Positions 1 to 64,000 of a DNA stretch of 64,000 bases are shown piece after piece; within the stretch, counting starts at the first letter, position 1, and each line of letters begins with the position of its first letter. The position numbers and the translations under genes were made by a program. The notes under the pieces were generated by a model. The model saw only the letters and a program-made list of their open reading frames with translations. It searched no databases and was not told the DNA's origin. The stretch is from NCBI GenBank assembly GCA_039028155.1, contig JBCCIS010000028.1, positions 1 through 64,000 on the forward strand, in the 5' to 3' direction. The stretch comes from Pseudomonadota bacterium (lineage in GTDB: Bacteria; Pseudomonadota; Alphaproteobacteria; SP197).

Positions 1-72
1 GAACAGGCTGAAGGAAACGCATCTTAATGGACTGCCGCCGTGATCGGCAAACAGGCATGCGGCCCTTCACGA

Positions 73-100
73 ACGGTGCTTTTTCCTCCGTCGGCACCGT
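73..100. promoter_or_regulatory. Inverted repeat upstream of tpiA
   Basis: Seven-base arms ACGGTGC (73-79) and GCACCGT (94-100) are separated by 14 bases, starting 64 bases before the tpiA start. It may be an operator or a leader hairpin. No confident -35/-10 pair was found nearby. A divergent minus-strand gene could begin at 22, but only seven codons are in the window, so it is not called. Confidence 0.25.
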
Positions 101-136
101 GTTAGCAAGGCAAAATCTGTTCATCAGGGGAGCACC

Positions 137-892
137 ATGAGACGTCACCTCGTTGCCGGGAACTGGAAAATGAATGGCCAGGTGGCCGATGGCGTGGCCC
201 GTGTCGAGGAGCTGGCAAGCCTGGCCTCATCGCAGCCTGCCGCGTGTGACGTGCTGATCTGCCCGCCGGCGACATTGATCGTGCCGCTCAGGGGCTATGT
301 CAGCGCTGGCGGTATGGCGCTGGGTGGTCAGGACTGCCACCACGAGGATAGTGGCGCCTTCACCGGCGATGTTGCTGCGCCGATGTTGGCGGATATTGGC
401 TGCAGTCACGTCATTGTTGGCCATTCCGAGCGTCGCCGGGACCACGGCGAAACCAACGAACTCGTGGCGGCCAAGGCGTCGGCGGCCCATCGTGCTGGGC
501 TGCAGGCCATCATTTGCGTCGGCGAAACCAAGGCGGAGCGCGACGCCGGTGACGCCATCGGCGTTGTCACGCGACAGGTGCGCGAGAGCGTGCCGGGCGG
601 GGCCGGCGCGGAGAACACGGTCATCGCCTATGAGCCGGTTTGGGCCATCGGCACCGGCGATACCGCCATGCCGGCCGATGTCGAGGCGATGCACGGCACG
701 ATCCGCAGCACCCTGGCAGAGATGATCGGCGCGGACTCCGAACGCCTGCGGCTTCTCTATGGTGGCTCGGTCAAGCCGGACAACGCCGTCGAACTCATGG
801 CGATCGACGATGTCGATGGTGCGCTGGTCGGCGGTGCCAGCCTGAAGCCCGCCGACTTCTGGGCCATTGTCCAGGCTTGCCCACGCGCCTGA
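137..892 (+). CDS. tpiA: Triose-phosphate isomerase
   Basis: Cytosolic glycolytic enzyme interconverting dihydroxyacetone phosphate and glyceraldehyde 3-phosphate. The 251-residue length is normal for the TIM-barrel family. Substrate-binding Asn9 and Lys11 sit in AGNWKMN, the electrophilic His96 in VGHSERR, the catalytic base Glu166 in YEPVWAIGTG, and the phosphate-gripping GGSVKP lies near the C-terminus. The ATG is preceded by AGGGGAGC at a good distance. It is followed by secG on the same strand, a common arrangement in Proteobacteria, though the 122-base gap leaves room for a separate secG promoter. Confidence 0.98.
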   Translation: MRRHLVAGNWKMNGQVADGVARVEELASLASSQPAACDVLICPPATLIVPLRGYVSAGGMALGGQDCHHEDSGAFTGDVAAPMLADIGCSHVIVGHSERRRDHGETNELVAAKASAAHRAGLQAIICVGETKAERDAGDAIGVVTRQVRESVPGGAGAENTVIAYEPVWAIGTGDTAMPADVEAMHGTIRSTLAEMIGADSERLRLLYGGSVKPDNAVELMAIDDVDGALVGGASLKPADFWAIVQACPRA

Positions 893-1014
893 TCGAACCC
901 ACATAAGGGCTCGACTTTCTGCGCTGGCATAGGTCTGGCAGCTATGATAAACGCTGCCGCGCTGTGCCGGGCACAGCGATCCGGTCCCTTGTTTAACGAA
1001 TAGGTCCTGGTGTC

Positions 1015-1365
1015 ATGGAGACGGTACTCGTCCTCCTGCATGTGTGTTTTGCCATTGCGATCGTTGCCTTGGTGCTGCTGCAGCGCAGCGAGGGCGGCGG
1101 TCTAGGCCTTGGCGGTGGTGGCGGCGGCGGTGGCGGCGCCGGGTCGATGGGCGGCCTGATGTCGTCGCGCGGCACCGCTAACCTCTTGACCCGCGCGACG
1201 GCGATTGTCGCGGCGCTGTTCTTCGCCACCAGCATGGCGCTGAGCATTTGGGTCGCCAATACCAGCGGACCGACATCGATCGTCGATGACATTCCCGCAT
1301 CGACCGGCACCACGGCGCCGGCCGAAGACGAGACCGGCGTGCCGAGCGTGCCGGTCGGCGAATGA
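1015..1365 (+). CDS. secG: Preprotein translocase subunit SecG
   Basis: Small inner-membrane subunit of SecYEG that assists SecA-driven export. Two hydrophobic segments (about residues 3-22 and 58-80) flank the glycine-rich cytoplasmic loop and the LLQRSEGGGLG signature typical of SecG. The loop has an unbroken run of nine glycines encoded by GGC/GGT repeats. An acidic and proline/threonine-rich tail follows the second segment. The total of 116 residues is normal for alphaproteobacterial SecG. It lies between tpiA and pyrG. Confidence 0.95.
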   Translation: METVLVLLHVCFAIAIVALVLLQRSEGGGLGLGGGGGGGGGAGSMGGLMSSRGTANLLTRATAIVAALFFATSMALSIWVANTSGPTSIVDDIPASTGTTAPAEDETGVPSVPVGE

Positions 1366-1460
1366 TCTCGTCGGGCGTTTCGAAATCATCCACACTTCAT
1401 AGTCGACGTGCCTTCGAAGCCCTCTTGGGCAGCGATGCTCTTGTGATAGGGTGATCGCCC

Positions 1461-3089
1461 ATGGCCCGGTACATATTTGTCACCGGCGGCGTGGTCTCCT
1501 CCCTTGGTAAGGGCCTGACAACGGCCGCATTAGGCGCGTTGCTGCAAGCGCGGGGTTACCGCGTGCGGCTGCGCAAGTTCGACCCGTATCTGAACGTCGA
1601 TCCCGGCACCATGAGCCCCTATCAGCATGGTGAGGTCTACGTCACCGACGACGGTGCGGAGACCGATCTGGACCTCGGCCACTATGAAAGGTTCACCGGT
1701 GTACCGGCGCGCCAAAGCGACACGGTGACCAGCGGCAAAGTATACTCAGACGTCATCACCCACGAGCGGCGCGGCGACTATCTGGGCGGCACGGTCCAGG
1801 TCATTCCCCATGTGACCGATGCCATCAAGGACTATGTCGGCGCGCAGACCGACGACGCCGACTTTGTGCTGTGCGAGATCGGCGGCACCATCGGTGACAT
1901 TGAAAGCCTGCCGTTCCTGGAAGCGATCCGCCAGATGGCGCAGGAGATGCCGCACCGTCACGCGATCTTCATCCATCATACCCTGGTGCCGTATCTGAAG
2001 GCGGCCGGCGAACTGAAGACCAAGCCGACCCAGCACTCGGTCAAGGAAATGCGCTCGATTGGCCTGCAGCCCGACATCCTGGTGTGCCGCAGCGAGCATC
2101 CGATTCCCGACAGCGAGCGGCGCAAGATCGCCCAGTTCTGCAACGTTCCGGTCGCCGCCGTGATCCCGGCGCTGGACGTTGACACGATCTATCAGGTGCC
2201 GATCAGCTATCATGACGCCGGCCTGGACCGCGAAGTGCTGCAGGCCTTCGGCATCACAGACCAACGCGGCCCCGATCTGTCGTCGTGGCGGCGCATTGTC
2301 AGCGATGTGCGCCAGCCCGATGGCGAGGTCTCAATCGCCGTGGTCGGCAAGTACACCGGCCTGAAAGACGCCTATAAGTCGCTCTCCGAAGCGCTGACCC
2401 ATGGCGGCATCGCCAACAAGGTCTCGGTCAAGCTGACATGGATCGATTCGGAGATCTTCGAGCAGGAAGACGCGGTCAATCGTTTGGACGATGTCGATGG
2501 TATCCTGGTGCCCGGCGGATTTGGCGAGCGTGGCGCCGAGGGCAAGATTGCCGCCGCCACCTTCGCGCGCCAGCACAAGGTGCCGTACTTCGGCATCTGC
2601 TTCGGCATGCAGATGGCCGTGATCGAAGCGGCCCGCAGCCTGGTTGGTTTGCCGGGCGCGTCGTCGACGGAGTTCGGGCCCTGCGAAGACGCGGTCGTCG
2701 GCCTTTTGACCGAGTGGTCACGCGGCAACACGGTCGAGCGACGCGAGGCCGACGGCGACATGGGCGGCACCATGCGGCTGGGCGCCTATGACTGCGACCT
2801 CATTGCGAACACAAAGGTTGCCGATATCTACGGCCAGAGCCACATCTCGGAACGTCATCGGCACCGCTACGAGGTCAACATCAACTACCGCGATCGCCTG
2901 GAGAAAGCCGGCATGGTGTTTTCCGGTCTGTCGCCCGACGGGGCGCTGCCGGAGATCATTGAGTTGGCGGATCACCCCTGGTTTGTCGGCGTACAGTTCC
3001 ACCCGGAGCTGAAGTCCAAGCCGTTTGAGCCGCATCCGCTGTTCGCCTCGTTCATCCGCGCCGCGGTCGAGCAATCAAGGTTGGTCTAA
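1461..3089 (+). CDS. pyrG: CTP synthase
   Basis: Converts UTP to CTP using ATP and glutamine. The N-terminal amidoligase domain opens with the P-loop-like [11 protein letters not shown] and contains [11 protein letters not shown]. The C-terminal class I glutamine amidotransferase domain carries the nucleophile Cys380 in GICFGMQ and the His514/Glu516 pair in VQFHPE. The 542-residue length matches the family. kdsA begins two bases after the stop, so the two are probably co-transcribed and coupled, as in many Proteobacteria with the pyrG-kdsA-eno order. Confidence 0.98.
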
Positions 3090-3091
3090 CC

Positions 3092-3931
3092 ATGACGCCC
3101 AAACACGTCCAGATTGGGCCGGTCAGTGTCGGCAACGATCTCGGTCTCACCATCATCGCCGGGCCGTGTGCCATCGAAGGCCGCGACCACGCGCTCAAGA
3201 CGGCTGAGCGGCTGGTCAGAATCACCGAGCAGGCCGGTGTCGGTTTCATCTACAAGAGCTCGTTCGACAAGGCCAATCGCACCAGCATCGACAGTGGCCG
3301 GGGCATTGGCATGGAGGAGGGGCTCCAGGTCCTGGCCGATGTCAGGGAAAATCACGGGTGTCCGGTGCTGACCGATGTCCACGAACGCGAGCAGTGCGCG
3401 CCGGCGGCTGATGCGGTCGATGTTCTTCAGATACCGGCCTACCTCTGCCGCCAGACCGATCTTTTGGTTGCCGCCGGCAAGACCGGCAAGGCCGTCAACG
3501 TCAAGAAGGGCCAGTTCCTGGCGCCGTGGGATATGAAGCACGTGGCGGCCAAGGTCGCTTCGACGGGCAATGAGAACATCCTGTTGACCGAGCGTGGCGC
3601 CAGCTTTGGCTACAACACCCTGGTCTCCGACATGCGCGCGCTGCCGATCATGGCCGAAGAGGGCTATCCATTAGTCTTTGACGCCACTCATTCCGTCCAG
3701 CAGCCCGGCGGCCAGGGCGGCACGAGCGGCGGTCAGCGAGAGTTTGTGCCGGTTCTGGCCCGCGCCGCTGTCGCGGTCGGAACGGCGGCTGTCTTCATGG
3801 AAACCCATGAGGATCCCGACAGCGCGCCCAGCGACGGCCCCAACATGGTGCCGCTGGACGACATGCCGGAACTGCTGGCGACGCTTGTCGCCCTTGACGG
3901 CTTGGTCAAGAAACGGGCAAACACCGCCTGA
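3092..3931 (+). CDS. kdsA: 3-deoxy-8-phosphooctulonate synthase (KDO-8-P synthase)
   Basis: Condenses arabinose 5-phosphate with phosphoenolpyruvate to give KDO-8-phosphate for lipopolysaccharide core synthesis. The 279 residues show the family landmarks [11 protein letters not shown] near the start, [11 protein letters not shown] around residue 55, and the C-terminal [10 protein letters not shown]. Its presence implies an LPS-bearing outer membrane. It starts two bases after pyrG and is followed by eno after 51 bases. Confidence 0.97.
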
Positions 3932-5263
<1,332 letters not shown>

Positions 5264-5330
5264 CCGTCGTTGCTGCCTTCCGGCCTTCGAAAGTCGGGGC
5301 AAATTGCTGATTTACAGCGTTTTTTCTTGA

Positions 5331-5342
5331 CCTCTTAAGAGG
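5331..5342. promoter_or_regulatory. 12-bp perfect palindrome upstream of ftsB
   Basis: CCTCTTAAGAGG lies 19 bases before the ftsB start and overlaps a possible -35-like TTGACC. It could be an operator or chance. No matching second copy was noticed. Confidence 0.2.
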
Positions 5343-5361
5343 CCGGTGATTCACTGCGCCC

Positions 5362-5679
5362 ATGGTTCGACTTCGCGAACGTCTTCGCCGCTCTGCTAAG
5401 CACCTGCCGGGTCTGGTTGGCATGTGCGCCGTCGTCTACTTCGGCTACCACGCCATCCAGGGCGATCGCGGCCTGCTGACCCTGATCACGCTCGACAACC
5501 GGGTCGCCTCGGTGAGCCATCAGGTTGACGTTGTCAAAAGCGAGCAGATGGTGTTGGCGCAGCGTGTTTCCCTGATGCGTCCGGCGAGCCTCGACCGTGA
5601 CATGCTGGAAGAGCAGGTTCGTCTGGTCCTGAACTACACCCACCCCAACGACGTCGTCATCCAGGTCGACGAGCGCTAA
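5362..5679 (+). CDS. ftsB: FtsB/DivIC-type septum formation initiator
   Basis: Small bitopic inner-membrane divisome protein. One N-terminal membrane segment (about residues 15-35, GLVGMCAVVYFGYHAIQGDRG) is followed by a heptad-like stretch (about 45-75) and a short periplasmic tail, matching the FtsB/DivIC layout. The GDRGLL motif just after the membrane segment is typical. At 105 residues and directly downstream of enolase, both length and context fit. Confidence 0.85.
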   Translation: MVRLRERLRRSAKHLPGLVGMCAVVYFGYHAIQGDRGLLTLITLDNRVASVSHQVDVVKSEQMVLAQRVSLMRPASLDRDMLEEQVRLVLNYTHPNDVVIQVDER

Positions 5680-5749
5680 GGCGTAGCTGGAAAAATCCCC
5701 CGAGGGGGATAAATCCATCGACTTTCATGCATTTGTAACGGTGCGGTGC

Positions 5750-5778
5750 TTGCAAGCGGGCCGGCGCGTCCCTAGTTT
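5750..5778 (+). promoter_or_regulatory. Candidate sigma70-type promoter of the pdh operon
   Basis: TTGCAA (5750-5755) and TAGTTT (5773-5778) are separated by 17 bases, 57 bases before pdhA. Match to consensus is moderate. The hairpin ATCCCC/GGGGAT at 5695-5710, after ftsB, lacks a T-run and is not called a terminator. Confidence 0.35.
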
Positions 5779-5834
5779 GCTGCTAAGCGAACGGCGCAAT
5801 CGTTCGCGCGAGGCGCTTTCATCTAGGGGGACGC

Positions 5835-6878
5835 ATGGCCCGCACCACAGCGAGCAAGACCCGAGCCGGTGGACGCAAAGCAGCGCCGGCCAAAGCAGCA
5901 GACAGTCAAATTCCCGGTGACGAACTCCTGAACTGCTACCAGCAGATGCTGCTGGTGCGCCGTTTCGAGGAAAAGGTCGGCCAGATGTACGGCATGGGCC
6001 TGATCGGCGGTTTTTGCCACCTCTATATCGGTCAGGAAGCCGTCGTCGTCGGGATGGATCATGCATGCCGGCCCGACGATACGGTGATCACCAGCTATCG
6101 TTGCCATGCCCACGCGCTGATCCGGGGCGTCCCTGCCAAGACCGTCATGGCCGAACTGACCGGCCGCGCCGCCGGTATCTCGAGAGGCAAGGGCGGCTCG
6201 ATGCACATGTTCGACCGTTCGCTCGGTTTTTATGGCGGTCACGGCATTGTCGCGGCCCAGGTTCCGCTTGGCGCCGGCATCGCGTTCGCCATGAAGTACC
6301 GCGAGCAGGATACGGTCTCGCTCGACTACTTCGGCGAAGGCGCGGCCAACCAGGGCCAGGTCTATGAAACCTTCAACATGGCGAGCCTGTGGAAGCTGCC
6401 GGTCGTCTTCATTGTCGAAAACAATCAATACGCCATGGGCACGTCGATCGAGCGGTCAAAAGCGGGCACGGAACTCTACCGCCGTGGCGAGGCGTTCGGC
6501 ATCCCCGGCATCGAGGTCGACGGCATGGATGTCGAGGCGGTGTGCAAGGGCGGTGCTGAGGCGATCGCTCACTGCCGGGCCGGTGAGGGACCGATCCTGG
6601 TCGAGATGAAGACCTATCGCTATCGCGGCCACTCCATGTCAGACCCCGCGAAGTACCGGTCAAAGGACGAGGTCAAGAAGATGCGCGCCGAGCACGACCC
6701 GATCGATCACATCCGCGCCGTCTTGATCGAGCGTGGCGAGGCCGATGACGACAAGCTGAAAGAGATCGACCGGGAGGTGAAGTCGGAGGTCGCCGAGGCC
6801 GCCGAATTCGCCCAGAACGCGTCCGAGCCCGAGCTCGAGGAGCTCTACACCGACGTCTACGCCGAAACAGCGGCTTAA
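5835..6878 (+). CDS. pdhA: Pyruvate dehydrogenase E1 component, alpha subunit
   Basis: Thiamin-diphosphate-dependent decarboxylation of pyruvate together with PdhB. The 347 residues carry a basic Ala/Lys-rich N-terminal extension (1-20), the MYGMGLIGGFCHLYIGQEA region, the ThDP motif ending in Asn196-Asn197 and the regulatory-loop-like YRGHSMSDPAKYR. The ThDP motif reads FGEGAANQGQ: Glu168 stands where the family usually has the magnesium-binding Asp (GDG). The ATG has a GGGGGA Shine-Dalgarno. It heads pdhA-pdhB-pdhC-lpdA-lipA, with gaps of 12 to 40 bases. Confidence 0.97.
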   Translation: MARTTASKTRAGGRKAAPAKAADSQIPGDELLNCYQQMLLVRRFEEKVGQMYGMGLIGGFCHLYIGQEAVVVGMDHACRPDDTVITSYRCHAHALIRGVPAKTVMAELTGRAAGISRGKGGSMHMFDRSLGFYGGHGIVAAQVPLGAGIAFAMKYREQDTVSLDYFGEGAANQGQVYETFNMASLWKLPVVFIVENNQYAMGTSIERSKAGTELYRRGEAFGIPGIEVDGMDVEAVCKGGAEAIAHCRAGEGPILVEMKTYRYRGHSMSDPAKYRSKDEVKKMRAEHDPIDHIRAVLIERGEADDDKLKEIDREVKSEVAEAAEFAQNASEPELEELYTDVYAETAA

Positions 6879-6890
6879 GGGGGCGCGCAG

Positions 6891-7877
6891 ATGGTCGAGA
6901 TTACCGTACGCGATGCGTTGCGCGATGCCATGGCCGAGGAGATGCGCCGCGATCCCGATGTTTTCCTGATCGGCGAAGAGGTCGCGGAGTATCAGGGCGC
7001 CTACAAGGTGAGCCAGGGATTGCTTGAGGAGTTCGGCGCGCGCCGGGTCGTGGATACGCCGATTACCGAACACGGGTTCGCCGGGCTGAGTGTCGGCGCG
7101 GCCTTCGCAGGCCTCAGGCCGATCACCGAGTTCATGACCTTTAACTTCGCGATGCAGGCGATGGACCACCTGATCAATTCAGCGGCCAAGACCCTCTATA
7201 TGTCGGCTGGCCAGATCAACGTGCCCATTGTGTTTCGCGGGCCCAATGGGGCGGCCGCGCGCGTGGCGGCCCAGCACTCGCAAAGCTACGCGAGCTGGTA
7301 TAGCCATGTGCCCGGCTTGAAGGTCGTCGCGCCGTACTCCGCTGAGGATGCGAAAGGCCTTTTGAAGTCGGCCATCCGCGATCCCAATCCGGTCGTCGTT
7401 TTGGAGAACGAACTGCTCTATGGCGAGACCTTCGACCTGCCCGACGATGACGAGCTTCTGGTGCCGATTGGCAAGGCGAAGATCGAACGCGAAGGCAGCG
7501 ACGTGACGATCGTGTCGTTCTCGATTGTTCTGGGTCAGGCCCTGCAGGCCGCCGAGATCCTGGCCGGCGAGGGTATCGAGGCGGAGGTGATCAACTTGCG
7601 AAGCCTGCGGCCTATGGATACCGACGCCATTCTGACATCGCTCGCCAAAACCAACCGTCTGGTGTGCGCCGAGGAAGGCTGGCCGCAGTCCGGCATTGGC
7701 GCGGAAGTCGCGGCCGTTTGCATGGAGCAGGGTTTCGACCTGTTGGATGCTCCGGTCAGGCGCGTCTGCGGCGCCGACGTGCCGTTGCCTTATGCCGCCA
7801 ACCTCGAGCATGCGGCCCATCCGCAAGCCGAGCAGATTGTCGAGGCGGCCCGGGCCGTCTGCTACGCGGACGAATGA
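6891..7877 (+). CDS. pdhB: Pyruvate dehydrogenase E1 component, beta subunit
   Basis: Partner of PdhA in the E1 heterotetramer. The 328 residues begin directly with the pyrimidine-binding domain ([15 protein letters not shown]) and contain [28 protein letters not shown] and the C-terminal transketolase-like domain ([14 protein letters not shown]). Many alphaproteobacterial PdhB proteins carry an extra N-terminal lipoyl domain. This one does not, so lipoylation in this complex must rest on E2. It starts 12 bases after pdhA with GGGGGCG upstream. Confidence 0.97.
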
Positions 7878-7897
7878 GCGAATAGGGGAAAGCCGAG

Positions 7898-9184
7898 ATG
7901 ACCATCAACATCACCATGCCCCAACTGTCGCCGACCATGACCGACGGCACGCTCTCGAAGTGGCTCGTCAAGGAAGGCGATAGCGTGACCTCCGGCGACG
8001 TGCTGGCGGAGATCGAGACCGACAAGGCGACGATGGAGGTCGAGTCGATCGACGAAGGCACCGTCGGCAAGATCCTTGTCGCCGAAGGCACCGACAACGT
8101 GCCGGTCAACAATGTCATCGCCGTGCTGTTGGAGGAGGGCGAAGACGCCTCCGCGCTTGACGGAGTTGATACTGCGCCGGCCGCGCCTGCGCCGGCGGCG
8201 GAGCCTGCGGCTGCTGAACCTGCCGCGCCTGAAGCTGAGGCACCAGCTGCTGCGGCGCCGGCACCGCAGCCGGCGGCAGCGCCCGCGCCCGCGCCCGCTG
8301 GCGGCGGCGAGCGGGTTAAGGCGAGCCCGTTGGCGCGTAGCATGGCCAAACAGGCCGGCATCGATCTGACCCAGTTGACCGGCAGTGGTCCCCATGGCCG
8401 TATCGTCAAGCGCGATGTCGAGGCCGCGGCGGCCGGCGGGGTCGCCACGGCGGCGTCACCGATCACAGCGACCATAGCGGCACCGGTGATGGCGCCCGGC
8501 GCGGCCTATGAGGACGTGAAACTCTCGAACATGCGGAAGGTCATCGCCGAACGTCTGCAGGAAGCCAAGCAGACGATCCCGCACTTTTATCTGACCGTCG
8601 ATTGCGAACTCGACCGGTTGCTCGAGTTGCGCAAGGAGCTGAATGGCCGCTCCGATGACTACAAGCTCAGCGTCAATGACTTCGTCATCAAGGCGCTTGG
8701 CGTCGCGCTGCGCAAGGTGCCTGACGCCAACGCGGCTTGGGGCGGCGATGTCTTGCGCCGGTTCACGACGGTCGACGTCTCGGTTGCCGTGGCGATCGAT
8801 GGCGGCCTGATCACGCCGATTATCCGCAACGCCGACGCCAAGGGCCTGGTCGAGATTTCCGAGGAGATGAAGGAACTCGCCGGGCGCGCGCGCGAAGGCA
8901 AGCTGATGCCCGAGGAGTATCAGGGCGGCACCTTCAGCCTCTCTAATCTCGGCATGTTCGGCATCAAGCAGTTCGACGCCGTCATCAACCCGCCACAGGC
9001 CGGCATCATTGCGGTCGGCGCGGGCGAGCAGCGGCCGGTGGTGAAGGACGGCGCGCTCAGTGTCGCCACCGTCATGAGCTGCACGTTGAGCTGCGATCAC
9101 CGTGTCATCGACGGCGCCGTCGGTGCGCGTCTGCTGACCGCCTTCAAGGGGCTGATCGAAGAACCGCTGACCATGCTTCTCTAA
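7898..9184 (+). CDS. pdhC: Dihydrolipoyllysine-residue acetyltransferase (PDH E2)
   Basis: Forms the PDH core and transfers acetyl groups to CoA. A single N-terminal lipoyl domain carries the lipoylated Lys43 in ETDKATMEVES. An Ala/Pro-rich flexible linker (about 88-135) follows, then a peripheral subunit-binding domain (KASPLARSMAKQAGIDLT, about 141-175), and the catalytic domain with DHRVIDG (His401, Asp405) near the C-terminus. The 428 residues fit one-lipoyl-domain alphaproteobacterial E2. It starts 20 bases after pdhB behind AGGGGAAAG. Confidence 0.97.
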   Translation: MTINITMPQLSPTMTDGTLSKWLVKEGDSVTSGDVLAEIETDKATMEVESIDEGTVGKILVAEGTDNVPVNNVIAVLLEEGEDASALDGVDTAPAAPAPAAEPAAAEPAAPEAEAPAAAAPAPQPAAAPAPAPAGGGERVKASPLARSMAKQAGIDLTQLTGSGPHGRIVKRDVEAAAAGGVATAASPITATIAAPVMAPGAAYEDVKLSNMRKVIAERLQEAKQTIPHFYLTVDCELDRLLELRKELNGRSDDYKLSVNDFVIKALGVALRKVPDANAAWGGDVLRRFTTVDVSVAVAIDGGLITPIIRNADAKGLVEISEEMKELAGRAREGKLMPEEYQGGTFSLSNLGMFGIKQFDAVINPPQAGIIAVGAGEQRPVVKDGALSVATVMSCTLSCDHRVIDGAVGARLLTAFKGLIEEPLTMLL

Positions 9185-9195
9185 AGGAGAACACG

Positions 9196-10599
9196 ATGGC
9201 CGAAACCAAGTTCGACCTTGTCGTCGTCGGCGGTGGGCCCGGTGGCTATGTCGCCGCCATTCGCGCCGCTCAGCTCGGCATGAAGGTCGCCTGCGTCGAG
9301 CGCGAGCACCTGGGCGGCATCTGCCTCAACTGGGGCTGCATCCCGACCAAGGCGTTGCTGCGTTCGTCGGAGATCTTTCATCACCTGAACAACGCCGGCG
9401 ACTTCGGCCTGACCGTCGGCGATGTCGGTTACGACGCCGGCAAGATCGTCGAGCGCAGCCGTCAGGTTGCCGGGCGTCTCTCAAAAGGTGTCGGGTTCCT
9501 CTTGAAGAAGAACAAGGTCACGGTGTTCGACGGCGAGGGCAAGCTGGCCGGCAAGGGCAAGCTGGCGGTCACCAAAGATGGCAAGGATGTCGCGACCCTG
9601 GAGGCTAAGCACATCATCCTGGCGACCGGCGCGCGCGCGCGCGATCTGCCGGACATCAAGGCCGACGGCAAGCTGATCTGGTCCTACAAGGAAGCCATGG
9701 TCCCGGACGCCATGCCGAAGTCTGTGCTGGTCATCGGTTCAGGCGCGATCGGTATCGAGTTCGCCAGCTTCTATCACGACATGGGTGCCGAAGTGACCGT
9801 GGTCGAAGTCGTCGACCGCATCCTGCCCGCCGAGGACGAGGAGATTTCAGACCTCGCGCTGAAGGCGTTCCAGAAGCAGGGTCTGACCATCCACACCGGC
9901 GCCAAGGTCAAGGGCGCCAAGCCAGCCCAGAAGACGGTTGCCGTGACCTTTGAGACGTCAGACGGCAAGGAGCAGAAGAAAACCGTCGACCGGGTCGTGC
10001 TGGCCGTCGGCATCACCGGCAATGTCGAAGACATCGGGCTGGACGGCACCAAGGTTCAGGTCGACCGTGGCCACATCGTCGTTGATGAGTGGCTGGCGAC
10101 CGGCGAACCCGGCGTCTATGCCATCGGCGACGTCGTCGGACCGCCGTGGCTGGCGCACAAGGCAAGCCACGAAGGCGTCATCTGCGTCGAGAAGATCGCT
10201 GGCGTCGAGCACGTTCAGCCGATGATCAAGACCAATATTCCCGGCTGCACCTATTGCCGGCCCCAGGTTGCCAGCGTTGGCCTGACCGAGGCGGCCGCCA
10301 AGGAGCAGGGTCACAAGCTGAAAGTCGGCCGCTTCCCGTTCATCGGCAACGGCAAGGCGATCGCACTGGGTGACGATCAGGGTTTGGTGAAGACCATCTT
10401 CGATGCCGATACGGGCGAGCTTCTGGGCGCCCACATGATCGGTGCCGAGGTGACCGAGCTGATTCAGGGTTTCTGCATCGCCAAGACGCTCGAAACGACC
10501 GAGGTCGAGCTGATGGAGACCATTTTCCCGCATCCCACGCTGTCTGAGATGATGCACGAGTCGGTCCTTGCGGCTTATGACCGCGTCATCCACATATAG
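9196..10599 (+). CDS. lpdA: Dihydrolipoyl dehydrogenase (E3)
   Basis: FAD- and NAD-dependent flavoprotein reoxidising the E2 dihydrolipoamide. The N-terminal FAD fingerprint VVGGGPGGYVAAIRAAQLG, the redox disulfide Cys43/Cys48 in CLNWGCIPTK, a second dinucleotide fold (VIGSGAIGIEFASF) and the C-terminal His446-Pro and Glu451 of HPTLSE are all present. The 467-residue length is normal. It follows pdhC by 11 bases with an AGGAG site, so it is the dedicated E3 of this complex. Confidence 0.97.
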   Translation: MAETKFDLVVVGGGPGGYVAAIRAAQLGMKVACVEREHLGGICLNWGCIPTKALLRSSEIFHHLNNAGDFGLTVGDVGYDAGKIVERSRQVAGRLSKGVGFLLKKNKVTVFDGEGKLAGKGKLAVTKDGKDVATLEAKHIILATGARARDLPDIKADGKLIWSYKEAMVPDAMPKSVLVIGSGAIGIEFASFYHDMGAEVTVVEVVDRILPAEDEEISDLALKAFQKQGLTIHTGAKVKGAKPAQKTVAVTFETSDGKEQKKTVDRVVLAVGITGNVEDIGLDGTKVQVDRGHIVVDEWLATGEPGVYAIGDVVGPPWLAHKASHEGVICVEKIAGVEHVQPMIKTNIPGCTYCRPQVASVGLTEAAAKEQGHKLKVGRFPFIGNGKAIALGDDQGLVKTIFDADTGELLGAHMIGAEVTELIQGFCIAKTLETTEVELMETIFPHPTLSEMMHESVLAAYDRVIHI

Positions 10600-10638
10600 G
10601 CGCGGGAACGTGCGGCGCTTAGGAGAGCCAGCCGAACC

Positions 10639-11604
10639 ATGACCAAGATCGCCCTTGTCGAGCGGCCGGCGGCGGAAACGCAACGGCCGCGCCATCCGGA
10701 AAAGGCCTGGAAACCGGCCAAGCCGGTGTCGCGCAAGCCGCCGTGGATCCGGGTCAAGGCACCGACATCGCCGGCCTTCAACGAGACCCGCAAGCTGATC
10801 CGCGAGAACGGTCTGACGACCGTGTGCGAGGAGGCCGCGTGCCCCAACATCGGCGAGTGCTGGGCCAACCAGCACGCGACCGTGATGATCCTGGGTGGCA
10901 CCTGCACGCGCGCCTGCGCCTTCTGCAACGTGGCAACGGGTAAGCCGCTGGCGGTCGATCACGAAGAGCCGGCGAAACTGGCGCGCGCGGTCCAGGGGCT
11001 CGGCCTGAAGCATGTCGTCATTACCTCGGTCGACCGCGACGACCTGGCCGATGGCGGCGCCGATCAATTTGTCCAGTGCATCCTGGCGCTGCGCGATGCG
11101 ACACCGGATACGACCATCGAGATCCTGACGCCCGACTTCCTGCGCAAGGAGGGCGCCATCGAGGCGGTGGTGGCGGCCAGGCCCGATGTCTACAACCACA
11201 ATCTGGAGACCGTGCCGCGGCTCTATCACAGCGTGCGGCCTGGCTCGCGCTACTTTGCCTCGCTGAACCTCTTGTGGCGGGTGAAGCTGAATGATCCGAC
11301 GATCTTCACCAAGTCCGGCCTGATGGTCGGGCTCGGCGAAAGCCGCGATGAGGTTCAGCAAGTCATGGACGATCTGCGCGAGGCCGATGTCGACTTTCTT
11401 ACCATCGGCCAATACCTGCAGCCGACGCCCCATCACCACGCCGTCGACCGCTTCTGGACGCCCGAAGAGTTCGCCGAGCTCGAGAAGATCGCCTATGCCA
11501 AGGGCTTTCTTATGGTGTCGGCGAGCCCGCTGACCCGCTCGTCCTATCACGCCGACGCGGACTTCGCGCAGATGCGCGAGAACCGTTTGAAGGCGCTTGG
11601 CTAA
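10639..11604 (+). CDS. lipA: Lipoyl synthase
   Basis: Radical-SAM enzyme inserting two sulfurs into octanoylated E2 and GcvH. The auxiliary cluster cysteines Cys63, Cys68 and Cys74 (CX4CX5C in [12 protein letters not shown]) and the radical-SAM cysteines Cys89, Cys93 and Cys96 (CTRACAFC) are intact. The C-terminal RSSYHAD supplies the usual cluster-ligating serine. The 321 residues match the family. Its place after pdhABC-lpdA ties cofactor synthesis to the complex that uses it. The stop overlaps the next start as TAATG. Confidence 0.97.
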
Positions 11605-12086
11605 TGCCGACGCACGCCGAACAGCGACCGCTGCCCTATACGCCGGAGCAGATGTTTGAGCTGGTTGGCGCTGTCGAACGTTACCCTGAATTCCTGCCCT
11701 GGTGTACGGCGACGCGCATCAAGCGGCGTCAGGACAATATCCTGTGGGCCGATCTTGCTGTCGGCTTCAAGGTGTTCCGGGAGACCTTCACGTCCAAGGT
11801 GACGCTGGACCGCCCAGACCGTATCGATGTCGAGTATCTGGACGGGCCGTTTCGGTATCTGAACAATCACTGGAAGTTCCTGCGCCAGCCCGACAACTCG
11901 ACCGTGGTCGATTTCTATGTCGACTTCGAGTTCCGCTCGCGGATTCTGCAGAAGGCAATCGGCGTGCTGTTCGAGGAGGCTGTCAGGCGCATGGTTGCGG
12001 CCTTCGAGAGCCGTGCGCGGCAGCTCTATGGCACCGATGTGGCTTCGGCACAGCCGGCTGAAACGCTGCCATCCAGTTCGCGTTGA
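11604..12086 (+). CDS. COQ10/RatA-family START-domain protein
   Basis: Polyketide-cyclase/START-like fold of about 150 residues. The opening PYTPEQMFELVGAVERYPEFLPWCTATR is diagnostic for the COQ10/RatA family, and the DGPFRYLNNHW segment follows. Family members bind ubiquinone or, as RatA, were reported to act on ribosome association. In alphaproteobacteria the conserved lipA-linked copy is generally viewed as the coenzyme Q-binding type. It starts in the lipA stop (TAATG), so translation is probably coupled. Confidence 0.88.
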   Translation: MPTHAEQRPLPYTPEQMFELVGAVERYPEFLPWCTATRIKRRQDNILWADLAVGFKVFRETFTSKVTLDRPDRIDVEYLDGPFRYLNNHWKFLRQPDNSTVVDFYVDFEFRSRILQKAIGVLFEEAVRRMVAAFESRARQLYGTDVASAQPAETLPSSSR

Positions 12087-12088
12087 TC

Positions 12089-12691
12089 ATGGTGTCGGGA
12101 GTGCCAAAACGAACTGTCGATGTGCCGGCCTATGCGGGCGCGTGGATCAATGTCGCGGCGGGCGAGGCCGTGCGCCTGATCGACATCGAGGGTTGTCAGG
12201 TCGGTGATCTCTTCGCAGTGGCGAGCGATGACCACAACGAGTTCCTGAGTCCCTCGGTGACCCGTCTGAACAACGGCAACATCTTCCCTCGGATTGGCGA
12301 GGGGTTCTTCTCCTGCGCCGACCGGCCCATCCTGACCTTTCTGGAGGATACGTCGCCGGGTCAGCACGACATGCTCTACGCCTCCTGCAATGACGCGTGG
12401 TATCAAAGCCGGGGCATGCCCGACCACAAGAACTGCCGCGACAACTACTTCGCGGCGGCGCGCGACGCCGGCATCAATCACTTCATTCAGCCCGACCCCG
12501 TCAACATCTTCCAGAACACGCCGCCGAAACCGGACGGTTCGTTCTTCGTCGGCGTGACGTTGAGCGGTCCGGGTGACTACGTGACAATGCGCGCGGAACT
12601 GGATTGCATCGTTATCGTCACGGCCTGCTCGTCGGACCGCATTCTGGGCGGCAAGTCGACGCCGATGCGCCTTGAGGTCTACGACAGCTAA
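12089..12691 (+). CDS. DUF1989 / urea-carboxylase-associated family protein
   Basis: About 200 residues with the family signature G-x-W-x-N-V-x-x-G near the start (YAGAWINVAAGEAVRLIDIE), QVGDLFAV, SVTRLNNGNIFPRIG and a conserved cysteine/aspartate region (CNDAWY, DHKNCRDNYFAAA). Relatives sit beside urea carboxylase, guanidine or aminomethyltransferase genes, but their reaction is not settled. The ATG at 12089 is preferred; a TTG lies six bases upstream inside the COQ10 stop region. No urea genes are adjacent here. It converges on cinA across no usable gap. Confidence 0.8.
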   Translation: MVSGVPKRTVDVPAYAGAWINVAAGEAVRLIDIEGCQVGDLFAVASDDHNEFLSPSVTRLNNGNIFPRIGEGFFSCADRPILTFLEDTSPGQHDMLYASCNDAWYQSRGMPDHKNCRDNYFAAARDAGINHFIQPDPVNIFQNTPPKPDGSFFVGVTLSGPGDYVTMRAELDCIVIVTACSSDRILGGKSTPMRLEVYDS

Positions 12692-13176
12692 TCTTGCGTC
12701 GCGTCGAGCGCCAATTTGAGCGCCTCGACGACAGAGCGCCGCCGCACTTCCGTGCGGCCGATATCACCGAACTGATGGACCCGATGGGTGAGGCCGCTGT
12801 CGCGCGCGGCAGCCATGTGCACAAGCCCCGCCGGTTTGGCCTGGCTGTCGCTGCCCGGGCCGGCGACGCCGGTGATCGCCAGACTAACGTGATTGGGTGA
12901 GAGCAGGGCGCCCTCGGCCATCGCGCGCGCGACTGGTTCGCTCACGGCGCCGTGCTCCTCGATCATCGCCTCGGGTACGCCGAGCAGGGCCGTCTTGGCG
13001 GCGTAGGAATAGGTCACGAAACCGCGGTCGACCACATCGGAGGAGCCGGCGATGGCGGTGAGCGCGCCAGCGACGAGGCCGCCAGTGCACGACTCCGCGG
13101 TAACGATCATCAGGCGACGTTCTCGGCAGCGTTCCAATGTCTGCCGCGCCATGTCCAGGACTTCCTGATCAAACAT
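12688..13176 (-). CDS. pncC: CinA C-terminal domain protein (nicotinamide-nucleotide amidohydrolase)
   Basis: Stand-alone PncC domain that deamidates nicotinamide mononucleotide in pyridine-nucleotide salvage. The 162 residues contain the hallmark TAESCTGGLVAGALTAIAGSS, FVTYSYAAKTALLGV and ITGVAGPGS. The N-terminal MoCF-like CinA domain is absent, as is usual for the short form. Its start overlaps the end of pgpA by eight bases, so ispDF-pgpA-pncC read as one minus-strand operon. Its 3' end meets the DUF1989 gene with a four-base convergent overlap. Confidence 0.93.
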   Translation of the reverse strand: MFDQEVLDMARQTLERCRERRLMIVTAESCTGGLVAGALTAIAGSSDVVDRGFVTYSYAAKTALLGVPEAMIEEHGAVSEPVARAMAEGALLSPNHVSLAITGVAGPGSDSQAKPAGLVHMAAARDSGLTHRVHQFGDIGRTEVRRRSVVEALKLALDATQD

Positions 13177-13693
13177 AGTTCTGTATCAGAAACGCAACGA
13201 TCCACACCGCGATGGCTGCAAACAGCCCGGCAAGAACATCGTCGAGCATAACTCCCCAGGCGCCGGGGATGCGCCGATCGATCCAGCCTATCGGCCATGG
13301 CTTGATGATGTCGAACAGACGGAAGAAGGCAAAACCCAGAACGAAGAGGAACGGACTAACTCCAGCCGTTGTAAGGGCCAGGAGCTGTCCTGCGACTTCG
13401 TCGACCACGATCGAGGGCTGATCGTCGCTCTCCGTCTCGTCGGTCATGCCACCGATCATGCGGTGACTGGCCCATAACCCGGCGACAAACACCAAAACGG
13501 CGCCGGCGAGTACCAGATAGGTCCCGCCGACGAGGGCAAGCACCAGACCAATCGGCACTGCCGCCATCGATCCCCAGGTCCCCGGTGCCGGGCGGATCAG
13601 TCCGACATGGAACCACGTGGCGACAAGCGTTGAGAGCGCGTTGCGCTCGACGCCGGCCGGTAGGCTGGCGCGGCGGCTCTGTTTTTCGGTCAT
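13169..13693 (-). CDS. pgpA: Phosphatidylglycerophosphatase A
   Basis: Membrane enzyme dephosphorylating phosphatidylglycerol phosphate. The N-terminal ATWFHVGLIRPAPGTWGS matches the family motif GxGxxPxAPGTxGS in position. Several hydrophobic segments follow, with VVDEVAGQLLAL (catalytic acidic motif), FFRLFDIIKPWPIGWID and a closing DDVLAGLFAA. The 174 residues are typical. The ATG overlaps the ispDF stop (ATGA), and cinA follows with an overlap. Confidence 0.95.
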   Translation of the reverse strand: MTEKQSRRASLPAGVERNALSTLVATWFHVGLIRPAPGTWGSMAAVPIGLVLALVGGTYLVLAGAVLVFVAGLWASHRMIGGMTDETESDDQPSIVVDEVAGQLLALTTAGVSPFLFVLGFAFFRLFDIIKPWPIGWIDRRIPGAWGVMLDDVLAGLFAAIAVWIVAFLIQNYV

Positions 13694-14841
13694 GGGGCCG
13701 GCAGATCCATGGTGACGACCGCGCTACCGGCAATGCCTTCGCCGCGTCCGGCAAAACCCAATCCGTCGGTCGATGTTACTTTCACATTGATGCGCGACAG
13801 CGGGGCGTCCAGAAGACTGGCAACCCGTTCGCGCATGACCGGTTGATGACGCGCCAATCGCGGTCGTTCGCAGATCAGCGTGATGTCGGCGTTGATCAGG
13901 CGGGCATCGCGTTCTTTCATCATGGCAACCGCGACGGCAAGCAGGTCGCTTGATGGCCGGCCATGCCACGTGGTGTCGTTCGGCGGGAAATGGGTGCCCA
14001 GATCGCCTGTACCGAGCGCGCCGAAGATCGCGTCGATCAGGACGTGGAGCCCGACATCCGCGTCCGAGTTACCGGCGAGGCCGTGGGTATGGGGCACGTC
14101 GATGCCGCAAAGCGTCACGTGGGCGCCGTCCGTGAAGGCATGAACATCGAACCCCATACCGGTTCGGATCTCGCGCCGTCCAAGCGATGACCGGGCGCGT
14201 TCGAGGTCATCCGGTGTGGTGATCTTTGTGTTGTCCACGGCTCCCTCGATCATGCGTACGGTCATGCCCGCCGCCTCGGCAACCGCCGCATCGTCGGTCA
14301 AAGCCTGCCCTGTGGCTTGGCGGTGCGCCTCAAGAATGGCATCGAAGTGAAATCCCTGGGGGGTCTGGGCGGCCCAAAGGCCGTCACGCGGTTCCGTCGC
14401 AACGACGATGCCGGTCTCGCATCGCTTCAGGGTGTCGGGCACCGCGAGGCCCGGCAACACGGCACGATCGGTCGCCAGAGCGTCGACAACGCGTTGAATG
14501 AGGTTCGCCGATACGAACGGGCGGGCCGCGTCGTGGATCAGGACGTTACCGGGGGCATGGTCGGTCAGCGCCTCAAGGCCGGCGGCGACCGACGCTTGCC
14601 TCGTCGCGCCGCCATCGATGGGCGGACCCAGGTCAAGGCCGTCGACCGCACGGTCATACTGGTCCCGCCACGCGGGATCGATCACGACACGCACACCGTC
14701 AATCGCCGGGTGGTCGTGGAAGGCACCCAGCGTCCAGGAAAGCAGCGGTTTGCCGGCGATGTCGGCGTACTGTTTCGGCAGATCGGATCCCGCCCGTTCG
14801 CCGCGGCCGGCAGCGACAATCAGGGCAACAGTTGACGGCAT
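13690..14841 (-). CDS. ispDF: Bifunctional IspD/IspF of the MEP isoprenoid pathway
   Basis: A 383-residue fusion. The IspD half (about 1-220) makes CDP-methylerythritol and shows LIVAAGRGERAGSDLPKQY, VLIHDAARPFV and the TPQGFHFD region. The IspF half (about 225-383) makes the cyclodiphosphate and shows RTGMGFDVHAF with metal ligands, NSDADVGLHVLIDAIFGAL and HFPPND. This fusion is common in alphaproteobacteria. The frame is open 37 codons further upstream, but family alignment places the start at MPSTVALIVAAG (14841). A divergent promoter must lie in the 101 bases before the next gene. Confidence 0.96.
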   Translation of the reverse strand: MPSTVALIVAAGRGERAGSDLPKQYADIAGKPLLSWTLGAFHDHPAIDGVRVVIDPAWRDQYDRAVDGLDLGPPIDGGATRQASVAAGLEALTDHAPGNVLIHDAARPFVSANLIQRVVDALATDRAVLPGLAVPDTLKRCETGIVVATEPRDGLWAAQTPQGFHFDAILEAHRQATGQALTDDAAVAEAAGMTVRMIEGAVDNTKITTPDDLERARSSLGRREIRTGMGFDVHAFTDGAHVTLCGIDVPHTHGLAGNSDADVGLHVLIDAIFGALGTGDLGTHFPPNDTTWHGRPSSDLLAVAVAMMKERDARLINADITLICERPRLARHQPVMRERVASLLDAPLSRINVKVTSTDGLGFAGRGEGIAGSAVVTMDLPAP

Positions 14842-14942
14842 GGCAGCGCTGTAGCGGTTGCGAAAATCGAGGCAGGCGACTTTAGGCCAAGCGCCGGATG
14901 GCGTCGATGGAAACGCATGCCCGGAACGGTTAGGTTGCCGCC

Positions 14943-15740
14943 ATGACCACATTCACCGTCTACAACCTCGTGGCGCTGGTGTCGCTGCTGTCGGCCGCGC
15001 TGGTGCCGTGGCGTCGCAGTCAGGCGCCTGATACTTGCTTTTGGGCGGCGCTGGGTCTGGCGTTGCTCGTGTGCATGGCCTGGGCCGTCTTCCAGGTCGA
15101 GCCGGCATGGAGCACGGGGTTCGCGACGGCGCTGTGGCTGACGATCGCCGCCACGCTGTTTGCCTTTGTCATTCTGGTTCTGCTGGTCCACGATGCCTGG
15201 CGCTTGGCGCCGCTTCTGTTGCCCTACCTGCTTCTGCTGGGCCTGATTGCAACCTTGTGGAGCCAGACGGCGTCGGCATCGGTGCCGTCGGAGACGCCGT
15301 TCGGCTGGTTCGCCGTCCATGTCGCGGTCTCACTGGCAACCTATGTGCTGGTTACGTTGGCGGCGGTTGCCGGCGCGGCGGTCTTGGTGCAGGAAAGGGC
15401 GCTGAAACGTCGCGCGCCGGGCCGCGTTAGCCGCAGCCTACCGTCCATTGCCGATGCCGAGCGCCTGGAACACCGCCTCTTGATTGCCGCTGAAATCATC
15501 CTGGGCTTGGGGATCGTGACGGGCATGGCGGCCCAGTTCGCGGCCGACGGCAGCCTGATCAACATCGACCATAAGACCACCTTCGCGCTTGCCGCCTTCG
15601 TGGTGCTGGGCGGCCTGCTGATTGCCCAGCGTTTGTGGGGCCTGCGGGGCAGGCGCGCGGCCCGTTACGTGCTGGTCGTCTACCTGTTGCTGACGCTCGC
15701 CTATCCGGGCGTGAAGTTCGTGACCGACGTGATTCTCTAG
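14943..15740 (+). CDS. CcsA/YpjD-family cytochrome c assembly-like membrane protein
   Basis: 265 residues with about eight predicted membrane segments. The C-terminal half has the DHKTTFALAAFVVLGGLL motif followed by RGRRAARYVLVVYLLLTLAY-type helices, as in the inner-membrane CcsA/YpjD/HemX family. Members resemble haem-handling subunits of cytochrome c biogenesis, but the role of this stand-alone branch is unclear. In Proteobacteria YpjD commonly neighbours ffh/CorB-type genes; here it precedes the dusB promoter. It is divergent from ispDF. Confidence 0.75.
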   Translation: MTTFTVYNLVALVSLLSAALVPWRRSQAPDTCFWAALGLALLVCMAWAVFQVEPAWSTGFATALWLTIAATLFAFVILVLLVHDAWRLAPLLLPYLLLLGLIATLWSQTASASVPSETPFGWFAVHVAVSLATYVLVTLAAVAGAAVLVQERALKRRAPGRVSRSLPSIADAERLEHRLLIAAEIILGLGIVTGMAAQFAADGSLINIDHKTTFALAAFVVLGGLLIAQRLWGLRGRRAARYVLVVYLLLTLAYPGVKFVTDVIL

Positions 15741-15776
15741 ATATGTGTGGGCGCCATGGCAGGCGCGTGTATGACA

Positions 15777-15805
15777 TTGCCATACCGTCGGCGGACCGCT
15801 ATAAC
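15777..15805 (+). promoter_or_regulatory. Sigma70-like promoter of the dusB-ntrBC-ntrYX operon
   Basis: TTGCCA (15777-15782) and TATAAC (15800-15805) are spaced by exactly 17 bases, about 40 bases before dusB. This is one of the best promoter matches in the window. Confidence 0.55.
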
Positions 15806-15825
15806 CTGCCCAACTTTTAGGCAGG
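15805..15825 (+). other. Hairpin in the dusB leader
   Basis: CCTGCC and GGCAGG form a six-pair stem around a nine-base loop just after the predicted transcription start. It may stabilise the 5' end or act as an operator overlapping the -10 element. Confidence 0.3.
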
Positions 15826-15844
15826 CGAGCCGCGTGCACGAAAA

Positions 15845-16834
15845 ATGAGCATTCGCATTGGTCCCGTGACGCTGGACAATTCGGTCCTGCTGGCTCCCAT
15901 GTCGGGGGTCACGGACAAGCCGTTTCGCCGTCTGGCCCGCCGCCTGGGCGCGGGGCTCGTGATGTCGGAAATGGTCGTCAGCCACGAGCTGATCACCGGT
16001 TCAAGGGAAGTCCTGCGGCGTATCGACCACGACAGTGACGCAGAAGCGCCGGTTGTCATCCAGCTTGCCGGAAACGATGCCGGCCTGATGGCCGAAGGCG
16101 CCCGTATTGCCGCCGACAAGGGCGCCGACATCGTCGACATCAACATGGGCTGCCCGGCCAAGAAAGTGTGTGGCGGTTTCGCTGGATCCGCGCTCATGAA
16201 AGACCTTAGGAAAGCGACTGATATTATTGAAAGAACTGTAAAATCAGTCGACGTTCCAGTGACACTCAAGATGCGGGCCGGCTGGGACGACAACAACCGC
16301 AACGCGCCGGAACTGGCGCGCGCCGCCGAAGATCTCGGCATCGCCATGGTGACGGTTCACGGTCGCACGCGCTGCCAGTTCTACAAGGGGCGGGCGGACT
16401 GGCGGTTTATCGGCGAGGTGAAGGAAGCCGTCAGCATTCCGGTCGTGGCGAATGGCGACGTCACGGGCTTTGATGAGGCCGAGGCGATCAAGGTGCAGTC
16501 GGGCGCCGACGGCATCATGGTCGGGCGTGCGTGCTACGGCCGGCCCTGGCTGCCTGGCAACCTGGCGGCCTTCATGGCGAGCGGGGAGCGCCGAGCCGAA
16601 CCCAATCTGGATGCTCGCCAGGCGATTGTTTTGGAACACTTCGACGGCATGATCGACCACCATGGACCTGTCTACGGCGTCCGGTGCTTTCGCAAGCACT
16701 TCGCCTGGTATGCCTCGGACCTGCCTGACGGGGCGGTGTGGCGTTCCAAGGTCAACCGGTTGGACGAGGAAGACGCCGTTCGCCAGATCATCGTCGAAGC
16801 CTTCAACTCGGCGCAGGAGCGCCTGGCCGCATGA
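15845..16834 (+). CDS. dusB: tRNA-dihydrouridine synthase B (NifR3)
   Basis: FMN-dependent reduction of uridine in the tRNA D-loop. The 329-residue TIM barrel shows [13 protein letters not shown] at the start, the catalytic Cys in [19 protein letters not shown], the FMN-phosphate ligands in [13 protein letters not shown], and [15 protein letters not shown]. It heads the classical alphaproteobacterial nifR3-ntrB-ntrC order and overlaps ntrB by ATGA. The stretch 16200-16262 is strikingly AT-rich and uses codons rare in the rest of the gene, although the protein reads normally. Confidence 0.95.
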
Positions 16835-17937
16835 ATGTCGTCCAGGCCAGCCTGCCGCGCCAAGCCGAGCAGTCTGTCGGCTATGACGCGCTTCTGGAAC
16901 TGCTACCGGACGCCGTCGTCGCGGTTGATGGCGACGACGTCATCAGGTTCGCCAACAGCGCGGCTGAGCAATTCTTTGGCGTCAGCCGCCGGCACCTCCA
17001 AGGTGCGGCGCTGGTCGGCCTGTTGGACGCGGATGCCCCGGTTCTGCTGATGGCCGCGACAGCGCGTGAGCAACGCGGCATCGTCAGCGAGCGTGAAATG
17101 CAGGTCTCCGCCCGCAATGGTCAGCTGCGCCAGACTTGCGATGTCCAATGCGCAGCCGATCCCGATAACAGTGGCCTTGTGGTTATCACCTTCAGGCCTC
17201 AGCTTCTCTCCGATCAGCTGCGCCGCACCAGTCATACACGCGGCGCCGTACGGTCGGTCGCCGGCCTGGCGGCATCGCTGGCGCATGAGGTCAAGAACCC
17301 GCTTTCCGGTATCCGCGGGGCCGCGCAACTCCTGGAGCGCAATGTCGATGAGGCCGACCGAAGCCTGACGCGCCTGATTGCCGAGGAAGTCGACCGGGTC
17401 TGCGGCCTGCTGGATCGCATGGAGGTGTTTTCCGAGAACCACCCGATGCCGCGTCGCTTGGTCAATCTGCACGAAGTGCTCGATCACGTCGCCCAGCTCG
17501 CGCGCGCCGGGTTTGCCGAGAACTGCACTATCGTCGAGGATTACGATCCGTCGCTGCCGGCGGTCATGGCGAACCGCGACTCCATGATCCAGGTTGTCTT
17601 AAACCTGGTGAAGAATGCCGCTGAAGCTGGCGCCAACACCATCCGGTTGCGCACGGCCTACGACAGAAGCCTGCGCGCGGGCGAGGGTGCGTCGAACGGG
17701 GGCTCCTCCCTGCCGTTCACGCTGAACGTGGAGGATGACGGACCGGGCATCGCAAAGGATGTCGCCGATCATGTATTCGAGCCCTTTGTCACCAATCGGG
17801 TTGACGGTTCCGGCCTTGGATTGGCCCTGGTCGCCAAAATCGTCGACGACCACGGCGGCTTGGTGACCTTTGAAACCGAGCCCGGGAAGACCTGTTTCTC
17901 CATCGCCCTGCCGCTGGCGCCGGTCGAAGAGGCATGA
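16831..17937 (+). CDS. ntrB: Nitrogen-regulation sensor kinase/phosphatase NtrB
   Basis: Cytosolic two-component sensor controlling NtrC under the influence of PII. The 368 residues comprise an N-terminal PAS domain (about 20-125), the dimerisation/phosphoacceptor helix with His152 in [20 protein letters not shown], and a C-terminal HATPase domain with N-box [13 protein letters not shown]1 DDGPGI and G2 GSGLGLALV. The start is placed at the ATG that overlaps the dusB stop as ATGA; the frame extends upstream without family homology. No membrane segment is seen, as expected. ntrC overlaps its end. Confidence 0.95.
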
Positions 17938-19382
17938 TGGACACCGGCAGCACCATTCTTGTGGCCGATGACGACCGCGCCATGCGCGCGGTGCTTGTCC
18001 AGGCGCTCGAACGCGAAGGCCACAACGTGCGTGCCACCGACAAGGCCGAAACCCTGTCGGATTGGGTTGCCGCCGGTGACGGCGATCTCGTGATCACCGA
18101 CGTGGTGATGCCCGACGGCAACGGGCTTGACCTCTTGCCACGCATGCGCCAGCGCCGGCCCGAGCTGCCGGTGATCGTTATGAGCGCCCATGCGACGCTT
18201 CTGACGGCGGTCAAGGCGGCGCGCAGTGGCGCATACGACTACCTGGCCAAACCGTTCGATCTGGACAAGTTGATGACGCTGGTCGGGCGCGCCCTGACCG
18301 CACCTGAACCATCGGATGCTGCCACAGACGACGATGGCGACGCGCCGCTTCTGGTCGGTAACTCGCCGGCCATGCAGGAGATCTATCGGGCGATCGGGCG
18401 CCTGGCGATGACCGACCTGACGGTCACGATCGTCGGCGAGTCAGGGTCGGGCAAGGAGCTGGTGGCCCGCGCGCTCCATGAGTACGGCAACCGGCGCGAT
18501 GGACCCTTTGTCGCCGTCAACGTGGCGGCCATACCGCGCGACCTGATCGAAAGCGAATTGTTCGGTCACGCGCGCGGCGCTTTCACCGGCGCCCATACCC
18601 GCCGTCAGGGCCGTTTTGAGCAGGCACAAGGCGGGACGCTGTTCCTGGACGAGATCGGCGATATGCCGGCCGATGCGCAAACGCGGCTGTTGCGGGTTCT
18701 CCAGGAGGGCGAGTTCAGCGCCGTCGGCAGCCAGACGCCGGTCCACAGCGACGTCCGGGTGATCGCGGCGACCCATCGCGACCTCAGGCAGTTGATCGAT
18801 CAGGGCCGGTTCCGCGAGGACCTCTATTACCGTCTGAACGTCGTGCCGCTGCGGCTGCCGCCGTTGCGTGAGCGTCGCCAGGACATTCCAGTCCTGGCGC
18901 GCCATTTCCTGAAGACGGCGATCGATAACGGCCTGCCGCGCAAGACGTTCGACGAAGACGCCATCGATGCGCTGGTGGCGCATACCTGGCCCGGCAATGT
19001 GCGGGAACTCGAAAACGTCATCCGCCGGCTGGCGGTCCTGGTCGCCGACGACACCATTGGCGCGGCGGACATTCGCGCCCAGTTGGAGGATGCGTCGGCG
19101 CTAAAGCCAGTGGCGGGGTCTAACGGGCTTTCGGAAAGCGTCGAACAACATCTGCAGACTTACTTTGACGCCCATGGCGACGGCTTGCCGATCGCCGGCC
19201 TCTATGATCGCATCCTGCGGGAGGTCGAACGGCCGCTCATCTCCCTGACCCTGGCGGCAACCAACGGCAATCAGCTCCGCGCTGCCGACGTTTTGGGTAT
19301 CAACCGCAACACGTTGCGCAAGAAGATCCGCGATCTCGACATCACGGTGGCGCGCGGTCACGGGGCCCAGGATGGCCGATAG
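17934..19382 (+). CDS. ntrC: Sigma54-dependent nitrogen response regulator NtrC
   Basis: Enhancer-binding activator of nitrogen-assimilation promoters. The 482 residues hold a receiver domain with phosphoacceptor Asp56 in [15 protein letters not shown], an AAA+ domain with Walker A GESGSGKE, the sigma54-contacting GAFTGA loop at 215-220 and Walker [11 protein letters not shown], and a C-terminal Fis-type helix-turn-helix ([19 protein letters not shown]). All catalytic motifs are intact, unlike in NtrX downstream. It overlaps ntrB by four bases and ntrY by 11 bases. Confidence 0.97.
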
Positions 19383-21669
19383 CGCCGCGCGGGAGCCAAG
19401 CCGGTCATTCCTGGCCGCACCCTGGCTGTGGGTCCGCCGTCAGGCGCTGACCGGACGGCTGGCGTTCGCCCTGGTTATCGCCGCGGTGATTTCCGGTTTT
19501 GCGACCTATGGCGCCTTGACCCAGTCTGGACCGTTCGGGCCCGATATCGAAACCGTCATCATCCTGCTCAACATCGACCTGGTCATCCTGCTTCTGCTGG
19601 GTGTCGTGGTCGCGCGCCGCCTGGTTGCGCTATGGGCCGAAAGGCGACGAGGCAGCGCCGGGTCGAAGCTGCACTCGCGACTGGTCGCCATGTTCTCGAT
19701 CGCGGCGATCACGCCGGCGATCCTGGTCGGTGTCTTCTCGGCGCTGTTCTTCACTTTGGGCCTGGAGGCCTGGTTCAGCGAACGGGTAAAGACGGCGCTG
19801 GACGACTCTCTTGAAGTCGCGGAGGCCTATTCCGAAGAGCATCGCGGCAACATTCGCGCCCATGTTCTCGCCATGGCGCGCGACCTGGACCTGGCCGGCC
19901 CCAATGTCTTATGGGATCAGCGCCAACTCAGTTTCTTCCTTGATGCCCAGGCGGCGCTGCGCGAGCTCTCCGAAGCGGTGGTCGTGCGCGGTGACGGCCG
20001 CGTGCTCGGGCAGACCAGGCTCAGCTTCTCGCTCGCGCTGCAGCCTCTCGACAGCGAACTCATCAACCTCGTTTCGCCGAACGAGGTTGTGATCATGACC
20101 AGCGATAGTGGCGACCGCGTCCGCGCCTTGACCGAACTGGACGCGTTGCCCGACACCTATCTGGTCGTCGGCCGTCTCGTTGACCCGCGGGTGACCGGCC
20201 ATATCGACGAGGTCGTGCAGGCCGTCGGTGAATTCCAGGTGCTGGAAGGGCGGCGGTCGGATCTGCAGATCGTCTTCGCGCTCGTCTATGTCGTCTCGGC
20301 ACTGCTGTTGCTGTTCGCCGCGATCTGGTTCGCGCTCAACTTCGCGACCCGGCTGGTTCGCCCCGTGATCGCGCTGGTCGCCGCGGCCGAGCGAGTCCGG
20401 GCCGGCGATCTGACCGCGCGGGTGCCCGATGCCGGTGCGTCCGATGAGCTGGGGACACTGAGCCGCGCTTTTAACCGGATGACCGGCCAGCTTTCGGCCC
20501 AGCGGCGGGATTTGATCGAGGCCAACCGCCAGATCGACTCAAGGCGCCGGTTCACCGAATCCGTGCTGTCGGGCGTCAGCGCCGGTGTGATCGGCCTGGA
20601 TGCTGACGGCAATATCGAACTCCCCAACCGCTCATCGACCGATTTTTTGGGTCTGTCGCCCGATGAGATGATCGGTCGTTCGCTGGCAGAAGTACTGCCC
20701 GAGGTCGGCGGCTTGCTCGATGCGGTAATGCGCGATCACCTGTCGCGCGTTGACGGCGACGTTGAAATCGAACGACTGGGCATGACGCGCAACCTGACCG
20801 TCAGGATCACCGCGGAGTCGACGATCGATCAGGTCGGGGAGGGCGGCACGGAAGAGATTGAGCGCATGGGGTATGTCGTCACCTTCGACGACATCACGCC
20901 ATTGATCGCCGCGCAGCGCAAGGCGGCCTGGGCCGATGTGGCGCGCCGGATCGCGCATGAAATCAAGAACCCGCTGACCCCGATCCAGTTGTCGGCCGAG
21001 CGGCTTAAGCGCAAGTACATGAGCGAAGTCAAAACGGACCCCGATGTCTTTGCCGCGTGCACCGATACCATCGTGCGTCAGGTCGGCGATCTCCGGCACA
21101 TCGTCAACGAATTCTCGAACTTCGCGCGCATGCCGACGCCGGAGTTCGCGTCTGAAGACATGGTGCGGCTAATGGATAATGCCGTGACGTTGCAGGAAGT
21201 CGGCGACACCGGTATTACGTTCGTCAGAGAGCTGCCCGACGGACCCGTCGCGGTGCAGTGTGATGCCCGGCAGTTTGGGCAGGTCTTCAACAACTTGATC
21301 CAGAACGCGATCGATGCGATCGAAGCGCGCCAGGAAAAAGATCCTGCGGCGCCGGCCGGTCGGATCAGGGTCAAGGTTGCCGAAGACAACGACCACTGTA
21401 TCATCGAGGTCCACGACAACGGCCGCGGCCTGCCAGCCGGATCGCGCGATAAACTGTTCGAGCCTTATGTGACGCACCGAGAAAAAGGTACTGGCCTGGG
21501 ATTGGCGATCGCCCAACGCATTGTTGCCGAACATGGCGGCACGTTGACGCTCGGTGACAGCCCTGAAGGTGGCGCATGCGCGCGAATCAGTCTGTTGTCC
21601 CAGCGCGGCGATGCGCAGCGTTCACCGCAAGGCTCCGCGCTGCGGGAGGTGGCTGGCCATGGCGCATGA
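19372..21669 (+). CDS. ntrY: Membrane sensor kinase NtrY
   Basis: 765-residue inner-membrane histidine kinase paired with NtrX, linked in alphaproteobacteria to nitrogen, redox and envelope control. Membrane segments lie near residues 24-45, 60-82, 105-128 and 300-325, with a periplasmic sensor region between the third and fourth. HAMP ([20 protein letters not shown]) and PAS domains follow, then the H-box with His529 in [20 protein letters not shown], the N-box [12 protein letters not shown] and [12 protein letters not shown]. It starts inside the end of ntrC, and ntrX begins inside its end. Confidence 0.95.
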
Positions 21670-23071
21670 CATTCTGATCGTCGACGACGAGGCCGATATC
21701 CGCACCGCGCTGGGCGGCCTGTTGGACGACGAAGGGTTTGTCACGCGCGGGGCCGCCGACAGCACGTCGGCTCTGGAGGCCCTCGCAGCCCGTCGTCCGT
21801 CGCTTCTGATCCTGGACATCTGGCTGCAGGGCAGCGAGATGGACGGGTTGGAGCTGCTCGATGTGGTCGTCGAGGAGTATCCCGGCCTACCGGTCATCAT
21901 GATCAGCGGTCATGGCAATATCGAAACGGCTGTTTCGGCTATCAAAAAGGGTGCTTACGACTTCATCGAGAAGCCGTTTCAGGTCGACCGATTGCTGCTG
22001 GTGGTCGAACGGGCGATCGAAGCGGCTCGGCTGAAGCGCGAGGTCGCGGAGCTGCGGCAGCGCGCGGGAACCGAATTTGACCTGGTCGGCGATTCCGGCG
22101 AACTCAATCAGGTCCGTGCCGCAGTCAAGCGGGTGGCGCCCACAGGCAGCCGCGTCTTGATCACCGGTCCCGCCGGTTCCGGCAAGGAAGTCGTGGCGCG
22201 GTTACTGCATCGCCAGTCGACCCGCAGCGAGGGGCCTTTTGTCGTCATCAACGCGGCGACCATGGCGCCCGATCGCATGGAGATGGAACTGTTCGGTGTA
22301 GAACAGGGTGCGCTGGGCCCGGAGACGCCGAGCACGACCGGCACGTTTGAGCTGGCGCATGGCGGCACCTTGTTCCTGGATCAGGTCTCCGACATGCCGT
22401 TGGAAACCCAGGGCAAGATCCTGCGCGTTCTCCAGGAACAGACGTTTATGCGCGTCGGCGGCGGCGCACCGATCGAGGTCGATGTTCGCGTTATCGCTGC
22501 CTCGAACCGGGACCTGACGGCGGAGATCACGGCCGGGACGTTCCGCGAAGATCTTTATTACCGCCTCAATGTCGTGCCGCTTCGTGTGCCCGCGCTGACC
22601 GAACGGCGCGAGGATATTCCCCATCTCGCGCGCTATTTCCTGGAGCGCGCGGCCGAGAACCATGGGTTGCCGGTGCGCGAGATATCCGAGGACGCGATGG
22701 CTGCGCTTCGGGCAGCCGACTGGCCCGGTAATGTCCGGCAGCTGCGCAATGTCATGGACTGGCTCTTGATCATGGCGCCGGAAGATGAGCGTGGCCGGAT
22801 CACCGCCGACATGCTGCCGCCGGAGATCGCGGCGGGATCGCCTCTCCCGATGCGCACCGAAGATGACGCGGAATTGATGACCATGCCGCTGCGCGAGGCG
22901 CGTGAGGTCTTCGAGCGGCAGTATCTCAACGCGCAGCTCGTTCGCTTCGGCGGCAACATTTCGCGGACCGCGACCTTTGTCGGCATGGAGCGGTCGGCCC
23001 TGCACCGTAAGCTCAAGGCGCTTGGCGTTGGTGATGAGCCGCGTGCCGTGGCTCAGTCGAACCGCGCCTGA
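21659..23071 (+). CDS. ntrX: Response regulator NtrX
   Basis: Partner of NtrY. The receiver domain has phosphoacceptor Asp53 in the NtrX hallmark LDIWLQGSEMDGLELL. The AAA+ domain keeps Walker A GPAGSGKEVVARLL, but the GAFTGA loop is replaced by QGALGPETPST and Walker B reads TLFLDQVSDM, with Gln242 in place of the catalytic Glu. A Fis-type helix-turn-helix ends the protein. Loss of GAFTGA is known for alphaproteobacterial NtrX and implies sigma54-independent action; the Glu-to-Gln change further argues against ATP hydrolysis. The start [11 protein letters not shown] overlaps the ntrY end by 11 bases. Confidence 0.95.
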   Translation: MAHDILIVDDEADIRTALGGLLDDEGFVTRGAADSTSALEALAARRPSLLILDIWLQGSEMDGLELLDVVVEEYPGLPVIMISGHGNIETAVSAIKKGAYDFIEKPFQVDRLLLVVERAIEAARLKREVAELRQRAGTEFDLVGDSGELNQVRAAVKRVAPTGSRVLITGPAGSGKEVVARLLHRQSTRSEGPFVVINAATMAPDRMEMELFGVEQGALGPETPSTTGTFELAHGGTLFLDQVSDMPLETQGKILRVLQEQTFMRVGGGAPIEVDVRVIAASNRDLTAEITAGTFREDLYYRLNVVPLRVPALTERREDIPHLARYFLERAAENHGLPVREISEDAMAALRAADWPGNVRQLRNVMDWLLIMAPEDERGRITADMLPPEIAAGSPLPMRTEDDAELMTMPLREAREVFERQYLNAQLVRFGGNISRTATFVGMERSALHRKLKALGVGDEPRAVAQSNRA

Positions 23072-23086
23072 AAGTAGGCAACGACC

Positions 23087-24463
23087 ATGCAAGTTATCGT
23101 TTGCGGCGCCGGCCAGGTCGGCTTGAACATCGCGCGTTACCTGGCGAGCGAGGCCAACGACGTCACCGTCATCGACATGGACCCGAGCCGGGTTAAGAGC
23201 GTGACGGATACCATCGACGTCAAGGGGCTGGTCGGCTTTGCCTCTCATCCGCCGGTCTTGCAAGAGGCTGGCGCCGACGATGCCGACATGCTGATCGCCG
23301 TTACCCACGCGGACGAGGTCAACATGGTTGCCTGCCAGGTAGCCCATTCGCAGTTCAACGTGCCGACCAAGATCGCCCGGGTGCGCCATCAGTCCTATCT
23401 GGACCCGGCGTGGCGCAACATGTTCAGCCGCGACCACATGCCGATCGACGTCATCATCTCTCCGGAGGTCGAGGTGGCGCGGGCCATTATTCGCCGCCTG
23501 GAGGTGCCGGGCGCGCTGGATGTGATCCCGATGGCCGGCGACAAGGTGCGCGCGATCGCCGTGCGCTGCATGCCCGACTGCCCGGTGGTCGATACCCCGC
23601 TCTATGAGCTCACCGAACTCTTCCCGGATCTGCATATCTTCGTCGTCGGCATCATTCGCGACGACGAACTGATCGTGCCGCGTCCGGAAATGGAGATGCG
23701 CGAGGGCGATGAGGTCTATTTTGTCGCCGATACCGAACACGTGCGCCGCGGCATGGTGGCGTTCGGCCATGACGAACCGGAAGCGCGGCGCGTCATCATT
23801 GTCGGTGGCGGCAACATTGGGCTTTTCGTGGCCAGAGAGTTGGAAGACGGACATGGCGATGTCCGCGCCAAACTGATCGAGGTCGACGAGCACCGCGCGC
23901 GGAGCGTTGCCGACGCGCTTAACCGCACCACGGTCCTGTTGGGCGACGCGCTGGAACAGGAGATTCTGAGCGAAGCCAATGTCAGCCAGTCGGAAGCAGT
24001 GGTCGCCGTCTCGAACGACGACGAGGTGAACATTCTCTCGTCCCTTTTGGCCAAACGACTTGGCGCCGATTGGGCCATCACCCTGGTCAACAGCATGAGT
24101 TACGGGCCGCTGGTCGGCAATCTGGGTATCGACGTTGTCGTCAACCCGCGCGGCTCTACGGTGTCGACCATTCTGCAGCACGTGCGCCGAGGCCGTATCC
24201 GTGGCGTCCACAGCGTGCGCGAGGGCGCGGGCGAGTTTATCGAGGCCGAGGCCTTGGATACGTCAAGCATCGCCGGCAAGCGCATCCGGGATATCAAACT
24301 GCCCAAAGGTATTCTGATTGGCTCTATCGTGCGCGGTAGCGAGGTCATCATTCCGCGCGGCGACACCACTATCATGGCCAAGGACCGCGTTGTGCTGTTC
24401 ACCAATGCCGATCTGGTGCGTAAGGTCGAAAAGCTCTTCTCGGTCGGATTGGAGTTCTTCTGA
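23087..24463 (+). CDS. trkA: Trk potassium uptake regulatory protein TrkA
   Basis: Peripheral NAD-binding subunit gating TrkH/TrkG potassium channels. The 458 residues contain two RCK modules: an N-terminal Rossmann fold (VCGAGQVGLNIARYLA, Asp in VIDMD), a TrkA-C domain, a second Rossmann fold (IIVGGGNIGLFVARELE) and a second TrkA-C domain. This tandem architecture and length are standard. It follows ntrX by 15 bases and is probably in the same transcript, as in many alphaproteobacteria. No trkH is in the window. Confidence 0.96.
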   Translation: MQVIVCGAGQVGLNIARYLASEANDVTVIDMDPSRVKSVTDTIDVKGLVGFASHPPVLQEAGADDADMLIAVTHADEVNMVACQVAHSQFNVPTKIARVRHQSYLDPAWRNMFSRDHMPIDVIISPEVEVARAIIRRLEVPGALDVIPMAGDKVRAIAVRCMPDCPVVDTPLYELTELFPDLHIFVVGIIRDDELIVPRPEMEMREGDEVYFVADTEHVRRGMVAFGHDEPEARRVIIVGGGNIGLFVARELEDGHGDVRAKLIEVDEHRARSVADALNRTTVLLGDALEQEILSEANVSQSEAVVAVSNDDEVNILSSLLAKRLGADWAITLVNSMSYGPLVGNLGIDVVVNPRGSTVSTILQHVRRGRIRGVHSVREGAGEFIEAEALDTSSIAGKRIRDIKLPKGILIGSIVRGSEVIIPRGDTTIMAKDRVVLFTNADLVRKVEKLFSVGLEFF

Positions 24464-24545
24464 TCCCGTCCGACCTCGGGTATAAAGGGGGTGGGGCTAG
24501 GCTCGGCATCAAGCAGAATCAAAACGAGCGAAGTGCGAGGACACA

Positions 24546-25415
24546 ATGTCACGTGTGGCTTATGTGAATGGGCGGTATGTGCCGCACAACAAGGCGCAGG
24601 TCAGCATCGACGACCGCGGCCATGTGTTCGCCGATGGCGTCTATGAGGTGACGCTGGTCGTTGGCGGCCGCATGATCGACCTAGAAGGGCATGTGGTTCG
24701 GCTGGAGCGGTCATTGCGCGAGTTGGACATGCCCCAGCCGATGTCGAGCCGTGCGCTGATTCACATCATGAATCAGACGATCAAGCGGAACCGTGTGAAG
24801 GACGGCATGGTCTACTTGCAGGTGAACCGGGGCACGGCGCCGCGCAACCACGTCTATGACAACGGCGACCTGGAGCCTTCCGTCGTCTGCACGGCAAAGT
24901 CCGTCCCGCTTCCGAGCGACGCTGACGCGGTCGACGGGGTCAAGGTCATTTCCCAACCCGACATCCGCTGGGGCCGGGTCGACATCAAGACCGTGTCGCT
25001 GCTGCCCAACGCGCTCGCCAAGACCGCCGCTGCCAAAGAAGGGGCCTATGAAGCCTTCCTGGTCGATGATGACGGCTATGTCACCGAGTGTAGCGCGTCG
25101 AACGCCTGGATTGTTGACAAGGATGGCCGCGTCGTGACGCGACCGCTCAGCAACGAGATCCTGCCGGGCATCACTCGCGATCGTGTGATCAAGCTGGCAA
25201 AGGAACACGGGATCGAGGTTGTCGAACGTCCGTTCACCCTGGCCGAGGCCAAGAGCGCGCGCGAGGCGTTCTTGACCAGCACCACGTCGTTTGTGAAACC
25301 GGTCACACAGATCGATGACGTCACCATCGGCAACGGCCATCCGGGCACCGTGACAAGGACACTGTTGGGCGCGTATCTCAATTTCATTCGCGAAATCAGA
25401 CAACCGGCAACTTAA
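24546..25415 (+). CDS. dat: D-amino-acid aminotransferase (PLP class IV)
   Basis: Transfers the amino group of D-amino acids to 2-oxo acids. The 289 residues show the class IV layout: YVNGRYVPHNKAQVSIDDRGHVFADGVYE, the PLP-bearing Lys in DIKTVSLLPNALAK, Glu in AYEAFLVDDDGYVTECSASN, and the phosphate-binding GITRDRVI and TSTTSFVKPV motifs. The N-terminal VYE motif and overall form favour D-amino acid over branched-chain substrates. Its position between trkA and hfq is conserved in alphaproteobacteria. It could dispose of D-amino acids from the hydantoin cluster near 44-50 kb, which is inference. Confidence 0.88.
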   Translation: MSRVAYVNGRYVPHNKAQVSIDDRGHVFADGVYEVTLVVGGRMIDLEGHVVRLERSLRELDMPQPMSSRALIHIMNQTIKRNRVKDGMVYLQVNRGTAPRNHVYDNGDLEPSVVCTAKSVPLPSDADAVDGVKVISQPDIRWGRVDIKTVSLLPNALAKTAAAKEGAYEAFLVDDDGYVTECSASNAWIVDKDGRVVTRPLSNEILPGITRDRVIKLAKEHGIEVVERPFTLAEAKSAREAFLTSTTSFVKPVTQIDDVTIGNGHPGTVTRTLLGAYLNFIREIRQPAT

Positions 25416-25574
25416 CCGTTGGATTCTCGGGTATTCGCAACCATGTGTTTTGGGGGGTTGTACGGATCGGGGTCCCCGGCCTAGGCTAGCCCGCCAACGA
25501 TAGATCGGTCCGAAGGCAACGCAGCCAACAACAACATCGGAACCGACAAAAAAAAGAGGGGGAGGTGGCACGGC

Positions 25575-25832
25575 ATGTCAAACGACAAGCCTCAGAATTT
25601 GCAAGACACGTTTCTCAACAACGTACGCAAGAACAAGCTGCCGGTGACGATTTTCCTCGTCAACGGTGTCAAGCTTCAGGGTGTGATCACCTGGTTCGAT
25701 AACTTCTGTATGCTGCTGCGCCGCGACGGCCATTCGCAGTTGGTCTACAAACACGCGGTCTCGACCGTCATGCCTTCAGCACCGGTTCGCCTGTTCGATC
25801 AGGAAGAGGCCGAGGAGACCGCCAACGCCTGA
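25575..25832 (+). CDS. hfq: RNA chaperone Hfq
   Basis: Hexameric Sm-like protein that pairs small RNAs with mRNAs. The 85 residues carry Sm1 ([25 protein letters not shown]) with the distal-face residues and Sm2 ([15 protein letters not shown]) with the KH pair of the proximal face. The short acidic tail EEAEETANA is typical of alphaproteobacteria. The Shine-Dalgarno is strong (AGAGGGGGAGG). The gene is followed by hflX, the conserved hfq-hflX pair. Confidence 0.98.
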
Positions 25833-25917
25833 GTCCAACCAGCCGAAGCAAGCGGCCACCCGCACGCTGATCCTGTGCCCGCTGCTGCCTGGCAACCAGC
25901 GCAGCGAGACCCAGCGA

Positions 25918-27126
25918 TTGGAGGAGGCCGCCGGACTGGCGCGCGCCATCGACCTTGAGGTTGTTGAGGCGCGCGCTGTTGCCGTGCGCACGCCCAAGCC
26001 CGGCACCTTGTTCGGCAAGGGACAGGTCGAGGGACTGGCTGGTGACATCGCAGCCGATGAAATCGGTCTGGTCGTGGTGGACTGGTCACTGTCGCCGGTT
26101 CAGCAACGCAATCTGGAAAAGGCCTGGAACGCCAAGGTCATCGACCGAACCGGGCTGATTCTGGATATCTTCGGCGAGCGCGCGCGCACCAAGGAAGGCG
26201 TGCTGCAGGTCGAAATGGCGGCGCTCAGCTATCAGCGCAGCCGCCTGGTCCGCTCATGGACTCATTTGGAGCGCCAACGCGGCGGGTTGGGTTTTGTCGG
26301 CGGCCCCGGCGAATCCCAGCTTGAGGTCGACCGGCGCCTGATTGATGAACGTTTGGCGCGGATCCGGCGCGAACTGGAGACGGTCGTGCGCACCCGCGAA
26401 CAGCACCGCCAGGCGCGCCGCAAGGTGCCGTACCCGATCGTCGCCCTGGTCGGCTACACCAATGCCGGCAAGTCGACTCTGTTCAACCGTCTGACCGGCG
26501 CGACCGTCTATGCCGACGACCAAGTCTTCGCGACGCTTGATCCGACCATGCGCGGTATCACGCTGCCGTCCGGCCGCAAGGTCATCGCCTCCGACACCGT
26601 CGGGTTCATTTCGGATCTGCCGACCATGCTGGTTGCCGCGTTCCGCGCGACCCTTGAGGAGGTCATCGAGGCCGACGTGATTGTGCATGTGCGCGATATC
26701 AGCGACCCCGACACGGAAGCCCAGAAACAGGACGTGCTTGATGTCATGTCCCAGTTGGGTCTGGACGATAAAATTCAGGCTGACGGCTTGGTCGAGGTGC
26801 AGAACAAGATCGACCTGTTGGATGCGGAAGAGCGCGAGCGCGTCGACGCCGTGGTGCGCCGTCGCTCGGACACGGTGGCGATATCGGCGGTCACAGGTGA
26901 GGGGACCGAGCACCTGATGGCGGTCCTCGACGAGCGGTTGATTGACGGGCGCCGGGTTGTCGATCTGGTCGTGCCGGTCGAGGATGGCCGCGCGATGGCG
27001 TTTCTCTACAGCCACGGCGAGGTCTTGGAGCGGCGCGACGACGAAGCCGCCATCCGCGTGAAGGTTGGCCTCGACCCAAAGGACCTGGCCCGCTACGAGC
27101 GAATGGTTGCCGGCCGAGACGGTTAG
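25918..27126 (+). CDS. hflX: GTPase HflX
   Basis: Ribosome-binding GTPase that splits stalled ribosomes. The HflX domain (GTLFGKGQVEGLA, DRTGLILDIFGERARTKEG), the coiled-coil linker and the G domain with P-loop GYTNAGKSTLFN, switch regions DPTMRGI and DTVGFI, and NKID are intact. The start is uncertain. Family homology begins upstream, at about 25855 (reading ATRTLILCPLLPGNQ), but that frame has no ATG, GTG or TTG back to a stop inside hfq. The first standard codon is the TTG at 25918; a CTG at 25867 would restore most of the N-terminus. Confidence 0.93.
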   Translation: MEEAAGLARAIDLEVVEARAVAVRTPKPGTLFGKGQVEGLAGDIAADEIGLVVVDWSLSPVQQRNLEKAWNAKVIDRTGLILDIFGERARTKEGVLQVEMAALSYQRSRLVRSWTHLERQRGGLGFVGGPGESQLEVDRRLIDERLARIRRELETVVRTREQHRQARRKVPYPIVALVGYTNAGKSTLFNRLTGATVYADDQVFATLDPTMRGITLPSGRKVIASDTVGFISDLPTMLVAAFRATLEEVIEADVIVHVRDISDPDTEAQKQDVLDVMSQLGLDDKIQADGLVEVQNKIDLLDAEERERVDAVVRRRSDTVAISAVTGEGTEHLMAVLDERLIDGRRVVDLVVPVEDGRAMAFLYSHGEVLERRDDEAAIRVKVGLDPKDLARYERMVAGRDG

Positions 27127-27129
27127 GCG

Positions 27130-27942
27130 TTACTCGGCCGCCTGGTGCTCGGCGTCCTTGGCCTCGTGCCAAAGCTGGTCCATCTCCTCCAGCGTGCTCG
27201 TTTCTGGAGCACGACCATCGGCCTCCAGGCGTGACTCAACATAGCGGAAGCGGCGCTGAAACTTGGCGTTGGTGCGCCTCAGTGCAGCCTCGGCGTCGAC
27301 CTCCAGATGCCGCGCCAGGTTGACGATGGTGAAGAGCAGGTCGCCCAACTCGTCCTCGAGCCTGTCGTTGGGTGCCGTGGCGGCGATCTCTTCCTTTAGC
27401 TCATCGAGTTCCTCGTCGACGTCGACAAGAACGCGCGTTGCGTCGGGCCAGTCGAAGCCGACGCGGGCGACGCGTTTCTGGATCTTCTCGGCCCGCGTCA
27501 GAGCGGGTAGGGCGGCGCTCACGCCATCCAGCACGCTGGCGCGCCGGCCGTCGCGTTCGGCGCGTTCGGCGCGCTCTGCCGCCTTCATGTCTTCCCAGGC
27601 GGCGGTCTGCTGATCCGCGCCGTCGATGCTCGTCTTGTCACCGAAGACATGAGGGTGGCGGCGCACCATCTTGTCGCTGATTTCGGTGACGACATCGCCG
27701 AAGTCGAAGTGGCCGGCCTCTTCGGCCATGCGCGCGTGAAACACGACCTGGAACAGCAGGTCGCCCAGCTCGCCCCGAAGCGCCACCCAATCCTCGTTCT
27801 CGATCGCCTCGGCGACCTCATAGGATTCCTCGATCGTATAGGGAGCAATGGTGCGGAAGTCCTGGGCGACATCCCAGGGGCATCCGCCATCGGGGTTGCG
27901 CAGGCTTGCCATGATATCAAGTAGGCGTTGGATGTCGCTCAT
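27130..27942 (-). CDS. mazG: Nucleoside triphosphate pyrophosphohydrolase MazG
   Basis: Hydrolyses NTPs to NMP and pyrophosphate, clearing aberrant nucleotides and influencing ppGpp. The 270 residues have the tandem MazG layout: an N-terminal domain (GGCPWDVAQDFRTIAPYTIEE, EELGDLLFQ-type motif at WVALRGELGDLLFQVVFHARMAEE) and a C-terminal domain with a second EExxE/ExxD helix set (DEELDELKEEI, LEDELGDLLFTIVNLARHLEVDAE). It converges on hflX with a three-base gap, and no terminator was seen between them. Confidence 0.95.
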   Translation of the reverse strand: MSDIQRLLDIMASLRNPDGGCPWDVAQDFRTIAPYTIEESYEVAEAIENEDWVALRGELGDLLFQVVFHARMAEEAGHFDFGDVVTEISDKMVRRHPHVFGDKTSIDGADQQTAAWEDMKAAERAERAERDGRRASVLDGVSAALPALTRAEKIQKRVARVGFDWPDATRVLVDVDEELDELKEEIAATAPNDRLEDELGDLLFTIVNLARHLEVDAEAALRRTNAKFQRRFRYVESRLEADGRAPETSTLEEMDQLWHEAKDAEHQAAE

Positions 27943-28159
27943 GCGGTGACGTTTCCGTCGCTGGGGGAAGGGAGGTTCCGTGCTTTTGCTACAGCGATGT
28001 GTGCGCTATGACCAGCCCGTGTATCATGACGACACACTGGGGTCTTTGAACCGGCGCGCGCATCACCACGTATAGGGCCCAGCGGGCCGATAGTTTCTGG
28101 TAAATCTATCCAAGAAGGGCATTCCCATAAAATCTCGTAGTGAAGGCCAGGCGGTTGCC

Positions 28160-28813
28160 ATGGCGCCGCCGACGGGCAGAAATCTGCGGCTTTGGGCCGA
28201 GTTGCTGCTGCTGTTCATAGCCGCGCCAGTCATCATGGCAACTGAGCTGCCCAGCAGCTTCATGTGGCCCGCCCTGGCCACGGTCGCCGTCATCGGTATT
28301 GTGCTGCTCAGCATCACGCCCGGGTTTCGCTGGCGCGATCTGGTGTCGCGCCGGGGGCTGCGCATCGACTGGGTCGTGGTGGCGGTCTTTGTCGTCATCG
28401 CGATCGCCGTCTGTATTGCGCTGACGGTCTGGCTGGTGCCGGAGCGGTTGTTCGGCTTTCCCCAGGGCAAGACAAAGATGTGGCTTGTCGTGATGGTCGC
28501 CTATCCGCTGGTCTCGGCGATCCCCCAGGAGCTCGTCTTTCGGGTGTTGTTCTTTGAGCGCTACGGCCATCTGTTCCCCAACATCGGCGTTGCGATCGCG
28601 TTGAACGCCGGTCTCTTCGGCCTGGCGCATCTGTTCTACTGGAACTGGCCCGCGGTCGTGCTGACGACGGCCGCCGGCGCCATCTTCGCCTGGGCCTATG
28701 CCAGCCGGCAGTCATTCGGCATGGCCTGCCTGCTGCACGCCTTGGGCGGCCAGATCGTCTTCACTGTCGGCATGGGGATCTACTTCTTCCACGGCGCCGT
28801 CGGGCGCGTTTAG
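28160..28813 (+). CDS. CPBP-family intramembrane metalloprotease-like protein
   Basis: 217 residues with about six hydrophobic segments and the Abi/CPBP core motifs: AIPQELVFRVLFFERYG (motif 1, with QE instead of the usual EE), LFGLAHLFY (motif 2, FxxxH) and CLLHALGGQ (motif 3). CPBP proteins are Rce1-like glutamic-type intramembrane peptidases; bacterial members are poorly assigned. The replaced first glutamate is seen in other members and need not inactivate it. It stands alone between mazG and a repeat element. Confidence 0.78.
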   Translation: MAPPTGRNLRLWAELLLLFIAAPVIMATELPSSFMWPALATVAVIGIVLLSITPGFRWRDLVSRRGLRIDWVVVAVFVVIAIAVCIALTVWLVPERLFGFPQGKTKMWLVVMVAYPLVSAIPQELVFRVLFFERYGHLFPNIGVAIALNAGLFGLAHLFYWNWPAVVLTTAAGAIFAWAYASRQSFGMACLLHALGGQIVFTVGMGIYFFHGAVGRV

Positions 28814-28834
28814 GGCGGATCATGGTTATGAGTC

Positions 28835-28896
28835 GAGCAGATTCACCTGCCTTGACGGAATCGCGAAGCGATTCCATCAAAACATGATCTGCTCTA
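28835..28896. repeat. Imperfect palindromic repeat element (REP/MITE-like)
   Basis: Outer arms GAGCAGAT (28835-28842) and ATCTGCTC (28887-28894) enclose an inner near-perfect hairpin, GGAATCGC-GAA-GCGATTCC (28858-28876), with longer imperfect pairing on both sides. It fills the gap between the CPBP and ceramidase genes. Its right end reads GCTCTA, like the element at 41709-41774. It could be a transcription-end structure or a non-autonomous mobile repeat. Confidence 0.6.
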
Positions 28897-28919
28897 GCGC
28901 AGGGAGCCGGTAGCGCGCC

Positions 28920-29609
28920 ATGGACGACAAGATCTTTAACTATTGCGAGCGTGGCCTGGATCCGGGCTTCTGGGCCGAGCCGATCAACGCGGTCACCAAC
29001 GCGGCCTTTGTCATCGCCGGGTTGGCCGCATTTTACCTCTTGGCGCGCCAGCCGGCCGGCAGTCGGCGCCTGGTCGACTATTGGCTGGCGGCGCTGGTCT
29101 GTATCATCGGCATCGGCAGCTTCCTGTTCCACACCTACGCGACACCTTGGGCGGGTCTGGCCGACGTCCTGCCGATCGCCATCATGATGCTTAGCTATCT
29201 GACTGTCGCGCTGCGCCGGTATCTGGGCGCCACCTGGCTGTGGACCGGTGTCGGGCTCGTCGTCTTCGTCGTGGCCTATGTGCTCGCCGGCCAAATCCTG
29301 TGCGACGGCGAACGCTGTCTGAACGGGTCGCTCGGCTACTTCCCGGCGTTCATCGCGCTGATGTTGATCGGTGGCTGGCTGGTCGCGCGCGGCGACAAGC
29401 CAACCGGTTGGGGTTTGTTGGCCGCGGCCGGCGTGTTCGCGGTCTCTCTGGCGTTCCGCAGCGTCGACTTCCACGTCTGCGACCACACCCATGTCGGCCA
29501 TGACCACGGGCCGCTGGGCACGCACTTCATGTGGCACGTGCTGAACGCCGTCATGCTCTACATCCTGGTGCGTGTGGCGATCCGTTTCGAGCGGCCGAAA
29601 ACCGCTTAA
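28920..29609 (+). CDS. Ceramidase-domain (CREST superfamily) membrane hydrolase
   Basis: 229 residues with about seven membrane helices. Motifs of the alkaline-ceramidase/PAQR superfamily are present: NYCERGLDPGFWAEPINAVTNAAF at the N-terminus, IGSFLFHTYAT (zinc His and nearby acid), a conserved FRSVDF, and GTHFMWHVLNAVMLY with two zinc-ligand histidines. Bacterial members may act on ceramide-like or other amide lipids; the substrate here is unknown. A short insert with DGERC and the HTHVGHDHG stretch faces outside. Nothing beside it suggests a sphingolipid pathway. Confidence 0.8.
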   Translation: MDDKIFNYCERGLDPGFWAEPINAVTNAAFVIAGLAAFYLLARQPAGSRRLVDYWLAALVCIIGIGSFLFHTYATPWAGLADVLPIAIMMLSYLTVALRRYLGATWLWTGVGLVVFVVAYVLAGQILCDGERCLNGSLGYFPAFIALMLIGGWLVARGDKPTGWGLLAAAGVFAVSLAFRSVDFHVCDHTHVGHDHGPLGTHFMWHVLNAVMLYILVRVAIRFERPKTA

Positions 29610-29657
29610 CGGCGTCGCGTACGCCTTAGCACGGCAAAGCAAAGCAAAAACCGTCAT

Positions 29658-29677
29658 CGGCCTTGTCGACAAGGCCG
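29658..29677. promoter_or_regulatory. 20-bp perfect palindrome upstream of the aldehyde dehydrogenase
   Basis: CGGCCTTGTCGACAAGGCCG reads identically on both strands and lies 67 bases before the gene start. No T-run follows, so an operator is more likely than a terminator. It could also act as an RNA hairpin with a UCGA loop. Confidence 0.45.
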
Positions 29678-29744
29678 GTATCGCTAGGATGTGCCCGGCA
29701 AAGGGGCGTCTCGAACACGATGATCAAGGGGGAGGGACGAGACT

Positions 29745-31229
29745 TTGCGCACGGACATGCTGATTGAGAACACCTGGAAAGGTGCCGCGACCGGTCGGAC
29801 CATCGACTGCACCAACCCGGCCGATGAGTCGGTCATAGCGTCGATTCCTGCGGCAAACGCCGAGGACGTCGAACAGGCGGTCGATGCGGCGCGGCGCGCC
29901 TTCGACGGCGGCTGGAAACAGACGGACGGCAAGACGCGTGCCGCGCATCTGCGCCGGTTCGCCGAGGGCATCAAGTCTCGCCGCGACGACCTCGCTCAAC
30001 TGGAGACCAAGGACAACGGCAAGCCGCTGCCGGAATCCTATTTCGACGTGGATACGGCCACCCAGATTTACGAAATGTATGCCGACCTTGCCGATCAGCT
30101 CGATGAGAACGGTGAGGAAGCAGTCGATCTGCCGGACGATTTTCTGCGCACGACCGTCGCCTATCGCCCGGTTGGCGCCATCGGCATGATCACGCCGTGG
30201 AACTATCCGATTGAGCAGTTCACGTGGAAGGTCGCCGCAGCCATCGCCGCCGGCTGCACCTGTGTCGTCAAGCCTTCGGAGTTCACCTCACTGACGGCTC
30301 TGATGCTGGGTGAGATTGCTGTCGATGCCGGCATGCCCGCCGGTGTCATCAACATTGTCACGGGAACCGGCCCGGACGCCGGCGAGGCGCTCGTTACCAA
30401 TCCCGGCATCGACAAGATTTCGTTTACCGGCAGCACGGTGACGGGACGGCGCGTCATGGCAATGGCGGCTGCGGACCTGAAGCGGGTCAGTCTTGAGCTG
30501 GGCGGCAAGAACCCAATCATCGTCTTCGACGACGTCGACCTTGATCGCGCCGTCGAATGGACCGCCTTCGGCGCGTTCGTCAATCAAGGGCAGGTCTGCA
30601 CATCGACATCGCGCTTGCTGATCCAAGACAGGATTGCCGACGATTTTCTCGGACGGCTCAAGTCGCTTGCCGGATCGATCGTCGTCGGCGATGGCACGCG
30701 CGATGGCGTGCAGATGGGCCCCTTGGTTAATGCCGCGCAGTACGACAAGGTGACAGGGTACGTCGCAGCCGCGCAAACGGAAGGCGCCACGGTGTTCGCG
30801 GGCGGCGGCCGGCCCGACGGCCTGAACACCGGCTATTTCCTGCAGCCGACAATACTGACCGACGTGACACCGGATATGTCGGTATGGCGCGAGGAGATCT
30901 TCGGTCCCGTTCTGAGCGTCATGGCGTTCTCCGACGAGGACGAGGCCGTCAGGCTCGCCAACGACACGCCTTACGGTCTGGCGGCGACCGTTCTTTCAGA
31001 GGACACGGAGCGCGCCGAACGCGTCGCCGATCAGCTGGACGCCGGGATTACCTGGCAAAACTGCAATCAGGTGGTCGTCATTCAAGCGCCTTGGGGTGGT
31101 GTCAAGAAGAGCGGCATGGGCCGCGAGCTCGGCAAATGGGGCATGCAGAACTTCCTGGAGCCAAAGCAGAAGACGCGCTGGCTGCCCGACGCTGGGATCG
31201 GATGGTACGACCCGTCAACGGCGGCCTGA
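29745..31229 (+). CDS. Aldehyde dehydrogenase (betaine-aldehyde-dehydrogenase-like)
   Basis: NAD(P)-dependent oxidation of an aldehyde to its acid. The 494 residues show the family set: TPWNYPIEQFTWKVAAAIAAGCT with the catalytic Asn, KPSEFTSLTAL, FTGSTVTGRRVM, the general base Glu in LELGGKNPI, the nucleophile Cys in NQGQVCTSTSRL and EEIFGPVLSV. Closest in motif to betaine and amino-aldehyde dehydrogenases; the substrate is not provable. TTG at 29745 is preferred because GGGGGAGGGA lies six bases upstream; an ATG follows at 29757. No betA or betI is adjacent. Confidence 0.9.
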   Translation: MRTDMLIENTWKGAATGRTIDCTNPADESVIASIPAANAEDVEQAVDAARRAFDGGWKQTDGKTRAAHLRRFAEGIKSRRDDLAQLETKDNGKPLPESYFDVDTATQIYEMYADLADQLDENGEEAVDLPDDFLRTTVAYRPVGAIGMITPWNYPIEQFTWKVAAAIAAGCTCVVKPSEFTSLTALMLGEIAVDAGMPAGVINIVTGTGPDAGEALVTNPGIDKISFTGSTVTGRRVMAMAAADLKRVSLELGGKNPIIVFDDVDLDRAVEWTAFGAFVNQGQVCTSTSRLLIQDRIADDFLGRLKSLAGSIVVGDGTRDGVQMGPLVNAAQYDKVTGYVAAAQTEGATVFAGGGRPDGLNTGYFLQPTILTDVTPDMSVWREEIFGPVLSVMAFSDEDEAVRLANDTPYGLAATVLSEDTERAERVADQLDAGITWQNCNQVVVIQAPWGGVKKSGMGRELGKWGMQNFLEPKQKTRWLPDAGIGWYDPSTAA

Positions 31230-31305
31230 CAACACCGAGGGCAGTACGTTCGAGAGGCGATGTTTTCAGCGCGGGGACACCGTCAGACATCGCACATATA
31301 AGTCG

Positions 31306-31321
31306 CATAATATATATTATG
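31306..31321. other. 16-bp AT palindrome between convergent genes
   Basis: CATAATATATATTATG is a perfect palindrome in a roughly 45-base AT-rich stretch, in the gap where the aldehyde dehydrogenase and the MBL-fold gene converge. It may help transcription end or be a protein site. No canonical terminator is seen. Confidence 0.35.
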
Positions 31322-31353
31322 GAAAATAGAGGGTGTGTTAAAGCCAGCCTTGC

Positions 31354-32133
31354 TTAGAGGCTGATCTCCAACCCGTCATAACCCGGCTGTACGTGCCCTG
31401 GCGTCAGGCCGTCCACCGTCGCGTAGTCGATGTCGTCGGACATGTGACTGAGCACTGCGCGGCGTGGTTTGGCGCGCTCGATCCAGGCAAGCGTGCGCTT
31501 GAGGTCGGAATGGATCGGGTTTTCTTCCATGTTCTGGCAGTCGACGACCCACAGGTCGACGCCGTTGATGATGTCGAACGCCGCATCGTCCAGGTGCTTG
31601 AGGTCAATGGAATACGCTGCGCTTTGACCGTCTGCATCAAAGCGGAAACCCAGGGTCTCCATGACAACGTGGTCCTGTGCGAATGGCGTGACGCGGATCG
31701 GCCCGATATCAAATGGTTCGGTCGTGATCACGTTTTCCAGCAAATGCGGCTTGTACCAGCCAAAATTGGCGTTCATCGGCTCAAATATGTAGCCGAACCG
31801 CTCCTTCAGCGCGCTCATCGCCTGGCGGTTGCCATAGGCAGGCAGAGCTTTGTCGGCCGACCGGCACACGCGTTTCAGGTCATCGATGCCGTGACTATGG
31901 TCGGCGTGGGCATGGGTGTAGAGAACCGCGTCGACGCTTGTGACGCCTTGGCGCAGCAACTGTTGGCGAAGATCCGGCGACGTGTCGACGAGGATTCGCG
32001 TTCCCGCGTGTTCAATCAGGAGTGACGACCGGGTCCTGTGATTACGCGGATCCGCCAGATAAGCATCGTCATACACCGCGCCGATCTGCGGTACACCCGC
32101 CGATGGACCGCAGCCCAAGATTATTACTTTCAT
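31354..32133 (-). CDS. MBL-fold metallohydrolase (PhnP-like)
   Basis: 259-residue metallo-beta-lactamase-fold protein. The metal motif THAHADHSHGIDDL follows ILVDTSPDLRQQLL, and later histidines lie in TPFAQDHVVMETLGFRF and AVLSHMSDDIDY. The N-terminal LGCGPSAGVPQIGAVYDDAYLADPRNHRTRSSLLIE-type region matches the PhnP/cyclic-phosphodiesterase branch. In alphaproteobacteria the copy after tatD-metG is a conserved orphan of unproven substrate. It follows tatD by one base, so it probably shares the holB-metG-tatD transcript. Confidence 0.88.
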   Translation of the reverse strand: MKVIILGCGPSAGVPQIGAVYDDAYLADPRNHRTRSSLLIEHAGTRILVDTSPDLRQQLLRQGVTSVDAVLYTHAHADHSHGIDDLKRVCRSADKALPAYGNRQAMSALKERFGYIFEPMNANFGWYKPHLLENVITTEPFDIGPIRVTPFAQDHVVMETLGFRFDADGQSAAYSIDLKHLDDAAFDIINGVDLWVVDCQNMEENPIHSDLKRTLAWIERAKPRRAVLSHMSDDIDYATVDGLTPGHVQPGYDGLEISL

Positions 32134-32134
32134 A

Positions 32135-32920
32135 TCAAAGGCGTGGATCAGACGCTTTAGAGAACAGATTAAAGAAATTATCGGTCGTCGCCGTTGCCAA
32201 CGCGTCTTCCGATACGCCTTTTAATTCTGCCAGTAACGATGCGGTTTTATTGATATAAGACGGCTCGTTACGTTTGCCGCGATAAGGCATTGGCGCCAGG
32301 TACGGCGCATCGGTCTCGACCAGCAGCCGGTCGAGTGGCACGGCCTGTGCGGTCTCGCGCAGCTCCTCGGCCTTCTTGAAGGTCAGGATCCCGGACAGCG
32401 AAATGGAGAGCCCGATGGCCAAGCTCCTCTCGGCCAGTTCGCGTGAGGTGCTGAAGCAGTGGATGAGGCCGCGATAGGCACCCTTCCCCATTTCGTCTTC
32501 CAGGATCGCCATGGTGTCGTCGTCGGCATCGCGCGTGTGCACGATCAGCGGCAGGCCGGTCTCGCGCGCCGCGGCAATATGAGCGCGGAAACTCTCACGC
32601 TGTTCCTCACGCGGGCTGTGGTCATAGAAGTAGTCGAGGCCGGTCTCGCCGATGCCGATAACCTTAGGATGGTCGGCCAGGCTGATGATGGTCTCGGGGT
32701 CTGCGATGCCTTCGCTTTCGACGTTGTGCGGATGGACGCCAACTGAGCACCACATATTGTCGTAACGCTCAGCAATGGCGCGGACCTGCTCGAACTTGGT
32801 CAGCCGCGTGCAGATCGTCTGCATCACGCCGACGCCGGTTTCGTGAGCGCGTGCCACGATGGCGTCGAGCTCGTCGGCGAAATCGGGAAAATCCAGATGG
32901 CAGTGGCTGTCGACCAGCAT
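32135..32920 (-). CDS. tatD: TatD-family metal-dependent DNase
   Basis: 261-residue TIM-barrel hydrolase implicated in DNA repair and turnover. Metal ligands lie in DSHCHLDFPDF, IGIGETGLDYFYD, PLIVHTRDADDDT, GLIHCFS and LVETDAPYLAP. The last 35 codons (about 32135-32260) are AT-rich compared with the rest of the gene, but the protein still ends in the usual NxxxLF region (TDNFFNLFSKA). It is encoded just after metG, with the metG stop overlapping its start. Confidence 0.95.
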   Translation of the reverse strand: MLVDSHCHLDFPDFADELDAIVARAHETGVGVMQTICTRLTKFEQVRAIAERYDNMWCSVGVHPHNVESEGIADPETIISLADHPKVIGIGETGLDYFYDHSPREEQRESFRAHIAAARETGLPLIVHTRDADDDTMAILEDEMGKGAYRGLIHCFSTSRELAERSLAIGLSISLSGILTFKKAEELRETAQAVPLDRLLVETDAPYLAPMPYRGKRNEPSYINKTASLLAELKGVSEDALATATTDNFFNLFSKASDPRL

Positions 32921-34479
32921 CAGGCGGCGCCCTCCTCCGGCTCCACGTAACGCGGGAAAACGGGCTCCGGTTTGGGCAGGACCGTGCCCGGCACCAGGCG
33001 ATGGTGGGGGCTGAGCGCGATGAAGCCGCGCCTGTCGTCAGACACGCCCAACTGGTCGAGCATGCGCGACGCGGCATCCGGCACGAAGGGCTGGGTCAGG
33101 AGCGCCAGGTGGCGGATCGTCTCTGAGAGCACGTAGAGCACGGTCGCCATACGCGCAGGATCGGTCTTGCGCAGTGCCCACGGCGCCTGTTCGTCGACAT
33201 AGCGGTTGGCCTCGCCGACCACCTTCCAAATCGCCGTCAGCGCCAGGTGGAAGGCCTGGACGTCCAGGTGGCCGCGCACCTCGTCCAACAACCCGTCGGC
33301 GGCCCCCAGCAGCGCGGTGTCGTCGTCGCTGTAGTCGCCGGGGTCGGGCACCGAGCCGCCGCAGTTTTTGGCGACCATGGAAAGCACGCGTTGGGCCAGA
33401 TTGCCGAAGTCGTTGGCCAGGTCGCCGTTGGCGCGATGGATCATGGCGGCGTGGGAAAAGTCGCCGTCATTGCCGAACGGCACCTCGCGCAGCAGGAAGT
33501 AGCGGACCTGGTCGAGGCCGTACTCCTCGACGATCTGGTGCGGGTCGATGATGTTGCCCAGCGACTTCGAGATCTTCTGGCCCTCGTTGGTCCACCAGCC
33601 GTGGGCATAGATGCGCTTGGGCGGTTCGATGCCGGCGGCCATCAGAAAGGCCGGCCAGTAAACCGCGTGAAAACGCAGGATGTCCTTACCCACCATGTGC
33701 ACGTCGGCGGGCCAGAACTTTTTGAAGAGCGCGCTTTCCTCATCGGGAAAACCGACGGCGGTGATGTAGTTGGTCAGGGCGTCGAGCCAGACATACATAA
33801 CGTGGTCGTCGTCGTCGGGCACCGGGATGCCCCACTTGAAGCTGGTTCGGCTGACCGAGAGATCCTGAAGTCCGCCTTTAACGAAGCTGATGACCTCGTT
33901 GCGACGCGTCGCCGGCAGGATCATGTCGGGATGGGCGTCATAGAGTGCGAGCAACCGGTCCTGCCACTCAGAAAGCTTGAAGAAGTAGCTGGGCTCCTCG
34001 ACCCATTCGACCGGAGCGCCCGACGGGGCGATCTTCCCGCCGTCGGGACCGTCAACGAGCTCGCTTTCCGTATAGAACGCCTCGTCGCGCACCGAATACC
34101 AGCCCGCATACTTGCCCAGATAGATTTCGCCGGCATCTAACAGACGCGTCCACAGCGCCTGGACCGAGGCCTTGTGGCGCGGCTCGGTCGTGCGGATGAA
34201 GTCATCGTTGGTGTAACCGAACAAATGTTCGAGGTCGCGGAAGCGCTGAGACACGCGGTCGCAAAACGCCTGCGGGTCGACGCCGGCGTCATGGGCCGAC
34301 TTCTCGACCTTCTGGCCATGCTCGTCGGTGCCGGTCAGAAACATCACGTCATAGCCGTCCAGCCGCTTGAACCGCGCCATGACATCGCAGGCCAGTGTCG
34401 TATAGGCGTGGCCGATATGCGGGTTGTCGTTGACGTAATAGATCGGCGTCGTGATGTAGTAGCTGCGGTCCCCGGTCAT
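32920..34479 (-). CDS. metG: Methionyl-tRNA synthetase
   Basis: Class I synthetase charging initiator and elongator tRNA-Met. The 519 residues open with TTPIYYVNDNPHIGHAYT (HIGH motif), have KISKSLGN as the KMSKS equivalent and end in an anticodon-binding helical domain. The zinc knuckle with four cysteines and the C-terminal dimerisation domain are absent, as in the short MetG2 type. The frame continues 12 codons upstream to a TTG, but the ATG at 34479 has CGGGAG six bases before it and fits the family N-terminus. Confidence 0.96.
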   Translation of the reverse strand: MTGDRSYYITTPIYYVNDNPHIGHAYTTLACDVMARFKRLDGYDVMFLTGTDEHGQKVEKSAHDAGVDPQAFCDRVSQRFRDLEHLFGYTNDDFIRTTEPRHKASVQALWTRLLDAGEIYLGKYAGWYSVRDEAFYTESELVDGPDGGKIAPSGAPVEWVEEPSYFFKLSEWQDRLLALYDAHPDMILPATRRNEVISFVKGGLQDLSVSRTSFKWGIPVPDDDDHVMYVWLDALTNYITAVGFPDEESALFKKFWPADVHMVGKDILRFHAVYWPAFLMAAGIEPPKRIYAHGWWTNEGQKISKSLGNIIDPHQIVEEYGLDQVRYFLLREVPFGNDGDFSHAAMIHRANGDLANDFGNLAQRVLSMVAKNCGGSVPDPGDYSDDDTALLGAADGLLDEVRGHLDVQAFHLALTAIWKVVGEANRYVDEQAPWALRKTDPARMATVLYVLSETIRHLALLTQPFVPDAASRMLDQLGVSDDRRGFIALSPHHRLVPGTVLPKPEPVFPRYVEPEEGAA

Positions 34480-34527
34480 CCGAGACTCCCGTGCTGGCGT
34501 TTGTTCTTCCGGCAAAACATAGGGCGG

Positions 34528-35634
34528 TTAAGAGCGGGCGGCCTGTTCCATCGCGTCAAACGTGCTCAGAACAACCTGTTTACGGTCCAGATTGACGCTG
34601 ATGGCCCGCTCCTGGAGCCGGCCCACCTTTTCCCACACGTCTATCCAGCGTTCAAGACCGTGGGACGCGTTCAACCGGGCCATCAACTCCCGTTCGCCGT
34701 CGGGTACCGCGGCCGCGTTCTCACCGCTGGCGCCGAAGCGGACGAGGTTCGCCAGCCACCAACGCAAGAGATCGAGCGTGGTGCGGAAGGCCAGATCATT
34801 GGTCGGGCGACCCAGTCGGTCGGCCAGGCCGTGCACGTCGAGAGCACGCGGCTTCGGCAGCTGGGCGAGCAGGCCCAGCAGGTCCCGGTAAAGACCGAGC
34901 CCGCCAAGGTCGGCCAGTCTGAGTGCCCTGCCCGGGCTGCCGTCCGCCAGACGGGAAAGCGGCGCCAGGTCAGCGGCATCAAGGTCAGGGCGATAACGTT
35001 CCAGCAACAGGGCGACCTGTTCGGTCTTCAACGGTTTCAGAGCGACGGAACGGCAGCGCGAGCGGATGGTCGGCAACAACCGCGCGGGTGCGTGGCTGAC
35101 CAGAAGGACCAATGACTTGGCCGGTGGTTCCTCGATCATCTTCAACGCCGCGTTGGCTGCGCTGGCGTTCATCAGTTCAGCGCCGTCAATGACGGAAATG
35201 CGCCAACCCCCCTCGCCCGCCGACGTCCGGAAGAACGGCGTCATGCGGCGGACATCGTCGACCACGATTTCACTGCGCATCCGGCCGGTTTTCGGGTTGG
35301 GTACGCGCTCAACGGTCAAGAGATCGCTGTGGCCTTCGGCGGCGACGCGCTGGAACACCGGGTCATCTGCCTCGATGTTCAGGCTTTCCGGTGTCCCGAA
35401 GAGATCCTGACCGGCGCCGTCAGCCAGCACGAAACGCGCCAGCCGATAGGCCAAGGTTGCCTTGCCAATACCTTCCGGACCGGTCAGCAGCCAGGCGCCG
35501 GCAAGCGTGTTGGCCATTACGGCATCCAGGAACAGGCGTTCGGCGTCCTGGTGGCCGATCAGCTCGGCATTGGCCCGGGGCGACGGCGCCAGGTCGTCGT
35601 CGACGTTGGTGTCGGTTTTTGGCGGCTTGCTCAT
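34528..35634 (-). CDS. holB: DNA polymerase III subunit delta prime
   Basis: Clamp-loader stator subunit. The 368 residues contain the AAA+ features LIGHQDAERLFLDAV, the P-loop-like TGPEGIGKATLAYRLA, MNASAANAALKMIEEPP and a sensor-1 region, VSHAPARLLPTIRSRCRSV with the SRC motif. The C-terminal collar domain is poorly conserved, as is usual. It overlaps tmk by ATGA, the well-known tmk-holB pair, and metG follows after about 50 bases. Confidence 0.93.
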   Translation of the reverse strand: MSKPPKTDTNVDDDLAPSPRANAELIGHQDAERLFLDAVMANTLAGAWLLTGPEGIGKATLAYRLARFVLADGAGQDLFGTPESLNIEADDPVFQRVAAEGHSDLLTVERVPNPKTGRMRSEIVVDDVRRMTPFFRTSAGEGGWRISVIDGAELMNASAANAALKMIEEPPAKSLVLLVSHAPARLLPTIRSRCRSVALKPLKTEQVALLLERYRPDLDAADLAPLSRLADGSPGRALRLADLGGLGLYRDLLGLLAQLPKPRALDVHGLADRLGRPTNDLAFRTTLDLLRWWLANLVRFGASGENAAAVPDGERELMARLNASHGLERWIDVWEKVGRLQERAISVNLDRKQVVLSTFDAMEQAARS

Positions 35635-36260
35635 GGCAGGTCGAATTTGGCGGCGACCTCGCCCAAGATCAACGCCGCGACGTCATCCTCGCTGCCGGTG
35701 GCGTCGATCAGGCGGCAGCGGTCGGGATTGTCGGCGACGATATCCAGGAACGCCTGGCGCAGGCGCTCATGATAGGCCGGGCCCATGCGCTCGTAGCGAT
35801 CGGCGCCGCCCCGCTCGGCCGCCCGCGCCAAGCCGGTCTCGACGGGCAGGTCCAGTACCAGGGTGAGGTCGGGACGAAGGTCGCCGACGGCAATGGCGTA
35901 GAGCCGGTCGACGATGTCGGGCCCGGCGCCCTGCACGATGCCTTGATAGGCCATGGTCGAATCGGCGAAGCGATCGCAAATCACGCAGGCACCGCGTTCA
36001 AGCGCCGGCAGAATCGTCGCTGCCAAGTGATCGCGCCGCGCGGCGAAGTGCAACAATGCCTCGGTGACCGCGTCCCAGCGGTCGACATCGCCATCGACCA
36101 GGATGGCGCGGATGGCTTCAGCGCCCGGCGCGCCGCCGGGCTCGCGCGTTGTGACGATCTCGTCGGCGTGGCTACTCAGCGCCTCGGCAAGGCGGCGCAC
36201 CTGTGTCGACTTGCCAGCCCCCTCGCCGCCCTCAAGCGTGATGAAGCGGCCGCCGATCAC
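35631..36260 (-). CDS. tmk: Thymidylate kinase
   Basis: Phosphorylates dTMP to dTDP. The 209 residues show the P-loop EGGEGAGKSTQVRRL, TREPGGAPGAEAIR, the DRFADSTMAYQG motif and the LID region (ERGGADRYERMGPAYH). It starts within the dacC stop (ATGA) and ends overlapping holB, so dacC-tmk-holB are tightly coupled. Confidence 0.96.
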   Translation of the reverse strand: MIGGRFITLEGGEGAGKSTQVRRLAEALSSHADEIVTTREPGGAPGAEAIRAILVDGDVDRWDAVTEALLHFAARRDHLAATILPALERGACVICDRFADSTMAYQGIVQGAGPDIVDRLYAIAVGDLRPDLTLVLDLPVETGLARAAERGGADRYERMGPAYHERLRQAFLDIVADNPDRCRLIDATGSEDDVAALILGEVAAKFDLP

Positions 36261-37396
36261 GATCCCGACGGACCAAACACCAGATAGCTGATCGCCGCAC
36301 CCAATCGGCTGAACATGGAGAGCTCGCCGACATCGGCACCGGCGATGAGGGGCACCTCAATCGTTTCCATGTTGGGTGCTTCCAACACCAGCGTCGCAAT
36401 CGGTGAGCCCGCGACGATGGGTGCGGGAATCGGGCCTTCGAAAACGGCCTTTGCGGTCATTTCACGGCGCGCCTCGCGCGACATGGTGATAACCAGATCT
36501 TCTTCGATGACCAGTGGCACGGTGTTCTCGTCGCCCAGCCAGACCTCGGCATCGGTCACGGTCTCGCCGGCCTCCAAGAGCGCATAGGCATCGAACTCGC
36601 GAAAGCCCCACTCGATCAGGCGCTCGGCTTCTCGGGCGCGCTCGGCGGAGCTTTCGACGCCGTTGATCACCAGAACGAGCCGGCGACCGTCACGTTCGGC
36701 AGAGGCCGTCAGCCCGTAGCCTGCGGCCTCTGTATGGCCGGTCTTCAGGCCGTCAGCACCGGAGGCCGTATAGAGCAGTGGGTTGCGGTTGCTCTGTTCG
36801 ATGTCGCTGAACGTGAACGTCGTCTCGGCGTAGTACGGGTAGTACTCGGGAAAGTCCTCGATCGTCCTGATCGCCAGCGTCGCGAGGTCTCGTACGGTGG
36901 TAACGTGCTCAGGGTCGGGCCAGCCCGAGGCATTGCGGAAGTTTGAGCTTGTCATGCCCATCTCGTTGGCCTGGTCGGTCATGTCGATGGCAAAAGCCTC
37001 TTCCGATCCTGAAATGCCTTCGGCCAGGACGATGGTGGCGTCATTGCCTGATTGGATGACCACGCCGCGGATCAGGTCCTCGACCACGACGCGGGTGTCG
37101 ACCTCGACAAACATCTTCGAACCGCCCATGCGCCAAGCCTTCTCGCTGACCGGCAGGGTCGCATCGAGACTAAGCCCGCCTTCGGCGAGTTTTTTGAAGA
37201 CCAGATACATCGTCATCATTTTGGTCATGGACGACGGATAGGTCGGCTCGTCCGCGTTCTTCTGGAACAACACCGTGCCGGTCGACATGTCGATCAGAAT
37301 CGCTTCGCGCGCCGAGGTCTCATTGGCGTATGCCGACGACCAGGTAACAAAAGCGGCAAGGGCAACAATCAGGCTGGCAAGGACACGACGGGGCAT
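36257..37396 (-). CDS. dacC: D-alanyl-D-alanine carboxypeptidase (PBP5/6-type)
   Basis: Periplasmic low-molecular-weight penicillin-binding protein trimming peptidoglycan pentapeptides. A signal peptide (about 1-25, cleavage after AYA) precedes the S11 domain with Ser56-x-x-Lys59 in YPSSMTKMMT, SGN in VIQSGNDATIVLAEG and KTG in DGLKTGHTEAAGYG. The C-terminal domain and a closing amphipathic/hydrophobic helix (MFSRLGAAISYLVFG) fit membrane attachment. The 379-residue length is normal. It heads the tmk-holB group and follows rlpA on the same strand. Confidence 0.95.
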   Translation of the reverse strand: MPRRVLASLIVALAAFVTWSSAYANETSAREAILIDMSTGTVLFQKNADEPTYPSSMTKMMTMYLVFKKLAEGGLSLDATLPVSEKAWRMGGSKMFVEVDTRVVVEDLIRGVVIQSGNDATIVLAEGISGSEEAFAIDMTDQANEMGMTSSNFRNASGWPDPEHVTTVRDLATLAIRTIEDFPEYYPYYAETTFTFSDIEQSNRNPLLYTASGADGLKTGHTEAAGYGLTASAERDGRRLVLVINGVESSAERAREAERLIEWGFREFDAYALLEAGETVTDAEVWLGDENTVPLVIEEDLVITMSREARREMTAKAVFEGPIPAPIVAGSPIATLVLEAPNMETIEVPLIAGADVGELSMFSRLGAAISYLVFGPSGS

Positions 37397-37468
37397 GGCG
37401 AGGTCACTATCCGTGGACGATTGGTGTTGCCGACGCTTAGCCGCCGAGTGGGGCAGAATTGCGCCGGG

Positions 37469-38284
37469 TTAGTCGATGACGATACGCGCTTCTTGATAGC
37501 CGGCCGCCATGACACGGTAGCGCATGTCGCCGGCCTGATCGAGATCGGCATAGGGGCCCAGGCGCACCCGGTAAAACGGCACGCCGTTCGACACCACGCG
37601 GTAAATCTGAACGTAGTCGAGCATGGCGAGCTGTCGGCCGACCTTTTGGGCGTTGTCGGCTTCGGTAAACGCGCCGATTTGGACATAGATCGCCCGGTCA
37701 GGTTCCTCGGAGATCAGGTCGATGGCGGCCGTCGTCACCTCGGGCTCTGGCGGCGCCTCGGGGTCCTGCGCGGCGTAGGCGGTGCCGGTGTCGGGATCGA
37801 CGACTTGGACCCGGACCTGGGCCGTGCCGGCCGTCTCAAAGCCCAGAAGCTGGGCCGAGCGCCGTGAGACGTCGATGATGCGGCCGTGGGCGAACGGCCC
37901 CCGGTCGTTCACCTTCAGGACCAGCGAGCGGCCGTTGTCCAGATTGGTAACCCGGACATAGACCGGCATCGGCAGCGTCTTGTGGGCCGCTGTCAGCAGG
38001 TTCATGTCGTAAACTTCGCCGTTGGCCGTGCGCCTGCCGTGGAACGGCTCGCCGTACCAGGAGGCAATGCCGACCTCGTCGTAGTACGGATCTTCGGCCG
38101 GGTAATACCATTGCCCGTTGATCTGATAGGGGTTGCCGACCTTATAGGTGCCGCCGCTATCGGCGTCGCGCTGGGCTTCTTTGCTCAGCGTCGCCAAAAG
38201 CTCGGTTTCGGCACATCCCGCGACCAGCACGGCTACAAGAAACGATGAGAAAACTAGGACAAAACCGCGATATACGCCAAACAC
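37469..38284 (-). CDS. rlpA: Septal ring lytic transglycosylase RlpA (lipoprotein)
   Basis: 271-residue outer-membrane lipoprotein. The signal peptide ends in the lipobox VAGCAE. A double-psi beta-barrel domain (GIASWYGEPFHGRRTANGEVYDM, LKVNDRGPFAHGRIIDVS) follows, and a C-terminal SPOR domain (about 195-270, YVQIGAFTEADNAQKVGRQL) binds denuded glycan at the septum. The order rlpA-dacC-tmk-holB is conserved in alphaproteobacteria. The start lies in the gap after the transglycosylase gene. Confidence 0.94.
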   Translation of the reverse strand: MFGVYRGFVLVFSSFLVAVLVAGCAETELLATLSKEAQRDADSGGTYKVGNPYQINGQWYYPAEDPYYDEVGIASWYGEPFHGRRTANGEVYDMNLLTAAHKTLPMPVYVRVTNLDNGRSLVLKVNDRGPFAHGRIIDVSRRSAQLLGFETAGTAQVRVQVVDPDTGTAYAAQDPEAPPEPEVTTAAIDLISEEPDRAIYVQIGAFTEADNAQKVGRQLAMLDYVQIYRVVSNGVPFYRVRLGPYADLDQAGDMRYRVMAAGYQEARIVID

Positions 38285-38320
38285 GCCAAGCCTGCCCGCT
38301 AGATCTAGTGGTGGCGAACT

Positions 38321-39301
38321 CTAACGGGTGACGATCTCGTCGGCAAGACGCACGACCGACATGGCGAAATAGTCTGACCGATTCCAGCGCAAAATGACCC
38401 GATAATTGCTGAAGACGAGGAAGGCCGGACCACCCTCGCCGGCCGGCATGGCGAGCGTGGTCGGTTCGTCCGCTGCGACCGCCGGACGTGCGCCGACAAA
38501 GGTCACGCCTTCGTCGAGCCAGGCCTGCAGTGGGCGCGGTGAATCGTGTCCGGATTGCGCGGCGCCCATGCCGGCCGGCAGGTTCACCGCCGCGCCCCAC
38601 GGCTCGTCAAGCTCCCAGCCATAGCTAGAAAGGTAGTTGGAGGCCGATGCAAAGACGTCACCGCGCGTGGTCCAGATGTCGCGCCGGCCGTCCTTGTCCC
38701 AGTCGACGGCGTAACCCATGAAGCTTGACGGCATGAACTGGCTCTGGCCCATGGCACCGGCCCACGAACCAACCATTTTTTCTTTTGTTATATGGCCTTC
38801 ATCCAAAATCTTGAGAGCGTGCATGAGCTCGCGACGAAAGAAATCGCTGCGTCTGGGGTCCCAGGCCAGGGTGGCCAGAGCGGCAATCACGTCAAAGCCG
38901 CCGGTATAGGTGCCGAAACGGGTTTCGTGGCCCCACAGCGCGATGACGGCTTCGGGGTCGACGCCATAGACGTCACTGACCGAGATCAGCAGCGGTAGAT
39001 GTTCGTCGTAATTGCGGCGCGCCTCGGCGATCAACGCGGGCGGCATGCGGCTTGCCATGTATTCGGCGAACGTGACGGTCCCTTCCGGCTGCCGCCGGTC
39101 CAGCTCGATCACCCGGTCGATGGGCTCGATGCCGTTGAGCGCCACGTCGAGCGTCGCCTGGCTGACGCCTTGGCTCGACGCCTCGGCGCGGACGCTGTCG
39201 ATGAAGCTGTTCCAGTCCGGCTGTGTCTCGGCCTGTGCCGGGACAATGAACGAGAGCAGGACAACGAGTTGAACGAGAATGCCGTGGGTTTTTGGGCGCA
39301 T
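38321..39301 (-). CDS. Lytic murein transglycosylase (MltB family)
   Basis: Periplasmic peptidoglycan lyase of 326 residues. The signal peptide ends at VPAQAE. The catalytic Glu lies in ALWGHETRFG, followed by TLAWDPRRSDFFRREL, the GSWAGAMGQSQFMPSSF motif and the DIWTTRGDVFASASNYL segment. The frame is open 32 codons further upstream, but MRPKTHGILVQ provides a proper signal peptide. A short AT-rich stretch near 38775-38795 interrupts the usual composition. It is commonly upstream of rlpA in alphaproteobacteria. Confidence 0.94.
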   Translation of the reverse strand: MRPKTHGILVQLVVLLSFIVPAQAETQPDWNSFIDSVRAEASSQGVSQATLDVALNGIEPIDRVIELDRRQPEGTVTFAEYMASRMPPALIAEARRNYDEHLPLLISVSDVYGVDPEAVIALWGHETRFGTYTGGFDVIAALATLAWDPRRSDFFRRELMHALKILDEGHITKEKMVGSWAGAMGQSQFMPSSFMGYAVDWDKDGRRDIWTTRGDVFASASNYLSSYGWELDEPWGAAVNLPAGMGAAQSGHDSPRPLQAWLDEGVTFVGARPAVAADEPTTLAMPAGEGGPAFLVFSNYRVILRWNRSDYFAMSVVRLADEIVTR

Positions 39302-39395
39302 TGTTGGACACCGTCTCCCTTTTGTTCGTGTGTGTGGCACAGCCCGGCCAATCGTGCAATGGTCCGGGCAGCCTAAATGGCCGCGACCAGGAACC

Positions 39396-39659
39396 ATGCG
39401 TATCGATAAAAAAGATGTCAGACGCTTCGCCGTCGTTGCGGCGGGGCTCTATGTCGCGGTTGGTCTCGCCGCGCTGGTCGCGCCCGGTCTGGGGCTGGCG
39501 CTCGTGATTGCGTTAAGCGCGCTCCTGGCACTGGTCGTCGTGCTGGTGCTGTTCCTGCGTGCGTGGCACTGGTTCATCAGCGAGAGCTTCAGCTTGATCG
39601 AAGAGCGCTCGCGCGAATTGCGGGAGCGCCCGCCCGGGCATCGCAACAATCGGCGCTAG
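39396..39659 (+). CDS. Small two-helix membrane protein, unknown function
   Basis: 87 residues from the ATG of MRIDKKDVRRF. A basic N-terminus is followed by hydrophobic segments at about 11-32 and 34-54, then a basic, proline-containing tail ending HRNNRR. No family was recognised. It is divergent from the lytic transglycosylase with 94 bases between starts. The frame is open further upstream, but that part overlaps the transglycosylase promoter region and looks non-coding. Confidence 0.5.
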   Translation: MRIDKKDVRRFAVVAAGLYVAVGLAALVAPGLGLALVIALSALLALVVVLVLFLRAWHWFISESFSLIEERSRELRERPPGHRNNRR

Positions 39660-39695
39660 GGTGGCTGTTCTCTCTCGTTTTGGTCGAGCCGCGTT

Positions 39696-39953
39696 CTATC
39701 CCCTCGTCTCGTCGTCCTCGGCCGTGTCGGTGCCGCCGCTGGCGCGATCGTCGTGGCCGTGCTGGTGGCTGTAATAGGACAGCCTCATCAAACCGACACC
39801 TAAACCCGTTACGAAGATCACGCACAAGACGATGGCGATGATACCGTGGACGCTCATCTCGACACCCTCGAGCGACAGCCAGACATCGACCGCATAATAG
39901 AGGGTGCCGCCGAGGATCATGAGGAGCACTATGGTGACGAGAGCGGTCTTCAT
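39696..39953 (-). CDS. Small membrane protein, conserved hypothetical
   Basis: 85 residues: a signal-anchor-like helix (about 3-28), a second helix (about 36-60) and a His/Asp-rich acidic tail (HQHGHDDRASGG). The layout resembles short alphaproteobacterial inner-membrane proteins of unknown role. The tail could bind metal, but this is speculative. It is transcribed away from the riboswitch leader, so the two share the region around 39960-40060. Confidence 0.6.
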   Translation of the reverse strand: MKTALVTIVLLMILGGTLYYAVDVWLSLEGVEMSVHGIIAIVLCVIFVTGLGVGLMRLSYYSHQHGHDDRASGGTDTAEDDETRG

Positions 39954-40040
39954 TCCTGTATCGCTCCGGTGTTGTCGGCAGGGTGCATGACGCGTGCTCC
40001 AGAATCGTAGTGAGGACCGTCACAGATCGCGCGGGTCCGC

Positions 40041-40068
40041 TTGATTCCTCTGCGCAAGGTCTTAACAT
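40041..40068 (+). promoter_or_regulatory. Candidate promoter of the riboswitch-parA transcript
   Basis: TTGATT (40041-40046) and TAACAT (40063-40068) are 16 bases apart. Transcription would begin near 40075, right where the structured leader starts. That placement supports the call more than the hexamer scores do. Confidence 0.45.
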
Positions 40069-40075
40069 TGCGCGC

Positions 40076-40118
40076 ATCGGCTGGAAACGCCGATATGGGC
40101 AGCCGGTAACGGCTCCCA
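40076..40118 (+). other. Two leader hairpins preceding the riboswitch
   Basis: ATCGGC/GCCGAT (40076-40094, seven-base loop) and AGCCG-GTAA-CGGCT (40101-40114, GNRA-type loop) stack directly before the riboswitch core. They may extend its P1 stem or help fold it. They are not part of the minimal GEMM consensus. Confidence 0.45.
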
Positions 40119-40120
40119 GA

Positions 40121-40208
40121 TAAAGGCAAACCGGTGGAAACACCGGGACGCAAAGCCACCGGCCTTCACCTCGGCAAGCGAGGATAAGGTAGCGGGGTTA
40201 CCAAAGGG
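40121..40208 (+). ncRNA. Cyclic-di-GMP-I (GEMM) riboswitch
   Basis: The core matches the GEMM-I consensus closely: AAAGGCAAACC, the P1b stem CCGGTG-GAAA-CACCGG with its GAAA tetraloop, then the invariant GGGACGCAAAGCC, a second helix (CCTCG-GCAAG-CGAGG) with a receptor-like CCTT/ATAAGG flank, and the closing GGTAGCGGGGTTACC. The class binds c-di-GMP and regulates downstream genes by transcription or translation. No terminator follows before the next start. The Shine-Dalgarno GGGAAG of a short ORF directly abuts the 3' edge, which favours translational control. Downstream are a possible leader ORF, a ParA ATPase and an RHH-like protein. Confidence 0.9.
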
Positions 40209-40218
40209 AAGTCGTACC

Positions 40219-40371
40219 ATGTGTTGTGACAAGACAAAGCCGTCCGCTGCCATCTGGAAGACCTCAGGTCTCCCCACAACCGATAGCGCCTCCCCTTGTG
40301 CGGCCATCTTGGCGACACCGGGTTTTCTGCGCTGTCAATCCACTGTCGCCACGCGGGGTCCTTCATGCTGA
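40219..40371 (+). CDS. Possible cysteine-rich leader peptide
   Basis: 50 codons from an ATG preceded by GGGAAG at seven bases, which itself touches the riboswitch. The predicted peptide begins MCCDKTKPSAAIWKTSGL and has cysteines at 2, 3, 27, 39 and 50. Its TGA overlaps the first parA start by seven bases, an arrangement suited to translational coupling. A small hairpin AGACC-TCA-GGTCT (40259-40271) lies inside. No homologue is known to me, and the ORF may be chance. Confidence 0.35.
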   Translation: MCCDKTKPSAAIWKTSGLPTTDSASPCAAILATPGFLRCQSTVATRGPSC

Positions 40372-41135
40372 GTTCCATGCGCGTTCTTGTTGTCGCCTCG
40401 CAAAAGGGCGGCTCCGGCAAGACGACCTTGTCTGGTCATCTTGGCGTCGAGGCCGAACGCGCGGGCCACGGTCCGGTCGCTCTGATCGACACCGATCCCC
40501 AGGGCAGCCTTTCTCAGTGGTGGAATGCCCGCGAGGCCGATACCCCGGCTTTCGTTCAGTCGAGCGGACAGACGCTGCGCGACGATTTGATGGCTCTCAG
40601 AGAACAAGGTTTCAAGCTGGTCGTCATCGATACGCCGCCTGCCGCGACACGCGAAATCTCTGAAGTCGCCGCGTTCGCCGATCTCGTCATTCTGCCGACC
40701 CGCCCGAGCCCCCATGACCTGCGCGCCGTCGCTTCGACGATCGAGATCCTGGAGCAGCGCGGCAAAGCCATGGTCTTCGTGCTCAATTCCGCGACCGCGC
40801 GGGCGCGCATCACCGGCGAGGCCGCCATTGCCCTGTCGCAGCACGGCACCGTCGCCCCGGTCACGGTTCATCACCGGGTCAATTTCGCCTCCAGCATGAT
40901 CGACGGCCGCACGGTGGCCGAGATCGATGAGGAGAGCGCCTCGGCCAAGGAAGTGTCCGAACTGTGGGCCTATCTGTCCGATCGCATCAGCCGTAAGCAC
41001 ATGGTCGCCCTGCCCGGCGGCGTCGAAAAGGTCGAGCAGCCGACGCCTGCGGTTGCTCACCCCGTCGCACCGGAAGGCCTGAGGCCGAACCAGCCTTTCG
41101 GCCGGCGCGGTCGCGACGAAATCCACCTGACATGA
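40365..41135 (+). CDS. ParA/MinD-family ATPase
   Basis: Deviant-Walker ATPase of 256 residues. Walker A is ASQKGGSGKTTLSGHLG with the signature Lys14 and catalytic Lys19; A' is VALIDTDPQGSLSQW; Walker B is LVVIDTPPA. Such proteins position plasmids, chromosomes, chemotaxis clusters or other cargo by gradients on DNA. It is not the chromosomal parA of a parAB-gid cluster: no parB, gidAB or replication gene is nearby. The start at 40365 has GGGG seven bases upstream and overlaps the leader ORF; 40377 is an alternative. It is controlled by the c-di-GMP riboswitch leader. Confidence 0.88.
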   Translation: MLSSMRVLVVASQKGGSGKTTLSGHLGVEAERAGHGPVALIDTDPQGSLSQWWNAREADTPAFVQSSGQTLRDDLMALREQGFKLVVIDTPPAATREISEVAAFADLVILPTRPSPHDLRAVASTIEILEQRGKAMVFVLNSATARARITGEAAIALSQHGTVAPVTVHHRVNFASSMIDGRTVAEIDEESASAKEVSELWAYLSDRISRKHMVALPGGVEKVEQPTPAVAHPVAPEGLRPNQPFGRRGRDEIHLT

Positions 41136-41154
41136 CCAAGGACGATAGAGCGTC

Positions 41155-41619
41155 ATGAGCAAAGGCAAGGTAGCGGTTCTGCATAGCGGCCTGTTGGCAC
41201 GCAAGGGCGAAGCCCGTCCGATGGCGGTGTTTGCCGCGCCGCCGCCGGCCGCGCCTGAAACGGTCGCGCCTGAAATGGCTTCATCGCCAACGCCGGCCGC
41301 GCCAACCGCCGAGGTTTATCCACAGGTGGCCAAATCCGGCCACAGCTCGGACACAATGGAGCCGCAGCCTGGCATCTCAAGTTCGGGCATCAAGCTGCCG
41401 CCTGAGTTAGAGCGCAACGGCAAGAAATCGAAATCAGGTCCGCGCACGGAACTTCACGCGCGATTGGCCAACGCGTCGCACAGGCGACTGAAGGTTGCGT
41501 CGGCCCGTCTCGGTCGTTCGCAGCAGGAGATCGTCTCCGCCGCGATCGACGTCTACCTCGACTACATCGAGGACGAAGTGCTGAAAGGTTGCCGCTGCAT
41601 GAGGAACGCCCGGGGCTAG
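41155..41619 (+). CDS. Ribbon-helix-helix-like partner of the ParA protein
   Basis: 154 residues in two parts. The N-terminal 95 are Pro/Ala/Ser-rich and probably disordered. The C-terminal 50 (HARLANASHRRLKVASARLG, then RSQQEIVSAAIDVYLDYIED) have the strand-helix-helix pattern of RHH DNA-binding domains. The last residues carry a CRCMR pair of cysteines. It starts 19 bases after parA and ends just before a strong terminator, so the two form one unit. By analogy with ParA partners it may be the DNA- or cargo-binding adaptor, which is inference. Confidence 0.7.
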   Translation: MSKGKVAVLHSGLLARKGEARPMAVFAAPPPAAPETVAPEMASSPTPAAPTAEVYPQVAKSGHSSDTMEPQPGISSSGIKLPPELERNGKKSKSGPRTELHARLANASHRRLKVASARLGRSQQEIVSAAIDVYLDYIEDEVLKGCRCMRNARG

Positions 41620-41652
41620 GGACTTACGCGCTCGACCCCTTGCCCTGGCGTC

Positions 41653-41698
41653 GCGGGCCGGTGAGATTCCAAGCATCTCACCGGCCCGCAACTTTTTT
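41653..41698 (+). terminator. Intrinsic terminator of the riboswitch-parA-RHH unit
   Basis: A 15-bp perfect GC-rich stem, GCGGGCCGGTGAGAT / ATCTCACCGGCCCGC (41653-41667 and 41675-41689), encloses a seven-base loop and is followed by AACTTTTTT. It also faces the end of the esterase genes on the other strand. Confidence 0.92.
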
Positions 41699-41708
41699 GG
41701 CCGCTAGC

Positions 41709-41774
41709 TAGAGCATTTTCCGTTATCTCGGAATCTGTGCCGGCCCGCTCCCCCTCCTGGCCGCTAATGCTCTA
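41709..41774. repeat. TAGAGCATT inverted repeat with flanking GGCCGCTA copies
   Basis: Nine-base arms TAGAGCATT (41709-41717) and AATGCTCTA (41766-41774) enclose about 48 bases. GGCCGCTA occurs at 41699-41706 and again at 41759-41766. The right arm contains the stop codon of the esterase. The ends resemble the element at 28835-28896, suggesting a dispersed family, possibly MITE-like. Confidence 0.45.
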
Positions 41775-42668
41775 ACCAGCATGCTGCGTGATGAACGCGC
41801 CGGCGCGTGTCAGTGCCGCGTTGGCTTCCGGCACCTCCGGTGCCAGATGATGCCAAACGTGTGGCGCCCCCTCTTCGATCTCCAGGACGACCGTGCCGCC
41901 GGCGGTCGTCATGCCGTTCGCCAGAGCGTGCGAGTCGTCTAGCAGCAACTCGGTATCGCCGACCTGGATCAAGACAGGCGGCAGACCTGAGAGATCGCCG
42001 TAATGGGGGGCGACATGAGGATGACGCAGGTTCTCGCCATTGAGATACGTCTCGACGAATGCCTCCAGCTCCTCGACGCTCAAGAAGACATCGCGATTGG
42101 GATCGCCGGCACGCCACGTGCCCTGACCTTCCATGTCACACCAAGGCGATATGGCGACCGCGCACGCGGGCAGCGGCAGGCCTTCATCGCGCAGACGCAA
42201 CATGACGGCGAAGACCAGGCCCCCACCGGCCGAATCACCGGCGACGGCGATGCGTACGCTCTCGCCCACCTCCTGCGAGAGCGCACGGTAGGCCTCGACG
42301 CAGTCGTCGATAGCGGCGGGAAACAGGTGTTCCGGCGCCAGGCGGTACTCCGGGAAGTGGAGCCGGCATCCCGCCGCCGCAGCCAGGCGCGTGACGATCA
42401 TGATGTGGCTCTTCGTCGAGCCCATGGCATAGCCGCCGCCGTGGAAATAAAGAATGGCGCGTTCGGGATCGGCGTTGGGTGGATCGAACCGCCACCCGGG
42501 CACGCCGCCCAGCGCTGCGCGCTCGGCCGCCACGGTTTCGTCGCCCGGGAAAGCGTCGCCCAGTTCGTCGTAAGACGCCCTTCGCTCGGCCATGGTCGCA
42601 TCCTCCGGCAGCACAGCCTCGGCCAGGATCTTCTTGTAGCGTTCGAGTTCAGCGCTCGGCATAGTCAA
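41772..42668 (-). CDS. Alpha/beta hydrolase, hormone-sensitive-lipase family (copy 1)
   Basis: 298-residue esterase. The oxyanion motif HGGGYAMGSTKSH, the nucleophile elbow GDSAGGG, the acid in LIQVGDTELLLDDS and the His in EEGAPHVWHHLAPE form the HSL catalytic set. It is a tandem paralogue of the next gene, with the same order of motifs (NGENLRHPHVAPHYGDLSGLPPVLIQVG). Substrates of this family range widely. It starts four bases inside the end of copy 2 (ATGA), so the two are co-translated. Confidence 0.9.
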   Translation of the reverse strand: MTMPSAELERYKKILAEAVLPEDATMAERRASYDELGDAFPGDETVAAERAALGGVPGWRFDPPNADPERAILYFHGGGYAMGSTKSHIMIVTRLAAAAGCRLHFPEYRLAPEHLFPAAIDDCVEAYRALSQEVGESVRIAVAGDSAGGGLVFAVMLRLRDEGLPLPACAVAISPWCDMEGQGTWRAGDPNRDVFLSVEELEAFVETYLNGENLRHPHVAPHYGDLSGLPPVLIQVGDTELLLDDSHALANGMTTAGGTVVLEIEEGAPHVWHHLAPEVPEANAALTRAGAFITQHAG

Positions 42669-43561
42669 TCGTCCGTGTGTTGTTGAACAAAGGTGCCGAT
42701 CCGGTCGATGGCCGCCATGGCTTCCGGCAGCAAGGGAACGGCGTGGTGCCAGACGTGAGGGGCGCCATCCTCGATTTCCAAGGTCGTGTCGACGCCGGCT
42801 GCCGTGGCGCGATCGGCGAGCCTTGTCGCATCGCTGAGCAGAATTTCCAGACTGCCAACCTGGATCAGGAGCGGCGGCAGGCCTGTCAGGTCGCCCAAGA
42901 TGGGTGACGCCAGTGGGTTATGCAGATCACCACCTTTGACATAGTCGGCAGCGAAATCGCTCAGCGCCGCGGCATCGCAGATTGGATCGCAAGCTGGGTC
43001 GGCTTGGCGCCACGCGCCGCTGCCATCAAGGTCGACCCACGGCGAGATCGGAATGGCGCAAGCCGGTTGCGGCAAGCCTTCGCGGCGTAGCGCCAACAAC
43101 AAGGCGACCGTCAGTCCGCCGCCCGCGGAGTCTCCCGCTACGGCAAGACGGCTGGTGTCATAGCCTTCGTCGCGTAACCAGCGATAGGCCGCGACGGCGT
43201 CTTCGACGGCGGCGGGGAAAGGGTGTTCGGGAGCCAGGCGATAGTCGAGCGCCAACACCTTGGCTTTCGCCGCGCCCGACAGACGTGACGTCATGCCGAT
43301 ATGGGTCGAGATGGAACCCGAGACGTAGCCGCCGCCGTGCAGGTACAGAAGCACGCTGTCTTGACGGGCGTTGCCAGCAGTCAGCCATTGGGCGGGAACA
43401 CCGCCGGCGATCGTATCCGTCGTTGAGACACCCTTGGCGATCGGGAACATGCGACCGAACTCTTCGTACTGGTCTCGTATGTCCTTAAGGGACTGGTCGG
43501 GCGGCGTCTTGGCCTGCTCGCCATAGAGCGCCGCGACAAAGGTCTTCATCTGCTTGCTCGT
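42665..43561 (-). CDS. Alpha/beta hydrolase, hormone-sensitive-lipase family (copy 2)
   Basis: Second HSL-type esterase, with HGGGYVSGSISTH, GDSAGGGL, QVGSLEILLSD and EDGAPHVWHHAVP. From the TTG at 43561 (GGGG about eight bases upstream) it is 298 residues, the same length as its tandem paralogue; an ATG at 43549 is the alternative. The frame is open further upstream without homology. The duplication implies related substrates or divided labour, perhaps on ester or amide compounds handled by the neighbouring cluster. Confidence 0.88.
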   Translation of the reverse strand, partial: TSKQMKTFVAALYGEQAKTPPDQSLKDIRDQYEEFGRMFPIAKGVSTTDTIAGGVPAQWLTAGNARQDSVLLYLHGGGYVSGSISTHIGMTSRLSGAAKAKVLALDYRLAPEHPFPAAVEDAVAAYRWLRDEGYDTSRLAVAGDSAGGGLTVALLLALRREGLPQPACAIPISPWVDLDGSGAWRQADPACDPICDAAALSDFAADYVKGGDLHNPLASPILGDLTGLPPLLIQVGSLEILLSDATRLADRATAAGVDTTLEIEDGAPHVWHHAVPLLPEAMAAIDRIGTFVQQHTDD

Positions 43562-43627
43562 CAAGACATCAACCCCACGACAGGGCCTCGATGATGTCGG
43601 TGCGCCATCGTTAACCATGATCGGTCT

Positions 43628-43978
43628 TCAGGGACCGTCATGATCGACAATCGCGACGTGGTGGTCGGTGACAGTAGGCATTGACGCCACAAGGCTGTTT
43701 TGACACCGCGCGATTGCGCGGACCGGTGCGACGGACCAGGTGGCAAATTCTGTGTCAGAATGTTGCGGGGGATCGTCAAAGATTGTCACAGTCGAAACCT
43801 CGGTAGCTGGCAGCTTTTGTTGCGGGCCGGCCAGCAACGCTTCCCGATTGAAGGGGTAGAGCACCAAACCTCCGTTCGCCTCCGCCGTCTTGCGCGTCAA
43901 CAGCGTCGACACCGTTCCCCCGTGGCCGAGCAGCACTTTGTGCGTCAGGCGTACGCGCGTGGCCTCTGTTGCCGTCAC
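43628..43978 (-). CDS. Hypothetical protein overlapping the racemase end
   Basis: 116 codons from a GTG immediately after the racemase stop, filling an otherwise gene-free 415-base gap. The predicted product (TEATRVRLTHKVLLGHGGTV near the start, TVTIFDDPPQHSD in the middle) matches no family I know. Its tight fit behind the racemase argues for a real gene; the lack of recognisable domains and of a clear Shine-Dalgarno argues against. Otherwise the stretch 43562-43979 shows nothing clear. Confidence 0.3.
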   Translation of the reverse strand: MTATEATRVRLTHKVLLGHGGTVSTLLTRKTAEANGGLVLYPFNREALLAGPQQKLPATEVSTVTIFDDPPQHSDTEFATWSVAPVRAIARCQNSLVASMPTVTDHHVAIVDHDGP

Positions 43979-43979
43979 A

Positions 43980-44645
43980 TCAGCTTCCCGCTTGGAACGA
44001 ACGTGCCGCTGTCATGGCGATACCGGTCGCGGCGTGTACCGGGTCGATCGTTCTTACCTCGACGGCCTGCTCGACGCCGGACGCGTAAGGCACCATGCCG
44101 GCGCAGCCAAGTATAACGACATCTGCGCCACGGTCCTTTAAGCGTTGGGCGGCGGCGGTGAGTTCCGATTGTGCGCGCTGAGTGTCGTTGAGCTCGGTTA
44201 CGGCAATCCCGCATGCCTCGATCCCGGCAAGCCGGGCATCCAGGCCGAGACCGCGGATCTGGCGTAGCCCCGGGCCAATGTCAGCGGGCATATTGGTCAA
44301 GATACCGTAGTGTTCTCCGTGGTTTAGCGCCACCGTAACGCCGCCCTCACAGATGCCAATGACCGGTTTCTGCGTAGTCTCTCGCGCGGACGCCAAGCCG
44401 GGATCGCCAAAACAAGCGATGACGAAGGCGCTGGCCCGCTCGTCCTCGCGCGCGATGAGATCGCAGAGCGGGCCCACGACCTGATCGGCGTGGCGTGCGG
44501 TTTCGATGCCGGCCGGTGCGTCTTCCAATGTCTCACAGCAGATCTCGGGACCGCCAGAAAATCGTAGGCTGTCGAGGTTGCGGCTCATCGCCGCGGTCAC
44601 AGCGCGGTCGCTGTTCGGATTGATGACAATGACCCGCTCGCCCAT
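43980..44645 (-). CDS. Hydantoin/aspartate racemase family protein
   Basis: 221 residues from the ATG at 44645 (a TTG ten codons upstream is less likely). It opens with VIVINPNSDRAVTAAMSRNL as hydantoin racemases do. The two catalytic cysteines lie in IACFGDPGLASARE and ILGCAGMVPYA. It would interconvert D- and L-5-substituted hydantoins so that a D-specific hydantoinase can use both. It is divergent from the carbamoylase gene, with 85 bases between the starts. Confidence 0.88.
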   Translation of the reverse strand: MGERVIVINPNSDRAVTAAMSRNLDSLRFSGGPEICCETLEDAPAGIETARHADQVVGPLCDLIAREDERASAFVIACFGDPGLASARETTQKPVIGICEGGVTVALNHGEHYGILTNMPADIGPGLRQIRGLGLDARLAGIEACGIAVTELNDTQRAQSELTAAAQRLKDRGADVVILGCAGMVPYASGVEQAVEVRTIDPVHAATGIAMTAARSFQAGS

Positions 44646-44730
44646 GGACTTTTCCGCCTGCGGCCTTCTCGACAAGTGCCAGAGTATGCCACGATGGCCG
44701 CCTGCGAACAGTATGGTCGAGGAGGATGGA

Positions 44731-45669
44731 ATGACGCGGACGATTAAGGTGGCAGCGGCTCAGGTGGGACCGATCGCGCGCGACGAGGCACGTCAGAAGG
44801 TCGTGGCGCGCCTCTTGGAGATGATGCGCGAGGCGGCGGACTGGGGCGCCGACGTTGTGGTCTATCCGGAGTTGACACTGACCACGTTTTTTCCGCGCTG
44901 GGCGATTGATGACGAGGACGAGATCGACAGCTGGTACGAACGTGACATGCCGAACGCCGCGACGCAGCCGCTGTTCGACGAAGCCAAGAAACTCGGTATC
45001 GGGTTCCATCTGGGTTATGCCGAACTGGCTTTCGATGCCGATGGCACAAAACACCGCTACAACACCGCGATCATCGTCGACAAGGCCGGCGAGATTGCCG
45101 GCAAGTTCCGCAAGATACACATACCCGGCCATGCCGAGGTTCTGGACCGCCCGGGCCAGCACCTGGAGAAACGCTATTTCGAAGTCGGCGATCTTGGCTT
45201 TCCGGTGTTCCGCGCTTTCGACAGCATCGTCGGCATGTGCATCTGCAATGACCGGCGCTGGCCGGAAACGTGGCGCGTGATGGGCTTGCAGGGCGTGGAG
45301 ATGGTGTTCTGCGGCTACAACACGCCGGTCGGTCTGGGCGACCCCTATGACCTTGATGCGCTGGAGCCGTTCCACAATCACTTGGTGTTCCAGGCCGGCT
45401 GTTATCAGAACGCGACCTGGGCGGTGGGTGTCGCGAAGTGCGGCAACGAAGAAGGTTTCAACATGGTCGGCCAAAGCTGCATCGTCGCGCCATCAGGCGA
45501 AATCGTCGCGCAGTGCGGTTCGATCGAGGATGAGGTCATCGTCCACAAATGTAATCTGGACGCCGCCCGTGAATACAAGAACGATACCTTCAACTTCGCC
45601 AATCACCGCCAGCCCCAGCACTACAGACTGATCGTCGAACGCACGGGCGCCGAACCGCCGCCAGTCTGA
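44731..45669 (+). CDS. N-carbamoyl-D-amino acid amidohydrolase
   Basis: Nitrilase-superfamily enzyme releasing a D-amino acid, CO2 and ammonia from N-carbamoyl-D-amino acids. The 312 residues match the Agrobacterium D-carbamoylase in length and motifs: Glu47 in VVYPELTLTTFFPRW, Lys128 in KFRKIHIPGH and Cys172 in CICNDRRWPETWRVMG, the Glu-Lys-Cys triad, plus HLEKRYFEVGDLGFPV and NHRQPQHY near the end. GAGGAGG precedes the ATG. The frame is open far upstream but over the racemase gene on the other strand. D-specificity fits the hydantoinase at 48.7 kb. Confidence 0.93.
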   Translation: MTRTIKVAAAQVGPIARDEARQKVVARLLEMMREAADWGADVVVYPELTLTTFFPRWAIDDEDEIDSWYERDMPNAATQPLFDEAKKLGIGFHLGYAELAFDADGTKHRYNTAIIVDKAGEIAGKFRKIHIPGHAEVLDRPGQHLEKRYFEVGDLGFPVFRAFDSIVGMCICNDRRWPETWRVMGLQGVEMVFCGYNTPVGLGDPYDLDALEPFHNHLVFQAGCYQNATWAVGVAKCGNEEGFNMVGQSCIVAPSGEIVAQCGSIEDEVIVHKCNLDAAREYKNDTFNFANHRQPQHYRLIVERTGAEPPPV

Positions 45670-45697
45670 GGCCCGACGGCGTCCGACTACGAACAAC

Positions 45698-47011
45698 CTA
45701 CATCTCCGCGATCATTTTCATGGCCGCCATTTTGGCATGGTTCTCGGGCCGCGCCGCATTCGAGGCCGTCGGCGCGCTGGAGAACGTTGCGATAACCGTG
45801 TTCGTGTTGCGGTCAACGTAGAGAACCTGACCGAACACACCGCGGGCCGTGAAAACACCGAGATCGCGGTCGTGGATCCACCAGAAGTTCCGGTAGGCCT
45901 GCAAGAGATCATCGAAAAACGCCGAACCGTCTGCCTTGTAAGCCGAGCGATCGGTAAACAACAGCTCATCATCACTGGCCGCCGGGATCGCATGTGTATA
46001 GGCAGCTGGGAAGATCCGTACGCCGTTCAGTGTCCCGTCATCCAAGACAGCAAGTCCGAAGCGGGCGAAGTCGCGCAGTGTTGAGTTAAAGCCACCGGTG
46101 GCGACAGGCACGAAGGCGAGATCGGTCGTGAAAAATGCATCATGCTCAGCGCCGATCTTCGACCAGATGTTGGCTGCAACAAAGTCGTTCAGTGGCGTGC
46201 CGCTCACGCGGGCTATAATCCAGCCGATGACGTCGACATTCGGTGAGTGGTACTCAAACCTGTAGCTGGGTTCGAGATCGGGATTTGATTGAAACTCGGG
46301 AAGAAACTCAAGGGTTCCTCGCGGCGTTCCATCTTCTGCCGGATCAATCTGCATCAGGTCAAAAGCCGGCGTCAGGCCGATACGTCGAAAGTACTCATAG
46401 TGGACGGAGCCCGGGGTCAGGTTGGCATAGTCCTCGGAGTAATCGATTGCGCTCACCATGTTGAGGACCTCGCCTACGGTTAGGTCGGCAAAGGCGCCTT
46501 CGGCGAGTTCCGGAACATAGGTCGGGACCTTGGCCTCTGGATCGATCTTCCCTTCTTCAATCAGGATACCCACGGCCATCGAAACCAGGGACTTAGTCGA
46601 TGAGGCCCACAAGTGGTGGCTGTGTTCCGTGAAGTCGCCGAAGTACCGTTCGTAGACGATCGCGCCGTCCTTAATGACGAGAAACCCGTCGGTGTTCTCC
46701 GCCTCGAGCGCTTCCAGAACCGTCATGGTTTGTCCGTCGTGCTCGAACGTCAGCAATTCAATCTCGATCGGCTCGCCATACGGAATCTCATAGATCGGTC
46801 CTGAACGCGGAACCATGACGGCCGGCTGCACGCTCATGTTGCGGAAACCCCAGCGCGAGAACGGCGGCAAGGCCTGGTTCATCAACGTTACCTGGGTTTC
46901 GGGCGCCGCGGGCACGCCGACCATAACGTCGTCTTCCGCGAATGAGACATGCACCTGGAAAGCCATCACGACGAGCACGACAAGCGTTAGGCATCGACCA
47001 GGGTGATGCAT
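45698..47011 (-). CDS. Secreted serine hydrolase, class C beta-lactamase-like
   Basis: 437 residues with a signal peptide ending near VHVSFAED. The catalytic Ser137-x-x-Lys140 lies in HHLWASSTKSLVSMAVGILI. A downstream YHSPNVDVIGW stands at the Tyr-x-Asn position, and WWIHDRDLGVFTARGVFGQ is close to the third motif. This fits the 6-aminohexanoate-dimer hydrolase/esterase EstB group more than true beta-lactamases. AAGGAG precedes the ATG. It converges on the carbamoylase gene and may hydrolyse an external amide or ester feeding the cluster, which is inference. Confidence 0.85.
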   Translation of the reverse strand: MHHPGRCLTLVVLVVMAFQVHVSFAEDDVMVGVPAAPETQVTLMNQALPPFSRWGFRNMSVQPAVMVPRSGPIYEIPYGEPIEIELLTFEHDGQTMTVLEALEAENTDGFLVIKDGAIVYERYFGDFTEHSHHLWASSTKSLVSMAVGILIEEGKIDPEAKVPTYVPELAEGAFADLTVGEVLNMVSAIDYSEDYANLTPGSVHYEYFRRIGLTPAFDLMQIDPAEDGTPRGTLEFLPEFQSNPDLEPSYRFEYHSPNVDVIGWIIARVSGTPLNDFVAANIWSKIGAEHDAFFTTDLAFVPVATGGFNSTLRDFARFGLAVLDDGTLNGVRIFPAAYTHAIPAASDDELLFTDRSAYKADGSAFFDDLLQAYRNFWWIHDRDLGVFTARGVFGQVLYVDRNTNTVIATFSSAPTASNAARPENHAKMAAMKMIAEM

Positions 47012-47202
47012 GGGAGGACTCCTTTCTGGCGCGTGGTCCATTTTTCTTTGCGCACGTCTATACGCCATCGTGTCACAATCGGGTCTGCTCCAGCAGCAAA
47101 AAGCCTTTACGCCATGTAACCCGTCACGATGACGGTTTTCGCGCGATGACACGAGGGCGTCCGCACGGCTGTCATTGACAGATTCAATGTCGCAACGGCG
47201 CC

Positions 47203-48642
47203 TTAACCCTCTTCGCCTCGCCACAGATCGGCCGGCGTCTCCGCGCGACGGATCGTCTTGACCGAACCGTCCTCGCAAACCATCACCGCACCAGGGCGTG
47301 GCCGCCCACAATAATGGTTGGTGAGTTCCATCTGGTAGGCGCCGGTATCGAGGAGCGCAAGGATGTCGCCGCTGGTCGTCGATGCCGGCAACTCGCGGTA
47401 GCCTGGTATGTGGACGAGTTTGTCTTCGAGCAGCGCGCGGTCGCCCGCCCAGTCCGGTTTCGCGTCGACCAGTGCCTGGACCTTCGCCTCGCCCTCCATA
47501 TCGAAATAGACGTCGATGGAGTCGCACAGCGGCCCGACAACGCGGAACCGCTGGGTGTCCGTATCGCCGGTCCGGTTGGCGGTCACCATGTGAAAGTACC
47601 AGCCAAATGCTGACTCAGGGATGATGTTGTAGCCGGCATCCAGATAGAGCCAGGTCGTGCCGTCGCGCCGCTTCATGCCCTCTATCCGGGTCAGGAGGAG
47701 CGCGCTGTCGCTTGTCATAGCCCTGCCCGGTTCGGTCAGGATCTCGACATCCGCCCCCAGTTTGTCTTCCAGCACCGGCACGACCTTGGCCGCGATGTCA
47801 CTCGGTTCGAGGTCGCTGTGGAAGTATCCGATGTCCGGCGATTGGTCATTGTACTTCACGTAGCTGATCGGGAACCCACCGCCGATATTGACGTGGCGGA
47901 AGTCGTCGCCAAAGCGCGCCTTGATGGCCGCCGCCTTCTCTGCCACGACCTTGGCCGCGGCGACATAAAGGCCGATGTCCGTCATCTGGGAGCCGATGTG
48001 GACGTGCAGTCCGGCAATCGCGACTTCGTCCGGATGATTGTCGGCGATTTCCAGGCAACGAGTGACTTCGTCCTCGACCATGCCAAACTTCGAACGCGTC
48101 GAGCCGGTCTCGATGCCCGCTGTGGACCCGCCCTCGACATGGGGCACCGCGCGCAACGCGACGTTGGCCCGCACGCCGCGCGCCTTTGCCACCTCGACGA
48201 TACGTTCGAGCTCGTGGACGGAATCCACGTTGATTGCCTTGATCGGCGGATCCAGTGCATCGGCGATTTCTTGCCGGGACTTGGCGACACCGTTGAACAC
48301 CATGCGGTCGGCGGTCAGGCCGGCGTGTTTCGCCTTGGCGATCTCGCCGCCGGAATTGACCTCGATCGCCACCCCCTCCTCCGCCATCAGGCGGAGTACG
48401 GTCAGATTGGCGCAGGCCTTGCTTGCAAAGCAGACGCTGGCGTTCTCATGGTGATCGCGAAATGCCGCGTTCAGCCGCCTGGCGTTTCGGCGCAGCCGTC
48501 GCTCGGAATAGACAAACAGGGGCGAGCCGTGTTCTTCGGCGATCGCCACCAGATCGACGCCATCCATATGCAGGTGACCGCCGCCATCCTCCAGGAATCC
48601 AGGTTCGGACCAGGGGTTCAGGTTGAATGCGTCTTTCATCAT
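47203..48642 (-). CDS. Group IV PLP-dependent decarboxylase (DAP decarboxylase-like)
   Basis: 479 residues in the alanine-racemase/DAPDC fold. The PLP Lys is in VCFASKACANLTVLRLM, then GLHVHIGSQMTD, the phosphate-binding HVNIGGGFPISYV and EPGRAMTSDSALLL, and the catalytic Cys in GPLCDSIDVYF. The DAPDC signatures RPALY and CESGD are replaced (ESAFGWYFHM, CDSID), so lysine synthesis is doubtful. GGGAGG suits the second ATG at 48639. It is divergent from the hydantoinase by 59 bases. DAPDC acts on a D-centre, so D-amino acid decarboxylation is an attractive guess. Confidence 0.85.
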   Translation of the reverse strand: MMKDAFNLNPWSEPGFLEDGGGHLHMDGVDLVAIAEEHGSPLFVYSERRLRRNARRLNAAFRDHHENASVCFASKACANLTVLRLMAEEGVAIEVNSGGEIAKAKHAGLTADRMVFNGVAKSRQEIADALDPPIKAINVDSVHELERIVEVAKARGVRANVALRAVPHVEGGSTAGIETGSTRSKFGMVEDEVTRCLEIADNHPDEVAIAGLHVHIGSQMTDIGLYVAAAKVVAEKAAAIKARFGDDFRHVNIGGGFPISYVKYNDQSPDIGYFHSDLEPSDIAAKVVPVLEDKLGADVEILTEPGRAMTSDSALLLTRIEGMKRRDGTTWLYLDAGYNIIPESAFGWYFHMVTANRTGDTDTQRFRVVGPLCDSIDVYFDMEGEAKVQALVDAKPDWAGDRALLEDKLVHIPGYRELPASTTSGDILALLDTGAYQMELTNHYCGRPRPGAVMVCEDGSVKTIRRAETPADLWRGEEG

Positions 48643-48701
48643 CGGCCTCCCTTCGGCAACTCTGCCGTGTATGGTAGGTATGGCGTGGCGGGAGGAGCCG
48701 G

Positions 48702-50135
48702 ATGGCCGATTTTGACCTGATCGTCAAGGACGGGACCGTGGTAACGGCAAGCGACACCCATGTCGCGGATATCGGTGTGCTTGGCGGCCGCATTGCCGCG
48801 CTGGCCGATAACCTCCCGGCATCGCAAGCCGAGACTGTAATCGACGCGACTGGCAAGTTGGTCCTACCTGGCGGCGTCGAAGCCCATTGTCATATCGACG
48901 AGCCGATCTACGGCGGCGCGGTTTTGGCCGACGACTTCGCGTCGGGCTCCGTCGCGGCGGCGTGCGGCGGCACGACGACATTCATTCCGTTCGCGAACCA
49001 ATTGCCCGGTCATACCCTGCGTCAAGCGGTCGACGACTATCACGCCAGGGCCCACGGCAAGTCGCTGATCGACTACAGCTTCCACATGATCGTGACCGAC
49101 GCCAACGAACAGGTTCTGGGCCAGGAACTGCCCGGGCTGCTGCATGATGGCTACACGTCTTTCAAGGTCTTCATGACCTATGACGACTTCTGCCTCGACG
49201 ACGGCGAGATACTGAACGTGCTGGCGACGGCAAAGCGTCACGGCGGCTTTGTCATGGTGCATGCGGAAAACGACCATTGCATCCGATGGCTCGCCGAGCA
49301 ACTTGAGCGCGCGGGTCGAACGGAGCCGGCCTCTTTCTCCATCGCGCACGGACCGGTCGTCGAGCGAGAGGCGACCCATCGCGCTATCAGTCTGGCCGAG
49401 ATTGTCGAGACACCCGTCTTCATTGTTCACGTCTCATCGGCCCAAGCGATGGAGCAGATCGCCTGGGCGCAATCGCGTGGCCTGCCGGTCTATGCGGAAA
49501 CCTGTCCACAGTACCTCTTCCTGTCTGAGGAGGACTTCAAACGTGAGGGCTGGGAGGGCGCCAAGTATGTCTGCTCGCCCCCGCCCCGTGATCCAGGCAA
49601 TCCCGACCATCTGTGGCGTGGCCTGAAGAATGGCACCTTTCAATTGGTCTCGTCGGATCACAGCCCTTTTCGCATGGAGGGGCCTGGCGGTCGGATCGAG
49701 TCAGCCGGAGAGCTTCATTTCCACAAAATCAGCCCGGGCATACCGGGCATCGAGGTGCGCCTGCCCTTGATGTTCTCGGAAGGCGTGAACAAGGGCCGGA
49801 TTGATCTTAACCACTTTGTCGCGCTGACCGCGACCAACGCGGCGAAGCTCTATGGGCTTTACCCACAGAAGGGCACCATCGCGATCGGTAGCGACGCCGA
49901 CATTGTTCTTTGGGACCCCGACCGTCGCGTGACCATTCGCCATGCGATGCTGCATGATGCCGCCGACTATACGCCGTATGAGGGCTTTGATGTGACGGGC
50001 TGGCCGGTTCTGACCCTGTCGCGCGGCGAGATCGTGTGGCGGGACGGTACGGTCCATGGTGAGCCCGGCCGCGGGCGGTACCTCAAACGTGGCGCGTCCT
50101 CGGCGATTCAATCATTCTCCGCACGGTCGACGTGA
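48702..50135 (+). CDS. hydA: Dihydropyrimidinase / D-hydantoinase
   Basis: Cyclic amidohydrolase opening hydantoins or dihydropyrimidines to N-carbamoyl products. The 477 residues show the binuclear metal site: His62-x-His64 in GVEAHCHIDEP, the carbamylated Lys155 in GYTSFKVFMTY, His187 in VMVHAEND, His243 in IVHVSS and Asp319 in SSDHSPF. The CHIDEP form replaces the more usual THLDMP. The C-terminal PQKGTIAIGSDADIVLWDP is typical. GGGAGGAG precedes the ATG. With the racemase and D-carbamoylase it completes the hydantoin-to-D-amino acid route. Confidence 0.92.
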   Translation: MADFDLIVKDGTVVTASDTHVADIGVLGGRIAALADNLPASQAETVIDATGKLVLPGGVEAHCHIDEPIYGGAVLADDFASGSVAAACGGTTTFIPFANQLPGHTLRQAVDDYHARAHGKSLIDYSFHMIVTDANEQVLGQELPGLLHDGYTSFKVFMTYDDFCLDDGEILNVLATAKRHGGFVMVHAENDHCIRWLAEQLERAGRTEPASFSIAHGPVVEREATHRAISLAEIVETPVFIVHVSSAQAMEQIAWAQSRGLPVYAETCPQYLFLSEEDFKREGWEGAKYVCSPPPRDPGNPDHLWRGLKNGTFQLVSSDHSPFRMEGPGGRIESAGELHFHKISPGIPGIEVRLPLMFSEGVNKGRIDLNHFVALTATNAAKLYGLYPQKGTIAIGSDADIVLWDPDRRVTIRHAMLHDAADYTPYEGFDVTGWPVLTLSRGEIVWRDGTVHGEPGRGRYLKRGASSAIQSFSARST

Positions 50136-50192
50136 CGCGCCAAACTGTTAGCATGGTGGCGAGCGCAGACGGGGAACAATCGGAGTTGTAAC

Positions 50193-50939
50193 GTGAGTAT
50201 CAGTCTTGGGCGCACGCTGTGGCTGGGTGTTTGCCTGATGGTGTTGGCGGGCACGGCACAGGCGCAAGCGCCGGAGAGTATCGGCAATGTCGATCTGGTA
50301 GAGGTCTGGGCCTATAGCACGCCGCCCGGCGGCGCACGCGATTCCATCTTCCGCGGTCATCAGGTCTTCACCGATGAGACCATCGAGACCGTAACGAATG
50401 CCTATGTGCACATGACGTTTGTCGATGGCACGACCCTGGCGATTGGTGAGAGCACGGTCCTGGTGCTCGATAACTTTGTCTATGATCCCAACGCGTCCGA
50501 CAGCCTGGTCGCGGACTTCACAGGCGGGCTCTACCATCTAATCTCCGGCGACATCGACAAGCAGACCGTTCTGATCCGCACACCCGGCCTCGCAATTGGA
50601 CTGCGTGGGACGGATATCGTCGTGCAGGTTGCGCAGAACGGTAAGACCGATCTCGCCGTGTTGGATGGCATAGCCACGGCAACGCCGACGGCCGGAGGCG
50701 AAACGGTTGATGTCAATGCCGGTCAGACGGCGACTGGTGAGCCCGGCGTACCCACCGTGATCTTGAGCAACGGCCTACCCGCCTTCGCGACCACGGATTT
50801 GCCGACAGGCACCAGAGGCACCCGGAACCTTGGCGGCGGCGCGGGCGAAGGACGCGACGGGATTGGCGGCGATGGTGATAGCGGCGACAGCAGCAGCGGC
50901 AGCTCGAGCAGCAGCGGCTCCAGCAGTGGCAACACGTAG
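50193..50939 (+). CDS. Secreted FecR-domain protein with Ser/Gly tail
   Basis: 248 residues. A signal peptide ends at AQAQAP. A FecR domain follows (about 45-170: SIFRGHQVFTDETIETVTNA, VDGTTLAIGESTVLVLDNFVYDP, then IRTPGLAIGLRGTDIVV). The last 40 residues are low-complexity Gly/Asp then Ser/Gly. There is no transmembrane anchor, FecI sigma factor or TonB receptor nearby, so it is not a standard FecIR pair; it resembles extracellular FecR-domain proteins of unknown role. It starts 57 bases after the hydantoinase. Confidence 0.8.
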   Translation: MSISLGRTLWLGVCLMVLAGTAQAQAPESIGNVDLVEVWAYSTPPGGARDSIFRGHQVFTDETIETVTNAYVHMTFVDGTTLAIGESTVLVLDNFVYDPNASDSLVADFTGGLYHLISGDIDKQTVLIRTPGLAIGLRGTDIVVQVAQNGKTDLAVLDGIATATPTAGGETVDVNAGQTATGEPGVPTVILSNGLPAFATTDLPTGTRGTRNLGGGAGEGRDGIGGDGDSGDSSSGSSSSSGSSSGNT

Positions 50940-50984
50940 CATGAGTGGCCTTGGGTCGATACTTGCGTGCTGTCGACGGTTTCG

Positions 50985-51764
50985 ATGACGCATCGCTGGG
51001 CTGAACTGGCGACAACTGACTTCGCCGCGCTCGATGCAGCGCGAACGATCGCCTTGCTGCCGGTCGGCGCAATCGAGCAGCACGGCCCTCACCTGCCGCT
51101 TGGCACCGACAGCATGATCGCCGATGGGATCGTGACGGCGGCGCTTGAGGCCGTCGACGACAGTGTCAACGTCCTTGCGCTGCCGACACAGGCCGTCGGC
51201 GACAGCCTGGAACACGCTGATTTCGCGGGAACGCTGAGTCAGCAGGCCGAGACGTTGATCGCCTCGTGGATCGAACTGGGCCGGTCGGTTTACGCTGCGG
51301 GCTTGCGCAAGATGATGATCTTCAATGCCCATGGCGGGCAACCGCAGGTCGTCGACATTGTCGCCAAGCGGTTGCGGGTTGAGTTGGGCATGGTGGTGGG
51401 GCGTGTCACCTACTTTTCGTTCGGTTGTCCGGAAGGCTTGATAGCCCCCGACGAGCTTGCCTACGGTATCCACGGCGGCGACGTCGAAACATCGATCATG
51501 CTGCACTTGCACCCGGACCTCGTACGGCATGAGGCGGTCACTGACTTCCCGAATCGCATGCGCGGCCTGGCCTCTTCCATGCGGCGCATGGGCCATGGCG
51601 GTCGCACCGGTATCGGTTGGAAGGCGCAAGATATCAACCCACAGGGTGCCGTCGGTGATGCGACGGCCGCCACGGCGGAAAAAGGCCGCGCGCTTGTCGA
51701 GCATTTCGCCGGCGAGCTCGCCCTTCGCCTTGCCGACATGGCGGACTACGAGATCACTGATTGA
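50985..51764 (+). CDS. Creatininase-family amidohydrolase
   Basis: 259 residues with the creatinine amidohydrolase fold: LLPVGAIEQHGPHLPLGTDSMIAD with metal ligands Glu, His and Asp, FNAHGGQ, and GIHGGDVETSIMLHLHPDLV. Family members act on creatinine, mycofactocin or riboflavin intermediates, or similar cyclic amides. Creatinine is chemically a hydantoin analogue, so a role on cyclic ureides or guanidines fits the cluster. ATG at 50985 is preferred over a GTG at 50967. The stop overlaps the next start as TTGA. Confidence 0.9.
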   Translation: MTHRWAELATTDFAALDAARTIALLPVGAIEQHGPHLPLGTDSMIADGIVTAALEAVDDSVNVLALPTQAVGDSLEHADFAGTLSQQAETLIASWIELGRSVYAAGLRKMMIFNAHGGQPQVVDIVAKRLRVELGMVVGRVTYFSFGCPEGLIAPDELAYGIHGGDVETSIMLHLHPDLVRHEAVTDFPNRMRGLASSMRRMGHGGRTGIGWKAQDINPQGAVGDATAATAEKGRALVEHFAGELALRLADMADYEITD

Positions 51765-52651
51765 GCACGGCATCTGACCTTCGGGTTGTGGCCGATGACG
51801 GCACAGAGCTCATGGTCCGCCGGTGCGGCAACACCTCCGGCCCGCGCCTTTTGGTCGGTCACGGTGTGGGATTTGCCGTCGATGGTTTCTGCCCCATGTG
51901 GCGCCACCTTGAGCCAGTTTGCGACCTGGTCCTGATGGACCTGCGCGGCCATGGCCGCAGCTCGCCGGTGACGCCGGAGAGTATCGACGGCCCGCGTGTC
52001 ATGGAGGACACGAAGTCGGTCGTTCGCGCGATCAAGGAAACCTGGGGCGAAAGGCCGCTATGGGGTGTCTTCCATTCCTATTCCGGCCTGACCGCACTGC
52101 GGTTGGAAGCGATCGATCCCGGCTGGTTTGCCGGGCTCTTCTTGATGGAACCGCCCGCCATGCCACCACCTGACCATCCCGCCCACGCCGCTTTCGATCA
52201 GGGTCGGCAAGGCCTTGCTGAGCGGACACTCAAACGCCAGGCGACGTTTGGATCGGTCGGCGAACTCGTCGAGAAATATGCCGGGCGCAAACAGTTCTCT
52301 CGCTTTGCACCGGGCTCGACCGAAGCGCTGGCGGCCTCGCTTTTGGTCCCGGACGGCGATGGTCTGCGGCTGGCGTGTGCGCCTGCGGTCGAGGCGCAAT
52401 TCTATGCGACGAACCGCGATGACGGATTGTGGCAGCGGCTCGACACCGTCGCCTGCCCGATCATGATGTTGGCGGGCGGCGACGATATGCGTGATGGCGT
52501 ACCGCCTGCCCTGACCGCCCGCGACCTCGCCCATGCCGGCGGTTTCGACTTCGTCGAGGTCGCCGGTACGACGCATATGATGGTGCTGGAACGGCCCCGC
52601 TTTATCGCCGAGCTCGCGCGGGCCTTCGTCATGGCCCATCAGGACGGCTGA
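51761..52651 (+). CDS. Alpha/beta hydrolase
   Basis: 296 residues with the alpha/beta-hydrolase fold: LVGHGVGFAVDGF, VLMDLRGHGRSSP, a nucleophile region at WGVFHSYSGLTALRLE (Ser in HSYSG), LAGGDDMRDG and the terminal His in VAGTTHMMVLERP. Its substrate is unknown. The start is a TTG that shares bases with the creatininase stop (TTGA), implying coupled translation and a shared pathway. Its 3' end overlaps the convergent TetR gene by 13 bases. Confidence 0.85.
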   Translation: MSTASDLRVVADDGTELMVRRCGNTSGPRLLVGHGVGFAVDGFCPMWRHLEPVCDLVLMDLRGHGRSSPVTPESIDGPRVMEDTKSVVRAIKETWGERPLWGVFHSYSGLTALRLEAIDPGWFAGLFLMEPPAMPPPDHPAHAAFDQGRQGLAERTLKRQATFGSVGELVEKYAGRKQFSRFAPGSTEALAASLLVPDGDGLRLACAPAVEAQFYATNRDDGLWQRLDTVACPIMMLAGGDDMRDGVPPALTARDLAHAGGFDFVEVAGTTHMMVLERPRFIAELARAFVMAHQDG

Positions 52652-53232
52652 ACGAGGATCTTGTCGAGATAGGCGTCGAGATGGGCGAGCTGGCGTTCGG
52701 CAGGCCATTCCTTGGCATCGAGAACAGACCGCAATCCGATGCCATTGACCAAAGCGGCGATGGTTTCGGCTTCGAACGCAATGTCGACATCTGGCTTCAG
52801 GCGGTCGGCATCCGCCACCAGGGTTAGCCGTTCGACAAGGCGATCATACCAGCGGATGTGCATGTCACGCTGGCGCCTGGTCAGCGCGGCACTTGAGAAG
52901 GTGCGCGTCCAGAAACTGTACCAGACCTTGATGCCTTCCCTGCTCTCCCGGCGGATCGGCAGCGATTCGGCCAGGAACGCGCGCAGGTCGACCGGATCGT
53001 GCTCGATTGCGCGCGCCATACGGTCGTTGAGGCGCTTAATGACCAGATCAAGCGCTGCCAGCAACACGGCATCCTTGTCGGCAAAGTAGTGGGTAATGGC
53101 GCCCGTCGTGCAATCAGCCTGATCGCCAATATCGCCCAACGTCACCGCATCGATCCCCTGGCGGGCGATTGCTTTGCAGGCAGCGGCCGCAATGGTTTCG
53201 CGGCGTTGGTCGTGGTCGACAAGACGGGGCAT
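52639..53232 (-). CDS. TetR-family regulator (BetI-like)
   Basis: 197 residues. The N-terminal helix-turn-helix (AITLGDIGDQADCTTGAITHYF-like region, residues about 28-50) and the following FADKDAVLLAALDLVIKRL are typical of TetR/BetI regulators; the C-terminal half is helical ligand-binding sequence. It is divergent from the acyl-CoA dehydrogenase operon across 88 bases containing an inverted repeat, so it probably represses that operon and itself, with an acyl-CoA or related compound as effector (inference). Confidence 0.88.
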   Translation of the reverse strand: MPRLVDHDQRRETIAAAACKAIARQGIDAVTLGDIGDQADCTTGAITHYFADKDAVLLAALDLVIKRLNDRMARAIEHDPVDLRAFLAESLPIRRESREGIKVWYSFWTRTFSSAALTRRQRDMHIRWYDRLVERLTLVADADRLKPDVDIAFEAETIAALVNGIGLRSVLDAKEWPAERQLAHLDAYLDKILVQPS

Positions 53233-53242
53233 GATGTTACAG

Positions 53243-53266
53243 AATCTCGGTTACATAATGGAGATT
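53243..53266. promoter_or_regulatory. Candidate TetR operator / divergent promoter region
   Basis: AATCTC (53243-53248) and GAGATT (53261-53266) form an inverted repeat with a 12-base spacer, in an unusually AT-rich stretch. A perfect TATAAT occurs on the minus strand at 53274-53269, suited to the regulator's own promoter. The arrangement fits autorepression by the adjacent TetR protein. Confidence 0.45.
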
Positions 53267-53320
53267 ATATTATAGATTTTGTCGCGAATCGCAATGCGGA
53301 GATGACACGGGAGCCCTCTC

Positions 53321-54490
53321 ATGGACATGGCACTCAGCAAAGACGACCTGGATGTTCGTGAGCGCGCCCGCGCCTTAACGAGAGTCTATCTCTTCCCCGT
53401 GGAAGAAGAGCTTGATGAATTCGAACGCCTGGCGCCGGAGCAGGAGGCAACCATCCGCGAAGGCGTGCGCGATCACGGGCTGAACGCCATCAACCACAGC
53501 CGCGAGCACGGCGGCCAGGGTATGACGATTGTGCAGCAATGCATCGTCAACGAAGAGGTCGGCCAATCGACGGGCGCCTTGTGGGGACGCGTCTGGCAGC
53601 CGCCGATGTGTCTGAAGGACGGCACGCCCGAGCAGATCGAAAAGTACCTGATCCCGGCTTGCGCGGGTGAACTCTCTACCGCTTTCTGTACCTCCGAACC
53701 GGGATCAGGGTCCGACGCCGCAGGCATCGAGACCAACGCGGTCGCCGACGGCAATCAGTACGTCATCAACGGCGAGAAGTGTTTTGCCAGCAATGCCGAG
53801 TTTGCCGATCTGTCGCTGCTCACGACCATCGTCGACGGCGACTCGTCGAAACCCACCCTGTTCCTAATCGACAAGGGAACCGACGGTTTCAATATCGCCC
53901 GCCTGCCCCGTTTTTCGCAGCGATCCGGCCACGGCCACCCTGAGCTCTCTATTCGCGACATGAAGGTGCCGGCGACTCAGATCCTGGGCGAGGTCGGTCA
54001 GGGGTTCGAGTTGACCAAGGACTGGTTTGTCGAGGCGCGGTTGGCGATCGCGGCGCGGAGCATCGGTATGGCTGTGCGCGCGACGGAACTGGCGAACGAC
54101 TGGGCCAATGAGCGCGAACAGTTCGGCCAGAAGATCATCGGGTTTCAAGCGATCGAGTTCATGATTGCCGAGATGGCGACAGAGATCATGGCCGGCAAGA
54201 GCATGCTTTACCGCGTGGCGTCTGAGATCGACGCCGGCCTTGACCGCAAGCAGGCCCATGCCAAGGCGAGTGCCATCAAGCTCTTCTGTTCAGAGACCGG
54301 CTGGCGGGTCGTCGACAAGGCTGTCCAGATCTTCGGCGGTCGCGGCACCATGTGCGAGAACCCGGTCGAGCGGCTCTACCGTGATGTCCGCCTGGAGCGC
54401 ATCTGGGAGGGCACGTCCGAGGTCCAGAAGGTCATCATGGGCGGGCAGATCGCCAAGCGCGGCCTCGACATGTATGTCGGCTGGGATTGA
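53321..54490 (+). CDS. Acyl-CoA dehydrogenase (copy 1)
   Basis: 389-residue FAD enzyme. It shows the N-terminal helical domain, the FAD-contact segment FCTSEPGSGSDAAGIET, a beta-domain, and the C-terminal domain with EREQFGQKIIGFQAIEFMIAEM, AVQIFGGRGTMCENPVERLYRD and the putative catalytic Glu in RLERIWEGTSEVQ. The substrate chain cannot be read from the sequence. A close paralogue follows after 88 bases; both end in the same WD C-terminus (YVGWD, YSLWD), suggesting a heteromer or a duplication within one pathway. Confidence 0.93.
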   Translation: MDMALSKDDLDVRERARALTRVYLFPVEEELDEFERLAPEQEATIREGVRDHGLNAINHSREHGGQGMTIVQQCIVNEEVGQSTGALWGRVWQPPMCLKDGTPEQIEKYLIPACAGELSTAFCTSEPGSGSDAAGIETNAVADGNQYVINGEKCFASNAEFADLSLLTTIVDGDSSKPTLFLIDKGTDGFNIARLPRFSQRSGHGHPELSIRDMKVPATQILGEVGQGFELTKDWFVEARLAIAARSIGMAVRATELANDWANEREQFGQKIIGFQAIEFMIAEMATEIMAGKSMLYRVASEIDAGLDRKQAHAKASAIKLFCSETGWRVVDKAVQIFGGRGTMCENPVERLYRDVRLERIWEGTSEVQKVIMGGQIAKRGLDMYVGWD

Positions 54491-54578
54491 CCATGACCTA
54501 TCGTAACTTTGATTGACGGCGGGGCAGCGCTGTCCTCCCATACCACCGGCAACAACACCGTTTCGGACCCTCCCCTCC

Positions 54579-55751
54579 ATGGACGAATTCTTCAACGATA
54601 CCGACCGTGACATCCGCCGTCGCGCCGCCGAGTTTACGGACAATCATCTTATCCCGCTGGAGGATGCGACTGAGGAACGAGGCGGCCATTGGAGCTGGGC
54701 GGAAACACAGCATGTGCGCGACGCCGCAGTTGACTGCGGCCTCTCGGCGATCAACATCAAGAAAGAGCATGGCGGCCAGGAGTTTTCAGTCCTCCAGCAG
54801 ATCCTGGTCCACGAGGAGATAGGTCGCGCGACCAACGGCCTCTTTGCTTTGCTCCCGTTCCCTCATGTGCCGCTGCAGCATGGCACCAAGGAACAGATAG
54901 ACCGCTATCTGCGTCCGATGTGCGCGGGCAAGATCCGTTCGGCCTTTTTGGTGACTGAAGAAGGCGCCGGGTCCGACCCCCGCCAAGTGAAGACAAAGGC
55001 CATGCGCAAGGGCAATGGCTTTGTCGTGACGGGCGAGAAGTGGTTCGCGACCTCCGCCGACGTCTCCCAGGTCCAGATCGTCCATGCCCATGTCGATGAC
55101 GATCCCGACCAGCCGACGCTGTTCCTGATCCCGACAGCGCGTGAAGGTGTCAGCATCAAGGAGCTGCCGACTTTCACCCACAACTACGTCTTCGGTCATC
55201 CAATGATGGCGTTCGACGAGGTCGAGGTGGGCGCCGACGAGATCCTGGGCGAAGTCGGTCAGGGATACGAACTGACCAAAGACTGGTTCGTCGAGGCTCG
55301 CCTGGAAATCTGTGCCCACTGCATCGGTCAGTCCCGGCGTGCGGCTCTCGTCGCCAATGCCTACGCCGGGGAGCGCGAGCAGTTCGGCCAGAGGATTCAG
55401 GATTTTCAAGCCATTCGATTCATGATTGCGGATATGGCGGTCGCAATCTATGCCATGCAGAGCATGGTCTATCGCTTGGCTGCTGATATCGACCGGGGCG
55501 TCGATCGTAAGACCGCCCACGCCCAGGCGAGTGCGGCCAAGCTGTTCTGCTCCGAACAGGCCGGCAAGGTGGTCGATAGCGCCGTCCAGGTCCTGGGCGG
55601 TCGCGGGTACATGCGCAAAAACCCGGTCGAGCGTCTCTACCGCGATGTCCGCGTCGAACGTATCTGGGAAGGCACCTCCGAGGTGCAGCGAGACATTATC
55701 GGCCGCATGGTCGCCAAGCGTGGCCTTGGTCGCTATAGCCTGTGGGATTGA
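54579..55751 (+). CDS. Acyl-CoA dehydrogenase (copy 2)
   Basis: 390-residue paralogue of the preceding gene, with FLVTEEGAGSDPRQVKT, EREQFGQRIQDFQAIRFMIADM, VLGGRGYMRKNPVERLYRD and RVERIWEGTSEVQ. In the FAD segment TEPGSGSD has become TEEGAGSD, so flavin or substrate contacts may differ between the copies. The start MDEFFNDTDRD is chosen by similarity to copy 1. The FrhB-like gene begins two bases after the stop, which links this dehydrogenase closely to that iron-sulfur flavoprotein. Confidence 0.93.
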   Translation: MDEFFNDTDRDIRRRAAEFTDNHLIPLEDATEERGGHWSWAETQHVRDAAVDCGLSAINIKKEHGGQEFSVLQQILVHEEIGRATNGLFALLPFPHVPLQHGTKEQIDRYLRPMCAGKIRSAFLVTEEGAGSDPRQVKTKAMRKGNGFVVTGEKWFATSADVSQVQIVHAHVDDDPDQPTLFLIPTAREGVSIKELPTFTHNYVFGHPMMAFDEVEVGADEILGEVGQGYELTKDWFVEARLEICAHCIGQSRRAALVANAYAGEREQFGQRIQDFQAIRFMIADMAVAIYAMQSMVYRLAADIDRGVDRKTAHAQASAAKLFCSEQAGKVVDSAVQVLGGRGYMRKNPVERLYRDVRVERIWEGTSEVQRDIIGRMVAKRGLGRYSLWD

Positions 55752-55753
55752 GC

Positions 55754-57004
55754 ATGAACCGTCCGCAGTCACTGAAAGATATCGTCGAGAATGGCCTGTG
55801 TGTCGGATGCGGTCTTTGCCAATCGATTGCCGGCGGCGACCGGGTCGAGATGACCATGGTCGACCCGCCCGGTCGCTTGCGACCACGTATCAAAACCGCT
55901 CTCGACGACGAGACCGAGCGGGCCATCCTGGCGGCCTGCCCGGGCGCTCTGATCGACGAACCTGTCGTGCCGGATCGTCATGGCGCCGACGTCAAAGTCG
56001 ATGCGTCGTTCGGGCCGTGGCATCGCGTTTGGAAGGGACATGCAAGCGACCCGGAAATCCACCACATCGCATCCTCCGGTGGTGCGCTGACAGCGCTCGG
56101 CATCTTCCTCCTGGAAACAAACAAGGTCGACTTTGTGCTGCATGTCGCGGCGTCGAAGGAAAAGCCGATGCGGACTGAACGCCACCTGTCGTTCGACCGC
56201 GCGCAGGTTCTTGAAGGCGCGGGGTCACGCTATGGCCCCTCCTCACCTTTGATCGACTTCACCGCTCAACTCGACAAAGGCAAACCGTTCGCGGTGATCG
56301 GTAAGCCCTGTGATATCTCCGGCGTGCACAACATGCGCAAGGTCGACCCGCGCGTCGATGAACTCGTGAAGTATACGATGGCGTTTTCGTGCGGCACCTT
56401 TGCCGATTTGCAGTGCTCGCGTTGGATGCTTGACCGCCAGGGCGTGCCCGGCGGCGAAGACAACCTCTCGCTCTTCCGGTATCGCGGTTTCGGCTGTCCC
56501 GGCCCGACGCGCGCGGTGACCAAGGATGGCGACATCTTCGATGAACCGTATCTTGAGTTCTGGTACGGGCCGCACGGCTGGACCCACCAGTTCCGTTGCA
56601 AGATCTGCCCCGACCCGACCGGCGAGATGACCGACATCTCGATTTCCGACGCCTGGCCCGGCGGTGGTCCGACCGAGGAGGAATGGGGCGGCTACAGCCT
56701 TTTCATTAGTCGCACGCTGAAGGGCGATGCGTTGATGCAGGAGGCGATCGATGCGGGTGCCGTGACGGTCGAGGCTAGCGACATGGCCGCCCTGCATGAG
56801 TGCCAGCCCCACCAGTCCGTCAAGAAAGACGGCATGAATGCGCGGCTGCAGGCGATCGCGGACGAGGGCGGCGTCGGCCCCGTGTTTCGTAACGTCCGCC
56901 TGGATGAGGCGGCGGCGCAGCGTGACAGCGAGTTTCATGAGCAAAACCGAGCTGGTACGCGCGAGCGCATTCGAAAAGGCGTCAACCGTGAACTACTCCA
57001 CTGA
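55754..57004 (+). CDS. FrhB/FdhB-like (F420-dehydrogenase beta) iron-sulfur flavoprotein
   Basis: 416 residues. The N-terminus has a half-ferredoxin site, Cys16, Cys19 and Cys22 in CVGCGLC plus Cys62 in AACPG. The FrhB core follows with SSGGALTALGIFLLE, GAGSRYGPSSPL, VIGKPCDISGVHNM, AFSCGTFADLQCS, RYRGFGCPGPTR and CKICPDPTGEMTDISISDAWPG. The family passes electrons between F420 or NADH-type flavins and ferredoxin, quinone-like or acyl-CoA-type partners. No F420-biosynthesis gene is in the window. Its position between dehydrogenases and an acyl-CoA synthetase suggests it is a dedicated electron carrier (inference). Confidence 0.85.
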   Translation: MNRPQSLKDIVENGLCVGCGLCQSIAGGDRVEMTMVDPPGRLRPRIKTALDDETERAILAACPGALIDEPVVPDRHGADVKVDASFGPWHRVWKGHASDPEIHHIASSGGALTALGIFLLETNKVDFVLHVAASKEKPMRTERHLSFDRAQVLEGAGSRYGPSSPLIDFTAQLDKGKPFAVIGKPCDISGVHNMRKVDPRVDELVKYTMAFSCGTFADLQCSRWMLDRQGVPGGEDNLSLFRYRGFGCPGPTRAVTKDGDIFDEPYLEFWYGPHGWTHQFRCKICPDPTGEMTDISISDAWPGGGPTEEEWGGYSLFISRTLKGDALMQEAIDAGAVTVEASDMAALHECQPHQSVKKDGMNARLQAIADEGGVGPVFRNVRLDEAAAQRDSEFHEQNRAGTRERIRKGVNRELLH

Positions 57005-59108
57005 TCCCGCCGTGACGGATGCGCGCGCGGTTCGCCGCGCCAACCTCAAGCGGTTGCTGAACGCCGAGAGCCTCGTGTTCATTGGTGGTTCGGCGATGCG
57101 CGGCGGCGTGCGTTACTGCCAGGAGATCGGTTTTGGGGGCCAGGTCTGGGTCGTCAATCCGAACTATGAGGACATCGCCGGGATCAAGTGCCTGCCTTCC
57201 CTTGAAGACTTGCCTGCCACGCCCGATGCAGCGTTCATCGCGCTCAGCCCTGAACGCGCTGTTGCTGCGACGGCGAAGCTCGCCGCCATGGGTGTGCCAG
57301 CCGTTGTCTGCTACACCGCCGGCTTCGCCGAGATTGATGAAGGGCGTCTGCAGGATGACTTGATCGCCGCCGCCGGCGATGCCACGGCCCTGGTCGGACC
57401 CAATTGCATCGGTGTCATCAACTACTTCGACCGGGTGCCCGCGGCGATCGGGAACCACGGTTTCGAAGAGTGGGAGCGCGGCATAGCCGTCATCGCGCAA
57501 AGTGGCACGATCACCATCAACATCGTCGGTAGCGATCGCTCGTTGCCCGTTGGTTACCTGCTCAGCATCGGAAATCAGGCGGTGTTGGACATGGCCGATT
57601 ACATCGATGTGGTGGCCGATGACCCCCGTGTCTCCGCGATCGTGATTTATGTGGAGGCCATCACCGATGCACGCGCCTTTTCCGCGGCAGCGGCCAAGGC
57701 GTTCAATAAGGGTATCCCCATTGTCGCCCTGAAGGCCGGCATCTCGGAAACCGGACGGCAAATCGCACTTAGCCACACCGGGTCGATGGCAGGCGCGCCG
57801 GAGCTCTATCGCGCCTTGTTCGACCGTTTGGGCATCATCAGCGTCGGATCGTTTTCCGAGTTACTGGAAGCCGTCAAGATCTTGGCCCTGGATGCGGAAC
57901 CGTGCGGGAACCGCTTATCCATCGAGACATGCTCTGGAACGGATTCAGGTTACTGCGCCGACCTTGCCGAACGATACGGCATCGACCTGCCGCAACCCGA
58001 AGGCGCGGCCAAAGAGGCGTTGCGGTCTGTCATTCCGCCCATCGCGACACCGATGAACCCGGTCGACGTGACGATGGTGCAGTGGAACGATCGTGAAGCC
58101 CAGGCAACGTCGTTGCTGACCCTGCTGCAGCAGCCGACGGACGCCGCTGCACTGGTCATCAACTTTCCGCGCGCGGTCCACAAGAACACCTACATGCCCG
58201 CGATCAACGCCATGATCGATGTGAAGGCCAAGACCGACCTGCCCTGTTACGTCATCTCCAATCTGGCGGAAGGCTTGCCGCAGGACGTGCGCGACGAACT
58301 GATCGCCAACGATGTCGTGCCCCTTCAAGGGATCGAGGACGGTCTCGCTGCCTTCGGCCGTATCGCGGCGCATGTTCCACGCTGGAATGCCATGCGCGAA
58401 AGTGGTGGCGTGGAGCCAAGGCTCTTGGATGGTCCGCGCACGGCCAACGAAACGACGGTCCATGATGAGTGGGCGAGCAAGGCGTGGTTGCGAGAAGCCG
58501 GAATCGCGACGCCGGACGGCCGGTTTGCTGGTGACGCCCGCACCGCGGGCGCGGCGGCGACAGCGATCGGCTTTCCGGTCGCGCTGAAAGCAGCCGGACG
58601 CAGCCTGCGCCACAAGTCCGATGTCGGTGCCGTCGCGCTTGGCCTGAACGATGCCACAACGGTGACAAACGTGGCGCAGGCGATGGGTAACGACATTCCG
58701 GGGGTCGAGGGTTTTCTTGTCGAGTCCATGGTCGGCGACGCCGTGGCGGAGCTTATTGTCGGTCTGCGGCGCGATCCCCTTTTCGGCGTTTCGCTCCTGA
58801 TCGGCGCCGGCGGGATCTTCACTGAATTGGTGCGTGACGTCCGTCATCTGCTGCTGCCGACAAGCCGTAACGAGATCAAAGCGACCATCGAAGCACTCAA
58901 AACTGCACCACTTCTGCATGGCTTCCGCGGCCGTCCGCCTGGCGATGTCGATGCGCTCGTCGACGCCATTCTGGCCTTGGCTCGCCATGTCGAGACGCGC
59001 GGCCCAGACGTCGTCGAACTCGACATCAACCCGCTCCTGGTCCGTGCCGCCGGCCACGGCGTGGTCGCCGTTGACGCGTTGCTGGTGACCACGGGCGACC
59101 AGTTTTGA
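56937..59108 (+). CDS. ADP-forming acyl-CoA synthetase (acetate-CoA ligase type)
   Basis: 723 residues fusing alpha- and beta-type domains: a CoA-binding Rossmann domain (RLLNAESLVFIGGSAMRGG, LVGPNCIGVINY), succinyl-CoA-ligase-like domains with the phosphorylated His in IALSHTGSMAGAP, and a C-terminal ATP-grasp domain (FPVALKAAGRSLRHKSDVGAV, LIGAGGIFTELVRDVRH, ELDINPLLV). It would couple thioester cleavage to ATP formation or the reverse. The ATG at 56937 overlaps the preceding gene by 68 bases; a GTG at 56988 with AAAAGG upstream is an equally good start. Confidence 0.9.
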   Translation: MSKTELVRASAFEKASTVNYSTDPAVTDARAVRRANLKRLLNAESLVFIGGSAMRGGVRYCQEIGFGGQVWVVNPNYEDIAGIKCLPSLEDLPATPDAAFIALSPERAVAATAKLAAMGVPAVVCYTAGFAEIDEGRLQDDLIAAAGDATALVGPNCIGVINYFDRVPAAIGNHGFEEWERGIAVIAQSGTITINIVGSDRSLPVGYLLSIGNQAVLDMADYIDVVADDPRVSAIVIYVEAITDARAFSAAAAKAFNKGIPIVALKAGISETGRQIALSHTGSMAGAPELYRALFDRLGIISVGSFSELLEAVKILALDAEPCGNRLSIETCSGTDSGYCADLAERYGIDLPQPEGAAKEALRSVIPPIATPMNPVDVTMVQWNDREAQATSLLTLLQQPTDAAALVINFPRAVHKNTYMPAINAMIDVKAKTDLPCYVISNLAEGLPQDVRDELIANDVVPLQGIEDGLAAFGRIAAHVPRWNAMRESGGVEPRLLDGPRTANETTVHDEWASKAWLREAGIATPDGRFAGDARTAGAAATAIGFPVALKAAGRSLRHKSDVGAVALGLNDATTVTNVAQAMGNDIPGVEGFLVESMVGDAVAELIVGLRRDPLFGVSLLIGAGGIFTELVRDVRHLLLPTSRNEIKATIEALKTAPLLHGFRGRPPGDVDALVDAILALARHVETRGPDVVELDINPLLVRAAGHGVVAVDALLVTTGDQF

Positions 59109-59902
59109 CCATCCCGGACGCGCCTGAGGTCTTCCGGCCCGGCCTCTTCGCAGGCCAACATGCCTTGGTCACCGGCGGTGGCACGGGCATTGGCCTGGCC
59201 ATCGCCCGCGAGTTGGGCCGATTGGGTGCCAAGATCACCATCGCGGCACGCAGTGAGGAACGTCTTGCTTCGGCAGCCGACGATCTGACGCGCGGCGGTG
59301 TCGACGCAACGTGGTACGGCCTCAACATTCGTGACAGCGATGCGGTCGCGGCCTTCTGGCCTCGGCTTTGCGAGGAACAGGGGTTGCCTGATTTTCTCGT
59401 CAACAACGCCGGTGGTCAGTTTGGCGCCAAGGCTGCCGATATCACACCCAATGGCTTTCGCGCCGTGATGGACCTGAACGTCCAGGGGACCTGGCAGATG
59501 TGCCACGGGTTTGCCACGCATGTCATGGCAGCTAGCAAGGCCGGACGCATCGTCAACATCGTCTTCGCCCATACCCAGGCGATGCCCTATTTCGCCCACG
59601 CGGCCGCGGCGCGGGCTGCCGTTGTCAACATGACCCAGACCCTGGCATTGGAATGGGGTGAGCACGGCATCCTGGTGAACGCGGTCGGTCCCGGTCCGGT
59701 CAAGACCGAAGCTGTGGCCCAGTATGACGACGCCATGAGTGGCGATCGCGTCATCGCGAAGATGCCGGTGCCGCGATGGGGCGAACCCCACGAGACCGCC
59801 TATGCGGTCGCGTTTCTTCTGTCGCCGGCTGGCGACTGGATCACCGGAATCCTGCTGCCGGTCGACGGCGGCGGTCAGCTCGCGGGGCGCCGCTTTACCT
59901 AG
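59105..59902 (+). CDS. SDR-family oxidoreductase, 2,4-dienoyl-CoA-reductase-like
   Basis: 265 residues with the NADP-binding TGGGTGIGLAIARELGRLG, NNAGGQFG and the C-terminal NAVGPGPVKTEA. The usual Tyr-x-x-x-Lys is absent: the equivalent segment reads AHAAAARAAVVNMTQTLALEW. That form is typical of the dienoyl-CoA reductase/AtuG-like branch, so the enzyme need not be dead. The TTG start overlaps the synthetase stop (TTGA). As last gene of the operon it fits reduction of an unsaturated acyl-CoA. Confidence 0.88.
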   Translation: MTIPDAPEVFRPGLFAGQHALVTGGGTGIGLAIARELGRLGAKITIAARSEERLASAADDLTRGGVDATWYGLNIRDSDAVAAFWPRLCEEQGLPDFLVNNAGGQFGAKAADITPNGFRAVMDLNVQGTWQMCHGFATHVMAASKAGRIVNIVFAHTQAMPYFAHAAAARAAVVNMTQTLALEWGEHGILVNAVGPGPVKTEAVAQYDDAMSGDRVIAKMPVPRWGEPHETAYAVAFLLSPAGDWITGILLPVDGGGQLAGRRFT

Positions 59903-60029
59903 TTTGGACGTCAGCGACAGCCGGACACCCGCCAGAGCACCGCGCCCAGGCATTTGTATTGACGAAACCCGACCTGCCTGCAATGCAGGCAACGGTCGTG
60001 TAGCCATAGGTCGAGGGGTTGTGACGTTG

Positions 60030-60221
60030 ATGAAACAGGTGGCCTTTGTGCTGTCGCTGGCCGTGCTGGTTGGCGCCTGCAGTTTTCCCAATGCCTTCTC
60101 GGCATCCGACCGCAAGTACTACCGCAGCAATGTCTGCGCGCAGTACCTGTCGCCTGAGTCGACGACTCCCAACCTCGCCGGGCGCGGCAAATCCTGCCTT
60201 GTGCAGTCCCGCAGCCAATGA
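60030..60221 (+). CDS. Small putative lipoprotein
   Basis: 63 residues: MKQVAFVLSLAVLVGACSFP is a lipoprotein signal with a lipobox-like VGAC. The mature part has two further cysteines (NVCAQYL and KSCLVQ). No family was recognised. It lies between the SDR and the FAD oxidase, ends one base before the latter's ATG, and is likely co-expressed with it. Confidence 0.5.
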   Translation: MKQVAFVLSLAVLVGACSFPNAFSASDRKYYRSNVCAQYLSPESTTPNLAGRGKSCLVQSRSQ

Positions 60222-60222
60222 C

Positions 60223-61641
60223 ATGAGCGCCTCGCAGGGTGTGGTCGAGAAGGACGCGACGTCCAGTGTCTGGCTCAACGACGCCCTGGCGCATGAGGGC
60301 GGCGGACACGTCACACCGCTGGACGGTTCGCTGCGCGCCGACATCTGTATCGTCGGCGGTGGCTACACGGGCCTTTGGACGGCGTTGGAGCTTAAGGCGC
60401 GAGACCCCGGCCTCGACATTGTTGTCCTGGAGAAGGATCTGTGCGGCTCCGGCGGCAGCGGCGCCAATGCCGGCTACGCGCTCTCGATCTGGCTGCAGTT
60501 TCCTCTGCTCGCCAGACTTTATGGTACCGAGGAGGCACTCCGCCTGTGCCGCGCCAGCGACGAAGACCTAAGCGCCATTGGGTCGTTCAGCCGGGACCAT
60601 GACATCGATACCCAGTTCGACCGGCAAGGCGCGATCTGGGGCGCGACATGCGAAGCACAATCCGGCCATTGGGAACCGATGCTGGAAAGCTTGGAGCGTC
60701 ACCAGGTACACCACTTCAAGCGCGTTGACGGTGACGAAATCGCGGCGATGACGGGGACGACGGCTCATGTCGCCGGTGTGCTCGATCAATCGGCCGCCAC
60801 GATCCAGCCCGCCATGTTGGCCAGGGGACTCCGTCGCGTCGCCATCGAGCAAGGCATCAGGATCTTTGAGAAATCCCCGATGATCCGGCTCAAGCGCGAC
60901 AGCCCGCCTGCTGTGGTGACGCCGCGCGGCACGGTGACGGCCGACAAGGTCATCCTTGCCCTCTATGCCTGGTCACTGGGCGTGCGTGAGTTGCGGTCGA
61001 GCATCATGGTGATCTGTACGGATGCGGCGATGACGGCGCCGGTGCCCGGCGCCCTGGATGACCTGGGATGGCGAGACGGGCCCGCGCTGATGGATTCGCG
61101 GACCTTTGTCGAGGCCTATCGGACCACCCGGAACGGACAGGTGATGTGGACCAAGTCCGGCGGCGCCATGCCCTATGGCGCCAGGCTTGACCCTTGCCTC
61201 AAGAGCATCTCGCGCCCGCTGGGGTTCCTGCGCGATGTTCTTCGCGCGCCCTACCCCGGCCTGGCTGATCAAACGGTTGCCGGCACCTGGGCGGGACCGA
61301 TCGACCGCACACGTGATGGGCTTCCCATGTTCGGCGCCTTGGCGGCCGCACCCGATATTCTCTATGGCTACGGCTATTCCGGCGCTGGGATCGTGTTTTC
61401 GAAGCTTGGCAGCCGCATTCTGGCGTCCCTGGCGCTCGAGACCGACGACGCCTGGTCGCAAGGCGGTTTGGTCAGGCCGGTGCCGGGCGGCTTTCCTCCC
61501 GAACCGCTGCGTTATGTCGGCGCCCACATGGTTCGTGCCGCAATCGCGCGCAAAGACCGGTTTGATCACGAAGGCCGGGATGTCGGCCCGATCACGCGCG
61601 GCCTCCTCAAGTTCAAGCCACATAGCTACAAGCCGACCTGA
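60223..61641 (+). CDS. FAD-dependent amine/amino-acid oxidoreductase (DadA/PuuB-like)
   Basis: 472 residues of the DAO superfamily: the FAD fingerprint CIVGGGYTGLWTALEL, the flavin-covering GSGGSGANAGYALSIWLQF, the substrate-domain region and the C-terminal FAD loop LYGYGYSGAGIVFSKLGSR. The order resembles gamma-glutamylputrescine oxidase and D-amino-acid dehydrogenase relatives; the substrate is likely an amine or amino acid. It could oxidise D-amino acids made by the hydantoin route, but it is 10 kb away. The ATG is two bases after the lipoprotein gene. Confidence 0.87.
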   Translation: MSASQGVVEKDATSSVWLNDALAHEGGGHVTPLDGSLRADICIVGGGYTGLWTALELKARDPGLDIVVLEKDLCGSGGSGANAGYALSIWLQFPLLARLYGTEEALRLCRASDEDLSAIGSFSRDHDIDTQFDRQGAIWGATCEAQSGHWEPMLESLERHQVHHFKRVDGDEIAAMTGTTAHVAGVLDQSAATIQPAMLARGLRRVAIEQGIRIFEKSPMIRLKRDSPPAVVTPRGTVTADKVILALYAWSLGVRELRSSIMVICTDAAMTAPVPGALDDLGWRDGPALMDSRTFVEAYRTTRNGQVMWTKSGGAMPYGARLDPCLKSISRPLGFLRDVLRAPYPGLADQTVAGTWAGPIDRTRDGLPMFGALAAAPDILYGYGYSGAGIVFSKLGSRILASLALETDDAWSQGGLVRPVPGGFPPEPLRYVGAHMVRAAIARKDRFDHEGRDVGPITRGLLKFKPHSYKPT

Positions 61642-61771
61642 GCGCGCTCCTCGGGTGTCAGCCGTCACAAGATTGCGGTTAGGCCTAGCTTTAAATGGAC
61701 ATCACGGGTTCGTGAGACTACTTTGAACCTCAAGAACAGCCCCTAACCATCGGGCCAATCAGAGGTTTTCC

Positions 61772-62458
61772 ATGCTAGTCAACTTCTTCCCGCTGACCGT
61801 CTACAAGGAAAAGGTCGGCCTGGATGACAAGACACGCAAACTGTTCGCGTCGATCATTGCCGACCAGCAAAAGGGGACCAGCAAGGACCCGCACAGCCCC
61901 AATGAGTCATGGGTCGGTGGCATGCATGGAAAGCTCTCCCTCCACCTCGCCGACGAGTTCCAGCCGCTCACCCAACAGTATTCCAAGCACCTGAAGGCAT
62001 ACATGGGCCAACTCGGCTTTGCCGGTGATGACCTCGATGTCTTCATCACGCGCAGTTGGGGCACCTACGGGCTGGCCAACGAGTCGATCTCACAGCACAG
62101 GCATACCAGTTCGGCGCTTTCGATCGCATACTACGTATCGTTGCCGGAAGGCAGCGCCAGCATCACCTTCGCCACCGAGGCGCACCAGAACGAACCGATC
62201 CGTGGTTTGTTTCGCGAGGGACTGATCAACGGCAAGATCGATCCCCGCAATCCGCTATCGGCGATCAACGCATCGATCGAGGTGGAGGAAGACGACATGG
62301 TGATCTTTCCCTCGCACATGATGCACGGTGTTCGTCCGGGGCGGCAAAACGCGCCGCGTATCTCGATTGCATGTGACACGGTCTTTCTGACCAAGACCGT
62401 TACGAATTCCGAGAAGATCCTGCCGCCTGTGACGAACTGGAAGAACGTCAGTTGGTGA
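61772..62458 (+). CDS. Putative 2-oxoglutarate/Fe(II) oxygenase-like protein
   Basis: 228 residues resembling the 2OG-FeII_Oxy_5 (TIGR02466-like) group. The core is SQHRHTSSALSIAYYVSLPEGSASITF, then VEEDDMVIFPSHMMHGVRPG and RISIACDTVF, which supply candidate iron ligands (His in QHRH and MMHG) and the 2OG-binding Arg in the PR-I-S strand. The expected HxD acid is not clear (HRHT), so iron binding is unproven. It stands alone between the FAD oxidase and the convergent ion-channel gene. Confidence 0.6.
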   Translation: MLVNFFPLTVYKEKVGLDDKTRKLFASIIADQQKGTSKDPHSPNESWVGGMHGKLSLHLADEFQPLTQQYSKHLKAYMGQLGFAGDDLDVFITRSWGTYGLANESISQHRHTSSALSIAYYVSLPEGSASITFATEAHQNEPIRGLFREGLINGKIDPRNPLSAINASIEVEEDDMVIFPSHMMHGVRPGRQNAPRISIACDTVFLTKTVTNSEKILPPVTNWKNVSW

Positions 62459-62487
62459 CGCCGCCGCTTCTCTGACGTCCCACCTTT

Positions 62488-63531
62488 CTAGAATTTCAAG
62501 ACGACCAGCACCAGGATCGCGAACATCAGCGGGAAGGCGACACGGCAGATCTGATCGATTCGGCCGGCCAGCGCCACGCGATCCTTGGCGACCAGATAGG
62601 TGGTCGTCAGCGACTGGATAAGCGCCAGGAACACGACGATCGTGCAGACGTTGATCAGACGATCCAGGATCGTGAAATAGCCGAGCTTCGGCACGACATT
62701 GGACGTGGCGAAGATAAAGGCGATCAACGTCAACATCGCCGTTGCCGACAGGCCGATCTGCGTGCCGAAGTGAGCGGGGTTGATCCAGAACACGGACCAC
62801 GACATCGCAACGATCAACGCCAGAGGGAGCAACACCTTCCAAACGTAGTAGTCGGAGATACGCTGCGTTGAGATTGTCAGGTCATATCGCGCGTGATGGC
62901 GATCATAGGCGTCGACGAACTGGTCATTGACGGAGCCTGTCGCGCTGTTGACCGTCCAGTCGGAAATGTTCAAACGATCGGATACACCGGACAGCCGTTC
63001 GTCGACGACGAGTACGATCTCGTCGACGGATGCTTCGATAGGCAGAAGCGAGATGACAATCTCTTGTCTGTCGAACGGAAAGTCCTGCAGGCTGTGATAA
63101 CTGGCGATGGTGCCAAAGTATCGCTGTACGTACCGTACATGCCCATCGGCACCGATGCTCACCTCCATCGGCCGGCTGGTGAAAAGCCGGCCTGAATTGG
63201 TGAACACGAGGCCCGGGTTCCACACATCCTCGAGGGGAACTTCGCAGCCCTCCAGATCCGCCAACCGGGGATCAAACCACGACACCGCGACCAGATAATC
63301 GCCGGTCAACGTCTGTGCTACATCGTTGATCTCGTGAAGGTCGGCCAAGCGCATGCCGACCGTGACCTCTTCCGGCGGCCCACCTGCATGGGGTCGGATA
63401 TCGGTGGCCAGGTGCGGTGTGACGCACAGGTCTTCTGCCCCCGCCACATCCTCCTGCCCATAGGATGGTTTCCCAAGAAGAGCCGCGCATAATGTCACGG
63501 TCACGATGCCAAGCGCTGCCACGATCCTCAT
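62488..63531 (-). CDS. Pentameric ligand-gated ion channel (prokaryotic Cys-loop family)
   Basis: 347 residues. A signal peptide (about 1-25) precedes a beta-rich extracellular domain with loop-A-like VWNPGLVF and the Pro-loop FPFDRQ at 151-156 that faces the membrane. Four helices follow: M1 (229-250, KVLLPLALIVAMSWSVFWI), M2 pore (256-277, GTQIGLSATAMLTLIAFIF), M3 (286-312) and M4 (327-345). There is no Cys-loop disulfide, as in GLIC and ELIC. The longer open frame upstream runs through the antisense of the tRNA-Ser gene and is not coding. The ligand is unknown; neighbouring amine-oxidising genes hint at an amine. Confidence 0.92.
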   Translation of the reverse strand: MRIVAALGIVTVTLCAALLGKPSYGQEDVAGAEDLCVTPHLATDIRPHAGGPPEEVTVGMRLADLHEINDVAQTLTGDYLVAVSWFDPRLADLEGCEVPLEDVWNPGLVFTNSGRLFTSRPMEVSIGADGHVRYVQRYFGTIASYHSLQDFPFDRQEIVISLLPIEASVDEIVLVVDERLSGVSDRLNISDWTVNSATGSVNDQFVDAYDRHHARYDLTISTQRISDYYVWKVLLPLALIVAMSWSVFWINPAHFGTQIGLSATAMLTLIAFIFATSNVVPKLGYFTILDRLINVCTIVVFLALIQSLTTTYLVAKDRVALAGRIDQICRVAFPLMFAILVLVVLKF

Positions 63532-63752
63532 CGTGCAAGTCCAGGATTGGACAAGAAGGCCGCGGGCAGCGTTCCAAGACACGCGGTCGTCGTTAATCGA
63601 TACACGGCTGTTCTGCGCCCCGAGTGATCCCCCGCCAAAGAGTCCCACGAAATCGTGATTCGGCCAAGCCCCTAGCCGCTGCCCGCAAAACGGGTGGCAA
63701 GTTTCGACTTTTCGCGGTCGGTGAGCGCTGCTAGGTATCCGCTGGAGGCGCC

Positions 63753-63842
63753 GGACGGGTGGCCGAGTGGTTGAAGGCAGCGGTCTTGAAAACCGCCAGG
63801 CGTGCAAGCGTCTCGTGGGTTCGAATCCCACCCCGTCCGCCA
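63753..63842 (+). tRNA. tRNA-Ser (anticodon UGA)
   Basis: The acceptor GGACGGG pairs with CCCGTCC, discriminator G, and CCA is encoded. The anticodon stem-loop GCGGT-CTTGAAA-ACCGC carries TGA. The long variable arm (CAGGCGTGCAAGCGTCTC) and GGTTCGAATCC T-loop confirm a class II serine tRNA. It reads UCA and UCN by wobble. Confidence 0.97.
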
Positions 63843-63871
63843 GCGCCGCGGCTTCGGCGTGCGAAGCGGGG

Positions 63872-64000
63872 GTGTACACTTTGGTCGGTTTGGATTGGAG
63901 CGCTAACGGCGCTCCGACACCTGATGCCGTTAACGCCTATCTGGATACGCAGAGCGGGCGCCCAAAGGCGCGCTTGGTACATACGACGATCGACGGCCGC
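63872..64000 (+). CDS. Possible 5' end of an unidentified gene
   Basis: A GTG at 63872 opens a frame that stays open for 43 codons to the window edge (VYTLVGLDWSANGAPTPDAV...). No family is recognisable from this fragment. The region lies just downstream of the tRNA, where integrated elements often begin, but no integrase motif is visible. Confidence 0.25.
   Translation, partial: MYTLVGLDWSANGAPTPDAVNAYLDTQSGRPKARLVHTTIDGR

Follow-up and report, generated by a model that had tools for sequence, protein, structure and literature searches.

Riboswitches that sense c-di-GMP are known from genes of motility, adhesion, and the cell surface; what, then, might such an element be doing ahead of an operon for a ParA ATPase, and which component of the cell would that operon place? 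We approached the question with evidence that is computational throughout, in a stretch of alphaproteobacterial DNA of 64,000 nucleotides (hereafter the window). The window carries, in this order, a c-di-GMP-I riboswitch, parA, and the gene of a partner protein, and the pairing of riboswitch and parA is conserved in other genomes. The account towards which we lean, if only by a little, is that a canonical c-di-GMP-I riboswitch acts as the translational off-switch of a chromosomal operon encoding a small ParA and a ParG-like adaptor, the cargo of which pair would likely be a DNA site. The parts are of known kinds, and their combination, together with the ParA–partner family itself, appears to be undescribed: the literature searched, which was accessible in part, yielded neither work joining a c-di-GMP riboswitch to ParA or to chromosome segregation, which link the original riboswitch surveys may mention, nor a description of this ParA–partner pair.

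The ParA ATPase, its partner protein, and the candidate cargo

The ATPase, of 256 aa, is encoded on the + strand at 40365–41135 and belongs to the small, ParF-like type: the protein matches the AAA_31/CbiA domains, carries the deviant Walker A motif QKGGSGKTT, lacks an N-terminal helix-turn-helix (HTH) domain, and has ParF as its closest solved structure (PDB 4dzz, E 3.4e-15), which results agree with the orphan-type ParA ATPase that an earlier note on this DNA had proposed. The NCBIfam model ParA_partition (NF041546) aligned with residues 4–199 at 169.9 bits, just under its curated cut-off of 180. The start that we prefer is the ATG at 40365 (MLSSMRV), which is kept in relatives. Compared with genome G003, the gene exhibited 68 synonymous and 5 nonsynonymous codon changes, and is under strong purifying selection. 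Near its end lies an FGRR motif (41097–41108, + strand); among the 108 complete ParA orthologs, 102 have FG[RK] within their final 45 residues. The earlier remark that no parB is near holds for the neighborhood, but the genome does encode one ordinary ParB elsewhere; the window ParA is therefore an additional one.

The partner gene follows at 41155–41619 (+) and encodes 154 aa, which sequence we divide—on the basis of an alignment of 16 relatives, AlphaFold2, and Foldseek—into an N-terminal tail, a disordered linker, and a predicted ribbon-helix-helix (RHH) domain. No Pfam family matched the protein, and a RelB-like antitoxin model scored a weak 20.5 bits (cut-off 50). The tail LHSGLLARKGEARP (41179–41220, +) is a candidate contact for ParA, with L9, A15, R16, K17, G18, A20, and P22 invariant among the 16 relatives; the partners have in common an N-terminal L..LLARKGxAxP, a linker of highly variable length, and then the RHH region, and many of them, the window's included, contain a C-terminal CxC. 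An LLARKG-type motif occurs at most 500 nt 3' of parA in 96 of 107 orthologs, with or without a riboswitch. AlphaFold2, run with the 16 relatives, returned the first 100 residues as disordered, followed by two confident C-terminal helices (106–119 and 123–142; pLDDT 91–96 over residues 111–140). The Foldseek matches were mainly RHH proteins (MazE6, PutA, CopG, TacA1, AmrZ, CdbA), with weak E-values (best 1.1), owing to the small size of the domain and to the use of a monomeric model. An RHH fold at residues ~98–142 (41446–41580, +), such as had been suspected, is accordingly predicted from the consistency of these matches and the sequence pattern. The strong terminator described before is also there: at 41653–41698 (+), a 15-pair stem (41653–41689) with a loop of 7 precedes a T run (z −5.44).

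With respect to function, we reason by analogy with ParF/ParG. In two genomes (G015 and G004) the tail of the partner is kept while its C-terminus, judged by eye, resembles an excisionase-type HTH that replaces the RHH; and since RHH and HTH-like C-termini are thus exchanged on a retained tail, we infer that the tail would contact ParA and the C-terminus DNA. As an ATP dimer, ParA would then bind the nucleoid; its ATPase activity would be stimulated by the invariant LLARKG tail of the partner, and the RHH domain would attach the partner to the cargo, most likely a site on DNA.

Two further arrangements in which an orphan ParA works outside parABS are instructive: PpfA/TlpT and ParC/ParP, which position chemotaxis arrays, and McdA/McdB, which positions carboxysomes by means of a small adaptor unrelated to ParB (PMC9178275). 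The former pairs share with the window an orphan chromosomal ParA, but the own genome has neither CheA nor FliM; the latter shares the orphan ParA with a small non-ParB adaptor, but the window ParA retains the signature lysine (KGGSGKTT), its adaptor is a predicted RHH protein, and no carboxysome genes were seen nearby. The closer likeness is to ParF/ParG, the type Ib partition system of plasmid TP228, in the small ParA without an N-terminal HTH and in the adjacent partner with a flexible, arginine-containing N-terminal tail and a C-terminal (here predicted) RHH. In contrast to ParF/ParG, the window pair is chromosomal by gene order rather than plasmid-encoded, is preceded by a riboswitch, has a distinct LLARKG tail and an FGRR ParA terminus, and showed no convincing iterated centromere-like array in its vicinity, where isolated short repeats (39640–40400 and 41560–41800) were all that we found; this last observation weighs against our preferred account. 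CdbA, an RHH protein of Myxococcus that binds c-di-GMP, likewise ties that fold to the second messenger and was among the weak matches of the partner, but the resemblance is at the level of the fold, CdbA is not known to involve a ParA, and in the window the predicted point of action of c-di-GMP is the RNA.

The cargo, which the earlier note had rightly left unnamed, might alternatively be a protein body—a pilus base, an adhesin machinery, a storage granule, or an envelope complex—with the RHH serving only for dimerization or autoregulation, which explanation we regard as plausible though somewhat doubtful. Suggestive of such a body are the genes that adjoin parA: genes for Sel1/SPOR and TPR/SPOR proteins flank the parA of Sphingomonadales and Kordiimonas, which has no riboswitch (L084, L085, L121), and in the families f4, f91, and f116 and in the Parvularculaceae genes for DUF2336 proteins stand beside parA. 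These neighbors, however, vary between lineages, and the alternation of RHH and HTH-like C-termini on the same tail is what would be expected of DNA binding. Flp pilins (25 of 26 carriers tested) and the PHA synthase PhaC (22 of 26) are present in nearly all carriers, but those counts, lacking a base rate for the class, are indecisive, and we set aside the Tad pilus and the PHA granule as specific candidates. In several families, one or two DUF2336 proteins are conserved immediately ahead of the parA operon (L078, L183, L179, L182), a domain on which our literature search found no paper; and in G293 a Sel1 gene itself lies behind a c-di-GMP-I riboswitch (L195:3245-3988).

Taking, then, a DNA site as the probable cargo, one may go a step further and propose that the FGRR-tailed ParA and the LLARKG-tailed RHH partner constitute an undescribed, widespread alphaproteobacterial family that places or organizes a specific region of the chromosome beside an ordinary ParABS, in a dose set directly by c-di-GMP through a translational riboswitch. 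This extension we offer tentatively, as more doubtful than probable; if true, the positioning of DNA would be tied to a second messenger in cells that lack flagella. In either event a concrete protein pair is defined, whose cargo is a testable question.

The c-di-GMP-I riboswitch and the leader RNA

The aptamer occupies 40115–40206 of the + strand, where a covariance search of the genome with RF01051 gave a full-length match (40115–40205, model positions 1–87) of 79 bits, well above the curated cut-off of 35 (E 1.4e-15), with no match to that model in any of 14 control genomes. The GEMM-I assignment made earlier thus passed the covariance check, as did the location of the element, except that the aptamer begins at 40115 and not at 40121. 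The RNA resembles other RF01051 riboswitches in the full length of the match, the canonical ligand contacts, and the GAAA-capped hairpin, which is present in the window aptamer; it differs in its target, a ParA–partner operon, and in a predicted translational platform with a competing hairpin upstream.

That hairpin, predicted at 40096–40118 on the + strand (fold z −3.85 over 40074–40122), would compete for the 5' strand of P1. In the minimum free energy fold of 40096–40240 (z −3.43; none of 200 shuffles as good), P1 is extended by the pairing of 40105–40117 with 40206–40218 (both +), which latter strand reaches up to the leader start codon, and a Shine–Dalgarno sequence (SD), GGGAAG, at 40206–40211 falls inside this predicted extension, which ends at the leader ATG. 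The two structures are thus predicted to be mutually exclusive. Among ten ParA-linked relatives, 96.3% of the cells of the upstream hairpin were paired, against 26–56% in slid controls; two pairs had changed on both sides, and the covariation score was attained by 4 of 500 letter shuffles, which changes come from few, related sequences, where kinship alone can yield such pairing. The covariation therefore supports a competing structure, short of proof. Over 75 copies, the complementarity between the 5' strand and the SD of the same copy averaged 3.81, compared to 3.24 ± 0.09 upon shuffling.

Between the aptamer and parA we found a leader ORF of 50 codons (40219–40371, +), absent from the earlier note, which begins 13 nt 3' of the aptamer and whose stop overlaps the parA start. 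The peptide is not conserved: 9 nonsynonymous and 3 synonymous codon changes separate the window from G003, which proportion indicates no purifying selection, so that a conserved functional peptide is not supported for that pair. The simplest reading of this arrangement is a translational off-switch, the sign of which is predicted. At low c-di-GMP the upstream hairpin would hold the 5' strand of P1, leaving the SD free, the leader ORF would be translated, and parA, whose start overlaps the leader stop, would be translated in turn through coupling; at high c-di-GMP the ligand-bound P1 would extend into a 12-bp helix over the SD, and the operon would be turned off.

Other c-di-GMP-I riboswitches can activate, and the pairing with the SD is partial or weak in some copies, for example in f116; the same operon might consequently be switched on by c-di-GMP, or be controlled through Rho-dependent transcription or RNA stability instead of ribosome access. 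We nevertheless consider a different sign or level of control unlikely: the SD directly abuts P1, with a start codon 6–14 nt 3' of nearly all copies; in the window the extended P1 of the predicted fold covers the SD; and between the aptamer and parA the + strand has a single intrinsic terminator-like site, a weak stem of 5 pairs at 40308–40322.

With translational repression by c-di-GMP retained as the preferred reading, the question remained as to whether c-di-GMP is the ligand, since a window-wide Rfam scan listed 40116–40206 under RF03167 (c-di-GMP-I-GGC; 70.7 bits, cut-off 59) as the better clan match, leaving out one overlapping match of the clan. In the Vc2 riboswitch the residues contacting the ligand are G20, A47, and C92 (PMC4744006). 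The equivalent positions of the window aptamer are the canonical G, A, and C, and vary little or not at all across an alignment of 26 alphaproteobacterial copies, for which reason we read the RNA, confirmed as to its family, as an ordinary c-di-GMP sensor. The position of A47 speaks against the GGC family: an A is found in the window and in 26 of 26 copies, whereas the RF03167 consensus has a G—to which G the GGC in the name presumably refers—and RF01051 also scored higher in bits. A GGC variant with a ligand other than c-di-GMP is therefore disfavored, and we regard it as very improbable. Automatic annotation may mislabel such copies, in that RF03167 was listed despite the greater number of RF01051 bits.

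Recurrence of the pairing in the Alphaproteobacteria

Of 385 alphaproteobacterial genomes sampled, 33 were found to carry the riboswitch, which is accordingly not rare in parts of the class; orthologs of the window ParA occurred in 52 of the 385. The survey upstream of those orthologs, in which an absence of the riboswitch would have spoken against the earlier proposal, disclosed the element immediately before parA at 16 of the 63 loci, the 16 being spread over 15 genomes and six families (f1, f4, f91, f116, f126, and f137). A covariance model built here, in which presence corresponded to 70–94 bits, distinguished it from absence, and the element was present at 4 of 80 loci taken from named genome contigs, mostly of Sphingomonadales. 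The host order has 34 copies, in 11 of 16 genomes, and behind them stand parA operons, a soluble family of ~90 aa, and small proteins of apparent membrane type. On the ParA tree, several deep branches of which are long and unsure, the presence of the riboswitch required 5 changes, compared to 18.7 upon shuffling (none of 500 shuffles as low), which result fits an inheritance of the riboswitch together with parA through few gains and losses. Most parA orthologs, above all those in Sphingomonadales, have no riboswitch; control by c-di-GMP is therefore not essential to the ParA system. Sphingomonas leidyi and Marinicaulis flavus are cultured relatives that have parA and lack the riboswitch.

Because at least six families share the pairing, some of them devoid of flagella, c-di-GMP probably controls the placement of some cell component, perhaps DNA; and a link of this kind, recurring from family to family, would imply that such placement is governed by a second messenger through RNA alone. 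GGDEF cyclase domains were encoded in all 16 genomes examined, three of them in the own genome, which also speaks for the explanation that we prefer. That genome holds two further c-di-GMP-I riboswitches, one of which (G000:C18:55672-55764, − strand; L002/L004) precedes a 35-codon leader and a paralogous ParA of 278 aa with no partner gene: the second riboswitch–parA copy counts for the explanation that we prefer, while the want of a partner counts against it. The other (G000:C52:11909-11987, −; L003/L005) precedes a protein of 99 aa that matches nothing in Pfam and seems to contain two membrane helices; its homologs lie behind riboswitches in seven relatives, and a Sel1/peptidoglycan-binding gene is located further down at the C52 locus.

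That the locus has no present function, being either antitoxin-like or left over from a plasmid partition cassette, as the resemblance to ParF and the weak RelB-like match might suggest, is highly improbable: the recurrence in six families and the selection on parA speak against a remnant, as does the gene order around the locus, which is conserved across genera (in the window family with tmk and genes for a PBP5-type carboxypeptidase, an RlpA-type protein, and a lytic transglycosylase as neighbors), and the antitoxin reading fails for want of an adjacent toxin gene. The positioning of flagella or chemotaxis arrays in the manner of FlhG, ParC, or PpfA, and with it the motile/sessile link envisaged at the outset, is scarcely credible in this lineage, since, although FliM is present in 36 of the 52 ParA genomes and genes for flagellin and CheY-like proteins lie behind other c-di-GMP-I riboswitches of the class, neither FliM nor CheA was found in the own genome (97% complete, in 118 contigs) or in G001, G015, G018, and G153, all with the riboswitch–parA pair, and the neighbors at ortholog loci are DUF2336 or SPOR/Sel1 genes instead of flagellar or pilus genes; flagellar or chemotaxis cargo is thus refuted here unless the flagellar genes went unassembled in all five genomes.

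Certain other loci deserve mention. In G015 (L052) and G004 (L062) two riboswitches stand in tandem, the first before a 114-aa apparent membrane protein and the next directly before parA, and in G006 (L037) a degenerate copy retains the riboswitch and the RHH-type partner, with no parA ORF found. The ~90-aa soluble family (..AFQDAIDKAI..GLIVEPSFQ..), which has no Pfam match, lies directly behind riboswitches in f1 and f67 (L050, L057, L060, L063, L176). Elsewhere in the class the targets include, besides the flagellin and the CheY-like receiver, a BTLCP protease, a Sel1 protein, and—just under the cut-off—a PilZ-like protein, which set fits ordinary c-di-GMP regulons. In f39 the riboswitches precede similar secreted proteins (L189, L186, L198, L202, L209), the one tested being a BTLCP (Peptidase_C93) protease, which recalls LapG.
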